The position numbers were made by a program, and so were the translations under genes. The notes beneath the pieces were generated by a model that was given only the letters and a program-made list of their open reading frames with translations, was not told the DNA's origin and did no database searches. Shown one piece after another: positions 1-49,012 of a stretch of DNA of 49,012 bases. This DNA comes from Colwellia sp. (GTDB taxonomy: Bacteria; Pseudomonadota; Gammaproteobacteria; Enterobacterales; Alteromonadaceae): contig JABSOX010000039.1 in NCBI GenBank assembly GCA_013215655.1, positions 1 to 49,012 on the forward strand, written 5' to 3'. How positions within the stretch are numbered: the first letter of the stretch is position 1; the number at the start of each line of letters is the position of its first letter.

Positions 1-899
1 CAAAGATTGCTCTGACTGTCCTGAAAAAGACTACCGACATCGTTATCACTTAAACTATTTACATCACCTGCCCGATGACGATAATGGGTAAATTGTTGCG
101 TTTTGGGGTTGAAGTGATTTAGACCGCCACCAAAGGTTCCGACCCAAAGATTGCCCCTGTCATCCTCTAAAATACTCCTGACATCGTCATCACTTAAACT
201 ATTTGTATTACCTGTTTGATGACGGTAATTGGTAAATTGCTGCTTTTGGGAGCTGAAGTGATTAAGACCACCCCCACTAGTTCCCACCCAAAGCTTACCT
301 TGGCTATCCTCAAGAAGACTCCTGACATCGTCATCACTTAAACTATTTGCATCACCTGGCTGATGACGGTAATGGGTAAACTTCTGTGTTTTGGGATTAA
401 AATGATTAAGACCTCCACCAGTTCCCACCCAAAGATTGCCTTGGCTATCCTCTAGAAGACTATTGACATCTTCATCACTTAAACTATTTGGATCACCTGC
501 CTGATGACGGTAATGGGTAAACTGCTGTGTTTTGAGGTTAAAATAATTAAGACCACCACCATCGGTTCCTACCCAAAGATTGCCTTGGCTATCTTCAATA
601 AGGCTAAGAATGTCATTGTTAGACAGTGAATGATGATTACTAGGCTCATGTTTAAATACTTTTAAGCTATAGCCATCATATCGAACCAGCCCTTCTTGTG
701 TGCCAACCCATAAAAAACCTGTACTATCTTGTAGAATTGTTTGTACCGAATTTTGGGGTAAGCCATCTTCAATGGTTAGGTGCTTAAAGCGAATAGACGG
801 CTTGCCATCAAAAGAAAAAGCAATTAAAGAAAAGAATATCGATACAAAAAGCAACGTTATAAAAAGAAAGGTAAATTGTATTTTTATGTTTTTAGACAA
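1..899 (-). CDS. Beta-propeller sensor protein (Reg_prop repeats), 5' part only
   Basis: The reading frame runs off the left edge of the window, so only about 299 N-terminal residues are visible. I place the start at a TTG at 899, reading MSKNIKIQF, because an in-frame TAA lies just upstream and a hydrophobic signal or anchor segment follows directly (about residues 9-31). After it comes IRFKHLTIEDGLPQNSV, the usual entry to a two-component-regulator propeller. Then come repeats of about 47-48 residues, each with a core like SLLEDSQGNLWVGT.GGGLN, typical of Reg_prop blades. Known family members are periplasmic sensor domains of hybrid histidine kinases or of diguanylate cyclases; the missing 3' part would tell which. 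The repeats are also nearly identical in DNA. Sensor role is confident; the output domain is unknown. Confidence 0.85.
   Translation of the reverse strand, partial: MSKNIKIQFTFLFITLLFVSIFFSLIAFSFDGKPSIRFKHLTIEDGLPQNSVQTILQDSTGFLWVGTQEGLVRYDGYSLKVFKHEPSNHHSLSNNDILSLIEDSQGNLWVGTDGGGLNYFNLKTQQFTHYRHQAGDPNSLSDEDVNSLLEDSQGNLWVGTGGGLNHFNPKTQKFTHYRHQPGDANSLSDDDVRSLLEDSQGKLWVGTSGGGLNHFSSQKQQFTNYRHQTGNTNSLSDDDVRSILEDDRGNLWVGTFGGGLNHFNPKTQQFTHYRHRAGDVNSLSDNDVGSLFQDSQSNL
46..620 (-). repeat. 141-144 bp tandem repeats inside the propeller gene
   Basis: The word TCACTTAAACTATTTG or a close form starts at 46, 190, 334 and 475, giving spacings of 144, 144 and 141 bp. A diverged copy follows near 618. Each unit encodes one propeller blade of about 48 residues. 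DNA identity between neighbouring units is high, so unit number may change by recombination and short-read assemblies may collapse it. Confidence 0.8.
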
Positions 900-1347
900 T
901 TGATTTTACTATAAAAATTAATATTCCCTAAGTCTAGTTTAATTTATGGATAAAGGAAGTTGCATCTATCAGCCAACACGTTTTTTATTTAAAACAATTT
1001 AGGAATAAAAAACTTGTAGAAAAGGAACTCCCCATCAAAGTCAGATTTCCATAGAAATAAAAGCTCAGTTTTAGGCTCAAACAACATCAAGTGATGGAAA
1101 GTCAACGGCATATAGAGCTTAAAGCTGTCTGACAAGCGAGCATAAAATCTCGGTAATATTACCCAAAACATTATCATGGGTTCACAAAAACTTAATGACC
1201 GCTTATGGCTAGGAGCGGAAGGTTTGTGAGCATCATTTCTACATTCCGCTTTGCGCACAAAGTGCCCATAAAAAAAGGCCAATAGTATCGGCCTTTTTTC
1301 AATATCAATCTTTATTACTCAGTATGAGGCTTTATATTTCTTTCATA
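900..1347. other. Intergenic region with an uncertain 97-codon ORF
   Basis: A minus-strand open frame spans 989-1282. Its first codon lies inside the hairpin at 1271-1299, I see no ribosome binding site, and the protein is rich in Phe, Leu and His with no motif I recognise. I do not call it a gene. It may be a non-coding repeat or a remnant. Confidence 0.4.
1271..1299. terminator. Bidirectional terminator 3' of dxs
   Basis: The arms AAAAAAGGCC (1271-1280) and GGCCTTTTTT (1290-1299) pair perfectly around a 9-nt loop. The A/T tracts allow termination in both directions. It sits about 50 bp beyond the dxs stop and would end the xseB-ispA-dxs transcript. Confidence 0.75.
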
Positions 1348-3210
1348 CTAGCTAATAAATGCCTTTATTTTACTAACAATACCAGCACTATCTAAACCAA
1401 ATTCTTGGTGGATTTCTTGTTGGGTGCCGTGTTTAATAAACATATCAGGCAAACCAATATTCAGTACTTTAATACCGATGCCATTATTTAAAATAAATTC
1501 ATTAACACCCGAACCAGCGCCACCAGCAATGGCATTGTCTTCAATGGTTATTAGGTATTGATGATCATCAGCAAGTTGCTTTATTAAGGTTTCATCTAAC
1601 GGTTTGACAAAACGCATATCAACGACGGTGGCATTTAGTTCTTTTGCTGCTTTTTCTGCTTCGGCTAGTATGGTACCAAAGTTAAGTAGGGCGATTTTCT
1701 TACCGGAAGCTTTGATTATACCTTTACCTATTTCAATGGTTTCATTGATATCAGGTAATGGTGCGCCGTTGCCTGCTCCTCGCGGATATCTTACTGCTGC
1801 GGGGCTATTTAATTTATATCCTGTGGTTAACATCAGTTGGCATTCACGTTCATCTGACGGTGTCATTATCGTCATGTTAGGTATGCAGCGCATAAAGCTT
1901 AAATCAAATGCACCTTGATGTGTTGGTCCATCAGCACCAACAATACCCGCCCGATCGATGGCAAATAAAACCGGTAGATTTTGAATAGCGACATCATGAA
2001 TTAGTTGGTCATAACCACGTTGTAAAAAGCTTGAATAAATTGCGACAACGGGTTTATGTCCACCAATGGCCAAGCCTGCTGCAAAAGTTACTGAATGTTG
2101 CTCGGCAATAGCAACATCATAGTATTTATCAGGGAAACGTTGGCTAAATTCAACCATACCTGAGCCCTCACGCATGGCGGGAGTTATCGCGACAAGTTTG
2201 TCATCTTGCTCTGCAGTTTTACACAGCCAGTCGCCAAAAATTGCGGAGTAGGTAGGTAAACTAGGTTTGCTGGCGGGTAAACTGGTTTCTTCAGGATTAA
2301 ATTTAGGAACCGCATGATATTTTATCGGATCTTGTTCGGCAGCGTGATAACCCTTGCCTTTTTTAGTGGCGATATGCAGTATTTGTGGACCTTTTAAATT
2401 ACGCATATTGGTAATGGTATCCACTAAACCATTAACATCGTGCCCGTCTATTGGCCCTATATAATTAAAACCTAACTCTTCAAAAAAAGTACTGGGTACA
2501 ACCATGCCTTTAAGGTGTTCTTCGGCGCGACTTGCCAATTCTTTTATCGGTGGAATGTTTTTAAGTATGCGCTTACTACCTTCGCGTATGCCAGTATATA
2601 TACTGCCAGAGAGCATTCTTGCAAAGTGATTATTAAGCGCACCAACATTTTCAGATATCGACATTTCGTTATCATTAAGGATAACCAGCATGTCTTTATC
2701 CATACCACCGGCATGATTTAGTGCTTCAAATGCCATACCTGCAGTCATCGCGCCATCACCGATAACGGCAACTACTTTTCTATTTTTAGCTTCTTTATTG
2801 GCGGCAACGGCTAAACCTAGCGCAGCAGAAATAGAAGTACTTGAATGACCAACACTTAAGGTATCGTATTCACTTTCTTCACGCCAAGGGAAAGGGTGTA
2901 AACCGTCTTTTTGTCTTATGGTGTGTAATTTATCTCGTCGACCTGTCAAAATTTTATGTGGGTAGGCTTGATGACCCACATCCCAAATTAAATGATCAAA
3001 CGGGGTATTGTAGACGTAATGCAAAGCCACGGTTAATTCAATTGTGCCTAAACCAGAAGCAAAGTGACCACTACTTTTACTGACTGAATTTAATAAATAG
3101 CGACGCAACTCTTCACTGGCTTGCGTCAGTTGGCTTTTATCCAACATTCGTAAGTCGTGTGGCGTATCAATTTTTGCTAATAACGGGTAATCAGTAAGGT
3201 TTATAGTCAT
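1348..3210 (-). CDS. dxs: 1-deoxy-D-xylulose-5-phosphate synthase
   Basis: This thiamine-diphosphate enzyme condenses pyruvate and glyceraldehyde 3-phosphate to make DXP, the entry step of the MEP isoprenoid pathway, and feeds thiamine and pyridoxal synthesis. The 620-residue length is normal. The TPP motif GDGAMTAG (about 151-158) is followed by the Asn-containing stretch [10 protein letters not shown]. The His of SGHF (about 49) and the Glu of AIAEQHS (about 370), expected in catalysis and cofactor activation, are present. A C-terminal transketolase-type domain follows. It is the last gene of xseB-ispA-dxs, 36 bp after ispA, the same order as in E. coli. A hairpin at 1271-1299 ends the operon. 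No anomaly seen. Confidence 0.98.
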
Positions 3211-3246
3211 ATTTTTTGTGTGTTTTTAGGTTCACTTGGGTATCAA

Positions 3247-4137
3247 TTAACTTGTACGTTTAATAATAAATGTCGCAAATTCAGATAAACTGCGGGTATT
3301 GTAAGGCAAAGTCGATAAAGCTTGAAGTGCTTGTTGATATAAGTTGTCAGCTTTTTGTTGAGCGCCTTGTAAACCCAGTAGTGCAGGGTAGGTACTTTTA
3401 TTCGCGGCAACATCGGAACCCGCAGGTTTTCCGAGTTCTTCATCACTTGACGTTATATCAATAATATCATCACGCACTTGGTAAGCTAAACCAACCAATT
3501 GCGCAAATTGGCTAAGCTGCTTCTTTTCTTCAGTTGTTATTGATGGTGTGCAATCTGCAGCCATGTTAACCGCAGCTTCAAGTAATGCACCTGTTTTCAG
3601 GGAATGAAGTAATTCTAACTCCGCAAGTGGTATCTGTTTATTTGTTGCCGCTAAATCTAATGCCTGACCACCACACATGCCTTGATAACCTGACGCTTTA
3701 CTTAATTTTTTAATTAAATTGATATGATTTGGCTGAGCACTTTGAGAAAAAGAATGATTGGCTAGAATATCAAAAGCTAAAGTTTGTAAACTATCTCCGG
3801 CCAAAATGGCGGTGGCTTCATCAAAGGCTTTATGACAAGTCGGTTTTCCTCGTCTTAAGTCATCATCATCCATTGCCGGTAAATCATCATGAAGTAACGA
3901 GTAGGCATGGATGCATTCTAGCGCTGCAGCAATACCGTCAATGTCATTTAAGTCAGCGCCGATAGCTTCACCAGTAATGTATGCTAAATATGGGCGCATA
4001 CGTTTACCGCCGATAAGTAAGCCATAACGCATTGCTTCTAATAACTTAGGATCATTGACTGATAAATTATCGAGGACATTTGATAAGTAGCTGTTAATAC
4101 GTGTTTGATATTTACTCAGCTGCTGCAAATCACTCAC
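3247..4137 (-). CDS. ispA: Farnesyl diphosphate synthase (geranyltranstransferase)
   Basis: IspA condenses isopentenyl diphosphate with dimethylallyl and geranyl diphosphate to give farnesyl diphosphate, the precursor of undecaprenyl phosphate and quinone side chains. The protein has 296 residues, the usual length. The first Asp-rich motif DDLPAMDDDD is at about 84-93 and the second, DDIID, at about 223-227; both bind Mg-diphosphate. GGKRMRP near residue 43 is the conserved substrate-binding Lys/Arg segment. Its ATG overlaps the xseB stop in an ATGA (4134-4137), so translation is probably coupled. dxs follows downstream in the same operon, joining two steps of one pathway. Confidence 0.97.
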   Translation of the reverse strand: MSDLQQLSKYQTRINSYLSNVLDNLSVNDPKLLEAMRYGLLIGGKRMRPYLAYITGEAIGADLNDIDGIAAALECIHAYSLLHDDLPAMDDDDLRRGKPTCHKAFDEATAILAGDSLQTLAFDILANHSFSQSAQPNHINLIKKLSKASGYQGMCGGQALDLAATNKQIPLAELELLHSLKTGALLEAAVNMAADCTPSITTEEKKQLSQFAQLVGLAYQVRDDIIDITSSDEELGKPAGSDVAANKSTYPALLGLQGAQQKADNLYQQALQALSTLPYNTRSLSEFATFIIKRTS

Positions 4138-4394
4138 AGATCATTTTCCTGAGTTAAATCAAAGGGTGCTAGTGACTGCTCTGCATTCTCGTCATTTTTA
4201 TCCATTAGGATTTGTATCTTTTGTTCCGCATCTTGCAATTTGTGCTGACTCAATTGACTTAAGGTTAAACCGCGTTCAAATAAGCTCATTGACTCTTCTA
4301 AACTAAGTTCACCTTGCTCTAAATTTTGAACAATAGTTTCTAATTCACTAAGGGATTCTTCGAAGCTTAAGTTTTCTATTTTTTTTCTAGCCAT
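4134..4394 (-). CDS. xseB: Exonuclease VII small subunit
   Basis: XseB is the small subunit of exonuclease VII, which degrades single-stranded DNA to oligonucleotides; several copies coat the long helices of XseA. The 86 residues are normal. The conserved core is visible: ENLSFEESLSELETIVQNLE followed by LSLEESMSLFERG, forming an antiparallel helical hairpin. It is the first gene of the operon with ispA and dxs and overlaps ispA by 4 nt. The large subunit gene xseA is in the same window at 40018-41355 on the same strand but in another transcription unit, as in E. coli. Confidence 0.96.
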   Translation of the reverse strand: MARKKIENLSFEESLSELETIVQNLEQGELSLEESMSLFERGLTLSQLSQHKLQDAEQKIQILMDKNDENAEQSLAPFDLTQENDL

Positions 4395-4630
4395 TGCTTG
4401 ATTATCTATAACTAACTTTATCTAGGCGCAAAGGTACCTTAGCTAAGCGTTGGGGTCAATTATCGCTGCTTTATTTCAAAAATTAAATTTATTTGCTAAT
4501 TAGGTTAAGTTACTGACAATATAGACGATAATAACTAAATAGAATTATACTCATGTTATTGGTATAAAATTATTATTGTATTATTATTTTAATAAAGATA
4601 ATGACTGTGAAACCTGAATAGGGGAATTTT

Positions 4631-5395
4631 GTGGATTTAGCTACGGTTGTTGGCATTCTTGGTGCTATTGGTTTACTGGTCATGGCAATGTTATTGGCTG
4701 GTGATATCAGTATGTTTCTTGATACCCAATCTATGATTATTGTATTTGGTGGCTCAACTTTTGTGGTTCTATCAAATTACACGCTAGGGCAGTTTTTTGG
4801 TATTGGTAAAATTATGGGTAAAGCTTTTATGTTTAAGCTTGAACAACCTGAAGAGCTTATTGAAAAAGCAGTTGAAATGGCTGACGCAGCACGTAAAGGT
4901 GGTTTTTTAGCATTAGAAGAAGCAGAAATATCAAATGCCTTTATGCAGAAAGGTGTTGATATGTTAGTTGATGGCCACGACTCTGATGTGGTGCGTGGTA
5001 CGATGCAAAAAGATATATCGTTAACATCTCAACGTCATGAAAGGGGCGTAGGCATGTTGATGGCACTTGCTGATGTTGCACCTGCAATGGGTATGATTGG
5101 CACACTAATTGGCTTGGTAGCGATGCTTTCAAATATGGATGATCCTAAATCTATTGGCCCTGCAATGGCGGTTGCACTATTAACAACGCTTTACGGCGCA
5201 TTTTTAGCGAACGTTATCGCTATCCCTATGGCAAATAAGTTGAAGTTACGCTTGGCCGAAGAAAAAATGAATCAGGAATTGATCCTTGATGCGGTTTTAG
5301 GGATTCAAGATGGTCAAAATCCACGTGTTATAGAAGGATTGCTTAAAAACTACCTTTCTGAAGGCAAGCGTGCAGCAGATACCACTGAAGAGTAA
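4631..5395 (+). CDS. pomA: Flagellar motor stator protein PomA (Na+-type MotA homologue)
   Basis: PomA, with PomB, forms the inner-membrane stator that couples ion flow to flagellar rotation. The gene starts with GTG at 4631, preceded by AGGGGAA about six bases upstream. The 254-residue product opens MDLATVVGILGAIGLLVMAM (first membrane segment) and has four predicted segments. The last pair, VGMLMALADVAPAMGMIGTL and PAMAVALLTTLYGAFLANVI, is the conserved MotA/ExbB channel region with its prolines. It is closest in style to Vibrio-type sodium stators (inference from sequence resemblance). pomB follows 12 bp downstream, so the two are an operon. The promoter should lie in the 236-bp spacer divergent from xseB. 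Confidence 0.95.
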   Translation: MDLATVVGILGAIGLLVMAMLLAGDISMFLDTQSMIIVFGGSTFVVLSNYTLGQFFGIGKIMGKAFMFKLEQPEELIEKAVEMADAARKGGFLALEEAEISNAFMQKGVDMLVDGHDSDVVRGTMQKDISLTSQRHERGVGMLMALADVAPAMGMIGTLIGLVAMLSNMDDPKSIGPAMAVALLTTLYGAFLANVIAIPMANKLKLRLAEEKMNQELILDAVLGIQDGQNPRVIEGLLKNYLSEGKRAADTTEE

Positions 5396-5407
5396 TAGGA
5401 ATTATTT

Positions 5408-6355
5408 ATGGCTGAAGAAGAGTGTAAATGTCCGCCTCCAGGCTTACCTGCTTGGATGGGTACTTTTGCTGATCTCATGTCGTTATTGATGTGCTTTTTT
5501 GTATTGCTTTTATCTTTTTCTGAGATGGATGTTTTAAAATTTAAGCAAATTGCGGGTTCAATGAAATTTGCTTTTGGTGTACAAAATAAAATTGAAGTAA
5601 AAGATATTCCTAAAGGTACAAGTATTATTGCGCAAGAATTTAGACCGGGTAAACCGGAACCAACACCGATAGAAGTCATTCAGCAGCAAACCGTGGAAAT
5701 GACTCAACAAATGCTTGAATTTCAAGCGGGCGATGAAACGTCTGCAGGTGGGCGACAAGAACAACGTGGTGCTGAACGTGGTGGGCAATCACAAAGTACA
5801 GCAGATCAAATGTCAGCCCAGCAAATGCAACAAGCACAAGAACAAATAAAGCAAGCTGAGAAAGATCAAGTTGATGAATTAGTGAAGAAAATTGCGGATC
5901 AACTCGATCAACAAATACAAGATGGTGCCATTGAGCTTGAATCACTGGGGCAGCAAGTGATCATTCGTATTCGTGAAAATGGCTCTTTTCCTTCGGGTTC
6001 GGCATTTTTACAGCCTCAATTTAGACCGATCATGAGAGAAATAGCTGAATTGTTAAATACCGTGCCCGGTGAAGTGATGATTTCAGCACATACCGATAAT
6101 CGTGGTGTAGATTCAGAATTGTTTAGTTCTAATTGGGATTTATCGAGTAAACGTGCAGTTGCGATTGCTCATGAAATGCTTAAAGTACCTGGCTTTGATG
6201 GCAGTCGCTTATTGGTGGTTGGTCATGCAGATAGCCGGCCATTGGTGCCTAATACGAATGCTTTGAACCGTCGTCGTAATCGCCGAGTAGAAATTGCCAT
6301 TAACCAAGGTAAAGCAAAGGAAACAGAGCCGATTTCTATTAGGCGTGAACCATAG
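5408..6355 (+). CDS. pomB: Flagellar motor stator protein PomB (Na+-type MotB homologue)
   Basis: PomB supplies the ion-binding Asp and anchors the stator to peptidoglycan. The N-terminus has PAWMGTFADLMSLLMCFFVL; Asp22 in TFADLM corresponds to the essential ion-binding Asp of PomB (Asp24 in Vibrio). One membrane helix follows. A Gln-rich, flexible linker (about 95-160) leads to a C-terminal OmpA/MotB domain with ISAHTDNRGVDSE and NALNRRRNRRVEIAI, the peptidoglycan-binding signature. AGGAA precedes the ATG at a good distance. A strong hairpin terminator at 6376-6402 ends the operon. The 315-residue length is usual for PomB. Confidence 0.96.
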   Translation: MAEEECKCPPPGLPAWMGTFADLMSLLMCFFVLLLSFSEMDVLKFKQIAGSMKFAFGVQNKIEVKDIPKGTSIIAQEFRPGKPEPTPIEVIQQQTVEMTQQMLEFQAGDETSAGGRQEQRGAERGGQSQSTADQMSAQQMQQAQEQIKQAEKDQVDELVKKIADQLDQQIQDGAIELESLGQQVIIRIRENGSFPSGSAFLQPQFRPIMREIAELLNTVPGEVMISAHTDNRGVDSELFSSNWDLSSKRAVAIAHEMLKVPGFDGSRLLVVGHADSRPLVPNTNALNRRRNRRVEIAINQGKAKETEPISIRREP

Positions 6356-6375
6356 AAGTTTTATAGCTTTAAACG

Positions 6376-6402
6376 AAAAGCCAGCAGTCACTGCTGGCTT
6401 TT
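6376..6402. terminator. Terminator after pomB
   Basis: Twelve-bp perfect arms, AAAAGCCAGCAG and CTGCTGGCTTTT, close a 3-nt loop (TCA). It starts about 20 bp after the pomB stop. The A and T tracts on both sides make it a bidirectional rho-independent terminator, isolating pomAB from thiI. Confidence 0.9.
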
Positions 6403-6494
6403 ATGTTTCTGGCTCAAATCGATTTTTTGAGTTATACGCTATTAAGATAAATAGTGTATAATTCGCGCCATTATTTTTCCGGATATTATGATTA

Positions 6495-7949
6495 ATGAAA
6501 TTTATTGTTAAATTACAGGCTGAAATTACCATTAAAAGCCGACCAGTACGTAAGCGTTTTACTAAGATCTTAGAATCAAACGTTAAAAATGTATTACGCC
6601 GAGTTGATGAGCAAGTAACGACTCGTATGAATTGGGATAACATTGAAGTTAATACTAAAAACGATTCGCCGGAAAATCGTCTTGCCTTAATTGAAACGTT
6701 ACAATCAATTCCCGGCATTCCGATGATTTTAGAAGTTGAGCAATACGAATTTACTGACTTGCACGATATTTTTGAAAAAACCTTAGCGGTTCACGGTAAA
6801 AATATTGAAAATAAAACTTTTTGTGTTCGAGCGAAACGTACCGGTACTCACGATTTTAATTCCATTAAAGTAGAGCAATATGTAGGTGGCGGTTTAAATC
6901 AAAGTATTGAAAGTGCCAAAGTTAAACTTAGCAAACCTGATGTAACAGTTCATTTAGAAATTAAAAATGAGAAGTTATTTATCGTTACTCATCGCCATAA
7001 AGGCTTGGGCGGTTTCCCAATTGCTACACAAGAAGACGTTTTATCTTTAATGTCAGGTGGTTTTGATTCAGGTGTTGCTAGTTATCAGTTTATTAAAAAG
7101 GGCTGTCGTACTCATTATTGCTTCTTTAATTTGGGTGGCTCTGCGCATGAAGTCGGCGTAAAACAAGTGAGCTATTACTTGTGGAACAAGTTTGGTGCGT
7201 CTCATAAAGTTAAATTTTTTGCCGTGGACTTTGAGCCTGTTATTGCTGAAATATTAGAAAATGTTGAAAATGGTCAAATGGGCGTTGTCTTAAAACGTAT
7301 GATGATGCGCGCTGCGGCAACCATAGCTAAAAAAGGAAAAATCCAATCTTTAGTGACAGGTGAAAGTTTAGGGCAAGTATCAAGTCAAACGTTAACAAAC
7401 CTTAATGTTATTGACCGCGTTACCGATACGCTCATTTTAAGACCATTAGTCGCTTATGATAAACAAGATATTATCGATATTGCCCGTACCATTGGTACTG
7501 AAGATTTTGCCAAAACTATTCCTGAATATTGTGGTGTAATTTCTAAAAAACCAACGGTTAAAGCGGTATTGTCGAAGATTGAAGAGGAAGAGGGCAACTT
7601 CGACTTTGCTGTTTTAGATAAAGTTGTTGCAGAAACACGGGTTTATGATATCCGTGATATTGGCAAAGAAACGGAAGAAGAAATTAAAGCGGTTGATACG
7701 GTTGAGCAGATTGCGGCTAATGCCATTGTTATTGATATTCGCAGCCCAGCAGAAGAAGAAGATAAACCTTTAGTGATTGACGGTGTTGAAGTTATTCATA
7801 TTCCATTCTACAAACTGGCAACACAATATGGCGACTTAGAGCAAAGCAAAGAGTATTTACTTTATTGTGACCATGGCGTGATGAGTAAATTACAAGCTTT
7901 ATACTTACTTGATAATGGTTATAACAACGTTAAGGTTTATAGACCTTAA
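6495..7949 (+). CDS. thiI: tRNA 4-thiouridine synthase / thiamine sulfurtransferase ThiI
   Basis: ThiI adenylates U8 of tRNA and inserts sulfur, giving 4-thiouridine, and in enterobacteria also delivers sulfur to ThiS for thiazole synthesis. The 484 residues contain an N-terminal ferredoxin-like/THUMP region (about 60-165), the PP-loop [11 protein letters not shown] near residue 188, and a C-terminal rhodanese domain. The rhodanese active Cys is about residue 458 in [13 protein letters not shown], so this is the long gammaproteobacterial form. The ATG at 6495 follows a TATAAT at 6457-6462 that could be its -10 box. Its stop lies only three bases from the stop of the convergent reductase gene, so the two transcripts must overlap. 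Confidence 0.97.
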
Positions 7950-7952
7950 GCT

Positions 7953-8912
7953 TTAACAAGAGCCTAAGTACAGCGGTTGTATTTGGGCTATCAAACTATC
8001 ATTAGTTGGTGTTTTAATGTCATATTGAATACCTAACTTTTGAATGTAGCCATTAATATGAGCTATTTCGGTACTTCGTTTTGCTAGCACATCACAACGC
8101 ATTGAAGAACTATTTTTAGCTGTTTTATAAGCTACTTCTAATACCTTATTTTTTAATGATTTAAAATTAAAGTGAACGCCTTCACATTGAGCAACTGCAA
8201 TTAATTCATGTAAAACTTCATTAATCGTTTCTTCAAATTTAACCGCCAGTACTTGCCCATTGTCTATATTGTAAATTGCGGTTAGTGGATTGATAACACA
8301 GTTAATAGCGAGCTTTAACCATTGTTTTTCTTTGATGTTTTCACACCAGGCGGTTGTCGGTAGAGCTGTATTAAAGGCTTGTATTAGTTTGTTTCTATCG
8401 CTAGTTGTTATATTCCCTCGATAGTAACCTAAGTCTGATTGACCTAATCCGGTATGTTTAAGCATCGATGACGACATTTTTAAACTGCCATGTGTTGTTA
8501 ATAGTGTCAGCACATTGTGTTTAATTAATAAGGCTTGTGATAATTCACTTAAACCCCCCATACCGTTATGACATAAAATGATCTTAGTATGATTATTTAG
8601 ATGAGGAGATATGCTTTGAATCACTTGATCAATTTGATAACACTTTACACAAATAAGTATAGTTTTGGCTGATGCTAAGCCGTCAATAGTAACTTCTTGG
8701 CGAGGAATTTCTTCATTGTGATTATTAATATCGGTAAAGCTAATCGTCTGCTGTTTATTATTTTTTCCATGTTTTAATAAATAAACACCACCGTCATCTA
8801 GGTTTTTATAAAAGTGACTGTACCAAAGTAATCCAATCGCACCTTGACCAATAATAACCAAGTTTAGTGGCTTGTTATCTTTAGTCATAATTGAATTTCT
8901 TGTGATGCTCAT
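7953..8912 (-). CDS. panE: 2-dehydropantoate 2-reductase family protein (PanE/ApbA)
   Basis: PanE reduces 2-dehydropantoate to pantoate with NADPH in pantothenate (CoA) synthesis. The N-terminal Rossmann motif LVIIGQGAIGLLW is clear. ILCHNGMGG and the C-terminal Lys-containing helices (KEKQWLKLAINCVINPLTA) match the ketopantoate reductase fold with its catalytic Lys and Asn. I choose the ATG at 8912 (MSITRNSI) because it overlaps the stop of the upstream VanZ gene in an ATGA (8909-8912); ATGs at 8948 and 8888 are alternatives. The family has paralogues acting on other 2-oxo acids, so the substrate is inferred. It converges on thiI with a 3-bp gap. Confidence 0.85.
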   Translation of the reverse strand: MSITRNSIMTKDNKPLNLVIIGQGAIGLLWYSHFYKNLDDGGVYLLKHGKNNKQQTISFTDINNHNEEIPRQEVTIDGLASAKTILICVKCYQIDQVIQSISPHLNNHTKIILCHNGMGGLSELSQALLIKHNVLTLLTTHGSLKMSSSMLKHTGLGQSDLGYYRGNITTSDRNKLIQAFNTALPTTAWCENIKEKQWLKLAINCVINPLTAIYNIDNGQVLAVKFEETINEVLHELIAVAQCEGVHFNFKSLKNKVLEVAYKTAKNSSSMRCDVLAKRSTEIAHINGYIQKLGIQYDIKTPTNDSLIAQIQPLYLGSC

Positions 8913-9262
8913 ATAGGCTGTTTTTTTCCATAGACCATAGACATCCATTTAAGCAGTACAAAGAGTAATACACCGATAATATCAGCGACAAAATCTCTTA
9001 TTTCGCCATTTCTAAAACCTAAATAATATTGCCCAACTTCACTTAACGCCCCATAAAAAATCACACAAATTGCGCTATTTAATAAGGGGAGTTTGATTAA
9101 ACTATGTAGAATCCACATCAAGAAAAAAAATCCGATTAAATGACCTATGGAGTCAATTTTTGTATGTTCAATTAATAAGCTGCGTAGCGATGAAAAGTTG
9201 ACGATGCTGATAGTTATCAGGATCATCACAAGGAAAAACAAGAGATGGTGGCGACTTTTCAT
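8909..9262 (-). CDS. VanZ-like small membrane protein
   Basis: This is a 117-residue protein with four predicted membrane helices (about 8-22, 36-54, 60-80, 93-107). The conserved Asp/His pair in KIDSIGHLIGFFFLMWIL, followed by GALSEVGQYYL and the Asp of IRDFVADIIGVLLFVLL, is characteristic of the VanZ-like family (PF04892). VanZ itself lowers teicoplanin binding in enterococci, but the role of the short proteobacterial homologues is not established and I do not assign a resistance function. It overlaps the panE-like gene by 4 nt, suggesting coupled translation. Confidence 0.85.
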   Translation of the reverse strand: MKSRHHLLFFLVMILITISIVNFSSLRSLLIEHTKIDSIGHLIGFFFLMWILHSLIKLPLLNSAICVIFYGALSEVGQYYLGFRNGEIRDFVADIIGVLLFVLLKWMSMVYGKKQPI

Positions 9263-9371
9263 AGGGGTATTTGAGAGAGTGAACTATTTTTAAAATGATA
9301 ACATAAATCATACAGTTTGAAGTTGTTTGGGTATAATACCCCCATTATAATTTATAAGCTTAGGTCATATT

Positions 9372-9854
9372 ATGCCATCAATGGATATTGTTTCAGAAAT
9401 TGAACTGGAAGAAGTAAGAAATGCGACGCAAAACACCAGTAGAGAATTAGATACTCGTTTTGATTTTCGAGGTGTTGAAGCAAGTATAGAGTGGAAAAAA
9501 CCTAATGTGGTGATTAAAGCCGAAGCTGATTCTCAGTTAACACAATTAGTCACTATGTTAAGAGCACAGCTTGCTAAGCGAAATATTGACGCTAAAGCGT
9601 TAACGTTATCGAGCATTGAACATAGTGGAAAAACGTATACACAAAATGTATCGTTTCAAGAAGGTATTGAACAACCATTAGCTAAAAAAGTAGTTAAGTT
9701 GATTAAAGATAGTAAACTAAAAGTGCAAGCAGCAATTCAAGGTGAACAAGTACGTATTACAGGTAAAAAACGTGATGATTTACAAGCGGTAATGAAATTA
9801 GTGCGTGAAGCTGATTTAGAGCAGTCATTTCAATTTAATAACTTTAGAGACTAG
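9372..9854 (+). CDS. yajQ: YajQ family nucleotide-binding protein
   Basis: YajQ proteins are cytosolic, have two ferredoxin-like domains and bind nucleotides; members in Xanthomonas and Pseudomonas bind cyclic di-GMP and act with a transcription regulator. The 160-residue protein opens [18 protein letters not shown] and contains the conserved [14 protein letters not shown] and the C-terminal [18 protein letters not shown]. Two TATAAT-like sites lie just upstream (9332-9337 and about 9345). A strong terminator follows at 9877-9906, so it is monocistronic. Other c-di-GMP-related genes in the window are the PilZ gene at 39309 and the GGDEF-EAL gene at 47510. Confidence 0.95.
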
Positions 9855-9876
9855 TGTTTGCCATAAGTTAGCCAAC

Positions 9877-9906
9877 ATAAACGGAGTTAATGCTAACTCC
9901 GTTTAT
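9877..9906. terminator. Terminator after yajQ
   Basis: Thirteen-bp arms, ATAAACGGAGTTA and TAACTCCGTTTAT, are closed by the 4-nt loop ATGC. The U-tract is short (three U then A), so efficiency is uncertain. It lies between convergent yajQ and dgkA and may serve both. Confidence 0.75.
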
Positions 9907-10016
9907 TGAATACCTACTCATTAATCCTATCTATAAAATTCTTGAGCAATACCACAACATCGTTATTTCTTAAATGATAGCGCATAGTTTGCAAGCTGAG
10001 TGCTGCTACTCGCTTG

Positions 10017-10418
10017 TTATTCAGGCCATAAGATTGCGCACCAAGTAATGATGGCAATAATGAGACTTAAAGAGACAGCGGCAGAACCTAAGTCTTTTGC
10101 TAAACCGGATAAGGGATGGATCTCTAGTCCTATGCGGTCAACAACAGCCTCAATCGCCGTATTGATAACTTCAGTAAAAATAATAAATATCAGTACAATA
10201 ATTAATGCGGCATGTTCAATTATTGAGGTATTAAAGATGAAGCTTACTGGGACTAATAAAAGCAGCAGCAGTAACTCTTGTTTAAAAGCAGCTTCATTTT
10301 TATATAACCAACTAAAAGCACGCATTGAATTTTTGGATGCTAAGTAAATGCGTTTTAAACCGCTAGGTTTGTTGTTGGTGTCAAATTTTTCAGTTGTCAT
10401 TACTTTATTGCCTATCAT
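10017..10418 (-). CDS. dgkA: Diacylglycerol kinase
   Basis: DgkA is a small trimeric inner-membrane kinase that phosphorylates diacylglycerol to phosphatidic acid, returning it to phospholipid synthesis. The signature ITEVINTAIEAVVDRIG followed by HPLSGLAKDLGSAAV is intact, including the catalytic Glu and the Mg/ATP-binding residues. Three membrane helices are predicted (about 48-64, 68-86, 110-130). Length with the ATG at 10418 is 133; an internal ATG at 10400 gives 127, still a little longer than the E. coli protein because of a polar N-terminus. It lies downstream of the phosphoethanolamine transferase gene, whose reaction releases diacylglycerol, so the pairing is metabolically sensible. 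Confidence 0.95.
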   Translation of the reverse strand: MIGNKVMTTEKFDTNNKPSGLKRIYLASKNSMRAFSWLYKNEAAFKQELLLLLLLVPVSFIFNTSIIEHAALIIVLIFIIFTEVINTAIEAVVDRIGLEIHPLSGLAKDLGSAAVSLSLIIAIITWCAILWPE

Positions 10419-10425
10419 TATTTCT

Positions 10426-10447
10426 GTTAGCGTTAGCGTTAACGTTA
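10426..10447. repeat. Short hexamer repeat upstream of dgkA
   Basis: GTTAGC, GTTAGC and GTTAAC occur head to tail and end in GTTA. The repeat fills the site just upstream of the first dgkA ATG and falls between the eptA-type gene and dgkA. It may be accidental. Confidence 0.5.
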
Positions 10448-10460
10448 TTTTTTTTGATAT

Positions 10461-12101
10461 TTATTTGCATGATGAGAAAAGGTCTTGCTCTTTAATATAG
10501 GATTTTGAATGCACTTCCATCAAACCCAGTAAGCTATGGTAAAGGTTGTCATGGCTATATTTATTTTCAGCTAGTTGCGCTAAACATGAGTTAGCTGAGG
10601 TATCTATATTATTTGACCAAAAGAGCATTGGGATATGTATTTGCTCTACAGGTGCTAGTGAATATGGGAAACCATGCAAATAAGCTCCACCTTCGCCAAG
10701 CGACTCACCATGATCTGAAATGTAAATCATTGATGTATTAATTTTTTGCTCCTGCAATGATGCACTCGCAGCATGTGCCGATAATTCTTCAACCACTTTA
10801 GATAAAATAAAATCAGTATAAGCAATAGTATTGTCGTAGGTATTAACGAGCTCTTCTGCGCTACAGTTTTGAATATCGCTACGTGGACAATCAGGTGTAA
10901 ATATTTTGTGTTCTTCAGGATAACGTCGGTAATAAGTTGGTCCATGAGAACCAATTAAATGCAGTACAACTAAGGTGTTTTTTGACGTTAAATTGTGAAT
11001 TTTTTCTTTAAAAGGAGCAAGTAGCGCCAAATCAAAACAATACACACCATCACACAATGGATTTTCGCTCTTAGGATCTATTTTAATGGTAGGTATACGC
11101 TTACATACTCCTTTACAACCATCAGTGTTGTCTATCCATAAAACATCCATACCTGCTAGTTTGGCAATATCTAATATATTTTGCTGGTGAGATGCTTTAC
11201 GTCCATCGTAGTTCTCCTTTGTTAATGCCGAAAACATACAAGGAACAGAAACGGCAGTGGCAGTACCACATGAATACATATCTTTAAAAGAGACTAAGGA
11301 TAAATTTTCTGTATGACGATTGGTATTTTTTTGATAACCATTTATTGAGTAGTTTTTTGCTCTTGCAGTTTCGCCAACCACTAATACCGTTATATTGCTG
11401 ATACTAGGGTCACTTGTCTCAAGTGTCGGCGCATCATCTATTATTGAAAACTTCATTGGCGGGGATAAATAGTTCTTTTTAACGTAATGAACCGTACTGG
11501 CAATGGCTTGAAATGGGATCAGGTATTTTTCGACACCACGATTATTTCGACCTACGGATGAATAATTAGAATAAAAGACAATTGCCACCAGCAATAACAT
11601 CACAATAGCGGGGATAAGTACTTTTAAACGCGTCAATAATTCAGAAAATAATGGTTGATAATGAATGTTTATCTTGAGAATAATTAGACTGGGGATGATG
11701 CCCGTGATAACAAAAAAGACCAATGAATAAAGATTAAAATATGAAAAGGCTTCAGCAGGATGGGTTTCAAAGACATTTTGCAACATACCATAATCAAATA
11801 CGATGCCGTAAGTAATCGTGCTAAAAAACAGTAATGAGGAATATATAGTTAAAGAAATCAATGCACCTTTAAGTACATATTTAACTGAAAAAAGTGTTAA
11901 AAAAATAACCACTAAGCTCAATAAAAGCAAAGGAACAGAAATTAAAAACGGTAAGTTATACACCTCTTGAGAAACAACCGCAGTATATACACGCGATAAA
12001 AAGGGGATGTTAAATATAAAGGTGAAATATAAACTTGCTAGAATAATCAGTTGATTAGCGCTAATACTTTTTTTAATACTAATCATGGACAAATAATTCA
12101 T
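10461..12101 (-). CDS. eptA: Lipid A phosphoethanolamine transferase (EptA family)
   Basis: EptA moves phosphoethanolamine from phosphatidylethanolamine to lipid A phosphates on the outer face of the inner membrane, which lowers negative charge and polymyxin affinity. The 546 residues have five N-terminal membrane helices (to about residue 185) and a periplasmic sulfatase-fold domain. Visible metal and catalytic motifs are VLVVGETARAKNYSINGYQ, SCGTATAVSVPCMFS with the nucleophilic Thr, HLIGSHGPTYYRRYP, and YISDHGESLGEGGAYLHG. Several Cys pairs fit the disulfides of this family. It lies 8 bp after the Omp85-like gene and 43 bp before dgkA, so the three are probably one operon. Its substrate could be another envelope glycan or lipid, but lipid A is most likely. 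Confidence 0.93.
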   Translation of the reverse strand: MNYLSMISIKKSISANQLIILASLYFTFIFNIPFLSRVYTAVVSQEVYNLPFLISVPLLLLSLVVIFLTLFSVKYVLKGALISLTIYSSLLFFSTITYGIVFDYGMLQNVFETHPAEAFSYFNLYSLVFFVITGIIPSLIILKINIHYQPLFSELLTRLKVLIPAIVMLLLVAIVFYSNYSSVGRNNRGVEKYLIPFQAIASTVHYVKKNYLSPPMKFSIIDDAPTLETSDPSISNITVLVVGETARAKNYSINGYQKNTNRHTENLSLVSFKDMYSCGTATAVSVPCMFSALTKENYDGRKASHQQNILDIAKLAGMDVLWIDNTDGCKGVCKRIPTIKIDPKSENPLCDGVYCFDLALLAPFKEKIHNLTSKNTLVVLHLIGSHGPTYYRRYPEEHKIFTPDCPRSDIQNCSAEELVNTYDNTIAYTDFILSKVVEELSAHAASASLQEQKINTSMIYISDHGESLGEGGAYLHGFPYSLAPVEQIHIPMLFWSNNIDTSANSCLAQLAENKYSHDNLYHSLLGLMEVHSKSYIKEQDLFSSCK

Positions 12102-12109
12102 TAATGCTC

Positions 12110-13744
12110 CTAAAATGCATATTTTGTTTCAGCACGTATTTCTACGCCATTTAACTGATCGTTGTCAGAAATGGGAAATGCGAGATCTAAGTGGATAACT
12201 TGCGATTCACTAGAATGTGTGGAGAAGAAACGGGCGCCAATACCTAAAGAATTTAACCATCCGTTGTCGATATTTTTTATCGTAGAAGTACCAGATGCTT
12301 TTCCTACATCCCAAAAAAACACTCCGCCTAATTCAAATAATTTAAAAATATTTATTTGAGGATAGTAACGAAGTTCACTGGTAAATAATGTTGTATTTTC
12401 ACCGTGCTGATATTGTAATGGAAAACCTCGCAAACTGGTATCCCCACCTAAAGAAATTGGGTCGTCTTTGAATTGATTTTTACTGAAAACGTTAGTATTT
12501 TTAAAATATAATCGCCATTGGTCACTAAGCTCGTGAAAAGCTTCCAATGATAATTTAGCAATAACGCGATTTTTATGTGATTGGTAAGTTTCACCTGCTA
12601 TTTCACCACTAAATATCAACAGTGATTGATTAGATAACTGCATGCCTTTACTGATATTAAGCCTATAAAGGGTCCATGCGGAGTTCTCTTTGTTACCATC
12701 AGCTAATCCTAGATGTCCATTTAATTGCCAGCCAAGGTTAAAGTCTTCGGTGTGATTTATCAGATAAATGTTGGTGAGTTTTTTATATTGTTTTTCTTGA
12801 TATCCAAAACCTAACCATGGATAGGTAAAAGACCTGTCACTGGGTAAAGAGAATGAATTATCGTCGCTTTTGTTGTTATCAGTTAAAACCAAAGAATTTT
12901 CAGATAGCGTAGTAAAGGTATGTTCTTCTTGCGTTAAACCTGCATAAAAGCGTAGTGTATTCGTGTGGTTATCTTGGGATAACCAACCCCATTGGATGTT
13001 TTTATAACTGGTATCATGATTAAAGCGGGTGAGTTTTTTACCATTTTGAAATAACTTTGTTTGATTTTTTGCTTCTAAAAAACCAATATTGTAGGCGTTG
13101 TTAGTATCATGGCTGACAAAGCCTTTATTAAAAAATACCGAATAAAGTTCACCGTCATCACTATCAATAAAGGTTAAAGCGGCATGGGCATTATTATCTA
13201 AGAATAGTGGGATTTCGGTATCAAATTTATAACCACTATTTTGAGCATTAGTAAAATATTCAACTTCAGCATCAATACCTAGCCCTAAAAGGTTTCTATC
13301 TTTAATACCAATAGAGAATTCATTTTCACCACCTTTTCGTCCATAGTCAGCAGTAGGCATAAGTGACCAGTTATCCCATGTTTCGACAGTGATTTTATTT
13401 TCTTTATCAATGTTTACCTTGGCATCTCGAATAAATTTTCGTTGTCTGAAGTGACGTTCTAGTTCTGCTAAATTTTCTTCAGAACTGTCACACCTTTGCA
13501 AGAAAAAAGCGGCTTCATTTTTAAGGGTAATTTGTTTGGTATCAATATGAAAAAAATTTGCCCAGTCATGAATAAAAATATAATCATCATCACTTTTATC
13601 AAAAATAGGGTTGGTAATAAAGGTGATTTTTTTAAGTTGTTTACAAATACTCGACTCAGCATAAATATTAAAAGGTGTTAAACCTAAAAATAGAAAGCTT
13701 ATTGATAAGAGAGTAGGTAAATGTTTATGGTGTAATCTGAACAA
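12110..13744 (-). CDS. Omp85-superfamily outer-membrane protein with POTRA domain
   Basis: This 544-residue protein begins at a TTG (13744) with signal peptide MFRLHHKHLPTLLSISFLFL, cut after about YAESS. Residues about 60-130 contain a POTRA-like segment with LERHFRQRKFIRDAKVNID. The rest is a beta-barrel with ADYGRKGGENEFSIGIKDRN at its entry and the motif LGGDTSLRGFPLQYQHGEN near 450, the Omp85 lid-loop (V/L)RGF signature. It ends in Phe, as most outer-membrane barrels do. It is shorter than BamA and TamA and has fewer POTRA domains. The next gene, eptA, starts 8 bp on, so a role in lipid or LPS handling is possible but unproven. No TpsA-like substrate is encoded nearby. Confidence 0.85.
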   Translation of the reverse strand: MFRLHHKHLPTLLSISFLFLGLTPFNIYAESSICKQLKKITFITNPIFDKSDDDYIFIHDWANFFHIDTKQITLKNEAAFFLQRCDSSEENLAELERHFRQRKFIRDAKVNIDKENKITVETWDNWSLMPTADYGRKGGENEFSIGIKDRNLLGLGIDAEVEYFTNAQNSGYKFDTEIPLFLDNNAHAALTFIDSDDGELYSVFFNKGFVSHDTNNAYNIGFLEAKNQTKLFQNGKKLTRFNHDTSYKNIQWGWLSQDNHTNTLRFYAGLTQEEHTFTTLSENSLVLTDNNKSDDNSFSLPSDRSFTYPWLGFGYQEKQYKKLTNIYLINHTEDFNLGWQLNGHLGLADGNKENSAWTLYRLNISKGMQLSNQSLLIFSGEIAGETYQSHKNRVIAKLSLEAFHELSDQWRLYFKNTNVFSKNQFKDDPISLGGDTSLRGFPLQYQHGENTTLFTSELRYYPQINIFKLFELGGVFFWDVGKASGTSTIKNIDNGWLNSLGIGARFFSTHSSESQVIHLDLAFPISDNDQLNGVEIRAETKYAF

Positions 13745-14026
13745 TCTGATGTGCCTGTTGTTATCGTTATTAGTTATTTTAAAAGATAATCTTAATTAAC
13801 AATATATTAAAGTGTAGTGAAAGTGTATGAGAAATGTATGATAAGTGTATTGTATACTTAATGATTTTTTTAATTTTAATGGTGTCATTGAGCAAATGGC
13901 GTATAAAGTTTACAGCTATCTCTTTACTAAATATTCAAAATTGTAATTTTTAACAAATTAATCCTGTTGTTTTGTTTATACATTAAGTAAATTACGGGGT
14001 TCTTATAATAAAAAAGATAAATTTCG

Positions 14027-15370
14027 ATGAGTGTTTCTAGAGGCGGGTTTAGTTCTCGCATAGGTTTTATCATGGCTGCGGCAGGCTCTGCTGTAGGTTT
14101 AGGCAATATTTGGGGCTTTCCAACACAAACTGCAAGTAATGGTGGTGCGGCCTTTGTTTTAGTTTATTTAGTTTTAGCCTTCTTTTTGGCATACCCGGCA
14201 TTTATGGCTGAGTTATTGATTGGCCGATTTGGTCAGGCCAATGCCGTTACTTCAATGCAAAAAATGTCACGAACAGCAGCACAAAAAAAGTTTGCTTTTT
14301 TTGTTGGTTTTGGCGGAATTATATGTGCCGCATTAATTCTTAGTTTTTATGGTGTTTTTGCTGGTTGGATGATGTCATTTGCTATCGAGCCTATTGCGAT
14401 CCTCTTAGGTAGTGACTCTGCACAATGGTTTGTTTCTCAATCAATATTTCGAAACCTCTTATTTACCACCTTATTTATGTTTTTAACTATTTTCATTATT
14501 CGTAGTGGTGTTGAAAATGGTATTGAGAAGTGGTCAAAACGATTAATGCCGGTGCTTATTGTTTTACTGGTATCACTTATCATCTATGTTGTTACATTGG
14601 ACGGTGCTGCAGAAGGACTAAATGCTTATTTAAATCCTGATTTCTCTCGTATTTTCGAACCTGATTTATTAATTAGCGCCATGGGACAAGCATTCTTTTC
14701 TTTGTCATTAGGTACCAGTGTGATGATTATTTATGGTTCTTATATATCAAAAGAAGAAAACTTGGTCACTTTAGGTGCACAAGTTACACTTATTGATGTT
14801 TCTATTGCATTCTTAGCCGGTTTGTTAGTAATTCCTGCGATGTACGTTGCACAAGCGCAAGGTGTGGTGATATTTGCTGAAGATGGCAGTTTAATCTCTG
14901 GCTCTAGTCTTATTTTTACTGTTTTACCAGCACTGTTTGATAGCATGGGCAGCATGGGGCTGTTTGTTGGTTTTGCCTTTTTCATTTTAATGTCTATTGC
15001 AGCACTCACATCTTCAATTTCGATGTTAGAAGGTCCGGTATCTTATGCGGTTGAGCGTCATGATATGCCAAGATCAAAAGCAACATTATTGATTGGACTC
15101 GGTATTTTAGTGTTAAGCACTATTATCGTTTTGAATATTAGTTTCATGTTGGACTTCGTTGCCACATTAGCGACGCAGTACGGACAGCCTATTATTGCGA
15201 TGTTATGTTGTATATTTGTTGGTTGGATTTGGCATAGAAACGAAATATTAACGGAAATAAAGAAAGGTTACGGTGAAGTTGAAAATAGTTTGTTTTGGAA
15301 AATATGGCCTATTTATACAAAATTTATTTGCCCAACGGCCATTGGGGTAGTTTTTATTCATTCACTATAA
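14027..15370 (+). CDS. SNF-family Na+-dependent amino-acid symporter
   Basis: The 447-residue membrane protein belongs to the neurotransmitter:sodium symporter (LeuT-fold) family. The hallmark of helix 1, FIMAAAGSAVGLGNIWGFP, with the unwound GSAVGLGN segment that binds Na+ and substrate, is intact. ANAVTSMQK and the helix-6 region SLSLGTSVMIIYGSY follow. I count about 11 hydrophobic segments, typical for prokaryotic members such as TnaT and MhsT, which carry aromatic or hydrophobic amino acids. The substrate cannot be read from sequence. It starts with ATG after an AT-rich 280-bp leader and is followed by a very strong terminator at 15406-15439, so it stands alone. Confidence 0.92.
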   Translation: MSVSRGGFSSRIGFIMAAAGSAVGLGNIWGFPTQTASNGGAAFVLVYLVLAFFLAYPAFMAELLIGRFGQANAVTSMQKMSRTAAQKKFAFFVGFGGIICAALILSFYGVFAGWMMSFAIEPIAILLGSDSAQWFVSQSIFRNLLFTTLFMFLTIFIIRSGVENGIEKWSKRLMPVLIVLLVSLIIYVVTLDGAAEGLNAYLNPDFSRIFEPDLLISAMGQAFFSLSLGTSVMIIYGSYISKEENLVTLGAQVTLIDVSIAFLAGLLVIPAMYVAQAQGVVIFAEDGSLISGSSLIFTVLPALFDSMGSMGLFVGFAFFILMSIAALTSSISMLEGPVSYAVERHDMPRSKATLLIGLGILVLSTIIVLNISFMLDFVATLATQYGQPIIAMLCCIFVGWIWHRNEILTEIKKGYGEVENSLFWKIWPIYTKFICPTAIGVVFIHSL

Positions 15371-15405
15371 AACGTCATTAAGAGTTAGTCATTGAATTCT
15401 TAGAT

Positions 15406-15440
15406 AAGGGGAATACAAGGTATCTTGTATTCCCCTTTTT
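15406..15440. terminator. Terminator after the SNF symporter
   Basis: Fourteen-bp arms, AAGGGGAATACAAG and CTTGTATTCCCCTT, surround the loop GTAT and are followed by T residues. It begins 36 bp after the symporter stop. Confidence 0.92.
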
Positions 15441-15665
15441 ATGTACAGGATGTACGGTATGTCGAAATTGCAGGAGCATAATTTCGTGTATGTACAGGAT
15501 GTACGGTCAACTTTTTAGTTCCAGACAAAAGTTAAGTACCTGCGTCCATGCAGGCAATATCGAAATTGCAGGAGCATAATTTCGTGTATGTACAGGATGT
15601 ACAGGATGTACGGTCAGGATGTATGGTTTTTATGTAGGTCGAGGTTTGCCTACAGGAAGTAGGTA
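15441..15665. repeat. Array of short hairpins with CAGGA loops
   Basis: Several short inverted repeats share a loop containing AGGA. GTAC-AGGAT-GTAC occurs at 15443-15455, 15492-15504 and, doubled, at 15590-15611. CGAAATT...AATTTCG around GCAGGAGCAT occurs at 15463-15486 and 15561-15584. CCTA-CAGGAAG-TAGG lies near 15649-15663. The block from 15462 to about 15508 is repeated almost exactly at 15560-15616, with one extra 9-bp duplication. No coding potential is evident. Confidence 0.75.
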
Positions 15666-15675
15666 CTTAGGTTAT

Positions 15676-15917
15676 GTCGGGAACATATAACCTGCACCTC
15701 GACAAGAATCCAAATACATATTGTCGAGCCTCACTACGTTCGTGTCGACTTACAAAACAATCGGGAACATGTAATGTACCTCGACAAATATTAAAGCAAA
15801 TACCTTCTGGATACGCTAAATACTCTTTTATCGAACCTCTTGGTACTCGTGCCGAACATACAAAATATCCTTACCTGCAGGTATCCTGCACTATGCACTT
15901 CGATGAAATTTACAAAA
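15676..15917. repeat. Diverged direct repeats between the symporter and trxA
   Basis: TCGGGAACAT followed by TAA and then ACCTCGACAA occurs at about 15677-15706 and again at about 15760-15787. Both copies continue into A-rich tracts. Several TCGA-containing words repeat nearby. An open frame at 15674-15970 crosses these repeats and overlaps trxA; I consider it spurious. Confidence 0.5.
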
Positions 15918-16229
15918 TTAAGCTACAAATTCACGTACTTGAGATACTGATGCTGCGCCCACTTTTGTAGCGATGACTTCACCATTATCGATAAGTAGCA
16001 ATGTCGGTATACCTCGAATTCCAAACTTTGCCATCAATTCTTGCGCATTATCAGCGTTTACTTTTACAACTTTCAGTTCACTAAACTCTGTTGAAATTTG
16101 TTCAACAACAGGAGCAATCATCTTACATGGGCCACACCACGGAGCATAAAAATCAACTAATACTTTGCCACTATGTTGTTCAACTTCACTAACAAATTGT
16201 TCACTGCTTACTTCAATTATATTGCTCAT
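15918..16229 (-). CDS. trxA: Thioredoxin
   Basis: This is a small cytosolic dithiol oxidoreductase that reduces protein disulfides and is itself reduced by thioredoxin reductase. The 103 residues include the active site WCGPC (Cys32 and Cys35), the preceding VLVDFYAPW, the buried Asp24-25 region and the cis-Pro loop GIRGIPTLLL. There is no signal peptide, so it is cytoplasmic. It is a single gene, divergent from a LysR-type regulator across a 121-bp spacer. It may be a paralogue rather than the main cellular thioredoxin, because it is not next to rho, where trxA commonly lies in this group. Confidence 0.93.
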   Translation of the reverse strand: MSNIIEVSSEQFVSEVEQHSGKVLVDFYAPWCGPCKMIAPVVEQISTEFSELKVVKVNADNAQELMAKFGIRGIPTLLLIDNGEVIATKVGAASVSQVREFVA

Positions 16230-16350
16230 TATTCTTCCTCGGGGTTATGTATTTCACTTGCAAAAAACAGTTTACCTAGATTGTCTTTACTTGATTAGCG
16301 GGCTCTAATAGAATTGATTGTCCTATTTTTGAAACAATAAAGGGGGTGTG

Positions 16351-17232
16351 ATGCAAAGTTTAGATAATCTATCTTTTTTTTTAACGATTGTTGAGTCCGG
16401 TTCATTAACCGCTGCAGCTCAAATACTTGATTTGCCTAAGTCGAAATTGAGTCGTCGTTTAGCCCTGTTAGAAAATGAAATAGGTAGTCAGTTATTAGTG
16501 AGAACCACACGTTCTCAACAATTAACTGAAACAGGTGAACAACTTTTTCGGGCGTGTAAACCTCATATAGAGGCATTAATGACAGCGGAAGCTAGTATTA
16601 GTGATTTTATTTCTTTACCAAAAGGTAAGTTAAAAATTCTGTTACCATTAGAATTTTTTAATCAGGTAATGGCTGAACTTATTACGGAGTTTGCTTTATT
16701 ATATCCAGATATTTCTGTGCATTGTCAGCATTATTCACAAGAAACCCCAGAGCATGATTTAACGTTTGATTTGATTTTTGTTTTACATGAGCAATCGCTG
16801 CCTTCATCAAATTGGATCGCAAAAACATTGTTAAGTTTTCCTCAAGCAATTTATGCGGCACAGCAAAGAAAATTCCCTAAGCAGATATCACCACAACAGT
16901 TAATTGATAGTGATTGTATTTTGTCACAAGAAAATCAGTTATGGTTTTTTCGAGGCAGTAAGAATACTATGGCGATAGCACCTAAAACGTTTATGATGTT
17001 ATCAAGCCCTGAAATGCGACTTGCTGCAGTAAAACGTAATTTAGGTTTAGCAAAACTGCCAGAATATTTAGTCAATGGTGATCGAGAAAACCATTTAGTG
17101 AAACGACTATTGTTAGAAAATCCTCCCGTAGCACAACAATTATCGGTATTATATCAAAGTCGAAGTATCGCTAAAAAGACACGCGTTTTTCTTGATTTTT
17201 TTCAAAGTAATATTGGTTGTTTAAAACTATAA
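16351..17232 (+). CDS. LysR-family transcriptional regulator
   Basis: The 293-residue protein has a LysR winged helix-turn-helix at 1-60 (SLDNLSFFLTIVESGSLTAA, then LPKSKLSRRLALLENEIG) and a periplasmic-binding-fold effector domain. I place the start at ATG 16351; AGGGGG ends five bases upstream, and the GTG at 16348 is too close to it. It resembles the AaeR/DmlR-like subgroup in its opening. It is divergent from trxA and 35 bp upstream of a gene for a solute-binding-like protein on the same strand. Whether it controls trxA, the downstream gene or something else is unknown. Confidence 0.9.
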   Translation: MQSLDNLSFFLTIVESGSLTAAAQILDLPKSKLSRRLALLENEIGSQLLVRTTRSQQLTETGEQLFRACKPHIEALMTAEASISDFISLPKGKLKILLPLEFFNQVMAELITEFALLYPDISVHCQHYSQETPEHDLTFDLIFVLHEQSLPSSNWIAKTLLSFPQAIYAAQQRKFPKQISPQQLIDSDCILSQENQLWFFRGSKNTMAIAPKTFMMLSSPEMRLAAVKRNLGLAKLPEYLVNGDRENHLVKRLLLENPPVAQQLSVLYQSRSIAKKTRVFLDFFQSNIGCLKL

Positions 17233-17267
17233 TGGTTTAAGTTATAAGTAAGTTTAGGACTTTTCAT

Positions 17268-18053
17268 TTGGCTAAATTATCCATCATCAGGTTTCTTTTC
17301 TTTATTATCGTGTTTTCTGCTCAACAAACGCTTGCTGAAACTATTAATCTGGTTGCTGAAGTTTTTCCCCCACAGACGAATCGTGACGGAACGGGGCAGC
17401 AATTTGATGTTGCTCGGGCTATTTTTGAACCTTTAGGGTATACAGTAAAGGTTAATGTATATCCTTATCGTCGTGTTATTCATTTACTGGAAAACAAGCA
17501 GGCTGATATAGCCATAGGTATTGCCAAAGTTGATAATAAAAAATTACTATTTTCTAAACAACCCCATGATAGCGATAATATAGTGGCTATTTTCCCTAAG
17601 GATAGCAAGATTAACTGGCAAGGTGTCAGTACGTTATTAGGGAAAAGGTTGTTGTTTATTGCAGGACTCAGTGAAGGCTTGTCATTAGATTTAGACCTGT
17701 CGGCACATCAGGTAAGTGAGGTTAATACACGTGTACAAGCATTAAAAAAATTACTGATAGGACGGGATGATATTTTAATAGATTGTGAATGTGGCTTTTT
17801 CCTTGATGAGGTTTCATCTTATCGTTCACAGTTTCTGACTAAGCATATTGGTTTTTTTAAAATATATGCGGCCTTTGCTAATAATGAACAAGGGTTAAAA
17901 TTAAAACGAATTTGGCAGCGTGACTACCCTAATTTTATCAAAACAGATGCAGCACGTGAAATATATCAAAAATGGGGGTTAATGCGCGAGTATGCCATCA
18001 TTCAGAAGGTATTAGCCCAGAAGGTCTTAACTAAAAAAGTGTTAACTCAATAG
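17268..18053 (+). CDS. Periplasmic solute-binding-like protein (SBP_bac_3 type)
   Basis: The 261-residue protein starts at TTG 17268 and has a signal peptide ending about QQTLAETI. The mature part, INLVAEVFPPQTNRDGTGQQ followed by YPYRRVIHLLENKQADIAIG, matches the amino-acid-binding family 3 fold used by orphan periplasmic proteins in this group of bacteria. No ABC permease or ATPase gene is adjacent, so it may be a sensor or accessory protein. Its C-terminus (QKVLAQKVLTKKVLTQ) is not family-like: it is translated from a 15-bp minisatellite that continues past the stop codon. It follows a LysR gene on the same strand. Confidence 0.8.
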   Translation: MAKLSIIRFLFFIIVFSAQQTLAETINLVAEVFPPQTNRDGTGQQFDVARAIFEPLGYTVKVNVYPYRRVIHLLENKQADIAIGIAKVDNKKLLFSKQPHDSDNIVAIFPKDSKINWQGVSTLLGKRLLFIAGLSEGLSLDLDLSAHQVSEVNTRVQALKKLLIGRDDILIDCECGFFLDEVSSYRSQFLTKHIGFFKIYAAFANNEQGLKLKRIWQRDYPNFIKTDAAREIYQKWGLMREYAIIQKVLAQKVLTKKVLTQ

Positions 18054-18128
18054 GTATTAACTCAATAGGTATTAACTCAATAGGTATTAACTCAATAGGT
18101 ATTAACTCAATAGGTATTAACTCAATAG
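18009..18128. repeat. 15-bp minisatellite spanning the stop codon
   Basis: Eight head-to-tail 15-bp units lie here. Two diverged units are coding (18009-18038), one near-perfect unit contains the TAG stop (18039-18053), and five identical copies of GTATTAACTCAATAG follow (18054-18128). The units keep the reading frame of the upstream gene, and each later unit carries its own in-frame TAG. Confidence 0.95.
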
Positions 18129-18140
18129 GATACAGGCGAG

Positions 18141-18860
18141 TTAATTATTTTTAGTGACAGGTGGCCATGGTAATTGCCAGGGTTGAGTAAGTTTAGCTAT
18201 ATTTTCACTGACAACAGAAGTTAAAAATTCATTACCAAAGACGGGTTTATTTACATATGAATATAGAGTGTCATTTAAAGTAAATTGCAGCGCAAAAGCG
18301 TGTAAGTATCCTCGATCAGCTTGTGAATTTGAGTAATAATTTGGATCGCCAATAATAGGAGAGCCAATGCTGCTAAGCGCTACACGAATTTGATGTGTTT
18401 TTCCTGAATGTGGCTTGATGATAAATAAGCGCTTACCGCCACCAATACTATAGGAAAAAAATTGACTGATTGCCGGATTGTTTTGACTACGCAGTAATTT
18501 CCACATACTGCGACGACTTTTAACCATATCACCTTTAATCAACCCCTGTTTTTTATTAGGTTTCTTATCACTTACAGCAAGATAAAACTTTTGTATTTTA
18601 TGCTGCTCAAACAGCTGCTGAAATGCTATTGCTGTTGCTTTATTTCTAGCAAAGATGATTAATCCAGAGGTAATCTTATCTAACCGATGTACAGGATAGA
18701 GTTCACTGTAGCCATATTGTGATTTAATTTCACTAAATAAACCTGAACCTAAAACATCTTCATCATGAAAGCTTATACCTGTTGGTTTTATGGCAATAAT
18801 AAAGTCGCTTTGTTCATCAATTAGCGTAAGGTCATTTTTTTTAGTTGAGTTTTTTGACAT
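18141..18860 (-). CDS. RluA-family pseudouridine synthase
   Basis: This 239-residue enzyme converts uridine to pseudouridine in an RNA. The catalytic motif YPVHRLDKITSGLIIFARN carries the essential Asp (about residue 60), and KPHSGKTHQIRVALSSIGSPI is the conserved RNA-binding and active-site segment. No S4 domain precedes it. It resembles the small Rlu-like group often annotated as TIGR01621; the target (tRNA or rRNA) is not clear from sequence. The NhaC-family gene ends three bases upstream, so the two are cotranscribed. Its 3' end faces the minisatellite of the convergent gene. Confidence 0.88.
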   Translation of the reverse strand: MSKNSTKKNDLTLIDEQSDFIIAIKPTGISFHDEDVLGSGLFSEIKSQYGYSELYPVHRLDKITSGLIIFARNKATAIAFQQLFEQHKIQKFYLAVSDKKPNKKQGLIKGDMVKSRRSMWKLLRSQNNPAISQFFSYSIGGGKRLFIIKPHSGKTHQIRVALSSIGSPIIGDPNYYSNSQADRGYLHAFALQFTLNDTLYSYVNKPVFGNEFLTSVVSENIAKLTQPWQLPWPPVTKNN

Positions 18861-18863
18861 GTC

Positions 18864-20222
18864 CTAAAAACTTAAGCCAATAATTATATAAATTACTAAC
18901 GTCGCTACAGCGCCAACTAGTGCATACGGTAGCTGTGTTTTAACATGTTCAAAATGATCACAACCACTGGCCATTGAAGCGACGACAGTGGTATCTGATA
19001 TCGGTGATGCATGGTCGCCAAAAATCCCGCCACCTAAGACTGCTGCAACCAAAAACTCTACAGGTAAACCACTTTGTTGGGCAATAGGAACCGCGATAGG
19101 TATTAATATGGCAAATGTTCCCCATGAGGTACCTGTTGCAAAGGCCATAATTGCTGCCGCGATAAAGAGAATGGGAGCCATTAGGAATAAAGGCACTTCA
19201 ACATTAAGTAGCTGGCTAACATAAACCCCTGTGCCTAAGGCTTTAATTGCATCACCAAAGGCGAAAGAAAGTACCAAAATAGCGACGACAGGTGCCATGT
19301 GTTTAATACCTGTTATTGAACCCGTGGCAATTTCCTTAAATGACAATAATTTATATATAATTATCATAAATATAAGTATGCTTAAAGAACTGACAATAGC
19401 CCAAAATACCGAAAAAGAACCGGAACCACGGCGAATGTCACCATTACCCGTTATCCATAATAGGCTTAACGTAATGACTAATAATGAAATGAGTGGTAAC
19501 CACATGACTTTTGCCGGCGCTATTTTTTCAATCGTTTGCTGAGTTACCGGTGCTAACATGGATTCAGCATGTTTCATTGGGCCAAATACTTTACCGCTAT
19601 AGGCGGTGTAGTAGGCTAGAGCAACAGCAATAATGGCATAAACGTTATAACTTATCGTACCAATTAAAATACCGACAGGGTCGGAAAATTGATAACCATC
19701 TAATAGCCCTAAGACATAAGCTCCCCAGCCATTAATGAGAAATAAGATACTGATAGGCGCACAAGTTGAATCTAATAAATAGGCCAGTTTTGCTCTGCTC
19801 ATGCCATGTTTATCAAAGAGCTTTTGACTGGCCATGCCAGCGGTAAACATACTTAAGTTAGTATCAGTGAAAATACTGGTGCCAATGATGGTCGGCAGCA
19901 TACTTGCTTGTCGTTGAGTTTTGACTAAATTGAGGCTGCTAAGATGTTTTATAAAACCATTCACTGCGCCGGACTGGTTCATTAAAGTAACCAACGCACC
20001 AATAAGTAGACTAAAGACGATGATGTAAGTATTACCTAATGATGAAAATACATTAACGATCCCCCATGCACCTTCTTTTACTCCATCGATGAGCTGCCAA
20101 TTAGCGCCCATGACAAAACTTAATAGCACACCACAAAATAAAGCGAGCAAAGCATTTTTACGCCAAACAGCAATAATGATGGCCACTAAAGGAGGCAATA
20201 AACTTAAAGGATTATCTTGCAT
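18864..20222 (-). CDS. NhaC-family Na+/H+ antiporter or related exchanger
   Basis: This is a 452-residue inner-membrane protein with about 11-12 hydrophobic segments. Motifs such as GTSIFTDTNLSMFTAGMASQ, STCAPISILFLINGWGAYV, FATGTSWGTFAILIPIAVPI and GGGIFGDHASPISDTTVVAS are those of the NhaC superfamily (PF03553). Members exchange Na+ for H+ or carry organic acids coupled to cations, so the exact cargo is uncertain. Its ATG faces a 338-bp divergent spacer shared with gshA. It is followed after three bases by the pseudouridine synthase gene. A Na+ antiporter would suit a marine cell that powers its flagellum with Na+. Confidence 0.9.
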   Translation of the reverse strand: MQDNPLSLLPPLVAIIIAVWRKNALLALFCGVLLSFVMGANWQLIDGVKEGAWGIVNVFSSLGNTYIIVFSLLIGALVTLMNQSGAVNGFIKHLSSLNLVKTQRQASMLPTIIGTSIFTDTNLSMFTAGMASQKLFDKHGMSRAKLAYLLDSTCAPISILFLINGWGAYVLGLLDGYQFSDPVGILIGTISYNVYAIIAVALAYYTAYSGKVFGPMKHAESMLAPVTQQTIEKIAPAKVMWLPLISLLVITLSLLWITGNGDIRRGSGSFSVFWAIVSSLSILIFMIIIYKLLSFKEIATGSITGIKHMAPVVAILVLSFAFGDAIKALGTGVYVSQLLNVEVPLFLMAPILFIAAAIMAFATGTSWGTFAILIPIAVPIAQQSGLPVEFLVAAVLGGGIFGDHASPISDTTVVASMASGCDHFEHVKTQLPYALVGAVATLVIYIIIGLSF

Positions 20223-20560
20223 ACTAAGGTAACTTCTTATTTTTTTGCGTTAGACTTTACCGTATGAAGTGTTGATAAGAAACTCTAATTCTTTGATCGT
20301 GACCTTATTTGATGAAATTTAATGGTGATAAGCTACTCAAGAAACATTTTATTACGATTAATAGAAAACTGTATAGGTACAATTGATGAAATTATTGTAA
20401 TGATTTGTTGGTGCATACGGTCACATACAGTCAAGTATTTGAATTTATTTGGTTGGTATTTCTGGTTGTGGCAATAAATAACGTGATTTGACCATTGAAA
20501 AACTGAGATCAAGCCACAAATTAGAAAGCATAACTCTTGCTTAAAGCATTGGGACATATT
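20223..20560. other. Divergent promoter region between the NhaC-type gene and gshA
   Basis: This AT-rich spacer should hold promoters for both flanking genes. I find no convincing operator, riboswitch or repeat. The minus-strand open frame at 20333-20557 looks spurious: it overlaps the gshA start and shows no family motif. Confidence 0.5.
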
Positions 20561-22132
20561 TTGACATTATCTTTTAGTGAACATATAGCTACATTTAACC
20601 AAGCCTCAAATTTGTCATCATTGACAGGGTTTGGTCGAGGCATTGAACGAGAAGCCTTACGTGTATTAAGCGAAGGTCGGCTTTCAGAAGAGCCTCACCA
20701 TTATAATCTCGGCTCAGCATTAACCAATCCTTATATAACTACAGACTATTCAGAAGCATTATTAGAGTTTATAACGCCGGTTAGTTACACACCTGAAGAG
20801 ACTATTGCACAATTACAAGATATTCAAAAATTTACGCTTAGTCAGCTTAATGGTGAGTTATTGTGGCCAATGAGTATGCCGTGTTTTGTTGATGATGCTG
20901 AAAAAATACCGCTGGCTCAATACGGCAGTTCAAATGTCGGTACCATGAAAACTGTATATCGCCAAGGGCTTAAAAACCGTTATGGCAGCATGATGCAGGT
21001 TATTTCGGGAATTCACTTTAATTTTTCGTTTCCTCAGAGTTTTTGGCGAACACTACAAACGATCAATAATAATAGTGATAATTTAGATGATTTTATTTCT
21101 GAACGTTATTTTTCTGTATTACGTAATTACAAACGTTTTTGTTGGTTGATCCCGTATTTATATGGTAGTTCTCCGGCAATATGCCCTTCTTTTTTACAAG
21201 GTAAATCACAAAACTTACCTTTTAAAAAATCAGCAAAAGGTTATTTATACTTAGAGCATGCAACGTCATTACGGATGAGTGATTTGGGGTATACCAACAG
21301 TGAACAATCATCATTACAAATTTGTTATAACAACCTTGATGGTTATTTAGATGGTGTTAAAAAAGCCATAAACTTAACGTCAGAAACATTTGAAAAAATA
21401 GGCATTAAAGTTGATGGGCAATATCAACAATTAAATGGCAATGTATTGCAAATAGAAAATGAACTCTATGCTCCTATTCGCCCAAAACAAGTCGCAAAGT
21501 CTGGAGAAAAGCCTTCGGAGGCTTTACAAAATAGAGGGGTTGAATACATTGAAGTTCGTGCCTTAGATGTAAACCCTTTTGTTGATACTGGCATCAGTCT
21601 CGAACAAGTTTATTTCTTGGATATTTTTCTTACCTATTGTGCTTTAAAAGACCATTCAAATTTAGATTGCTCAATACAGCAAAATTATGAAAAAAACATG
21701 GATGAAGTTGTTATTCGTGGTCGAGACCCATTATTACGATTATCTGATCATGGAGAGATAAAATCAGTTAAACAGTGGGGTTTGGAAATCTTTACTGAAA
21801 TGATGGATGTTGCATTACTTTTAGATAAAGCAAATAATTCAACCAAGTATCAGCAAGTACTGAAGAATGAAAAAGCAAAATTAATTGACGCAAACTTAAC
21901 TCCTTCGGCACAAATTTTAGATATTGTGGTAACTAAAGAAGGGAGTTTAGTAGGAACGGCCTTAGAAATGGCAAGTGGTTATCGTGAAGCTCTCCTAAAG
22001 CAAGACTATAAAGTATTTGATCTGCAACATTTTGAAGACAGTGTTATAACCTCTCATCAAGCGCAAAAAAACATAGAGCAAAGTGATGAGGTGAATTTCG
22101 ACCAGTTTTTAGCTGAATATTTTGCTGATTAA
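20561..22132 (+). CDS. gshA: Glutamate-cysteine ligase
   Basis: GshA joins glutamate and cysteine with ATP, the first and limiting step of glutathione synthesis. The sequence is of the gammaproteobacterial GshA type: GFGRGIEREALRVLSEGRL, LGSALTNPYITTDYSEALLE, LWPMSMPCFVDD, LAQYGSSNVGTMKTVYRQGL and YIEVRALDVNPF. I choose TTG 20561 (MTLSFSEHI, about 523 residues) because GGGA ends six bases upstream. A TTG at 20537 would add eight residues but has a weaker site. The gene stands alone; gshB is not in the window. No U-rich plus-strand terminator directly follows; the hairpin at 22171-22191 is oriented for the minus strand. Confidence 0.95.
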   Translation: MTLSFSEHIATFNQASNLSSLTGFGRGIEREALRVLSEGRLSEEPHHYNLGSALTNPYITTDYSEALLEFITPVSYTPEETIAQLQDIQKFTLSQLNGELLWPMSMPCFVDDAEKIPLAQYGSSNVGTMKTVYRQGLKNRYGSMMQVISGIHFNFSFPQSFWRTLQTINNNSDNLDDFISERYFSVLRNYKRFCWLIPYLYGSSPAICPSFLQGKSQNLPFKKSAKGYLYLEHATSLRMSDLGYTNSEQSSLQICYNNLDGYLDGVKKAINLTSETFEKIGIKVDGQYQQLNGNVLQIENELYAPIRPKQVAKSGEKPSEALQNRGVEYIEVRALDVNPFVDTGISLEQVYFLDIFLTYCALKDHSNLDCSIQQNYEKNMDEVVIRGRDPLLRLSDHGEIKSVKQWGLEIFTEMMDVALLLDKANNSTKYQQVLKNEKAKLIDANLTPSAQILDIVVTKEGSLVGTALEMASGYREALLKQDYKVFDLQHFEDSVITSHQAQKNIEQSDEVNFDQFLAEYFAD

Positions 22133-22163
22133 AGCTTTCATATTTAAGAAAATAATTTTAGAC

Positions 22164-22232
22164 AAAAAAAAGCGCGTTAGGGCAACGCGCTATAAAACTA
22201 TGAAAGCAGTCCAGGGAGGTTTTGCTTTCATA
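22164..22232 (-). ncRNA. Candidate small RNA 1 of a paralogous pair
   Basis: Read on the minus strand, a perfect 8-bp hairpin ATGAAAGC/GCTTTCAT (22231-22200) displays a loop with CCTCCCT. After a short AU linker (GTTTTAT) comes a terminator hairpin AGCGCGTT/AACGCGCT (22191-22171) followed by at least eight T. The plan and linker are shared with candidate RNA 2 at 22575-22648. The upstream blocks TTTGAACTAT and TCATAAT are also shared, at identical spacing. The CCTCCCT loop could pair with Shine-Dalgarno sequences. Predicted length is about 68 nt. Nothing here shows that it is transcribed. Confidence 0.6.
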
Positions 22233-22234
22233 TA

Positions 22235-22265
22235 TTATGACTTTACTTATTTCAAATAGTTCAAA
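22235..22265 (-). promoter_or_regulatory. Promoter-like blocks for candidate small RNA 1
   Basis: On the minus strand, TTTGAACTA (22265-22257) and TCATAA (22240-22235) are separated by 16 bp. The same blocks with exactly 16 bp between them precede candidate RNA 2. The layout resembles an RpoE-type (extracytoplasmic sigma) promoter of the GAACTT-N16-TC class. A sigma-70 reading, TTGAAC-N19-CATAAT, is possible but has a long spacer. Confidence 0.5.
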
Positions 22266-22295
22266 AAACATTCAATTTATTTTTAAATAAAATGT

Positions 22296-22562
22296 ATATA
22301 CCCAAGATACCTCAAGATGCTCGTTTCAGGACGCCCGAGCAATTCATGATCTAGGCGTGTATTTTATTAATGGTTGTTCCCTTAATTAGATACGCAACGA
22401 CGAACATGATTTACTCGGACGTCCCCGTAGGGCTGGTTTAGAAACGTTTATACTGCGTTATTGATTTCGACAATAGAAAAAACTATTCTCATCAATCAAA
22501 GCCTTGCCTAAAACGTTTCTAATTCCAGCTGAATCCTGCATCTTGAGGTAACTTGGGTATAT
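22296..22562 (+). mobile_element. MITE-like element, copy 1
   Basis: A 267-bp non-coding element is bounded by terminal inverted repeats. The left end (22297-22320) begins TATACCCAAGATACCTCAAG and the right end (22538-22561) is its complement with one mismatch in 24 bp. Inside, a second inverted repeat, GAGCAATTCATG (22337) against CATGATTTACTC (ending 22416), closes an 80-bp core. The core is shared in opposite orientation with the element at 23402-23716. No transposase is encoded. It sits between the two candidate small RNA units. Confidence 0.8.
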
Positions 22563-22574
22563 GAAAAAAAAGAC

Positions 22575-22648
22575 AAAAAAAAGCGCATCTTACTTAACAG
22601 TAAATGCGCTATAAAACATGAAACACTAGGGAAATAAGCCTCTCATAT
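22575..22648 (-). ncRNA. Candidate small RNA 2 of a paralogous pair
   Basis: On the minus strand, hairpin ATGAGA/TTTCAT (22646-22618) presents a loop containing TTTCCCTA. The linker GTTTTAT leads to a terminator hairpin with outer stem AGCGCA/TGCGCT (22610-22582), then a run of eight T. The plan, linker and AGCGC-type terminator match candidate RNA 1, while stem bases differ in a pairing-preserving way. Predicted length is about 74 nt. Its 5' end lies upstream of, and antisense to, the leader of the transglycosylase gene that begins at 22766. Confidence 0.6.
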
Positions 22649-22649
22649 A

Positions 22650-22680
22650 GTATGAGCCAAGAATTTTGTTATAGTTCAAA
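22650..22680 (-). promoter_or_regulatory. Promoter-like blocks for candidate small RNA 2
   Basis: TTTGAACTA (22680-22672) and TCATAC (22655-22650) are separated by 16 bp on the minus strand, the same arrangement as upstream of candidate RNA 1. They are compatible with an extracytoplasmic-sigma type promoter; assignment is inference. Confidence 0.5.
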
Positions 22681-22765
22681 TAAAGTTTATTTAATTTTTA
22701 TAAACGCTGTAATTCAACTATCTTTCTGGCATTATTATTTTATAAATCACCATAAAGTTTTCCTT

Positions 22766-23392
22766 ATGCCTTTTTATTTTTCAAAAATCATTACTTTAGC
22801 GATGCTTGTTTTTATTTTTTTGACGAGCTGTGCAACCCCACCACCAAAGAATCCTGAAAATTTATGCGAAATATTTCGAGAGCATAGAAGTTGGTACTTC
22901 GCCGCCAAAGATGCAAAAGATAAATGGGGAGTACCTATTCATGTACCAATGAGCATGATGTATCAAGAGAGCTCTTTTAGATCGGATGCTTTGCCCCCTA
23001 AAGACTATTTATTTGGATTTATTCCTTGGGGACGTGTTAGCTCTGCTTACGGTTTTTCTCAAGCTAAAACGATGACATGGGCTGATTATATTAGAGAAAC
23101 AGGAAATTCAGGTGCAGACCGAGATGACTTCGATGATGCAATTGATTTTATGTCATGGTTTATTTTTAAAACTCAGAAAATTAATAAAGTTTCAAAATGG
23201 GATACTTATAATCAATACCTTAATTATCATGAAGGTTGGGGAGGTTTTAAGCGCAAGAGCTATAAAAAGAAACCTTGGTTGGTGAAAGTTTCTCGTAAAG
23301 TAGATAGCAGAGCTAAACGATATAGCGGACAACTAAAAAGTTGTGAAGATGAACTCAATTCAAGTTGGCTATGGCGTTTATTTTTTGGTTAA
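22766..23392 (+). CDS. Lipoprotein lytic transglycosylase (SLT-like)
   Basis: This is a predicted periplasmic lipoprotein of about 208 residues. I start at ATG 22766 (MPFYFSKIITLAMLVFIFLT) because it gives a clean lipoprotein signal with lipobox LTSC; the frame is open back to 22652. The mature part contains VPMSMMYQESSFRSDALPP with the likely catalytic Glu, then VSSAYGFSQAKTMTWADY and YHEGWGG, matching the transglycosylase SLT fold, which cuts peptidoglycan glycan strands with 1,6-anhydro product. It has no partner genes. It lies between two inverted copies of a MITE-like element, and the upstream leader carries a candidate antisense small RNA. Confidence 0.85.
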   Translation: MPFYFSKIITLAMLVFIFLTSCATPPPKNPENLCEIFREHRSWYFAAKDAKDKWGVPIHVPMSMMYQESSFRSDALPPKDYLFGFIPWGRVSSAYGFSQAKTMTWADYIRETGNSGADRDDFDDAIDFMSWFIFKTQKINKVSKWDTYNQYLNYHEGWGGFKRKSYKKKPWLVKVSRKVDSRAKRYSGQLKSCEDELNSSWLWRLFFG

Positions 23393-23401
23393 GTCAATTT
23401 A

Positions 23402-23716
23402 AATACCCGTTACCATTCAAAGTGCATGATTTCAGTTGGAGTTATAAGTACTTTAGGCGAGGCATTCGTTTTAGAGAAGGGGTATTCTCGGCAACTACGT
23501 TCTGCGTTGCCCTAATGGTCCACATCGATGTGGAAACCTTGTCAAAATGAATAACGTGGCATAAAGTGCTTATAAACCAACCCAGAGGGGACTACTGAGT
23601 AAATCATGCTCGTCGTTGCCTCTTTTTTCAAGGGAATGACCATTAATAAAAAGAGACCCTTGATCATGAATTGCTCAGTAGTTCTGAAATATGCATCTTG
23701 ATTGGCAACGGGTATA
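23402..23716 (-). mobile_element. MITE-like element, copy 2 (inverted)
   Basis: A 315-bp non-coding element has imperfect terminal inverted repeats. The left end (23402-23435) begins AATACCCGTTACCATTCAAA; the right end (23684-23716) ends CAACGGGTATA. Its internal 80-bp core (23597-23676) is the reverse complement of the core of copy 1, sharing for example GAGCAATTCATGATC, TTTTATTAATGGT and CAACGACGA. The terminal repeats differ from copy 1, so it belongs to a related subfamily. Small open frames across it are not credible genes. Together the two copies bracket the transglycosylase gene. Confidence 0.75.
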
Positions 23717-23904
23717 TATATTTCCAGTAGTGTTGGGATACTGTTTTTTATACAGCATATACCTTGCCAAAAAAATATTTTTTTTGTTAATTAACAGCAA
23801 GCTCTTGGTATATCTATACCTTTAAAAAATGTCAAAAAAACTTCATTTTTCTGTAAGAAAACGATTGCAAAATGCAAAGCTTATATTTATTGGCCTTGCA
23901 TTTG
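23717..23904. other. AT-rich spacer next to the DnaA-box cluster
   Basis: This is very AT-rich sequence with A and T tracts (for example near 23768-23795 and 23827-23850) and no coding potential. It adjoins the DnaA-box-like cluster and could be an easily melted region or simply the 3' intergenic spacer of the MITE. Confidence 0.4.
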
Positions 23905-23994
23905 TTATCCACAGAAATTGTGGAAAAATGCTCTTGCTTAATTAGCTTGTGAATAACTTTGTGATTAACTTTGAACTAAACAATATTATCCACA
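23905..23994. promoter_or_regulatory. Cluster of DnaA-box-like sequences
   Basis: Within 90 bp there are two perfect TTATCCACA boxes on the plus strand (23905-23913 and 23986-23994). On the minus strand are TTTTCCACA (23927-23919), TTATTCACA (23956-23948) and TTAATCACA (23968-23960, one mismatch). The cluster lies just 3' of the yfjD stop, between that gene and MITE copy 2. dnaA, dnaN and gidA/mnmG are not in the window, so a chromosomal origin is unlikely; a DnaA-titration or reactivation site is a better guess. Confidence 0.65.
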
Positions 23995-24030
23995 ATTTAT
24001 GAATAGATACCCATTTCAAACTCTATTTTA

Positions 24031-25317
24031 CTAATCATCCTTATGAGCAGCACCTTGGTATAATTCAGGTAAAATACGCACTGTAATGATCATATTGTCG
24101 TTTACATCAATAATTTCTACAGGATAACCTGCAACTCTTACGCTGATGTTAGCTTGAGGGATATCTTCAAGGTACTCTACGATTAAGCCATTTAATGTTT
24201 TAGGGCCATCAGTTGGGAAGTGCCAACTCATTTCTTTATTAATGTCACGTATGGTGGCACTGCCATCAACAAGATAACTACCGTCAGGCTGAATGCTTAC
24301 CTCATCACTGGTTGTTGGCGTCATTGTGGTGGTGAAATCACCAACAATCTCTTCAAGTATATCTTCCAATGTCACTAATCCTTGAATATCACCATATTCA
24401 TCAACAACCAAAGCTAAGCGCTCTTTTGCACGCTGAAACTTTAGTAATTGAACATTGAGTGGCGTTTTTTCAGGGACAAAATAAAGTTCTCTTACGGCTC
24501 TAAGTAATGACGCTTTGGTGAATTGATTTTTTGAAAGCAATTTCAAAGCATCACGAACATGAACATAACCAACAACATCATCAATACTATCGCGATATAA
24601 CAAAACTCGGGTATGGTTAGACTGTGTTAATTGTTTTTGAATTTTTTTCCAGTCATCATTAATATCAATACCAATGAGTTCGTTACGCGGTACCATAATG
24701 TCTTCAACCGTGACTTTTTCAAGATCTAATATACCAACTAACATATCTTGATCTCGCTCAGGTAGTAGAGCACCCGCTTCATTTACAACGGTGCGTAACT
24801 CCTCTGAGCTTAAACTGTGTTGCTCTCGTTGTTTTGAACTAACACCTAATAGCGATAGTATGCCATTAGTTATCCAATTCACCGCTATTACAACTGGGTA
24901 TAGCAACTTTAATAATAAGACCAATATAATTGAACTGGGGAAAGCAACTTTCTCTGGGTAGAGTGCCGCCATTGTTTTAGGGGTGATTTCAGCAAAAATT
25001 AGAATGACTAATGTTAACAATAAACCCGCATAAAATATCCCCGTATCACCATATAATCTTTCCGCGATGATACCAGTGATCAGGGTCGCAAAAATATTGA
25101 CTAAATTATTACCAATAAGGATCAAACCAATAAGTTTATCGGGTTCTTCAAGAAGTTTACTAACCCGCTTAGCACCTTTGTGGTTTTGTTTTTCAAGATG
25201 TTTTAACTTATAGCGATTTAGCGACATCATGCCTGTTTCTGAACTAGAGAAGTAAGCTGACAGTAGAATGAGTATGCCAAGTATGACAGACAACATTTCA
25301 GTGGTGATATTATCCAA
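24031..25317 (-). CDS. yfjD: CNNM/CorC-family transporter (DUF21-CBS-CorC)
   Basis: This 428-residue inner-membrane protein is of the CorB/YfjD type, linked to Mg2+ or Co2+ efflux and resistance. It has an N-terminal DUF21 domain with about four membrane segments (LGILILLSAYFSSSETGMMS at the start), a tandem CBS pair (about 200-325, with VEDIMVPRNELIGIDIN and LVVDEYGDIQGLVTLEDILE), and a C-terminal CorC_HlyC domain (about 345-420). The start codon is TTG at 25317 with AAGGA upstream. The gene follows ypjD in the order known from E. coli (ffh, ypjD, yfjD). A DnaA-box-like cluster lies just beyond its stop. Confidence 0.93.
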   Translation of the reverse strand: MDNITTEMLSVILGILILLSAYFSSSETGMMSLNRYKLKHLEKQNHKGAKRVSKLLEEPDKLIGLILIGNNLVNIFATLITGIIAERLYGDTGIFYAGLLLTLVILIFAEITPKTMAALYPEKVAFPSSIILVLLLKLLYPVVIAVNWITNGILSLLGVSSKQREQHSLSSEELRTVVNEAGALLPERDQDMLVGILDLEKVTVEDIMVPRNELIGIDINDDWKKIQKQLTQSNHTRVLLYRDSIDDVVGYVHVRDALKLLSKNQFTKASLLRAVRELYFVPEKTPLNVQLLKFQRAKERLALVVDEYGDIQGLVTLEDILEEIVGDFTTTMTPTTSDEVSIQPDGSYLVDGSATIRDINKEMSWHFPTDGPKTLNGLIVEYLEDIPQANISVRVAGYPVEIIDVNDNMIITVRILPELYQGAAHKDD

Positions 25318-25372
25318 AAAGAGGATCCTTGTTATTTAGAATGTAAAACATAAATATAAGTATAAATTCAGA

Positions 25373-26173
25373 TTAGGCTAAAATAAATTCTTTGACAAAG
25401 CGACTACCAAAATAAGCTAACGTTAATAAAGCACTGGCTGATGTCACTAATATCAATACACGATGGCCACGCCAACCTTGTTTATAATGTCCCCATAAGA
25501 TGATGATATATAAAGATAGAGATAATAATGATAATACCGTTTTATGGGCGTTGGCTTTGGAAATAAAATTTTCAAGATAAACAAAACCAACAAGTTCGCT
25601 GGCAAATAAACAAATAGTACCTATGGCCAAAATAATAAAGAGCTGTCCTTCTACTTGCATCAGAGGGGGCAGATGGCTAACAGCCAGCAAGTTTTTACTT
25701 TTCAATTTAAAATTTATATAAGCCACTTGAAAGGCATAAAGTGTTGCAATGATCAGTACACAATAAGCGATTAACGCCAATGTTATATGACTAACAATTG
25801 GCATTTTTTCGGCAATTAAAGGTGCTTGCCCTATTGTCGGTATAAAAATCATCACCAATTGCCAAAAACCAGCAAAGCCATAGACAACAGGCAGTAACAA
25901 ATTAATTTTATAGCGTAGTGCTATTGCAGATACCGTTAAAGTAATGAGCAAACTCACCAGCGATATTACATTGGGTAAACTAAAGTTGATTGTTTCGTTT
26001 GAATATAAGAACTCTCCATTGCTCAATGTATGGGCAATAATGGCAATACATGCCAAAAACAAGACAATGACTATGTTTGGGCCTTTAGGATGAAATAGTC
26101 GGGAAATAATTGCTATTGTTGCTAGTAGATAGCCGACAAAAGCAATAAAAGAACCAATGTTCGATAAATTCAC
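25373..26173 (-). CDS. ypjD: Inner-membrane protein YpjD (CcsA-like cytochrome c assembly family)
   Basis: This is a membrane protein of about 266 residues with eight predicted helices, of the cytochrome C assembly protein family (PF01578). The family-type segment SELVGFVYLENFISKANAHK followed by TVLSLLSLSLYIIILWGHYKQGWRGHR near the end is conserved in YpjD homologues. Its biochemical role is not established; the resemblance is to haem-handling CcsA/CcmC proteins. I choose GTG 26173 because GGAG ends about six bases upstream; a GTG at 26188 is possible. It is divergent from ffh and upstream of yfjD, as in E. coli. Confidence 0.88.
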   Translation of the reverse strand: MNLSNIGSFIAFVGYLLATIAIISRLFHPKGPNIVIVLFLACIAIIAHTLSNGEFLYSNETINFSLPNVISLVSLLITLTVSAIALRYKINLLLPVVYGFAGFWQLVMIFIPTIGQAPLIAEKMPIVSHITLALIAYCVLIIATLYAFQVAYINFKLKSKNLLAVSHLPPLMQVEGQLFIILAIGTICLFASELVGFVYLENFISKANAHKTVLSLLSLSLYIIILWGHYKQGWRGHRVLILVTSASALLTLAYFGSRFVKEFILA

Positions 26174-26458
26174 AAAGTGCTCCAACACTGTAAATATAGG
26201 TTATTTCGTAAAACCTTTCGTAGAATAAGTTGTTACCTCGATAGTTGAGAGTAAACAACACTGAAATGATTCTATCAGATTGCTAGTTCGACGCCATAGT
26301 TTATGATCAAATAGATGATTAATAACAATTATCAAGTATTAATTGCCGAAATATTAGCTATTAAAAAAACTTGTTTCAAATTTGTACTTTCGCTTATTTG
26401 AACGACAGGTATAATGTGGAGATATTTACTATCGTCAGCCATATCAGTAGAGTCATTC

Positions 26459-27847
26459 ATGTTTGAAAATCTTTCCGATCGTTTAACCAAAACCCTTAAA
26501 AACATCAGTGGTCGAGGTCGTTTAACTGACGACAATATTAAAGACACACTACGTGAAGTTCGTATGGCATTGCTTGAAGCCGATGTTGCTTTACCTGTGA
26601 TCAGGGAATTTATTAGTAAAGTAAAAGAACGCGCTGTAGGTCAAGACGTTTCAAAAAGTCTTACCCCAGGGCAAGTTTTTGTCAAAATTGTTCAGTCTGA
26701 ACTTGAATCTGCGATGGGAGAGGTCAATGAAGGCTTAGACTTAAAAGCGACTCCTCCTGCTGTTGTGCTTATGGCTGGTTTGCAAGGGGCTGGTAAAACA
26801 ACGTCGGTTGCTAAACTTGCCAAGTTTTTAACAGAACGTGAAAAGAAAAAAGTTTTAGTAGTAAGCGTCGATGTTTATCGTCCTGCCGCTATTAAACAAC
26901 TACAAACACTTGCTGAAGAAATTAATGTTGAATTTTTCCCCAGTGATATCAAACAAAAGCCTATTGATATAGCTAATGCGGCCATTGCCCATGCGAAATT
27001 AAAGTTCTTTGACGTACTTATTGTTGATACCGCAGGGCGTTTGCATATTGACGAAAGCATGATGGGTGAAATTCAGCAATTACATGCTGCGATTAACCCC
27101 ATTGAAACGTTATTTACTGTTGATGCAATGACCGGGCAGGATGCGGCTAATACCGCTAAAGCTTTTAATGAGGCTTTACCTCTAACGGGTATCATTCTAA
27201 CAAAAACTGATGGTGATGCTCGTGGTGGTGCTGCATTATCTATTCGTCATATCACGGGTAAACCCATTAAATTTATGGGTGTTGGTGAAAAAGTTGATGC
27301 TTTAGAGCCTTTCCATCCTGACCGTATCGCTTCTCGAATTTTAGGTATGGGTGACGTTCTTTCCCTTATCGAAGAAGTTGAACAAAAAGTTGATAAGAAA
27401 AAAGCCGCCAAACTTGCCCAAAAAGTTAAATCAGGTAAAGGTTTTGATCTAGAAGACTTTCGCGACCAGTTAACACAAATGCAAAACATGGGCGGTATGA
27501 TGGGTTTAATGGATAAATTACCGGGTATGGGTAATATGTCTGAACAAATTAAAGGTCAGATGGATGACAAAATGACCGGTAGAATGGAAGCTATTATCAA
27601 TTCAATGACACCGGGAGAGCGGAAAAAACCAGATATTATCAAAGGTTCTCGTAAACGCCGTATTGCTACCGGTTCAGGCACACAGATTCAAGATGTAAAC
27701 AAACTGCTTAAACAATTTATGCAAATGCAAAAAATGATGAAAAAAATGTCAGGTAAAGGTGGCATGCAAAAAATGATGCGCAGTATGAAAGGTATGATGC
27801 CCCCAGGAGGAATGGGCGGCATGGGCGGCGGTATGTTTGGCCGCTAA
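26459..27847 (+). CDS. ffh: Signal recognition particle protein Ffh (SRP54)
   Basis: Ffh binds 4.5S RNA and signal sequences of nascent inner-membrane proteins and, with FtsY, targets them to SecYEG. The 462-residue product from ATG 26459 opens MFENLSDRLTKTLKNISGRG. It has the N domain, the GTPase G domain with GLQGAGKTTSVAKLA, DTAGRLH and TKTDGDARGG, and a Met-rich M domain ending in repeated MGG and GMM. An upstream ATG at 26414 is open but lacks family support. The terminator at 27878-27901 ends the gene. Length is normal. Confidence 0.98.
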   Translation: MFENLSDRLTKTLKNISGRGRLTDDNIKDTLREVRMALLEADVALPVIREFISKVKERAVGQDVSKSLTPGQVFVKIVQSELESAMGEVNEGLDLKATPPAVVLMAGLQGAGKTTSVAKLAKFLTEREKKKVLVVSVDVYRPAAIKQLQTLAEEINVEFFPSDIKQKPIDIANAAIAHAKLKFFDVLIVDTAGRLHIDESMMGEIQQLHAAINPIETLFTVDAMTGQDAANTAKAFNEALPLTGIILTKTDGDARGGAALSIRHITGKPIKFMGVGEKVDALEPFHPDRIASRILGMGDVLSLIEEVEQKVDKKKAAKLAQKVKSGKGFDLEDFRDQLTQMQNMGGMMGLMDKLPGMGNMSEQIKGQMDDKMTGRMEAIINSMTPGERKKPDIIKGSRKRRIATGSGTQIQDVNKLLKQFMQMQKMMKKMSGKGGMQKMMRSMKGMMPPGGMGGMGGGMFGR

Positions 27848-27877
27848 TGTTTTAAACGTATGTAAGAATTGTTAATC

Positions 27878-27908
27878 AAAGGTAGCTTAAAGGCTGCCTT
27901 TGTTTTTT
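27878..27908 (+). terminator. Terminator after ffh
   Basis: Arms AAAGGTAGC (27878-27886) and GCTGCCTTT (27893-27901) pair with one G.T wobble around a 6-nt loop and are followed by a T-rich run. Confidence 0.85.
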
Positions 27909-27969
27909 ATAAATAAATGAGGAATAATAACGGGGTAAAAATATCAATAATAATAAAAAGAGGTAACTC

Positions 27970-28518
27970 ATGGAAATATCTAATCAACAAATTATTCAGC
28001 GCGCCGCAGAACATAGTTATATGCGTACCTTAAGTTTTATATTGTTATCCGTCATCCTTTTATGTTACTCAAATATGGTCATTGCTGGTGATAAAGAGCA
28101 GTTACAGAAATTATTGAATTCGTTTCTCACTGATAATACTCAGTCGGCATTGGAAAAGCATACTAACTTTTGGGCCGATGATCTTATTTATACCAGTTCA
28201 GCAGGCGAACGTTTCGATAAAAAATTTATAGTTGATGGTATCAAGAACAGTAATGATAAAAACGTAAGTGATAATAATACCAATGAAGCAGATAAATACA
28301 CTTCACCGACTTATAGTGCTGAAGATATTGATATTCGCTTGTACGGTAGCACCGCGATAGTAGCTTTTAAATTAATTGCCAATATCAACAATTTAAATAC
28401 AAAAAAGCAAATTCAATATTTCAATACTGGAACATTTCTTAAGCGAAATGACATCTGGCAAGTTGTGGCTTGGCAAGCGACTAAAATTCCAGCCCCCGAA
28501 AATATTGCCGCTCAGTAA
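27970..28518 (+). CDS. Exported NTF2-like (SnoaL/DUF4440-type) protein
   Basis: This 182-residue protein of unknown role starts at ATG 27970 with a good AGAGGTAA site. A hydrophobic segment (MRTLSFILLSVILLCYSNMV, residues 18-37) suggests export with cleavage near VIAGD; an internal ATG at residue 18 would give a classical signal peptide. The mature part (LNSFLTDNTQSALEKHTNFW, then YTSSAGERFDKK, ending with TFLKRNDIWQVVAWQATKIP) fits the cone-shaped NTF2-like fold of the DUF4440/SnoaL group. Those proteins include ketosteroid-isomerase-like enzymes and non-catalytic binding proteins, so no substrate is assigned. It lies alone between ffh and ndk. Confidence 0.75.
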   Translation: MEISNQQIIQRAAEHSYMRTLSFILLSVILLCYSNMVIAGDKEQLQKLLNSFLTDNTQSALEKHTNFWADDLIYTSSAGERFDKKFIVDGIKNSNDKNVSDNNTNEADKYTSPTYSAEDIDIRLYGSTAIVAFKLIANINNLNTKKQIQYFNTGTFLKRNDIWQVVAWQATKIPAPENIAAQ

Positions 28519-28548
28519 AGTAAATTATTTGGCTGTTCTGGATAATAC

Positions 28549-28577
28549 TAGGCATTTTGCAATATTTAGTCTATAAT
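28549..28577 (+). promoter_or_regulatory. Sigma-70-like promoter of ndk
   Basis: TAGGCA (28549-28554) and a perfect TATAAT (28572-28577) are separated by 17 bp. The start of ndk lies 54 bp downstream of the -10 box. Confidence 0.55.
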
Positions 28578-28630
28578 CGCGCCCAAAATTTATACCATCT
28601 TATTTAATCATATATTTATAAGGGCTTATC

Positions 28631-29062
28631 ATGGCTATCGAACGTACTTTTTCTATCGTAAAACCAGACGCAGTTGCTAAAAACTTCATTGGTCAAATCT
28701 ACAACCGTTTTGAAACTGCTGGTTTAAAAATCGTTGCTTCTAAAATGGTTCATTTAAGCCAAGAAAAAGCAGAAGGTTTTTACGCTGAACATAGCGAACG
28801 TCCTTTCTTTGGTGCTTTAGTTGCATTTATGACGTCTGGTCCAGTAATGGTTCAAGTTTTAGAAGGCGAAAACGCTGTTCTTAAAAACCGTGAAATCATG
28901 GGTGCTACTAACCCTGCTGAAGCACTAGCGGGTACTATCCGTGCAGATCTTGCTGATAGCATCGACGAAAATGCTGCTCATGGCTCTGACGCTTTAGAAT
29001 CAGCTGCTCGTGAAATTGCTTATTTCTTCTCAGATGACGAAGTTTGCCCACGCACTCGTTAA
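28631..29062 (+). CDS. ndk: Nucleoside diphosphate kinase
   Basis: Ndk equilibrates nucleoside di- and triphosphates through a phosphohistidine intermediate. The 143-residue protein contains KPDAVAKN near the start, the nucleotide-binding [17 protein letters not shown], and the active-site His117 in [12 protein letters not shown]. Codon use looks biased toward preferred codons, as expected for a highly expressed gene (impression, not calculated). It leads the conserved block ndk-rlmN-pilW-rodZ-ispG-hisS but has its own promoter-like sequence and a downstream terminator at 29189-29222, preceded by a dispersed hairpin repeat. Confidence 0.98.
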
Positions 29063-29090
29063 TTTGATATTAATCTTCGCAAAATTTGCG

Positions 29091-29155
29091 AATTCTTCAT
29101 CGAATGTACTCACTTACTAACGTAAGCTCCGTGCAATCTGCTTGAATTCACTTCA
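29091..29155. repeat. Dispersed hairpin repeat, copy 1 (3' of ndk)
   Basis: The core CACTTACTAACGTAAG followed by CTCCGTGC matches copies after guaB and guaA. The small stem here is CTTAC/GTAAG (29113-29126) with loop TAAC; the other copies have CTGAC/GTCAG. The two-sided change preserves pairing. Confidence 0.75.
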
Positions 29156-29188
29156 TTTTCTGTGATTAAGATACAAATTAAGTATTTG

Positions 29189-29226
29189 AAAGGGTTTTAC
29201 TGTTCTTCAGTAAAATCCTTTTATTA
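29189..29226 (+). terminator. Terminator after ndk
   Basis: Arms AAAGGGTTTTACTG and CAGTAAAATCCTTT pair with one wobble around TTCTT and run into a T-rich stretch. It lies about 130 bp after the stop, beyond the dispersed repeat. Confidence 0.8.
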
Positions 29227-29390
29227 TTTTTAGTCTTATACTAAATATTAATTTTTTTAGAGTTAGCTCTATATTTTTAAGTTAAAGAAAATATTAATAT
29301 TTATTATAAATTGATCCACAAATTGTCTGTTTTGTTTGAAAATTGTACAATGTGTTTTCCGTAATTTTGTTGTTTAAAAAGTTGTAAATC

Positions 29391-30560
29391 ATGAGTGAAG
29401 TGAACGAAGTTGTAAGTCAAGCCGCATCTAAATCAAGTAAAAAAGTAAATTTATTAAACTTAGATCACCAAGGCATGCGTGAATATTTTGAATCTATTGG
29501 TGAAAAGCCCTTTCGTGCTGATCAGATAATGAAATGGATTTATCATTTCGGTTATTCTGACTTTGAGCAAATGACCAATTTGAATAAGAAATTACGTGAA
29601 AAATTACAGCGTCTTACTGAAATTAAAGCACCAGTAATATCTGATAAACAAATATCCAAAGATGGCACTATTAAATACGCGATAAAACTTGAAGGTGGTC
29701 AAGTAGTTGAAACCGTGTGGATCCCTGAAAACGATCGCGCAACACTTTGTGTTTCTTCCCAAGTTGGCTGTGCACTTGAATGTACGTTTTGTGCAACCGC
29801 GCAGCAAGGTTTTAATCGTAACCTTTCAATGGCAGAAATTATTGGTCAAGTATGGCGAGTAGCTAATGATATTGGCGCGACACGTATTGCTGGTAAACGT
29901 CCCATTACTAATATTGTGATGATGGGTATGGGCGAACCGTTATTAAATATGAAAAACCTTATTCCTTCATTAGATACCATGTTGAATGATCTTGGTTATG
30001 GCTTGTCAAAACGTCGTGTCACAGTAAGTACATCGGGTGTGGTTCCTGCGCTGGATATGCTTAAAGAAAAAATTGATTGTGCATTAGCCATTTCAGTACA
30101 TGCAGCAGATGATAAATTACGTGATGAATTAGTCCCTTTAAATAAAAAATACCCTTTGGTAGATTTTCTCGCGGCTGCTCGTCGATATATTGATGGTTCA
30201 AAAGCGAATAAGCAGGTGACCGTAGAATACGTCATGCTTGATCATGTTAATGACAGTACTGACCAAGCCCATGAATTGGCGATTGTATTAAAAGATACAC
30301 CGAGCAAAATCAACTTAATTCCTTTTAATCCATATCCGGGCTCTCTTTATAAACGCCCGAGTAACTCTCGAATTGATCGTTTTGATAAAGTTTTACAAAG
30401 TTACGGTTTAACAGTGATCACTCGTCGTCCTCGTGGTGAGGATATTGATGCGGCTTGTGGGCAACTTGCTGGAGATGTAATCGATCGTACTAAACGTACC
30501 GCTAACTTAAATGACAAAAACCAAACAAGTGGCGAAAATATTTCAGTAAAAAACGTCTGA
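29391..30560 (+). CDS. rlmN: Dual-specificity RNA methyltransferase RlmN
   Basis: RlmN is a radical-SAM enzyme that methylates C2 of A2503 in 23S rRNA and of A37 in some tRNAs. The 389 residues include the Fe-S motif CALECTFC (Cys127, 131, 134) and the C-terminal Cys356 in [12 protein letters not shown] that forms the methylated intermediate. [12 protein letters not shown] is the SAM-binding GGE-like segment. The N-terminal accessory domain (about 20-80) has [20 protein letters not shown]. The C-terminal tail of about 25 polar residues is not conserved. Gene order ndk-rlmN-pilW-rodZ-ispG is that of related gammaproteobacteria. Confidence 0.97.
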
Positions 30561-30718
30561 TACCTTTACTCCAAGGGGAAAATACTTCAAGCTCTGTTTT
30601 ATTTCAACGCTAGTTCACCATATGCTTTTTATAGATAAAACTTTAGAGAAAAATGGTATGGAAAGCTTTGAACCTTCTTTCGACTGATAAAATACGAATA
30701 AAAGTGGCAATTGCAAAC

Positions 30719-31999
30719 ATGGATAAAATTTTCAGAGTTATATTCTCAGTTTTATTATCAATAATGCTTATTAGTTTATTGTCTGCTTGTGTTACAAAAA
30801 ACTACGAAAATAATAGTGATAAACCTGTTATAGAAAATAGCTCAACCAATAATGAAATTGCGATGACTAGAATTTCATTAGGGCTAGGATATTTAAAAAT
30901 GGGTAATACCATACAAGCAAAACTGAATCTTGAAAAAGCTAAGCGTTTTGCACCAAAACTTACTCAAGTTCATACCGCCTTTGCTCATTATTACGACATC
31001 GTAGAAGAGCCTGAACTAGCCATCGCATCATATGAGAAAGCTCTATCATTTGATAAGAAGGATGCTGATACACTTAATAATTATGGTGTTTTTCTCTGTC
31101 GGCAACAACGTTATGTTGAGGCAGAGAAACAAATATTAAAAGCAATTGACGTTCCTAGTTACTTGTTAGTCTCTCAAAGTTATGAAAACCTTGCATTGTG
31201 TCAACTTAAAGCAAATAACTTTGATAAAGCACAGTTCTATTTTAACAAATCAATTGCGCACAATCCTAATAATGCCTCAGCGTTAATACAGATGGTACGT
31301 TTGCAATATGCCATTGGTGAATATCAGCAAGCGCAAACTTATATACGTAAATATGAAAAAGCGACCCGCCGTTTTAATCCTAACGCCTTATCACTTGCCT
31401 ATAAAGTTTATGAAAAGCAGCATAATCGCCGTATGGCTAAAAACTATGCGAGCATGTTAGTAAAAATGTTTCCTAATTCTTATGAAGCGAGACAATATAT
31501 TCTAAACGGGCTACAGCATGTAGAAGCAGACGATTTAGCTGAGCAATATCGTTTATCTACGGTGAAATTTTCAGTCCCTAAATCAAAAAAACGTGTGATC
31601 GTTTTATCTCCGAAAAAAGTAGTTAATGAAGATGTTATTAAAGAAAAAGAAACCGTTTTAATAAACCATAAAACTGAAAGTGATTCCGAAAAAACTGAGT
31701 CGTTCAATACTCAACAAACAGCTTTTAACGAAGACTTTACCGATGCTTTGACACTAGACGATTTAGCTCAAAATAGTGATAGTGCTCAAGAGGACAATAT
31801 TGATAACGCCGCCATTGCTTTTCATAAAGTGGAAAGTGGTGATAGCCTTTTTTCTATTTCCAAAAAGTATAATATCTACATGTATAATCTTGAAAACTGG
31901 AATGACTTTAAGCGTAGCCAAGTACTTCATATCGGCGATATTATTTATTTGGCCGAACCTAATACAACAGAACAACACGAAATGAGAAAAGCTAAATGA
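30719..31999 (+). CDS. pilW: Type IV pilus assembly lipoprotein PilW/PilF with C-terminal LysM domain
   Basis: PilW (PilF) is an outer-membrane lipoprotein with TPR repeats that helps the PilQ secretin assemble. I start at ATG 30719 (MDKIFRVIFSVLLSIMLISL) because it gives a signal peptide with lipobox LSAC; an upstream ATG at 30653 would place 22 residues before it. TPR units run from about residue 50 to 265 (LGLGYLKMGNTIQAKLNLEK, DTLNNYGVFLCRQQRYVEAE). Unlike the usual protein of about 250 residues, this one has an acidic linker and a LysM domain at about 368-414 (KVESGDSLFSISKKYNI, then HIGDIIYLAEP), which should bind peptidoglycan. It overlaps rodZ by an ATGA (31996-31999). Confidence 0.92.
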   Translation: MDKIFRVIFSVLLSIMLISLLSACVTKNYENNSDKPVIENSSTNNEIAMTRISLGLGYLKMGNTIQAKLNLEKAKRFAPKLTQVHTAFAHYYDIVEEPELAIASYEKALSFDKKDADTLNNYGVFLCRQQRYVEAEKQILKAIDVPSYLLVSQSYENLALCQLKANNFDKAQFYFNKSIAHNPNNASALIQMVRLQYAIGEYQQAQTYIRKYEKATRRFNPNALSLAYKVYEKQHNRRMAKNYASMLVKMFPNSYEARQYILNGLQHVEADDLAEQYRLSTVKFSVPKSKKRVIVLSPKKVVNEDVIKEKETVLINHKTESDSEKTESFNTQQTAFNEDFTDALTLDDLAQNSDSAQEDNIDNAAIAFHKVESGDSLFSISKKYNIYMYNLENWNDFKRSQVLHIGDIIYLAEPNTTEQHEMRKAK

Positions 32000-33051
32000 G
32001 CGAAATAGTGCCTGAGTTAACCGAAGATATGGAAGTTATTGGTCCGGGAAAAATGCTAGCTGAAGCACGAAAAAAAAAGTCATTGAGTCAACAAGATGTC
32101 GCTAATAGATTAAACTTTAGGGTTTCGTTGGTCAGTGATATTGAATCAGAGCAATTTGATAAGTCATTGCCTGAAACCTACAACCGTGGTTACCTCAAAA
32201 ATTACGCAAAGTTAGTGAATATCTCGGCGAATGATGTTTTAACAAGTTATGAAACGTTAAATATTGCCGAAACTCAAGGTACTGAAATGTTGAGTTTTTC
32301 AAAAGGTACTGAGAAAGCAGCTGAAAATAATTTGTTGATGTGGATAAGTTATCTTATCTTAGCTGTTTTAGTTGGTTTAACCATTATGTGGTGGTTGCAA
32401 GATGAAAACCGTAATGTAACGTTAACAACTCCGCAAAATCAACCGACAGTTGTCGCAGTAACAACTGAACAAAATCCTATTACAAATAAGCCCGAGCAAT
32501 CTAGCGCTGGGCAATCCAACGCGATAACAGCAGCTAATGTAAAAGAAATAGAAGGTGTTGATGAATCTGCTGGTAGTGCAACAGGTGAACCTTTATCTGA
32601 ATTGGTTGCGGATTCAGGTATTGAAGACTCAGACAATGATGCAAATATTGTAGAAACGGGTAATAGCCAAGTTAATGAAAATGCTTCGCCGATAACTAAT
32701 AATAATGAAAATAACAGTGTTACCGATGCAACAGCCACTGCTGAACCTATACCTGCAGGCTCAGTGCTTGATGAATTAACTGGTGAAGCTGTTGTTGATA
32801 CTCCGCCAGTTGCCGTGTCTTTTACTTTTTCCGGTGATTGTTGGGTAAATATTTATGATGCTACAGGCGAACGCATTGCTTGGGGTATTAAAAGATTAGG
32901 TTATGTGATGAATATTACCGGGCAGGCGCCTTTTAATATAACTTTAGGAAAGCCTGAGTTAGTTGCTATTGATTTTGATGGTCAAGTTATTGATATGTCA
33001 CAATTTAGAGTCGGGCAAATTGCTAAATTCACTTTGCCTATTACTTCGTAA
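31996..33051 (+). CDS. rodZ: Cytoskeleton protein RodZ
   Basis: RodZ links MreB filaments to the elongasome and helps keep rod shape. The 351-residue protein has a cytoplasmic Xre-type helix-turn-helix (about 18-85, LAEARKKKSLSQQDVANRLN), one membrane helix (about 113-135, LMWISYLILAVLVGLTIMWW), a long Asn/Ser/Glu-rich periplasmic linker, and a C-terminal DUF4115 domain (about 270-345, VSFTFSGDCWVNIYDATGER). It is translationally coupled to pilW upstream through a 4-nt overlap and lies 27 bp before ispG, the usual position. Confidence 0.95.
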   Translation: MSEIVPELTEDMEVIGPGKMLAEARKKKSLSQQDVANRLNFRVSLVSDIESEQFDKSLPETYNRGYLKNYAKLVNISANDVLTSYETLNIAETQGTEMLSFSKGTEKAAENNLLMWISYLILAVLVGLTIMWWLQDENRNVTLTTPQNQPTVVAVTTEQNPITNKPEQSSAGQSNAITAANVKEIEGVDESAGSATGEPLSELVADSGIEDSDNDANIVETGNSQVNENASPITNNNENNSVTDATATAEPIPAGSVLDELTGEAVVDTPPVAVSFTFSGDCWVNIYDATGERIAWGIKRLGYVMNITGQAPFNITLGKPELVAIDFDGQVIDMSQFRVGQIAKFTLPITS

Positions 33052-33078
33052 TTATTATTTTAATTTTGTTGAATTATT

Positions 33079-34197
33079 ATGTTTAAAGAATCTCCTATTA
33101 TTCGCCGAATTTCTCGTCAAATCATGGTTGGCAATGTTCCTGTCGGCGGTGATGCACCTATTACTGTTCAGTCAATGACCAATACGTTAACGACCGATGT
33201 TGCAGCAACCGTTGCACAAATTAGATCATTAGAAGCTGTTGGCGCTGATATTGTACGAGTAAGTGTGCCCACAATGGACGCTGCTGAAGCATTTCGAGAA
33301 ATTAAAAGACAAGTCAATATACCACTTGTTGCCGATATTCATTTTGATTACCGCATTGCACTTAAAGTCGCAGAATATGGCGCTGATTGTTTACGTATTA
33401 ATCCTGGCAATATTGGCCGTGAAGATCGTGTTCGTAGTGTCGTTGAGTGTGCTCGTGATAAAAATATTCCTATTCGAATTGGTGTTAATGGCGGCTCTTT
33501 AGAAAAAGATATTCAAGAAAAATATACTGAACCGACACCTGAAGCGCTATTAGAGTCGGCAATGAGACATGTTGATATTCTTGATAGACTCAATTTTGAT
33601 CAATTTAAAGTCAGTGTGAAAGCTTCTGATGTGTTTTTAGCGGTAGGTGCCTATCGGTTGTTAGCTAAACAAATTGATAACCCTCTACATTTAGGTATTA
33701 CTGAAGCTGGCGGTTTACGCTCTGGCTCGGTTAAATCTTCTGTTGGTTTAGGATTATTATTGGCTGAAGGTATCGGTGATACTATACGTATCTCATTAGC
33801 TGCGGATCCTATTGAAGAAATTAAGGTCGGATTTGATATCTTAAAATCATTGAAATTACGTAGCCGAGGGATCAACTTAATTGCTTGTCCAAGTTGTTCT
33901 CGCCAAGAGTTTGATGTTATTTCTACAGTGAATGCTTTAGAGCAGCGTATAGAAGATATTTTAACACCGATGGATGTTTCTATTATTGGTTGTATTGTTA
34001 ATGGCCCCGGCGAAGCTATTATTTCTGACTTAGGTTTAACCGGTAGCAGTAAAAAAAGTGGCTTTTATCTTGACGGCATTCGTCAGAAAGAACGCTTTGA
34101 TAATAACAACTTAGTTGATCAACTAGAAAGCCGTATTCGGGCAAAAGCTAAGTTACTGGATACGGCAAATAAAATAGATGTCAAAGAGATTGATTAA
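33079..34197 (+). CDS. ispG: (E)-4-hydroxy-3-methylbut-2-enyl-diphosphate synthase
   Basis: IspG is a 4Fe-4S enzyme that reduces methylerythritol cyclodiphosphate to HMBPP, the penultimate step of the MEP pathway. The 372-residue length is that of the short, bacterial form. The TIM-barrel opening [20 protein letters not shown] and the cluster ligands [10 protein letters not shown] and [10 protein letters not shown] are intact. It shares the MEP pathway with dxs (1348-3210) and precedes hisS in the conserved order. No strong ribosome site is seen, which with the 27-bp gap suggests cotranscription with rodZ. Confidence 0.97.
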
Positions 34198-34226
34198 TCA
34201 TTGTTGAGCAGGTGAAAACACCCCTA

Positions 34227-34255
34227 TTTACGTTTAGCCCTAAACTGCCTATAAT
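34227..34255 (+). promoter_or_regulatory. Sigma-70-like promoter of hisS
   Basis: TTTACG (34227-34232) and a perfect TATAAT (34250-34255) are 17 bp apart in the ispG-hisS spacer. This would give hisS-yfgM-bamB their own transcription start. Confidence 0.7.
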
Positions 34256-34327
34256 GCGCGCTGCATTTAATTTTTCCCGTTTTGTACAGTGCCCTATCTT
34301 GTACAGTTGATAAAAGAGAATTTCATT

Positions 34328-35602
34328 TTGAGTAAAAAATTACAAGCTATCAGAGGAATGAACGACTGTTTACCTGCTGAGACCCCTATTTGGCAAATGG
34401 TTGAAACTGTTTTGCGCCGTGTCGCCAGCAACTATGGTTTTGCTGAAATACGTATGCCAATTGTAGAATCTACAGCGCTTTTTAAACGTTCTATTGGTGA
34501 AGTGACCGATATTGTCGAAAAGGAAATGTATACTTTTGATGATCGTAATGGTGATAGTTTAACGTTACGTCCCGAAGGTACTGCTTGTTGTGTTCGTGCG
34601 GCTAATCAACATGGCTTACTTTATAACCAAGAACAACGATTTTGGTATATGGGACCGATGTTTAGACATGAACGTCCACAAAAAGGTCGTTATCGCCAAT
34701 TCCATCAATTTGGGCTAGAGGCCTTTGGTATTGCGACTCCAGATATAGATGCTGAAATTATTTCTCTTACTGCACGACTTTGGCGGGAACTTGGCATCAA
34801 TGAGTTTGTCACACTAGAGCTAAACTCATTAGGTTCAAATGAAGAACGGGCAAATTATCGAGATGCGTTAGTTATCTTTTTAACTGAGCGAGAAGAGCAA
34901 CTTGATGACGAGAGTAAACGTCGGATGTTAACTAATCCACTGCGTGTACTGGATAGTAAAAACCCACAAGTACAAGAAGCTTTGGTTGATGCGCCAAAAC
35001 TAAATGAGTATTTTGGTGAAGAATCAAAAGAACATTTTGCGCAAGTTTGTTTACGTTTAGATGCCGCAGGTATTAAGTATGTTATAAATGATCGTTTAGT
35101 ACGTGGTTTAGATTATTATAACCGTACTGTTTTTGAATGGGTGACATCGAGTTTAGGTGCTCAAGGTACAATTTGTGCTGGTGGGCGTTATGATGGATTA
35201 GTTGAGCAGCTAGGTGGTAAAGCAACGCCGGGTTTTGGTTTTGCTTTAGGCATCGAACGACTTATTTTAATGATCACTAGTTTAGATAAAGTGAAAAATA
35301 TTCGTCCACAGGTCGATGCATATTTTATTATGCTGGGGGCTGAGGCTGAGCTTAAAGGCAATCAATTGGCAGAGCAATGGCGTGATACAGTATTGGATTG
35401 TCGATTACAGAGTCACTGTGGTGGTGGCAGTATGAAGAAACAAATGAAACGGGCGGATAAGTCCGGTGCCCAAATAGCGTTAATTTTGGGTGAAAATGAA
35501 ATAAATGAACAACAGGTCACCGTAAAGTATTTACGTGGACAACAAGAACAACAAAGCTTGTCATTTGATCAAGTGCCAAGTTTATTAGCAAGTTTAATTT
35601 AA
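34328..35602 (+). CDS. hisS: Histidyl-tRNA synthetase
   Basis: This class II synthetase charges tRNA-His. I start at TTG 34328 because the product then opens [20 protein letters not shown], matching the family N-terminus; the frame is open upstream to a GTG at 34289. The 424 residues contain motif 2 [18 protein letters not shown], the His-binding [15 protein letters not shown], and [12 protein letters not shown] (motif 3 region with [10 protein letters not shown]). A C-terminal anticodon-binding domain follows. It has its own promoter-like sequence and lies 9 bp before yfgM. Confidence 0.97.
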
Positions 35603-35611
35603 GGGATCGTT

Positions 35612-36250
35612 GTGGAAATATATCAAACAGAAGAACAACAAGTCGATGCGATAAAACAATACTGGAAAGATAATGGTAACGCTATTATTGCTGGTCTAGT
35701 TATTGGTTTTTCAGCTTTTATTGGCTATAACTTTTATAAAGAAGCACAATTAGAGCAAGAATTATCAACGTCAGATTCATATCAGACTATTCAAACGTTA
35801 GCGGGTAAAGACGAACAAGCTTATACCAAAGCGGGTGAACAATTTATTGCTGATAACGGTGAGTCAAGCTACGTAAGTTTAACAGCCTTATCTTTGGCAA
35901 AAGAATCCGCTAATCATAAGGATTGGCCACAGGTTGAAAAATATCTAATAACGGCGATAGAAAAATCAATGGATGCGGGCATTAAAGGTATCGCGACTAT
36001 TCGTTTAGCTCGTGTGCAAATTCAATTAGATCAAATTGAAAAAGCGTTAGCAACATTGGCGACATCTTTACCTGAGTCATTTAAAGCTGCCGTTGAAGAA
36101 ATTAAAGGTGACGCATATTTAAAACAAGATAAGAAAGATTTAGCGCGTAGCGCTTATCAATCGGCTCTTGACGTAAATAGTCAAGCAGGAAATCCTGCGT
36201 TGCAAATGAAATTAGATGATCTTGCAGAAGTCATTAATTTAAGCAAATAA
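35612..36250 (+). CDS. yfgM: Ancillary SecYEG translocon subunit YfgM
   Basis: YfgM is a membrane-anchored TPR protein that contacts the Sec translocon and periplasmic chaperones. The 212-residue product starts at GTG (35612) with GGGAT upstream and opens MEIYQTEEQQVDAIKQYWKD. One membrane helix (about 22-43, AIIAGLVIGFSAFIGYNFYK) is followed by periplasmic TPR-like helices (about 90-205). The gene sits between hisS and bamB in the order conserved in E. coli, in keeping with a link to envelope protein traffic. Confidence 0.94.
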   Translation: MEIYQTEEQQVDAIKQYWKDNGNAIIAGLVIGFSAFIGYNFYKEAQLEQELSTSDSYQTIQTLAGKDEQAYTKAGEQFIADNGESSYVSLTALSLAKESANHKDWPQVEKYLITAIEKSMDAGIKGIATIRLARVQIQLDQIEKALATLATSLPESFKAAVEEIKGDAYLKQDKKDLARSAYQSALDVNSQAGNPALQMKLDDLAEVINLSK

Positions 36251-36355
36251 ATTATATCTCCGCTGAATGACATACGACTCGTCGATAAATTGTCATTTAG
36301 TTATTTGATCAGAATTTCTTTGATATTGCCAATTAGATAAAGCGTGGAGCTTGAT

Positions 36356-37567
36356 TTGCTTATTTTTAATCAAAACATATTCAATAAAAAAACATTAGCA
36401 ATTGTCTTGTTAAGTCTCGGCTTAGCAGCATGTTCTACAACAGAAGATGAAGTTGATAATACGCTGCCTGTAGAACTTGTGAAAATTAACTCGCAGTTTA
36501 CGCCTAAAGTACTTTGGGAAAAAAGTGTTGGTGATGGCGTTGATGATTACTTCTCACGCATTAAACCTATTGTGGCATACGATAAAGTTTATAGTACTAG
36601 CCGTAATGGTGACACCCTAGCGTTTGATCTTGAAACCGGAAAACAAGTTTGGAAAGTTGATTTAAGTAATATCGACAATGGTCGTAGCTTTTTTGATAGT
36701 AGCAAACCGGCATTGATCAGCGGCGGACCGGTTGCAGGCATTAATAAAATTTTCTTAGGTAGTGAAAATGGTGAAGTTTTTGCTCTTGATGCTGAAAATG
36801 GTAGTTTATCTTGGCAAGGAAAGGTTAAAGGCGAAATTATCGCCGCACCAGGAATCGACTCAGGTATTCTGGTAGTTAATAGTGCTTCAGGTATTATGAA
36901 AGCATTTAATGCGACAAATGGTGAAGAGCTTTGGAGCATCGAGCAAGATATTCCGGCATTAACCTTACGCGGTATTAGTTCTCCTGCTGTAGCATCTGGT
37001 GGTGTTATTGTCGGCTCTGCAGATGGTAGTGTTTCAGTTTACCTACTTGATAGTGGTCAACAAGGTTGGAGTGCTGAGGTTGGTGAAGCAACGGGTTCTA
37101 CTGAATTAGAGCGTGTTATTGATATTGACTCTCCGCCATTAGTTTTTGGCGATAAGGTTTATATTGTATCGGCGCGAGGTAACCTTATTGCGTTAGATTT
37201 ACGTAGTGGAAGAGTATTATGGAAACGCCAATATTCTTCATATAGAGAACTCGCTATTAGTGGCAATAATATTTACTTAACGGATGTAAAAGGCCATGTT
37301 TATGCGATTGATCGTTTAAATGGTTTGGAAAAATGGAGCCAACTTGCGTTAACTAATCGTAATGTTACCGGGCCTGCCGCTGTAGGTAATTATGTCGTTG
37401 TTGGTGACTTTGAAGGTTATTTACATTGGTTAGATCGAGACACGGGTGAAATTGTTGCTCGTCATGTCGTTGATAGTAGTGGTTTGCATTCTACACCAAC
37501 GGTAGCAAACGATGTTTTATATGTACAATCCCGTGATGGTGATTTGCAGGCAATTAAAACCCCGTAA
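36356..37567 (+). CDS. bamB: Outer-membrane assembly lipoprotein BamB
   Basis: BamB is an eight-bladed beta-propeller lipoprotein of the BAM complex that supports BamA in inserting outer-membrane proteins. I choose TTG 36356 (MLIFNQNIFNKKTLAIVLLS) because GGAG ends six bases upstream; a GTG at 36344 is in frame. The lipobox LAAC gives the lipidated Cys. Repeated blades of the PQQ type are visible: GDTLAFDLETGKQVWKVDL, GEVFALDAENGSLSWQGKV, GNLIALDLRSGRVLWKRQY, GYLHWLDRDTGEIVARHVV. About 403 residues, normal. A terminator at 37592-37624 separates it from der. Confidence 0.96.
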   Translation: MLIFNQNIFNKKTLAIVLLSLGLAACSTTEDEVDNTLPVELVKINSQFTPKVLWEKSVGDGVDDYFSRIKPIVAYDKVYSTSRNGDTLAFDLETGKQVWKVDLSNIDNGRSFFDSSKPALISGGPVAGINKIFLGSENGEVFALDAENGSLSWQGKVKGEIIAAPGIDSGILVVNSASGIMKAFNATNGEELWSIEQDIPALTLRGISSPAVASGGVIVGSADGSVSVYLLDSGQQGWSAEVGEATGSTELERVIDIDSPPLVFGDKVYIVSARGNLIALDLRSGRVLWKRQYSSYRELAISGNNIYLTDVKGHVYAIDRLNGLEKWSQLALTNRNVTGPAAVGNYVVVGDFEGYLHWLDRDTGEIVARHVVDSSGLHSTPTVANDVLYVQSRDGDLQAIKTP

Positions 37568-37591
37568 AAATTTAGTTGAACTAAAATTAGA

Positions 37592-37624
37592 AACGGCTCC
37601 TCACCTTTACGTGTAGGAGCCGTT
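37592..37624. terminator. Terminator after bamB
   Basis: Arms AACGGCTCCT and AGGAGCCGTT are perfect; an inner CAC/GTG extends the stem across a one-base bulge. A T-rich tract follows. Confidence 0.85.
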
Positions 37625-37698
37625 GTTTGTTATTAAACTTAAGCAATGTTTTATCTGTCTGGATAGATGTTGTTTAGAAAAATAAGACCGAGGTAATC

Positions 37699-39162
37699 AT
37701 GCTTCCTGTTGTAGCCCTTGTTGGGCGCCCAAATGTTGGTAAGTCAACATTATTTAATCGTCTCACCCGTAGTCGAGATGCACTTGTTGCTGACTATCCC
37801 GGACTTACTCGTGATCGCCAATACGGTAAAGCTGAAGTTGAAGAGCATCCTTTTATTGTCATTGATACCGGTGGTATTCAAGGTGATGAAAAAGGCATTG
37901 ATGCATTAATGGCTGATCAATCGTTGATGGCAATTGCTGAAGCTGATGCTGTATTGTTTATGGTTGATGCTAGAGCCGGATTAACCTCTGCTGATATCGG
38001 TATTGCAGATTATTTACGTAAACAAAATAAAAAAATATTTTTGGTTGCCAATAAAGTTGATGGTATTGACGCCGACTCTGCTGTTGCTGATTTTTACTCA
38101 CTTGGCTTGGGTGATACTGTTCATCAAATAGCCGCTGCACATGGTCGTGGTGTAACACAACTATTAACCTTAGCATTAATGCCTCATATTGAAGCATTAG
38201 GTCAGCCTAAAGCCGAGGATAATGACGAATTTGATGGCGAGATGGAAAGTGGTCTTTCGGATCAAGAAAATATTGATGCGGCACCAGAAGAGCATGACAC
38301 GATTAAGTTGGCGATTATTGGTAAACCCAATGTAGGTAAATCAACATTGACTAATCGCATATTAGGGGAAGAACGAGTTGTTGTTTTTGATGCGCCCGGT
38401 ACTACCCGTGATAGTGTGTATATACCAATGGAGCATAATGGCAGAAAGTATACTTTAATAGATACTGCAGGTATTCGTCGTCGTAAAAATGTTACCGATA
38501 TTGTTGAAAAGTTTTCAGTGATAAAAACATTACGCGCAATTGAAGATGCTAATGTGTGTCTACTTATCATCGATGCTCGAGATGGAATAAGCGATCAAGA
38601 TTTAAGTTTATTGGGCTTTATTCTCGAAGCAGGTCGCTCATTAGTTTTAGCCGTAAATAAATGGGATGGGCTTGATGATCATGTTAAAGACCGTATTAAA
38701 TCTGAATTAGATCGTCGTTTAGGTTTTATCGATTTTGCACGTGTGCATTTTATATCGGCTTTGCATGGTACCGGTGTTGGTCATTTGTATGAGTCCGTTG
38801 AAGAAGCGTTTGTTTCGGCAACTAAACGCATATCTACGTCTATGGTTACCAAAATATTAGGAATGGCGGAGTTTGATCATTCACCACCTATGAATCAAGG
38901 CCGTCGGATTAAGCTTAAATATGCTCATGCTGGTGGATATAATCCACCGATTATTGTCATTCATGGTAATTTAGTGAAAAAGTTACCTAATTCATATAAA
39001 CGTTATTTGATGAACTATTATCGAAAATCATTGAAAATAATGGGCACACCAATACGTATTGAGTTTAGAGAAACAAGTAATCCATTTGCAGGTAAGAAAA
39101 AGCTAACCTTTACAGAGCAGAAAAAAATAGCCAGAGCAACTAAAGGTTATAAAAAAGATTAA
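37699..39162 (+). CDS. der: Ribosome biogenesis GTPase Der (EngA)
   Basis: Der is a double-GTPase needed for assembly of the 50S subunit. The 487-residue protein has G domain 1 with [29 protein letters not shown] and NKVDGID, an acidic linker (about 170-200), G domain 2 with [28 protein letters not shown] and NKWDGLDDH, and a C-terminal KH-like domain ending [24 protein letters not shown] precedes the ATG. The position after bamB is conserved. A hairpin terminator follows at 39178-39203. Confidence 0.98.
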
Positions 39163-39177
39163 TCGTAATTCATACAA

Positions 39178-39206
39178 ATAAGCCAGTGAAAACACTGGCT
39201 TATTTA
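39178..39206. terminator. Terminator after der
   Basis: Eleven-bp arms ATAAGCCAGTG and CACTGGCTTAT close the loop AAAA. A T-rich tract follows. Confidence 0.85.
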
Positions 39207-39308
39207 TTATTGAATAGTCGATAAATTTGTATCAATATTGCAATTACTTGTTGAGTTGGCTACTGTGAAATTGTAACTAATACACAATTTTGTCATTCTT
39301 GGAATAAT

Positions 39309-39998
39309 ATGTCAGCAAGCTCAATAAAGATAGATACCTCTAGCCGTCTAAATCGAAATTTAGCGCTGTTACAAGCAGGTTCAAATATCACTATTGATAT
39401 TGCCACACCTGCAGGGCAGAAAGGCAAATTTAGAACCAGTTTCATTGGTTATTTACCTAAAAAATACGTTTTAATTCAATATCCAGAAGCTTCTAAACTT
39501 GGCAATTTTGCAAAATACATAACTCAAGGTACGTCAATTACGGTTAGAGGTTTAATCGAAGGACATGAAGGTGCTGTGGTTGCCTTTGTGAGTAGTGTTA
39601 AACAAACCTTGCAAATACCTTCTCGTGTCATCGTGCTTGAATTTCCTAAATCAGTGAGTCTACAAAGTTTACGTTCCTCAATGCGCATAGATACCAATAT
39701 TGTTGCTAAGATAAAAGTGAAAAAAGAATACTGGAAAGCGTTAATGATTAATATTTCCATCAACGGCTGCCAGCTTATTGTCAATAATGGTGAATCTTTA
39801 GCTTTTATTAAAGATGAAAAGGTTGATGTGATCGTTGAAGATTTTCAAGGTTTAAAGAATATTAACTTGATTGCTAATGTACGTAGTACCAAAGCTCAAA
39901 CTGGCGGAATTTCCCTCGGTGTTAAATTTTGTGAAACATCCAAAAAATGTATTACGCAATTAATTCAACATGCTGTGATTATGGAAGATGATCATTAA
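39309..39998 (+). CDS. PilZ-domain c-di-GMP receptor (YcgR-like)
   Basis: The 229-residue soluble protein has an N-terminal YcgR-type beta-barrel domain (about 15-115) and a C-terminal PilZ domain (about 118-225). The c-di-GMP-binding RxxxR is R122SSMR126, and the second motif is NISINGCQL (148-156), with Asn replacing the usual Asp. Proteins of this build slow the flagellar motor or regulate pili when c-di-GMP is high. The gene is alone between der and the convergent xseA (20-bp gap). A link to PomAB at 4631-6355 is plausible but inferred. Confidence 0.9.
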   Translation: MSASSIKIDTSSRLNRNLALLQAGSNITIDIATPAGQKGKFRTSFIGYLPKKYVLIQYPEASKLGNFAKYITQGTSITVRGLIEGHEGAVVAFVSSVKQTLQIPSRVIVLEFPKSVSLQSLRSSMRIDTNIVAKIKVKKEYWKALMINISINGCQLIVNNGESLAFIKDEKVDVIVEDFQGLKNINLIANVRSTKAQTGGISLGVKFCETSKKCITQLIQHAVIMEDDH

Positions 39999-40017
39999 TA
40001 ATGTCGATTATCTACCC

Positions 40018-41355
40018 TTAATCCAATTGACTAATATTTGCTGTTATTACTCCATCTGAAATTTGCACTTTAATGGAGTCATCTATAGCGAGTCCTTTCA
40101 TTTTACTAATAACTTTTCCTTGTTCATTTCTGGTAACGCTATAACCACGTGCAATGGTAGCCAGTGGACTTATTAAATGCAGTTGCTCAATAATATGGAC
40201 AAATCGCTGTGAACGTTGTTCTTGTAATCTTTTAACAGCTGTTATTAGTTGCTGTTCAAGCTGTTTACTTAAAGATAATTTTTCTCGTATCTGCTTTAGC
40301 GGATTTACATTTGCTAAACGTTGCTGAAGTTGTTTAGGCTGCTGTTGAAAACGTAGTTGTTGATGTTTGACTGTTTGCCTTAAGCGCAGACCAAGTTCGT
40401 CTAATTTTTGCTGCTGTAGTTGCAATTTTTGTGCGGGGTGCAATAAAGATAATCGCTGTTTTAAACCATGACTAATTCTTTCATTATTTGAACTGATACT
40501 TTTCTGAGCATTAATTATCCGCTGCTTAAGTATGTGTATTCTATCTTTTAGTACTGTTAGGTGATGGGCTGCCATTTCAGCTGCGGCTGAAGGTGTTGGT
40601 GCACGCATATCGGCAACAAAATCAGCTAGGGTGGTATCAACTTCATGTCCAACAGCACTGATCGTTGGTATGTTACTGTGATAAATTGCGCGAACAACGT
40701 CTTCTTCGTTAAATGGCCATAAATCTTCTAATGAACCACCTCCTCGACCAATGATCAGTACGTCACATTCGTTACGTAAATTAGCAATATGAATCGCCTG
40801 TGAAATTTCATAATGAGCTTGTTCCCCCTGTACTAAGCTGGGATAAATTATAACCTTGATTAATGGATTTCGACGCTTTAATACGGTTAGAATATCTTTA
40901 ACAGCAGCTCCTGTGGGAGAGGTGACAATACCTACTGACTTTATATATTCAGGAATTGCTTGTTTATGGTGTAATGAAAATAATCCTTCAGCATCTAAAC
41001 GGCTTTTTAATTGCTCATATCTCTGTCTTAATAGCCCTTCGCCAGCGTCTTCCATCAATTCAATGATAAGCTGAAAGTCACCTCTGGGTTCATATAAGGA
41101 TACCTTAGCGCGAACTAATACTTGTTGACCATTTCTTGGTAGTCCTGCAAGTCTTACGCGTCGATTATTGCCTTTAAACATTGCACATTTCACTTGTGAC
41201 TTATTATCTTTGAGAGATAAATACCAATGACCGGAGCTAGCTGCAATGAAATTAGATATTTCGCCACTTAGCCATACGGTATTAAGTTCACTTTCTAACA
41301 TGAACTTTACTTTTTTGGTGAGTTCACTGACCTGTAAAATGTGCTGTGTAGCCAT
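40018..41355 (-). CDS. xseA: Exonuclease VII large subunit
   Basis: XseA is the catalytic subunit of exonuclease VII. The 445-residue protein begins with an OB-fold (about 5-105, ELTKKVKFMLESELNTVWLS, then HWYLSLKDNKSQVKCAMFKG), then the catalytic domain with GIVTSPTGAAVKDIL, IIGRGGGSLEDLWPFNEE and SAVGHEVDTTLADFVADMRA, and a long Gln/Leu-rich coiled coil (about 255-390) that binds XseB. It is divergent from guaB, the arrangement known in E. coli. Its partner xseB is at 4134-4394. Confidence 0.97.
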   Translation of the reverse strand: MATQHILQVSELTKKVKFMLESELNTVWLSGEISNFIAASSGHWYLSLKDNKSQVKCAMFKGNNRRVRLAGLPRNGQQVLVRAKVSLYEPRGDFQLIIELMEDAGEGLLRQRYEQLKSRLDAEGLFSLHHKQAIPEYIKSVGIVTSPTGAAVKDILTVLKRRNPLIKVIIYPSLVQGEQAHYEISQAIHIANLRNECDVLIIGRGGGSLEDLWPFNEEDVVRAIYHSNIPTISAVGHEVDTTLADFVADMRAPTPSAAAEMAAHHLTVLKDRIHILKQRIINAQKSISSNNERISHGLKQRLSLLHPAQKLQLQQQKLDELGLRLRQTVKHQQLRFQQQPKQLQQRLANVNPLKQIREKLSLSKQLEQQLITAVKRLQEQRSQRFVHIIEQLHLISPLATIARGYSVTRNEQGKVISKMKGLAIDDSIKVQISDGVITANISQLD

Positions 41356-41456
41356 AATGTACTTACTTTTTCTAATGTTAAGGCGATTTTGAGACCTATT
41401 ATATATTTCTTTAAACTAACTAGGGGTTTTTATTTTTGTATTTATTAAAATTTAAG

Positions 41457-41485
41457 TTGTTCTTAACAGACAAAACGGTTAAAAT
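41457..41485 (+). promoter_or_regulatory. Sigma-70-like promoter of guaB
   Basis: TTGTTC (41457-41462) and TAAAAT (41480-41485) are 17 bp apart, 51 bp upstream of the guaB ATG. I do not see a PurR-type operator (ACGCAAACGTTTGCGT) nearby. Confidence 0.55.
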
Positions 41486-41535
41486 TCTGCCGCAATATTT
41501 CCTCCCTAACCACACCTTTTTAGAGAGATGTTGCG

Positions 41536-43008
41536 ATGCTACGAATTGCTCAAGAAGCACTAACTTTTGATGATGTATTACTTGTACCTGCCCACTCAAA
41601 AGTACTCCCACATACGGCTGATTTAAAAACTAAGTTGACCCGTAAAATTAATTTAAATGTACCGATGATCTCTGCGTCTATGGACACAGTGACCGAAGCG
41701 CGTTTAGCAATAACCTTAGCGCAAGAAGGCGGTTTAGGTTTTATTCATAAAAATATGACCATTGCTGAACAAGCGAAAAATGTTTCTCAAGTAAAGAAAT
41801 ATGAAAGCGGTATTGTTTCAGACCCCGTTACCGTAAGTGCTGACTTTACCATTGAACAAGTGATGCACAAAGCAGATGACCTAGGTTTTTCTGGTTTTCC
41901 TGTTGTCGATGAAAATCAAAACCTTGTTGGTATTATCACGGGTCGTGATTTACGTTTTGAAACTAATTTATCTAAACCCGTTTCTGCGTTAATGACAACT
42001 AAAGAGCATTTAGTCACGGTTAAAGAAGGCGCCGCTCGTGAAGAAATTTTAGGATTAATGCACGAGAATCGCATTGAAAAAATCCTAGTGGTTGATAATG
42101 CTTTTAAATTAGTAGGACTTATAACGGCTAAAGATTATCAAAAAGCGGAGGATAAACCGGATGCTTGTAAAGATGAATTAGGCCGTTTACGTGTTGGCGC
42201 TGCTGTTGGTGTCGGTGCAGGTACTGATGAGCGCATTGATGCTTTAGTTGAAGCTGGTGTTGATGTTTTGTTAATTGATACATCACATGGTCATTCACAA
42301 GGTGTTTTAGACCGCGTAAAAGAAGCACGTGATAAATACCCTGATTTACAAATAATAGCGGGTAACGTCGCAACGGCATCTGGTGCAAAAGCTATGGCTG
42401 ATGCGGGTGTTGATGCCGTTAAAGTTGGTATCGGCCCAGGTTCTATATGTACTACACGTATTGTTACTGGCGTTGGCGTACCACAGTTAACTGCTATTTC
42501 AAACGCGGTTGAAGGTTTGAAAGGTACCGGTATTCCGGTGATTGCTGACGGCGGGATTCGCTTTTCAGGCGATATTGCTAAAGCACTTGTTGCTGGCGCA
42601 CATTGTGTAATGGTTGGCAGCATGTTTGCAGGCACTGAAGAAGCACCGGGTGAAGTTGAACTTTATCAAGGTCGCTATTATAAGTCATATCGCGGTATGG
42701 GCTCTTTAGGCGCAATGAGCCAAAAAGAAGGTTCAAGTGATCGTTACTTCCAAAAGTCTGATGGAGAAGCTGACAAATTAGTACCCGAAGGTATTGAAGG
42801 TCGTGTTGCTTACAAAGGACCGGTTGCCGCAATTATTCATCAACAAATGGGCGGTTTACGTTCATCAATGGGTTTAACAGGCTCTAAAGATATCGAGACT
42901 ATGCGTACTAAACCTGAGTTTATGAAAATAACGTCAGCGGGTATGGGCGAGTCACATGTACACGACGTAACAATCACCAAAGAAGCCCCTAATTATCGTA
43001 TGGGTTAA
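41536..43008 (+). CDS. guaB: Inosine-5'-monophosphate dehydrogenase
   Basis: GuaB oxidises IMP to XMP with NAD+, the committed step of GMP synthesis. The 490-residue enzyme has the TIM-barrel start [18 protein letters not shown], two CBS domains (about 95-205), [14 protein letters not shown], the active-site Cys in [18 protein letters not shown] (about 306), and the flap with [18 protein letters not shown] site precedes the ATG. guaA follows 226 bp downstream; the gap holds a dispersed hairpin repeat and a terminator, so the two may be only partly cotranscribed. Confidence 0.98.
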
Positions 43009-43029
43009 TGCTGTTGATTTTTTTAAGCT

Positions 43030-43100
43030 CAACTCCTGCGTTGGAAGTGCTCACTGACTATCGTCAGCTCCGCGCTTTCGCCTTGATTTTGAACTGAAAA
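43030..43100. repeat. Dispersed hairpin repeat, copy 2 (3' of guaB)
   Basis: The core TCACTGACTATCGTCAG followed by CTCCGCGC matches the copies after ndk and guaA. The stem is CTGAC/GTCAG (43054-43067) with loop TATC. The flanks are more diverged than in the other two. Confidence 0.7.
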
Positions 43101-43134
43101 ATTCTCAACTATAAGAAAAATATAGAATTTATAT

Positions 43135-43180
43135 CAGGCTGAGTTTACTTCTTATATTAAGAGAAAACTCGGCCTGTTGT
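43135..43180 (+). terminator. Terminator after guaB
   Basis: Arms CAGGCTGAGTTT (43135-43146) and AAACTCGGCCTG (43165-43176) pair with one G.T wobble around an 18-nt loop, followed by a T-rich tract. Confidence 0.75.
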
Positions 43181-43234
43181 TATTTATAAAAAGTATCAAG
43201 CGATGCTTCACTTTAAAAAAACAGGAATTATTTC

Positions 43235-44821
43235 ATGACGACTACAGATAAAGACATTCATAGCAGCCGCATACTAATATTAGATTTTGGTTCACAATAC
43301 ACTCAACTTATTGCACGTCGTGTACGTGAAATAGGGGTTTACTGTGAACTTTGGTCGTGGGACGTAACCGAAGAGCAAATTAAAGGTTTTAATCCAACAG
43401 GTATTATTCTTGCTGGCGGTCCAGAGTCAGTAACGTTAGAAAACTCACCACGAGCGCCAGAGTATGTATTTAACGCTGGCATACCAGTTTTAGGTATTTG
43501 TTACGGCATGCAAACCATGGCGGAGCAACTTGGTGGTAGTGTTGAAAGCTCTGATCATAAAGAATTTGGTTATGCAGCGGTTGAATTAATTGCCAAATCT
43601 GCGTTATTCAACAAGGTTGAAGACAGCATTGCTGATAACGGCAATGCGTTATTAGATGTATGGATGAGCCATGGCGATAAAGTTGGCGCTATTCCAAGTG
43701 ATTTTGTTACCGTTGCTAAAACCGATAGCTGTGCCTTTGCCGCAATGGCGAACGAAGAGAAGAAATTCTACGGTGTACAGTTTCACCCAGAAGTTACTCA
43801 TACTAAACAAGGTTTACGCATTTTAGAAAACTTTGTTGTTGATATTTGTCAATGTGAAAAATTATGGACATCAGCGTCAATTATTGACGATGCGATTGCC
43901 AAAATGAAAAAACAAATTGGCGATGATGAAGTTATCTTAGGGCTTTCTGGTGGTGTAGATTCATCGGTTGTGGCGATGTTATTACAACGCGCCATTGGTG
44001 ATAAACTTACCTGTGTATTTGTTGATAATGGTTTACTGCGTTTAAATGAAGGCCAGCAAGTTATGGATATGTTTGGCGACCATTTCGGTTTAAAAATTAT
44101 TCATGTGAAAGCCGAAGACAGATTTTTAGACAAACTAGCCGATGAAAGTGATCCTGAGAAAAAACGTAAGATCATTGGTGGTGTTTTTATTGATGTATTT
44201 GATGAAGAGTCAAAGAAACTTAAAAATGCTAAATGGTTAGCGCAAGGTACTATTTATCCTGATGTTATCGAATCAGCTGCATCTGCTACCGGTAAAGCAC
44301 ATGTAATAAAATCTCACCATAATGTTGGTGGATTGCCAGATGATATGGAACTTGGTTTAGTTGAACCATTACGTGAATTATTTAAAGATGAAGTACGTAA
44401 AATTGGCTTAGAGTTAGGTTTACCTTATGACATGCTTTATCGTCACCCATTCCCAGGGCCTGGCTTAGGTGTACGTATTTTAGGTGCAGTGAAAAAAGAA
44501 TACGCTGACTTATTACGTCGTGCAGATGCGATTTTTATTGAAGAATTACATAATCATGACTTATACCAAAAAGTCAGCCAAGCCTTTACTGTGTTCTTAC
44601 CTGTACGCTCAGTAGGTGTTATGGGTGACGCTCGTAAATATGATTGGGTGGTATCATTACGTTGTGTTGAAACAATTGATTTTATGACTGCACGTTGGTC
44701 GCACTTGCCATATGATTTCTTGGGTTTGGTTTCAAACCGTATTATTAATGAAATTGATGGTATTTCACGAGTAGTTTACGATATATCAGGTAAGCCGCCT
44801 GCTACCATCGAATGGGAATAA
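43235..44821 (+). CDS. guaA: GMP synthase (glutamine-hydrolysing)
   Basis: GuaA aminates XMP to GMP using glutamine and ATP. The 528 residues contain a class I glutamine amidotransferase domain (about 12-205) with the nucleophile Cys89 in [13 protein letters not shown] and the His in [11 protein letters not shown], the ATP pyrophosphatase PP-loop [16 protein letters not shown] (about 235), and the C-terminal dimerisation domain ending [16 protein letters not shown] precedes the ATG. The terminator at 44961-44997 lies beyond a dispersed hairpin repeat. Pairs with guaB as the usual gua locus. Confidence 0.98.
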
Positions 44822-44846
44822 TTGGTTAAGCGATGTTTTAACTTGC

Positions 44847-44926
44847 TGTAATTCACGACTTCATCGTCAAACGTACTCACTGACTAACGTCAGCTCCGTG
44901 CGATTTCCTTGAATTAGTGAATTACA
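44847..44926. repeat. Dispersed hairpin repeat, copy 3 (3' of guaA)
   Basis: This is the best-preserved copy. An outer perfect 10-bp inverted repeat TGTAATTCAC/GTGAATTACA (44847-44856 and 44917-44926) encloses the inner stem CTGAC/GTCAG (44880-44893, loop TAAC) and the core ACGTACTCACTGACTAACG. Confidence 0.8.
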
Positions 44927-44960
44927 ACGTCGTTTAAACAACACTTAAAATATCTACTTC

Positions 44961-44997
44961 AATAAAACCCCAAGGTTTTGAGCCTTGGGGTTTTATT
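44961..44997. terminator. Terminator after guaA
   Basis: Fifteen-bp perfect arms (44961-44975 and 44983-44997, core ACCCCAAGG/CCTTGGGGT) close a 7-nt loop. It is one of the strongest hairpins in the window and has A/T tracts on both sides. Confidence 0.93.
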
Positions 44998-45019
44998 GTA
45001 TAAAAATTATGGAAAAACA

Positions 45020-45373
45020 ATGACAATTGAAAGAATTGAAACAAAGCAGCGTATGAGCCGTATTGTAAAGCATAACGGAACTATATATTTATGTGGACAG
45101 GTTGCGGCAGATGCAAGTAAAGATATTACTGAACAGACTCAAACGATGTTAAATAAAGTTGAAACCTTACTTGAGCAAGCTGGCAGTTCCAAAGAACATA
45201 TTTTATCGGCCACTATATATTTGAAAACTATGGCCGATTTTTCTGTAATGAATGATGTTTGGGATGCTTGGATACCTAGTGGCTTTGCTCCGGCTCGTGC
45301 ATGTGTACAAGCAGCGATGGCGCGAGATGTTTTACTGGTTGAGATATCGGTTGTTGCGGCTGAAATTCAATAG
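45020..45373 (+). CDS. RidA-family protein (YoaB-like)
   Basis: RidA proteins are small trimeric enzymes; canonical members deaminate reactive enamine or imine intermediates. The 117-residue product from ATG 45020 reads [20 protein letters not shown], close to the YoaB-like subgroup. It keeps the Arg in PARACVQA and the nearby Glu in [11 protein letters not shown] used for substrate carboxylate and water. I reject the upstream ATG at 44978 because it lies inside the guaA terminator. GGAAA precedes the chosen start. Whether it has RidA activity or another specificity is unknown, since several Rid subfamilies lack it. Confidence 0.9.
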
Positions 45374-45410
45374 ATTTGTAGATAATCGCATATAAAGATT
45401 AAGATTGTTT

Positions 45411-45441
45411 TAACCCCATATATTAAATTATGGGGCTTAAA
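45411..45441. terminator. Hairpin between convergent ridA-like and EF-hand genes
   Basis: CCCCATA (45414-45420) and TATGGGG (45429-45435) pair around an 8-nt loop; TTAA on either side extends the stem past a bulged C. It probably terminates both converging transcripts. Confidence 0.55.
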
Positions 45442-45470
45442 TTTTAAGACTGCTTTTGGAATACGATTTA

Positions 45471-45689
45471 CTAGAGAGCTAGTTCGATAACCATTTCTTT
45501 TAATTCGTCTTTAGAGATTGAATTGTCATGATTTTTGTCAAAACGATGAAAGATCGTTTCGCACATACGAATGCCTTTATCTTGTAACAGCACATCGATT
45601 AATTCAACAAATTCAGTACGATTGATAACACCGTCTTTGTCTTCATCAAATACTTCAAATAATTCGTCTACCCACTGATTAATTTCCAT
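45471..45689 (-). CDS. Small EF-hand calcium-binding protein
   Basis: This is a 72-residue cytosolic protein with two EF-hands. Loop 1 is DEDKDGVINRTE (about 15-26) and loop 2 is DKNHDNSISKDE (about 50-61). Both place Asp at position 1, Asp/Asn at 3 and 5, and Glu at 12, as required for Ca2+ binding. There is no signal peptide. AAGGAAA precedes the ATG. Small calmodulin-like proteins of this type are known in marine gammaproteobacteria but their targets are not established. It faces a 250-bp divergent spacer shared with the fumarylacetoacetase gene. Confidence 0.9.
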   Translation of the reverse strand: MEINQWVDELFEVFDEDKDGVINRTEFVELIDVLLQDKGIRMCETIFHRFDKNHDNSISKDELKEMVIELAL

Positions 45690-45939
45690 CAGTTTTCCTT
45701 TTATTCTAATAAATACAACTTATAGAAGACTTTATCGTTAAAGTTGATGCTTGGGAAGTTTAATTACAAGTTTTCGCTTTTTGTTGATGATTTGTTAGTG
45801 GAATGCTTGATTTTTCAACTGTAACATCGAGTGCAACATTATATTGACAGTAAATAATAAAACAGTTTTACCATTGATAGCCATTATAATTAGGGCTGCT
45901 ATAATATTATCAATTAATAATCAGGAGTTATTTTAGATA

Positions 45940-47262
45940 ATGTCTAATGAAAATTTGCTTAATGAAACGCATAACCCTGCGTTAACTAGCTGGGTTAATT
46001 CAGCCAATCAAACCAATACCGACTTTCCTATTCAAAATTTACCTTTTGGTATTTTTAAAATTGCTAATACTGAACAGTCTTTTCGTGGCGGAGTTGCAAT
46101 AGGTGATCAAATTGTTGATCTCGCAGCGTTAAGTTCGTTGTCATTATTCGAAGGCATTGCTCAAGACGCTGTTAAAGCTTGTGCTGCCAATGAACTAAAT
46201 ACTTTTATGGCAATGGGTAAAGAAGCATGGAGTGCATTACGTTTAGCGCTTTCTAATGCACTTAAAGAAGGCTCACCATTACAAGAAAAATTAAATGACT
46301 GCTTAGTTGCTCAAGCTGGTGTTGAATATGCCTTACCTTGTAATATTGGTGACTACACTGACTTTTACACTTCGATTCATCATGCTACCTCGGTAGGTTT
46401 AAAGTTCCGTCCAGACAACCCATTATTACCAAATTACAAATGGGTACCCATTGGCTATCACGGGCGTTCATCTTCTATTGATGTTTCAGGTCGTGATTTC
46501 AAACGTCCATCAGGACAAACAAAGCCGCCTACAGCTACTGAACCATCAGTTGGACCTTGTAAGCGTCTTGACTATGAATTAGAAGTGGGTATTTTTATCG
46601 GTAAAGGTAATGATTTAGGTGATGCTATTTCAATTGATAATGCTGAAGATCATGTGTTTGGTTTATGTATGTTTAACGATTGGTCAGCACGTGACATTCA
46701 AGGTTGGGAATATCAACCGTTAGGGCCATTTTTGTCGAAGAACTTTGCTTCAACTGTATCGCCGTGGATTGTTACAACCGAAGCTTTAGCACCTTATCGC
46801 GAAGCTTGGACACGTGTTGAATCAGACCCACAACCATTGCCATATCTTGAATCAGAAAAAAATCGCGCCATGGGATCTTTTGATATTCAATTACAAGCAT
46901 TGTTAGAAACTGAAACTATGCGTGAAAAAAATGAAGAGGCTGTGCAAATGTCACAATCTAACTTCAAAGACTCGTACTGGACAGTGGCACAAATGGTGGC
47001 CCATCATACCGTTAACGGTTGTAATTTACGTGCGGGTGATATGTTTGGTAGTGGTACACAATCAGGTCCCAACCCCGATGAAGCAGGTTCAATGCTTGAG
47101 CTTTCAAATGCTGGTGCTGATCCCATTACCTTACCTAATGGAGAACAACGTACTTTCTTAGAAGATGGCGATAAAGTTATCATGAAAGGCTGGTGTCAAA
47201 AAGACGGTGCAGCTCGTATTGGCTTTGGCGCGGTAAGTGCGGTAATTTTACCTGCTGAATAA
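45940..47262 (+). CDS. fahA: Fumarylacetoacetase
   Basis: This enzyme hydrolyses fumarylacetoacetate to fumarate and acetoacetate, the last step of tyrosine (homogentisate) breakdown. The 440-residue protein has the N-terminal SH3-like domain (LPFGIFKIANTEQSFRGGVA) and the catalytic domain with DYTDFYTSIHHATSVG (metal Asp and catalytic His), LDYELEVGIFIGKGNDLG, FNDWSARDIQGWEYQPLGPF and KGWCQKDGAARIGFG. The usual partners, homogentisate dioxygenase and maleylacetoacetate isomerase, are not in the window. AGGAG lies about a dozen bases before the ATG. A long hairpin terminator follows. Confidence 0.96.
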   Translation: MSNENLLNETHNPALTSWVNSANQTNTDFPIQNLPFGIFKIANTEQSFRGGVAIGDQIVDLAALSSLSLFEGIAQDAVKACAANELNTFMAMGKEAWSALRLALSNALKEGSPLQEKLNDCLVAQAGVEYALPCNIGDYTDFYTSIHHATSVGLKFRPDNPLLPNYKWVPIGYHGRSSSIDVSGRDFKRPSGQTKPPTATEPSVGPCKRLDYELEVGIFIGKGNDLGDAISIDNAEDHVFGLCMFNDWSARDIQGWEYQPLGPFLSKNFASTVSPWIVTTEALAPYREAWTRVESDPQPLPYLESEKNRAMGSFDIQLQALLETETMREKNEEAVQMSQSNFKDSYWTVAQMVAHHTVNGCNLRAGDMFGSGTQSGPNPDEAGSMLELSNAGADPITLPNGEQRTFLEDGDKVIMKGWCQKDGAARIGFGAVSAVILPAE

Positions 47263-47278
47263 ACTTCAAATAGTTTTT

Positions 47279-47316
47279 AAAGCCCTGTTTATCATTTGAT
47301 AAGCAGGGCTTTTTTG
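47279..47316. terminator. Terminator after fahA
   Basis: Outer arms AAAGCCCTG/CAGGGCTTT and inner arms TTATCA/TGATAA form one long hairpin with a single mismatch and a 2-nt loop. Six T follow. Confidence 0.92.
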
Positions 47317-47509
47317 TTTGTATTAACAGAAGATGATTTAAGTTTTTTACGTATTACAACAATGCCTTTTCTTTGTTCTTGACTATACTCAAGTTTTTAT
47401 AGCTCTGTTTAATGTTAAAGCTATAAATAGGAAGATCAACGAACCCTAATAGGACGATTTAATACCAACTTAATTAGCTTGGTATTATAACTCATTGGAC
47501 GAGGCTACT

Positions 47510-49012
47510 ATGTCAATGAAAATACTGATAGTTGATGATAATCAAGTTGACAGAATTCATATCAAAAGGATGATGAAACGTAGCGATCCTCTTAATACTA
47601 TCATTGAAGTTGAAGACGTCGACTCAGCCATATCTATATTATCTGATCAGCAATTTGATGCTATTTTACTTGATTATAATATGCCTAAAAAAAATGGCCT
47701 TGAATTACTAAAAGAAGTTCGTTGTGAAAATCTAGATAGAAATAGTGCCATTATCATGATGAGTACTTCTGAAGAAGAAGAGTTAGCAATGGAGTGTTTA
47801 CAAGCAGGAGCTCAAGACTTTATTGCTAAATCTGATATTACGGGTTATCGACTACGCCGTGCAATTCTCGGCGCTCAAGCTCGATTCAATATGGAACAAA
47901 AATTAAAAGATAGTTATCAAAAAGTAAAACAACTTGCTGAACAGGACAGTTTAACTAAGCTGGCAAATCGTTATATTTTTGACGAATCATTAAAGTCATC
48001 TATCGAAAGTAATAAACGTAATCAATGTAAAACAGGGTTGATCTTATTTGATTTAGATCACTTTAAATACGTGAATGATACTCACGGGCACGATGTCGGG
48101 GACCATTTATTGCAAAAAGTGGTACGTAGAATTCATACTTGTTTAAGAGGAACTGAAGTTTTTGCTCGTTTAGGCGGAGATGAATTTGCCATTATTTTAA
48201 ATCATCTTGAACGTGTTGATGATACTGAAAAAGTTGCTCTAAGAATTTTACGGGTTTTAGTGAAGCCTTTTAAAATTTCAGAAGCACAAATTAATATGTC
48301 GGCGAGTGTAGGAATTGCTATTTCTCCTGATGATGCCACATCTGCTTCAGATCTTTTTAAACGTGCTGATATGGCAATGTACAAAGCCAAAGCCTTGGGA
48401 AGAAATCAAATAGCATTTTTTGAAGAGGCGATGCAGCGACACTTTTTAAGCCGTTATAAAATAGAGAGTGAATTAAAATTAGCGTTAGAAAAACAGCAAT
48501 TCGAACTCTACTATCAACCGGTATATAGTGTTGAAAATACCAAAGTTATAGGTTTTGAAGCGTTACTACGTTGGCATAGTGATCAAGGTTTAATAAGTCC
48601 TGATGTTTTTATTCCTATCGCTGAAGAGATAGGTATAATTCCCAAGATTGGTGAGTGGGTGCTCAGCCAAGCTTGTTTGCAAAACAAAACTTGGCAGCGC
48701 CAGGGTTACCCTAGATTAGTGATAGCAATTAATATGTCTGTTATGCAATTAGGCATTAATGATTTTTCCTCCACAGTTCCTGATTCTCTTGCGAGTAGTC
48801 ATTTAGAACCTCAATATTTAGAGTTAGAGTTTTCCGAAAAGGCACTGATGAAGGATGCGAAGTTATCCATAGTACAACTTAGGCAGCTGAACGATCTAGG
48901 TATCTCTATCGCCCTAGATGATTTTGGCACTGGTTATTCATCAATTAAATATCTGTCTAAGTTTAAGCTTAACAAATTGAAAATTGATGGTAGTTTCATA
49001 AAGAACATCTCA
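47510..49012 (+). CDS. Response regulator with GGDEF and EAL domains, 3' truncated by window
   Basis: The first 501 codons are present; no stop is reached. GAGG precedes the ATG by five bases. Residues 1-120 are a receiver domain with acidic Asp9/Asp10, phospho-acceptor Asp55 (LLDYNMP) and Lys107. A GGDEF domain follows with intact GGDEF at 222-226 and FDLDHFKYVNDTHGHDVGD, so diguanylate cyclase activity is possible; the I-site has RGTE rather than RxxD. The EAL domain has E350-A-L, LYYQPV and the catalytic DDFGTGYSS. Two family positions differ: ELEFSEKAL instead of ExTE, and KIDGSF instead of KIDRSF. It is probably controlled by a histidine kinase not encoded here. Confidence 0.93.
   Translation, partial: MSMKILIVDDNQVDRIHIKRMMKRSDPLNTIIEVEDVDSAISILSDQQFDAILLDYNMPKKNGLELLKEVRCENLDRNSAIIMMSTSEEEELAMECLQAGAQDFIAKSDITGYRLRRAILGAQARFNMEQKLKDSYQKVKQLAEQDSLTKLANRYIFDESLKSSIESNKRNQCKTGLILFDLDHFKYVNDTHGHDVGDHLLQKVVRRIHTCLRGTEVFARLGGDEFAIILNHLERVDDTEKVALRILRVLVKPFKISEAQINMSASVGIAISPDDATSASDLFKRADMAMYKAKALGRNQIAFFEEAMQRHFLSRYKIESELKLALEKQQFELYYQPVYSVENTKVIGFEALLRWHSDQGLISPDVFIPIAEEIGIIPKIGEWVLSQACLQNKTWQRQGYPRLVIAINMSVMQLGINDFSSTVPDSLASSHLEPQYLELEFSEKALMKDAKLSIVQLRQLNDLGISIALDDFGTGYSSIKYLSKFKLNKLKIDGSFIKNIS

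Follow-up and report, generated by a model that had tools for sequence, protein, structure and literature searches.

The window analysed here, a stretch of 49,012 nucleotides of Colwellia sp. (contig JABSOX010000039.1), contains two short units on the minus strand beside gshA (Table 1). Both are present at the positions given in a preliminary description, and each has a predicted promoter, a C-rich hairpin at the 5′ end and an intrinsic terminator. Unit 1 (type A, see below) was predicted to fold at −24.9 kcal/mol (z −5.38), with none of 200 shuffled sequences equally stable, and unit 2 (type B) at −23.4 kcal/mol (z −4.39), with 1 of 200 equally stable. The linker and terminator words common to the two units are direct repeats. 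In both units the −10 element is followed on the minus strand by TATAT and then G, and the predicted starts were placed by register with E. coli micA, in which TATAT precedes GAAAG. The terminator of unit 1 lies about 30 nt past the gshA stop codon. A small ORF within unit 1 was considered and rejected, its ATG being absent from many relatives as judged by reading. The SLT_4 ORF probably starts at 22766, as a lipoprotein. The MITE-like repeat between the units is an insertion and lies outside the sRNA units. Stretches related to this repeat, with 77–86% identity, were observed elsewhere in the genome, including positions 23539–23701 of the window.

Table 1. Features of the gshA-linked locus (positions in the window)
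Feature	Position	Strand	Remarks
gshA (PF04262)	20537..22132	+	convergent with the sRNA units
Unit 1 (type A), predicted sRNA gene	22163..22229	-	predicted +1 G at 22229
Unit 1 terminator hairpin	22171..22191	-	from the fold; then U-run to about 22163
Unit 1 C-rich loop CCUCCCUGG, presumed seed	22211..22219	-	from the sequence
Unit 1 promoter −10, TCATAA	22235..22240	-	16 bp from −35
Unit 1 promoter −35, GAACTA	22257..22262	-	layout as in E. coli micA and the genome's own rpoE
MITE-like repeat between units 1 and 2	22296..22562		34-nt inverted ends, 88% complementary
Unit 2 (type B), predicted sRNA gene	22574..22644	-	predicted +1 G at 22644
Unit 2 terminator hairpin	22582..22610	-	from the fold; then U-run to about 22574
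UUUCAUG of type B in unit 2	22617..22623	-	kept also where the 5′ stem partner is lost
Unit 2 seed AUUUCCCUAG	22626..22635	-	predicted pairing with TonB-receptor ribosome-binding sites
Unit 2 promoter −10, TCATAC	22650..22655	-	16 bp from −35
Unit 2 promoter −35, GAACTA	22672..22677	-	from the sequence
SLT_4 transglycosylase ORF	22652..23392	+	divergent from the units; luxS lies here in E. coli

The conservation of the units was examined in the best 80 of 221 gshA loci obtained by a scan of genome contigs. When both strands of the 1500 nt following gshA were searched for a promoter (spacer 15–17 allowed) with a terminator hairpin, 165 units were found on the expected minus strand, of which at least four are probable chance matches (e.g., L045.2, L051.2, L089.3 and L095.2), and 1 on the plus strand. 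Among the controls, dinucleotide-shuffled sequence averaged 4.0 units and the strand antisense to gshA itself yielded 12, so that the common plan of promoter and terminator noted in the preliminary description is beyond chance. At least one unit was found within 1500 nt of gshA in 72 of the 80 loci; the loci lacking one in this interval were L032, L064, L065, L079, L084, L106, L110 and L111, among which L065 and L079 extend only 481 and 138 nt past gshA. L032 belongs to Pseudocolwellia sp. AS88 (gshA 73%), one of the three closest named relatives, and its positions 4580–5200, 3′ of gshA, hold the end of another gene; the lack of a unit in so close a relative weighs against the sigma-E sRNA interpretation given below. 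The spacer is 16 in all 162 gshA-linked units retained for typing, two chance matches with spacers of 15 and 17 having been left out.

A further sample of 67 gshA 3′ regions of 700 nt each, 27 returned by searches and 40 chosen by hand, contained units in 21. Within the own family, units were found in 13 of 16 regions, two of them (L270 and L280) far from gshA. In the other families, units were found in 2 of 3 regions of f18, where they read as MicA itself, in 2 of 4 of f20, in the single region of f5, in 1 of 3 of f6, at +525 and apparently spurious, and in both regions of f2; the same search of 700 nt 3′ of gshA detected no unit in the 16 other families sampled. The f2 regions (L243 and L244), from the same order, carry tandem units with a GAACCA-N16-TC promoter and the core GCAAGAGUUGUUUUUUCAUUUUU. 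This pair, whose core is different and whose E values with the type A covariance model R1 (see below) are 0.011 and 0.016, is perhaps an independent duplication. A UCAUCCCUGCGAAA version occurs at 5 of 6 Photobacterium loci. The pair in the window also belongs to a larger family than the preliminary description had in view.

The proposal that the two units are an RpoE-type, envelope-stress-responsive sibling pair is supported at the sequence level by the constant spacer and by the layout shared with E. coli micA and with the genome's own rpoE, which carries GAACTT-N16-TCCTAC 91 nt before its ATG. RpoE itself was identified in this genome with 323.9 bits (cut-off 236.15). For comparison, the sigma-E promoter motifs of Salmonella are given as GGAACTTTT and GTCAAA (PMC1804206). 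The presence of RpoE and the promoter layout support a predicted place for the units in the class of sigma-E-dependent, OMP-repressing sRNAs. The wider sigma-70 family gave 21 matches in the genome, so another ECF factor may act instead of RpoE.

Two types of unit were distinguished. Type A, represented by unit 1, has the stem GAAAGC/GCUUUC and the loop UCCCUGG, and TCCCTGG is shared by 31 of the 42 distinct type A sequences. Type B is defined by the 22-nt core UUUCCCUUAGUGUUUCAUGUUUU, from which unit 2 differs by 2 mismatches. With the window added to the 80 loci above, type A occurs in 39 of 81 gshA loci, type B in 46 and both in 30, the types being assigned by regular expressions with a few units misfiled (L052.4, L080.2, L086.2 and L086.3 were counted as A and look B-like; L088.1 is unlabelled). 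In 30 of the 30 loci holding both, the type proximal to gshA is A. Type B copies number 1 in 19 loci, 2 in 10, 3 in 10, 4 in 4, 5 in 2 and 6 in 1, and their mean identity is 87% within a locus versus 69% between loci, with 7 of 99 pairs identical. Such closer likeness within a locus is expected from continuing duplication or conversion.

Is the 5′ stem itself under selection? The preliminary description had reported stems that differ in sequence yet remain paired, and had taken this as a sign of selection on RNA structure. The stems are indeed paired, but they are nearly identical (AUGAAA/UUUCAU versus AUGAGA/UUUCAU, a single A-U to G-U change). Pairing in helix 1 is preserved in 96.5% of cells over 19 type A sequences; the substitutions there affect one side and produce only G-U or U-G pairs, and all five pairs changed on both sides lie in the terminator. 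Compensatory evolution of the 5′ stem was accordingly rejected as strong evidence. A 5′ helix of at least 4 bp was predicted for 41 of the 42 distinct type A sequences and for only 61 of the 98 distinct type B units; together with the weak covariation in type A, this leaves the claimed selection poorly supported. RNAalifold found no consensus structure in the type B alignment, in which the terminators align badly. Of the 60 type B sequences without the 5′ GARA partner, 51 retain UUUCAUG or UUUUAUG; the conservation of UUUCAUG may thus need a reason other than the 5′ stem.

Type B is also dispersed. The own genome contains five more type B genes on other contigs, all with an identical 22-nt core and with promoter and terminator kept; the flanking ORFs, as read, revealed no common neighbour. 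Across the family, the core was found at up to 3 mismatches in 27 of 79 genomes and exactly in 12 of 52 genera, versus 5 matches in total for a reversed-pattern control. Thirty loci were fetched by the core, and a promoter 21–24 nt before it was found in 22 of the 24 with 0–2 mismatches, as against 88 of 4400 sampled background positions in a looser 12–50 nt window, a comparison that is not fully independent in that the core derives from promoter-selected units and several of the loci are gshA-linked. Of the two exceptions, L193 is truncated at a contig edge and L205 lacks such an element. The loci with 3 mismatches, of which 1 of 6 has a promoter, are probably chance matches. Another contig of the own genome (C82:33704–33753; L118 1550, minus strand) holds an RpoE-like promoter with a spacer of 16 and a short, terminated, CCCU-containing unit unlike A and B, possibly a further sigma-E sRNA.

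The preliminary description had further suggested Shine-Dalgarno sites as possible pairing partners of the loops. This was supported in silico for type B, including unit 2, and not for unit 1. Seeds were compared on the start regions of TonB-dependent receptors, 62 of the 67 Plug-domain receptors of the own genome (2 are cut by contig ends; L295, L312 and L344 were dropped), versus 229 other genes from 400 kb, with start codons chosen by a heuristic and duplex energies that ignore accessibility. The seed of the dispersed type B genes favours receptor ribosome-binding sites by 2.42 kcal/mol (p 5.2e-7), against +0.06 ± 0.68 for shuffled seeds, of which 0 of 100 were as extreme. Energies of −13 kcal/mol or better were reached by 20 of 62 receptors versus 20 of 229 other genes, and by 6 of 69 when the controls were signal-peptide-like (p 1e-5). 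The effect is located at −25 to −1 (p 2.7e-7) and is absent at the start codon (p 0.9). Unit 2's own seed also prefers receptors (p 4.3e-4; 2 of 100 shuffled seeds as extreme), whereas the unit 1 seed shows no receptor preference (p 0.66; 8 of 100). Neither an anti-Shine-Dalgarno control seed (p 0.53) nor a MicA seed (p 0.29, on a set of 49 receptors and 127 controls) prefers receptors. A U-rich control seed without CCC does favour them, by −1.43 kcal/mol (p 3.9e-6; its shuffles −1.08 ± 0.44), and the receptor leaders are A-rich, indicating that part of the type B advantage is composition. The comparison was repeated in a second genome, G061, with 30 of its 49 receptors and 247 controls. There the gshA-linked seed reached p 2.7e-4 and the dispersed one p 0.058; for neither was any of 100 shuffled seeds as extreme.

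The ribosome-binding sites of the receptors are themselves unusual. GGGAAA is present in 8 of 62 versus 0 of 229 others, and AGGAG in 1 of 62 receptor starts versus 19 of 229 controls and in 0 of 30 receptors of G061. AGGGA was observed at 10 of 62 receptor starts versus 6 of 229 in the own genome, and at 8 of 30 versus 10 of 247 in G061. The near-lack of AGGAG and the favoured AGGGA are a class-wide peculiarity of receptor genes. GGGGA is not enriched in the receptors of G061 (2 of 30 versus 10 of 247). Several other candidates were set aside. A two-site model, in which UUUCAUG would also pair with CAUGAAA at start codons, gave p 0.01 in the own genome and p 0.7 in the second. Genome-wide, AGGGAAA-N-ATG is not in excess (104 versus 98 in the reversed-pattern control), and CAGGGAG-N-ATG, at 30 versus 5, was dropped as evidence, an open frame of at least 60 aa following in only 15 of the 30. 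For unit 1, duplex energies with five OMP genes of the own genome, together with start regions of OmpA-type genes inspected by eye, gave no clear conserved site and no convincing OmpA-type target, and a site in an OmpA-domain lipoprotein (L170) was rejected, lying only in the 8% tail of controls with unclear conservation.

Units 1 and 2 are probably separate, sigma-E-driven genes for trans-acting sRNAs at the ancestral micA position, type B repressing TonB-dependent receptors and type A acting on other targets. Under outer-membrane stress, RpoE would transcribe both units as RNAs of about 67–71 nt, which presumably use Hfq. Through its UUUCCCU stretch, type B would base-pair with receptor mRNAs at their unusual ribosome-binding sites (GGGAAA/AGGGA/GGGAG), block receptor translation and so lower the flow of the main outer-membrane proteins, and unit 1 would stay next to gshA with a different target set. 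It was considered very improbable that the units are instead bidirectional gshA terminators or repeat elements of the MITE kind, yielding no independent RNAs. The closeness of the unit 1 terminator to the gshA stop and the repeat between the units would suit such a reading, but the repeat has its own ends and excludes the units, nearly all units lie on one strand, each counted unit has a promoter-like element, and dispersed copies lie away from gshA.

If the units do encode RNAs, these could be local duplicates of a MicA-type gene without new function, their copy number reflecting neutral drift. The likeness of type B copies within a locus and their variable number fit this idea, which appears improbable given the exact core in 12 genera, the promoter spacing held at 16 and the promoter, core and terminator kept in the dispersed copies. 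Less improbable, though still unlikely, is that type B, under sigma-E control, acts against Shine-Dalgarno sequences in general or titrates another RNA, the receptor preference mirroring A-rich leaders and G-rich sites. The U-rich control points in this direction, as do non-receptor genes among the best type B pairings, including the single best (−21.5). Against it stand the shuffled seeds of the same composition, the similar result with signal-peptide-like controls, the failure of the anti-Shine-Dalgarno seed and the restriction of the effect to the ribosome-binding site. Beyond receptor repression by type B, a wider picture is put forward tentatively, at slightly below an even chance: the micA locus would have founded an expanding family of sigma-E sRNAs, tandem and solo, each with its own RpoE promoter, providing dosage-tunable silencing of a receptor class via its peculiar ribosome-binding sites. 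The position of a gshA-linked, sigma-E-type sRNA extends to Photobacterium and many Alteromonadaceae relatives, and the loci show its tandem and dispersed multiplication. They thereby offer a direct test of the co-evolution of sRNA copy number with target ribosome-binding sites in the main nutrient receptors of marine bacteria.

How do the units relate to MicA? In E. coli, micA (GAACTC-N16-TCTGAG-TATAT-GAAAGAC) is separated by 8 nt from gshA, towards which it is transcribed, and is divergent from luxS. The units resemble it in their place 3′ of gshA, strand, GAACTN-N16-TC promoter, distance to the GAAAG start, TCCCTG core, length of about 70 nt and terminator, which supports regarding them as its putative positional counterpart. 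No Rfam family matched in the window, and the MicA model (RF00078), which scores E. coli micA at 83.9, gave no match there, none being listed at E up to 10 in positions 22120–22760, and none in 16 related loci. Model R1, built from type A with unit 1 as a seed sequence (85.8 bits), found unit 2, which is absent from the model, at 31.7 bits (E 4e-4), and gave no match to E. coli MicA (L112) at E up to 5. Membership in RF00078 is therefore not supported. Common descent with MicA is nevertheless likely, judging from position, promoter register and the UCCCUG core, although neither covariance search bridges the gap. Unlike MicA, the Colwellia units comprise two types with tandem and dispersed copies and adjoin SLT_4 instead of luxS, and type B is predicted to act on TonB-dependent receptors. 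A 2015 review delineates MicA to Enterobacteriaceae (PMC4618604), and another report describes a Bordetella homologue with 60% identity (PMC12235514). In the open-licence literature, no title or abstract on gshA-linked or sigma-E sRNAs in Colwellia or Alteromonadales was found, and a term search of the main text of PMC11882849 (Pseudoalteromonas) and PMC5471319 (Shewanella) returned neither gshA nor MicA.

Other small RNAs share single features with the units. The CcsR or cuckoo RNAs contain tandem stem-loops with C-rich, anti-Shine-Dalgarno loops and are co-transcribed with a small protein gene; unlike in these, each copy here has its own promoter-like element and terminator. RybB, VrrA and MicV differ from the units in locus and sequence. 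What they have in common with the proposed role is the principle of an RpoE-driven sRNA lowering OMP synthesis (PMC1804206, PMC2628432, PMC8359247), MicV being mentioned there via Peschek et al., 2019 (PMC8359247). LhrC1-5 of Listeria offers an analogy only, being Gram-positive, under LisRK two-component control and equipped with three motifs per RNA; it is likewise multicopy and envelope-stress-induced, with CU-rich UCCC motifs, and it pairs with lapB mRNA across the Shine-Dalgarno sequence (PMC4132741).
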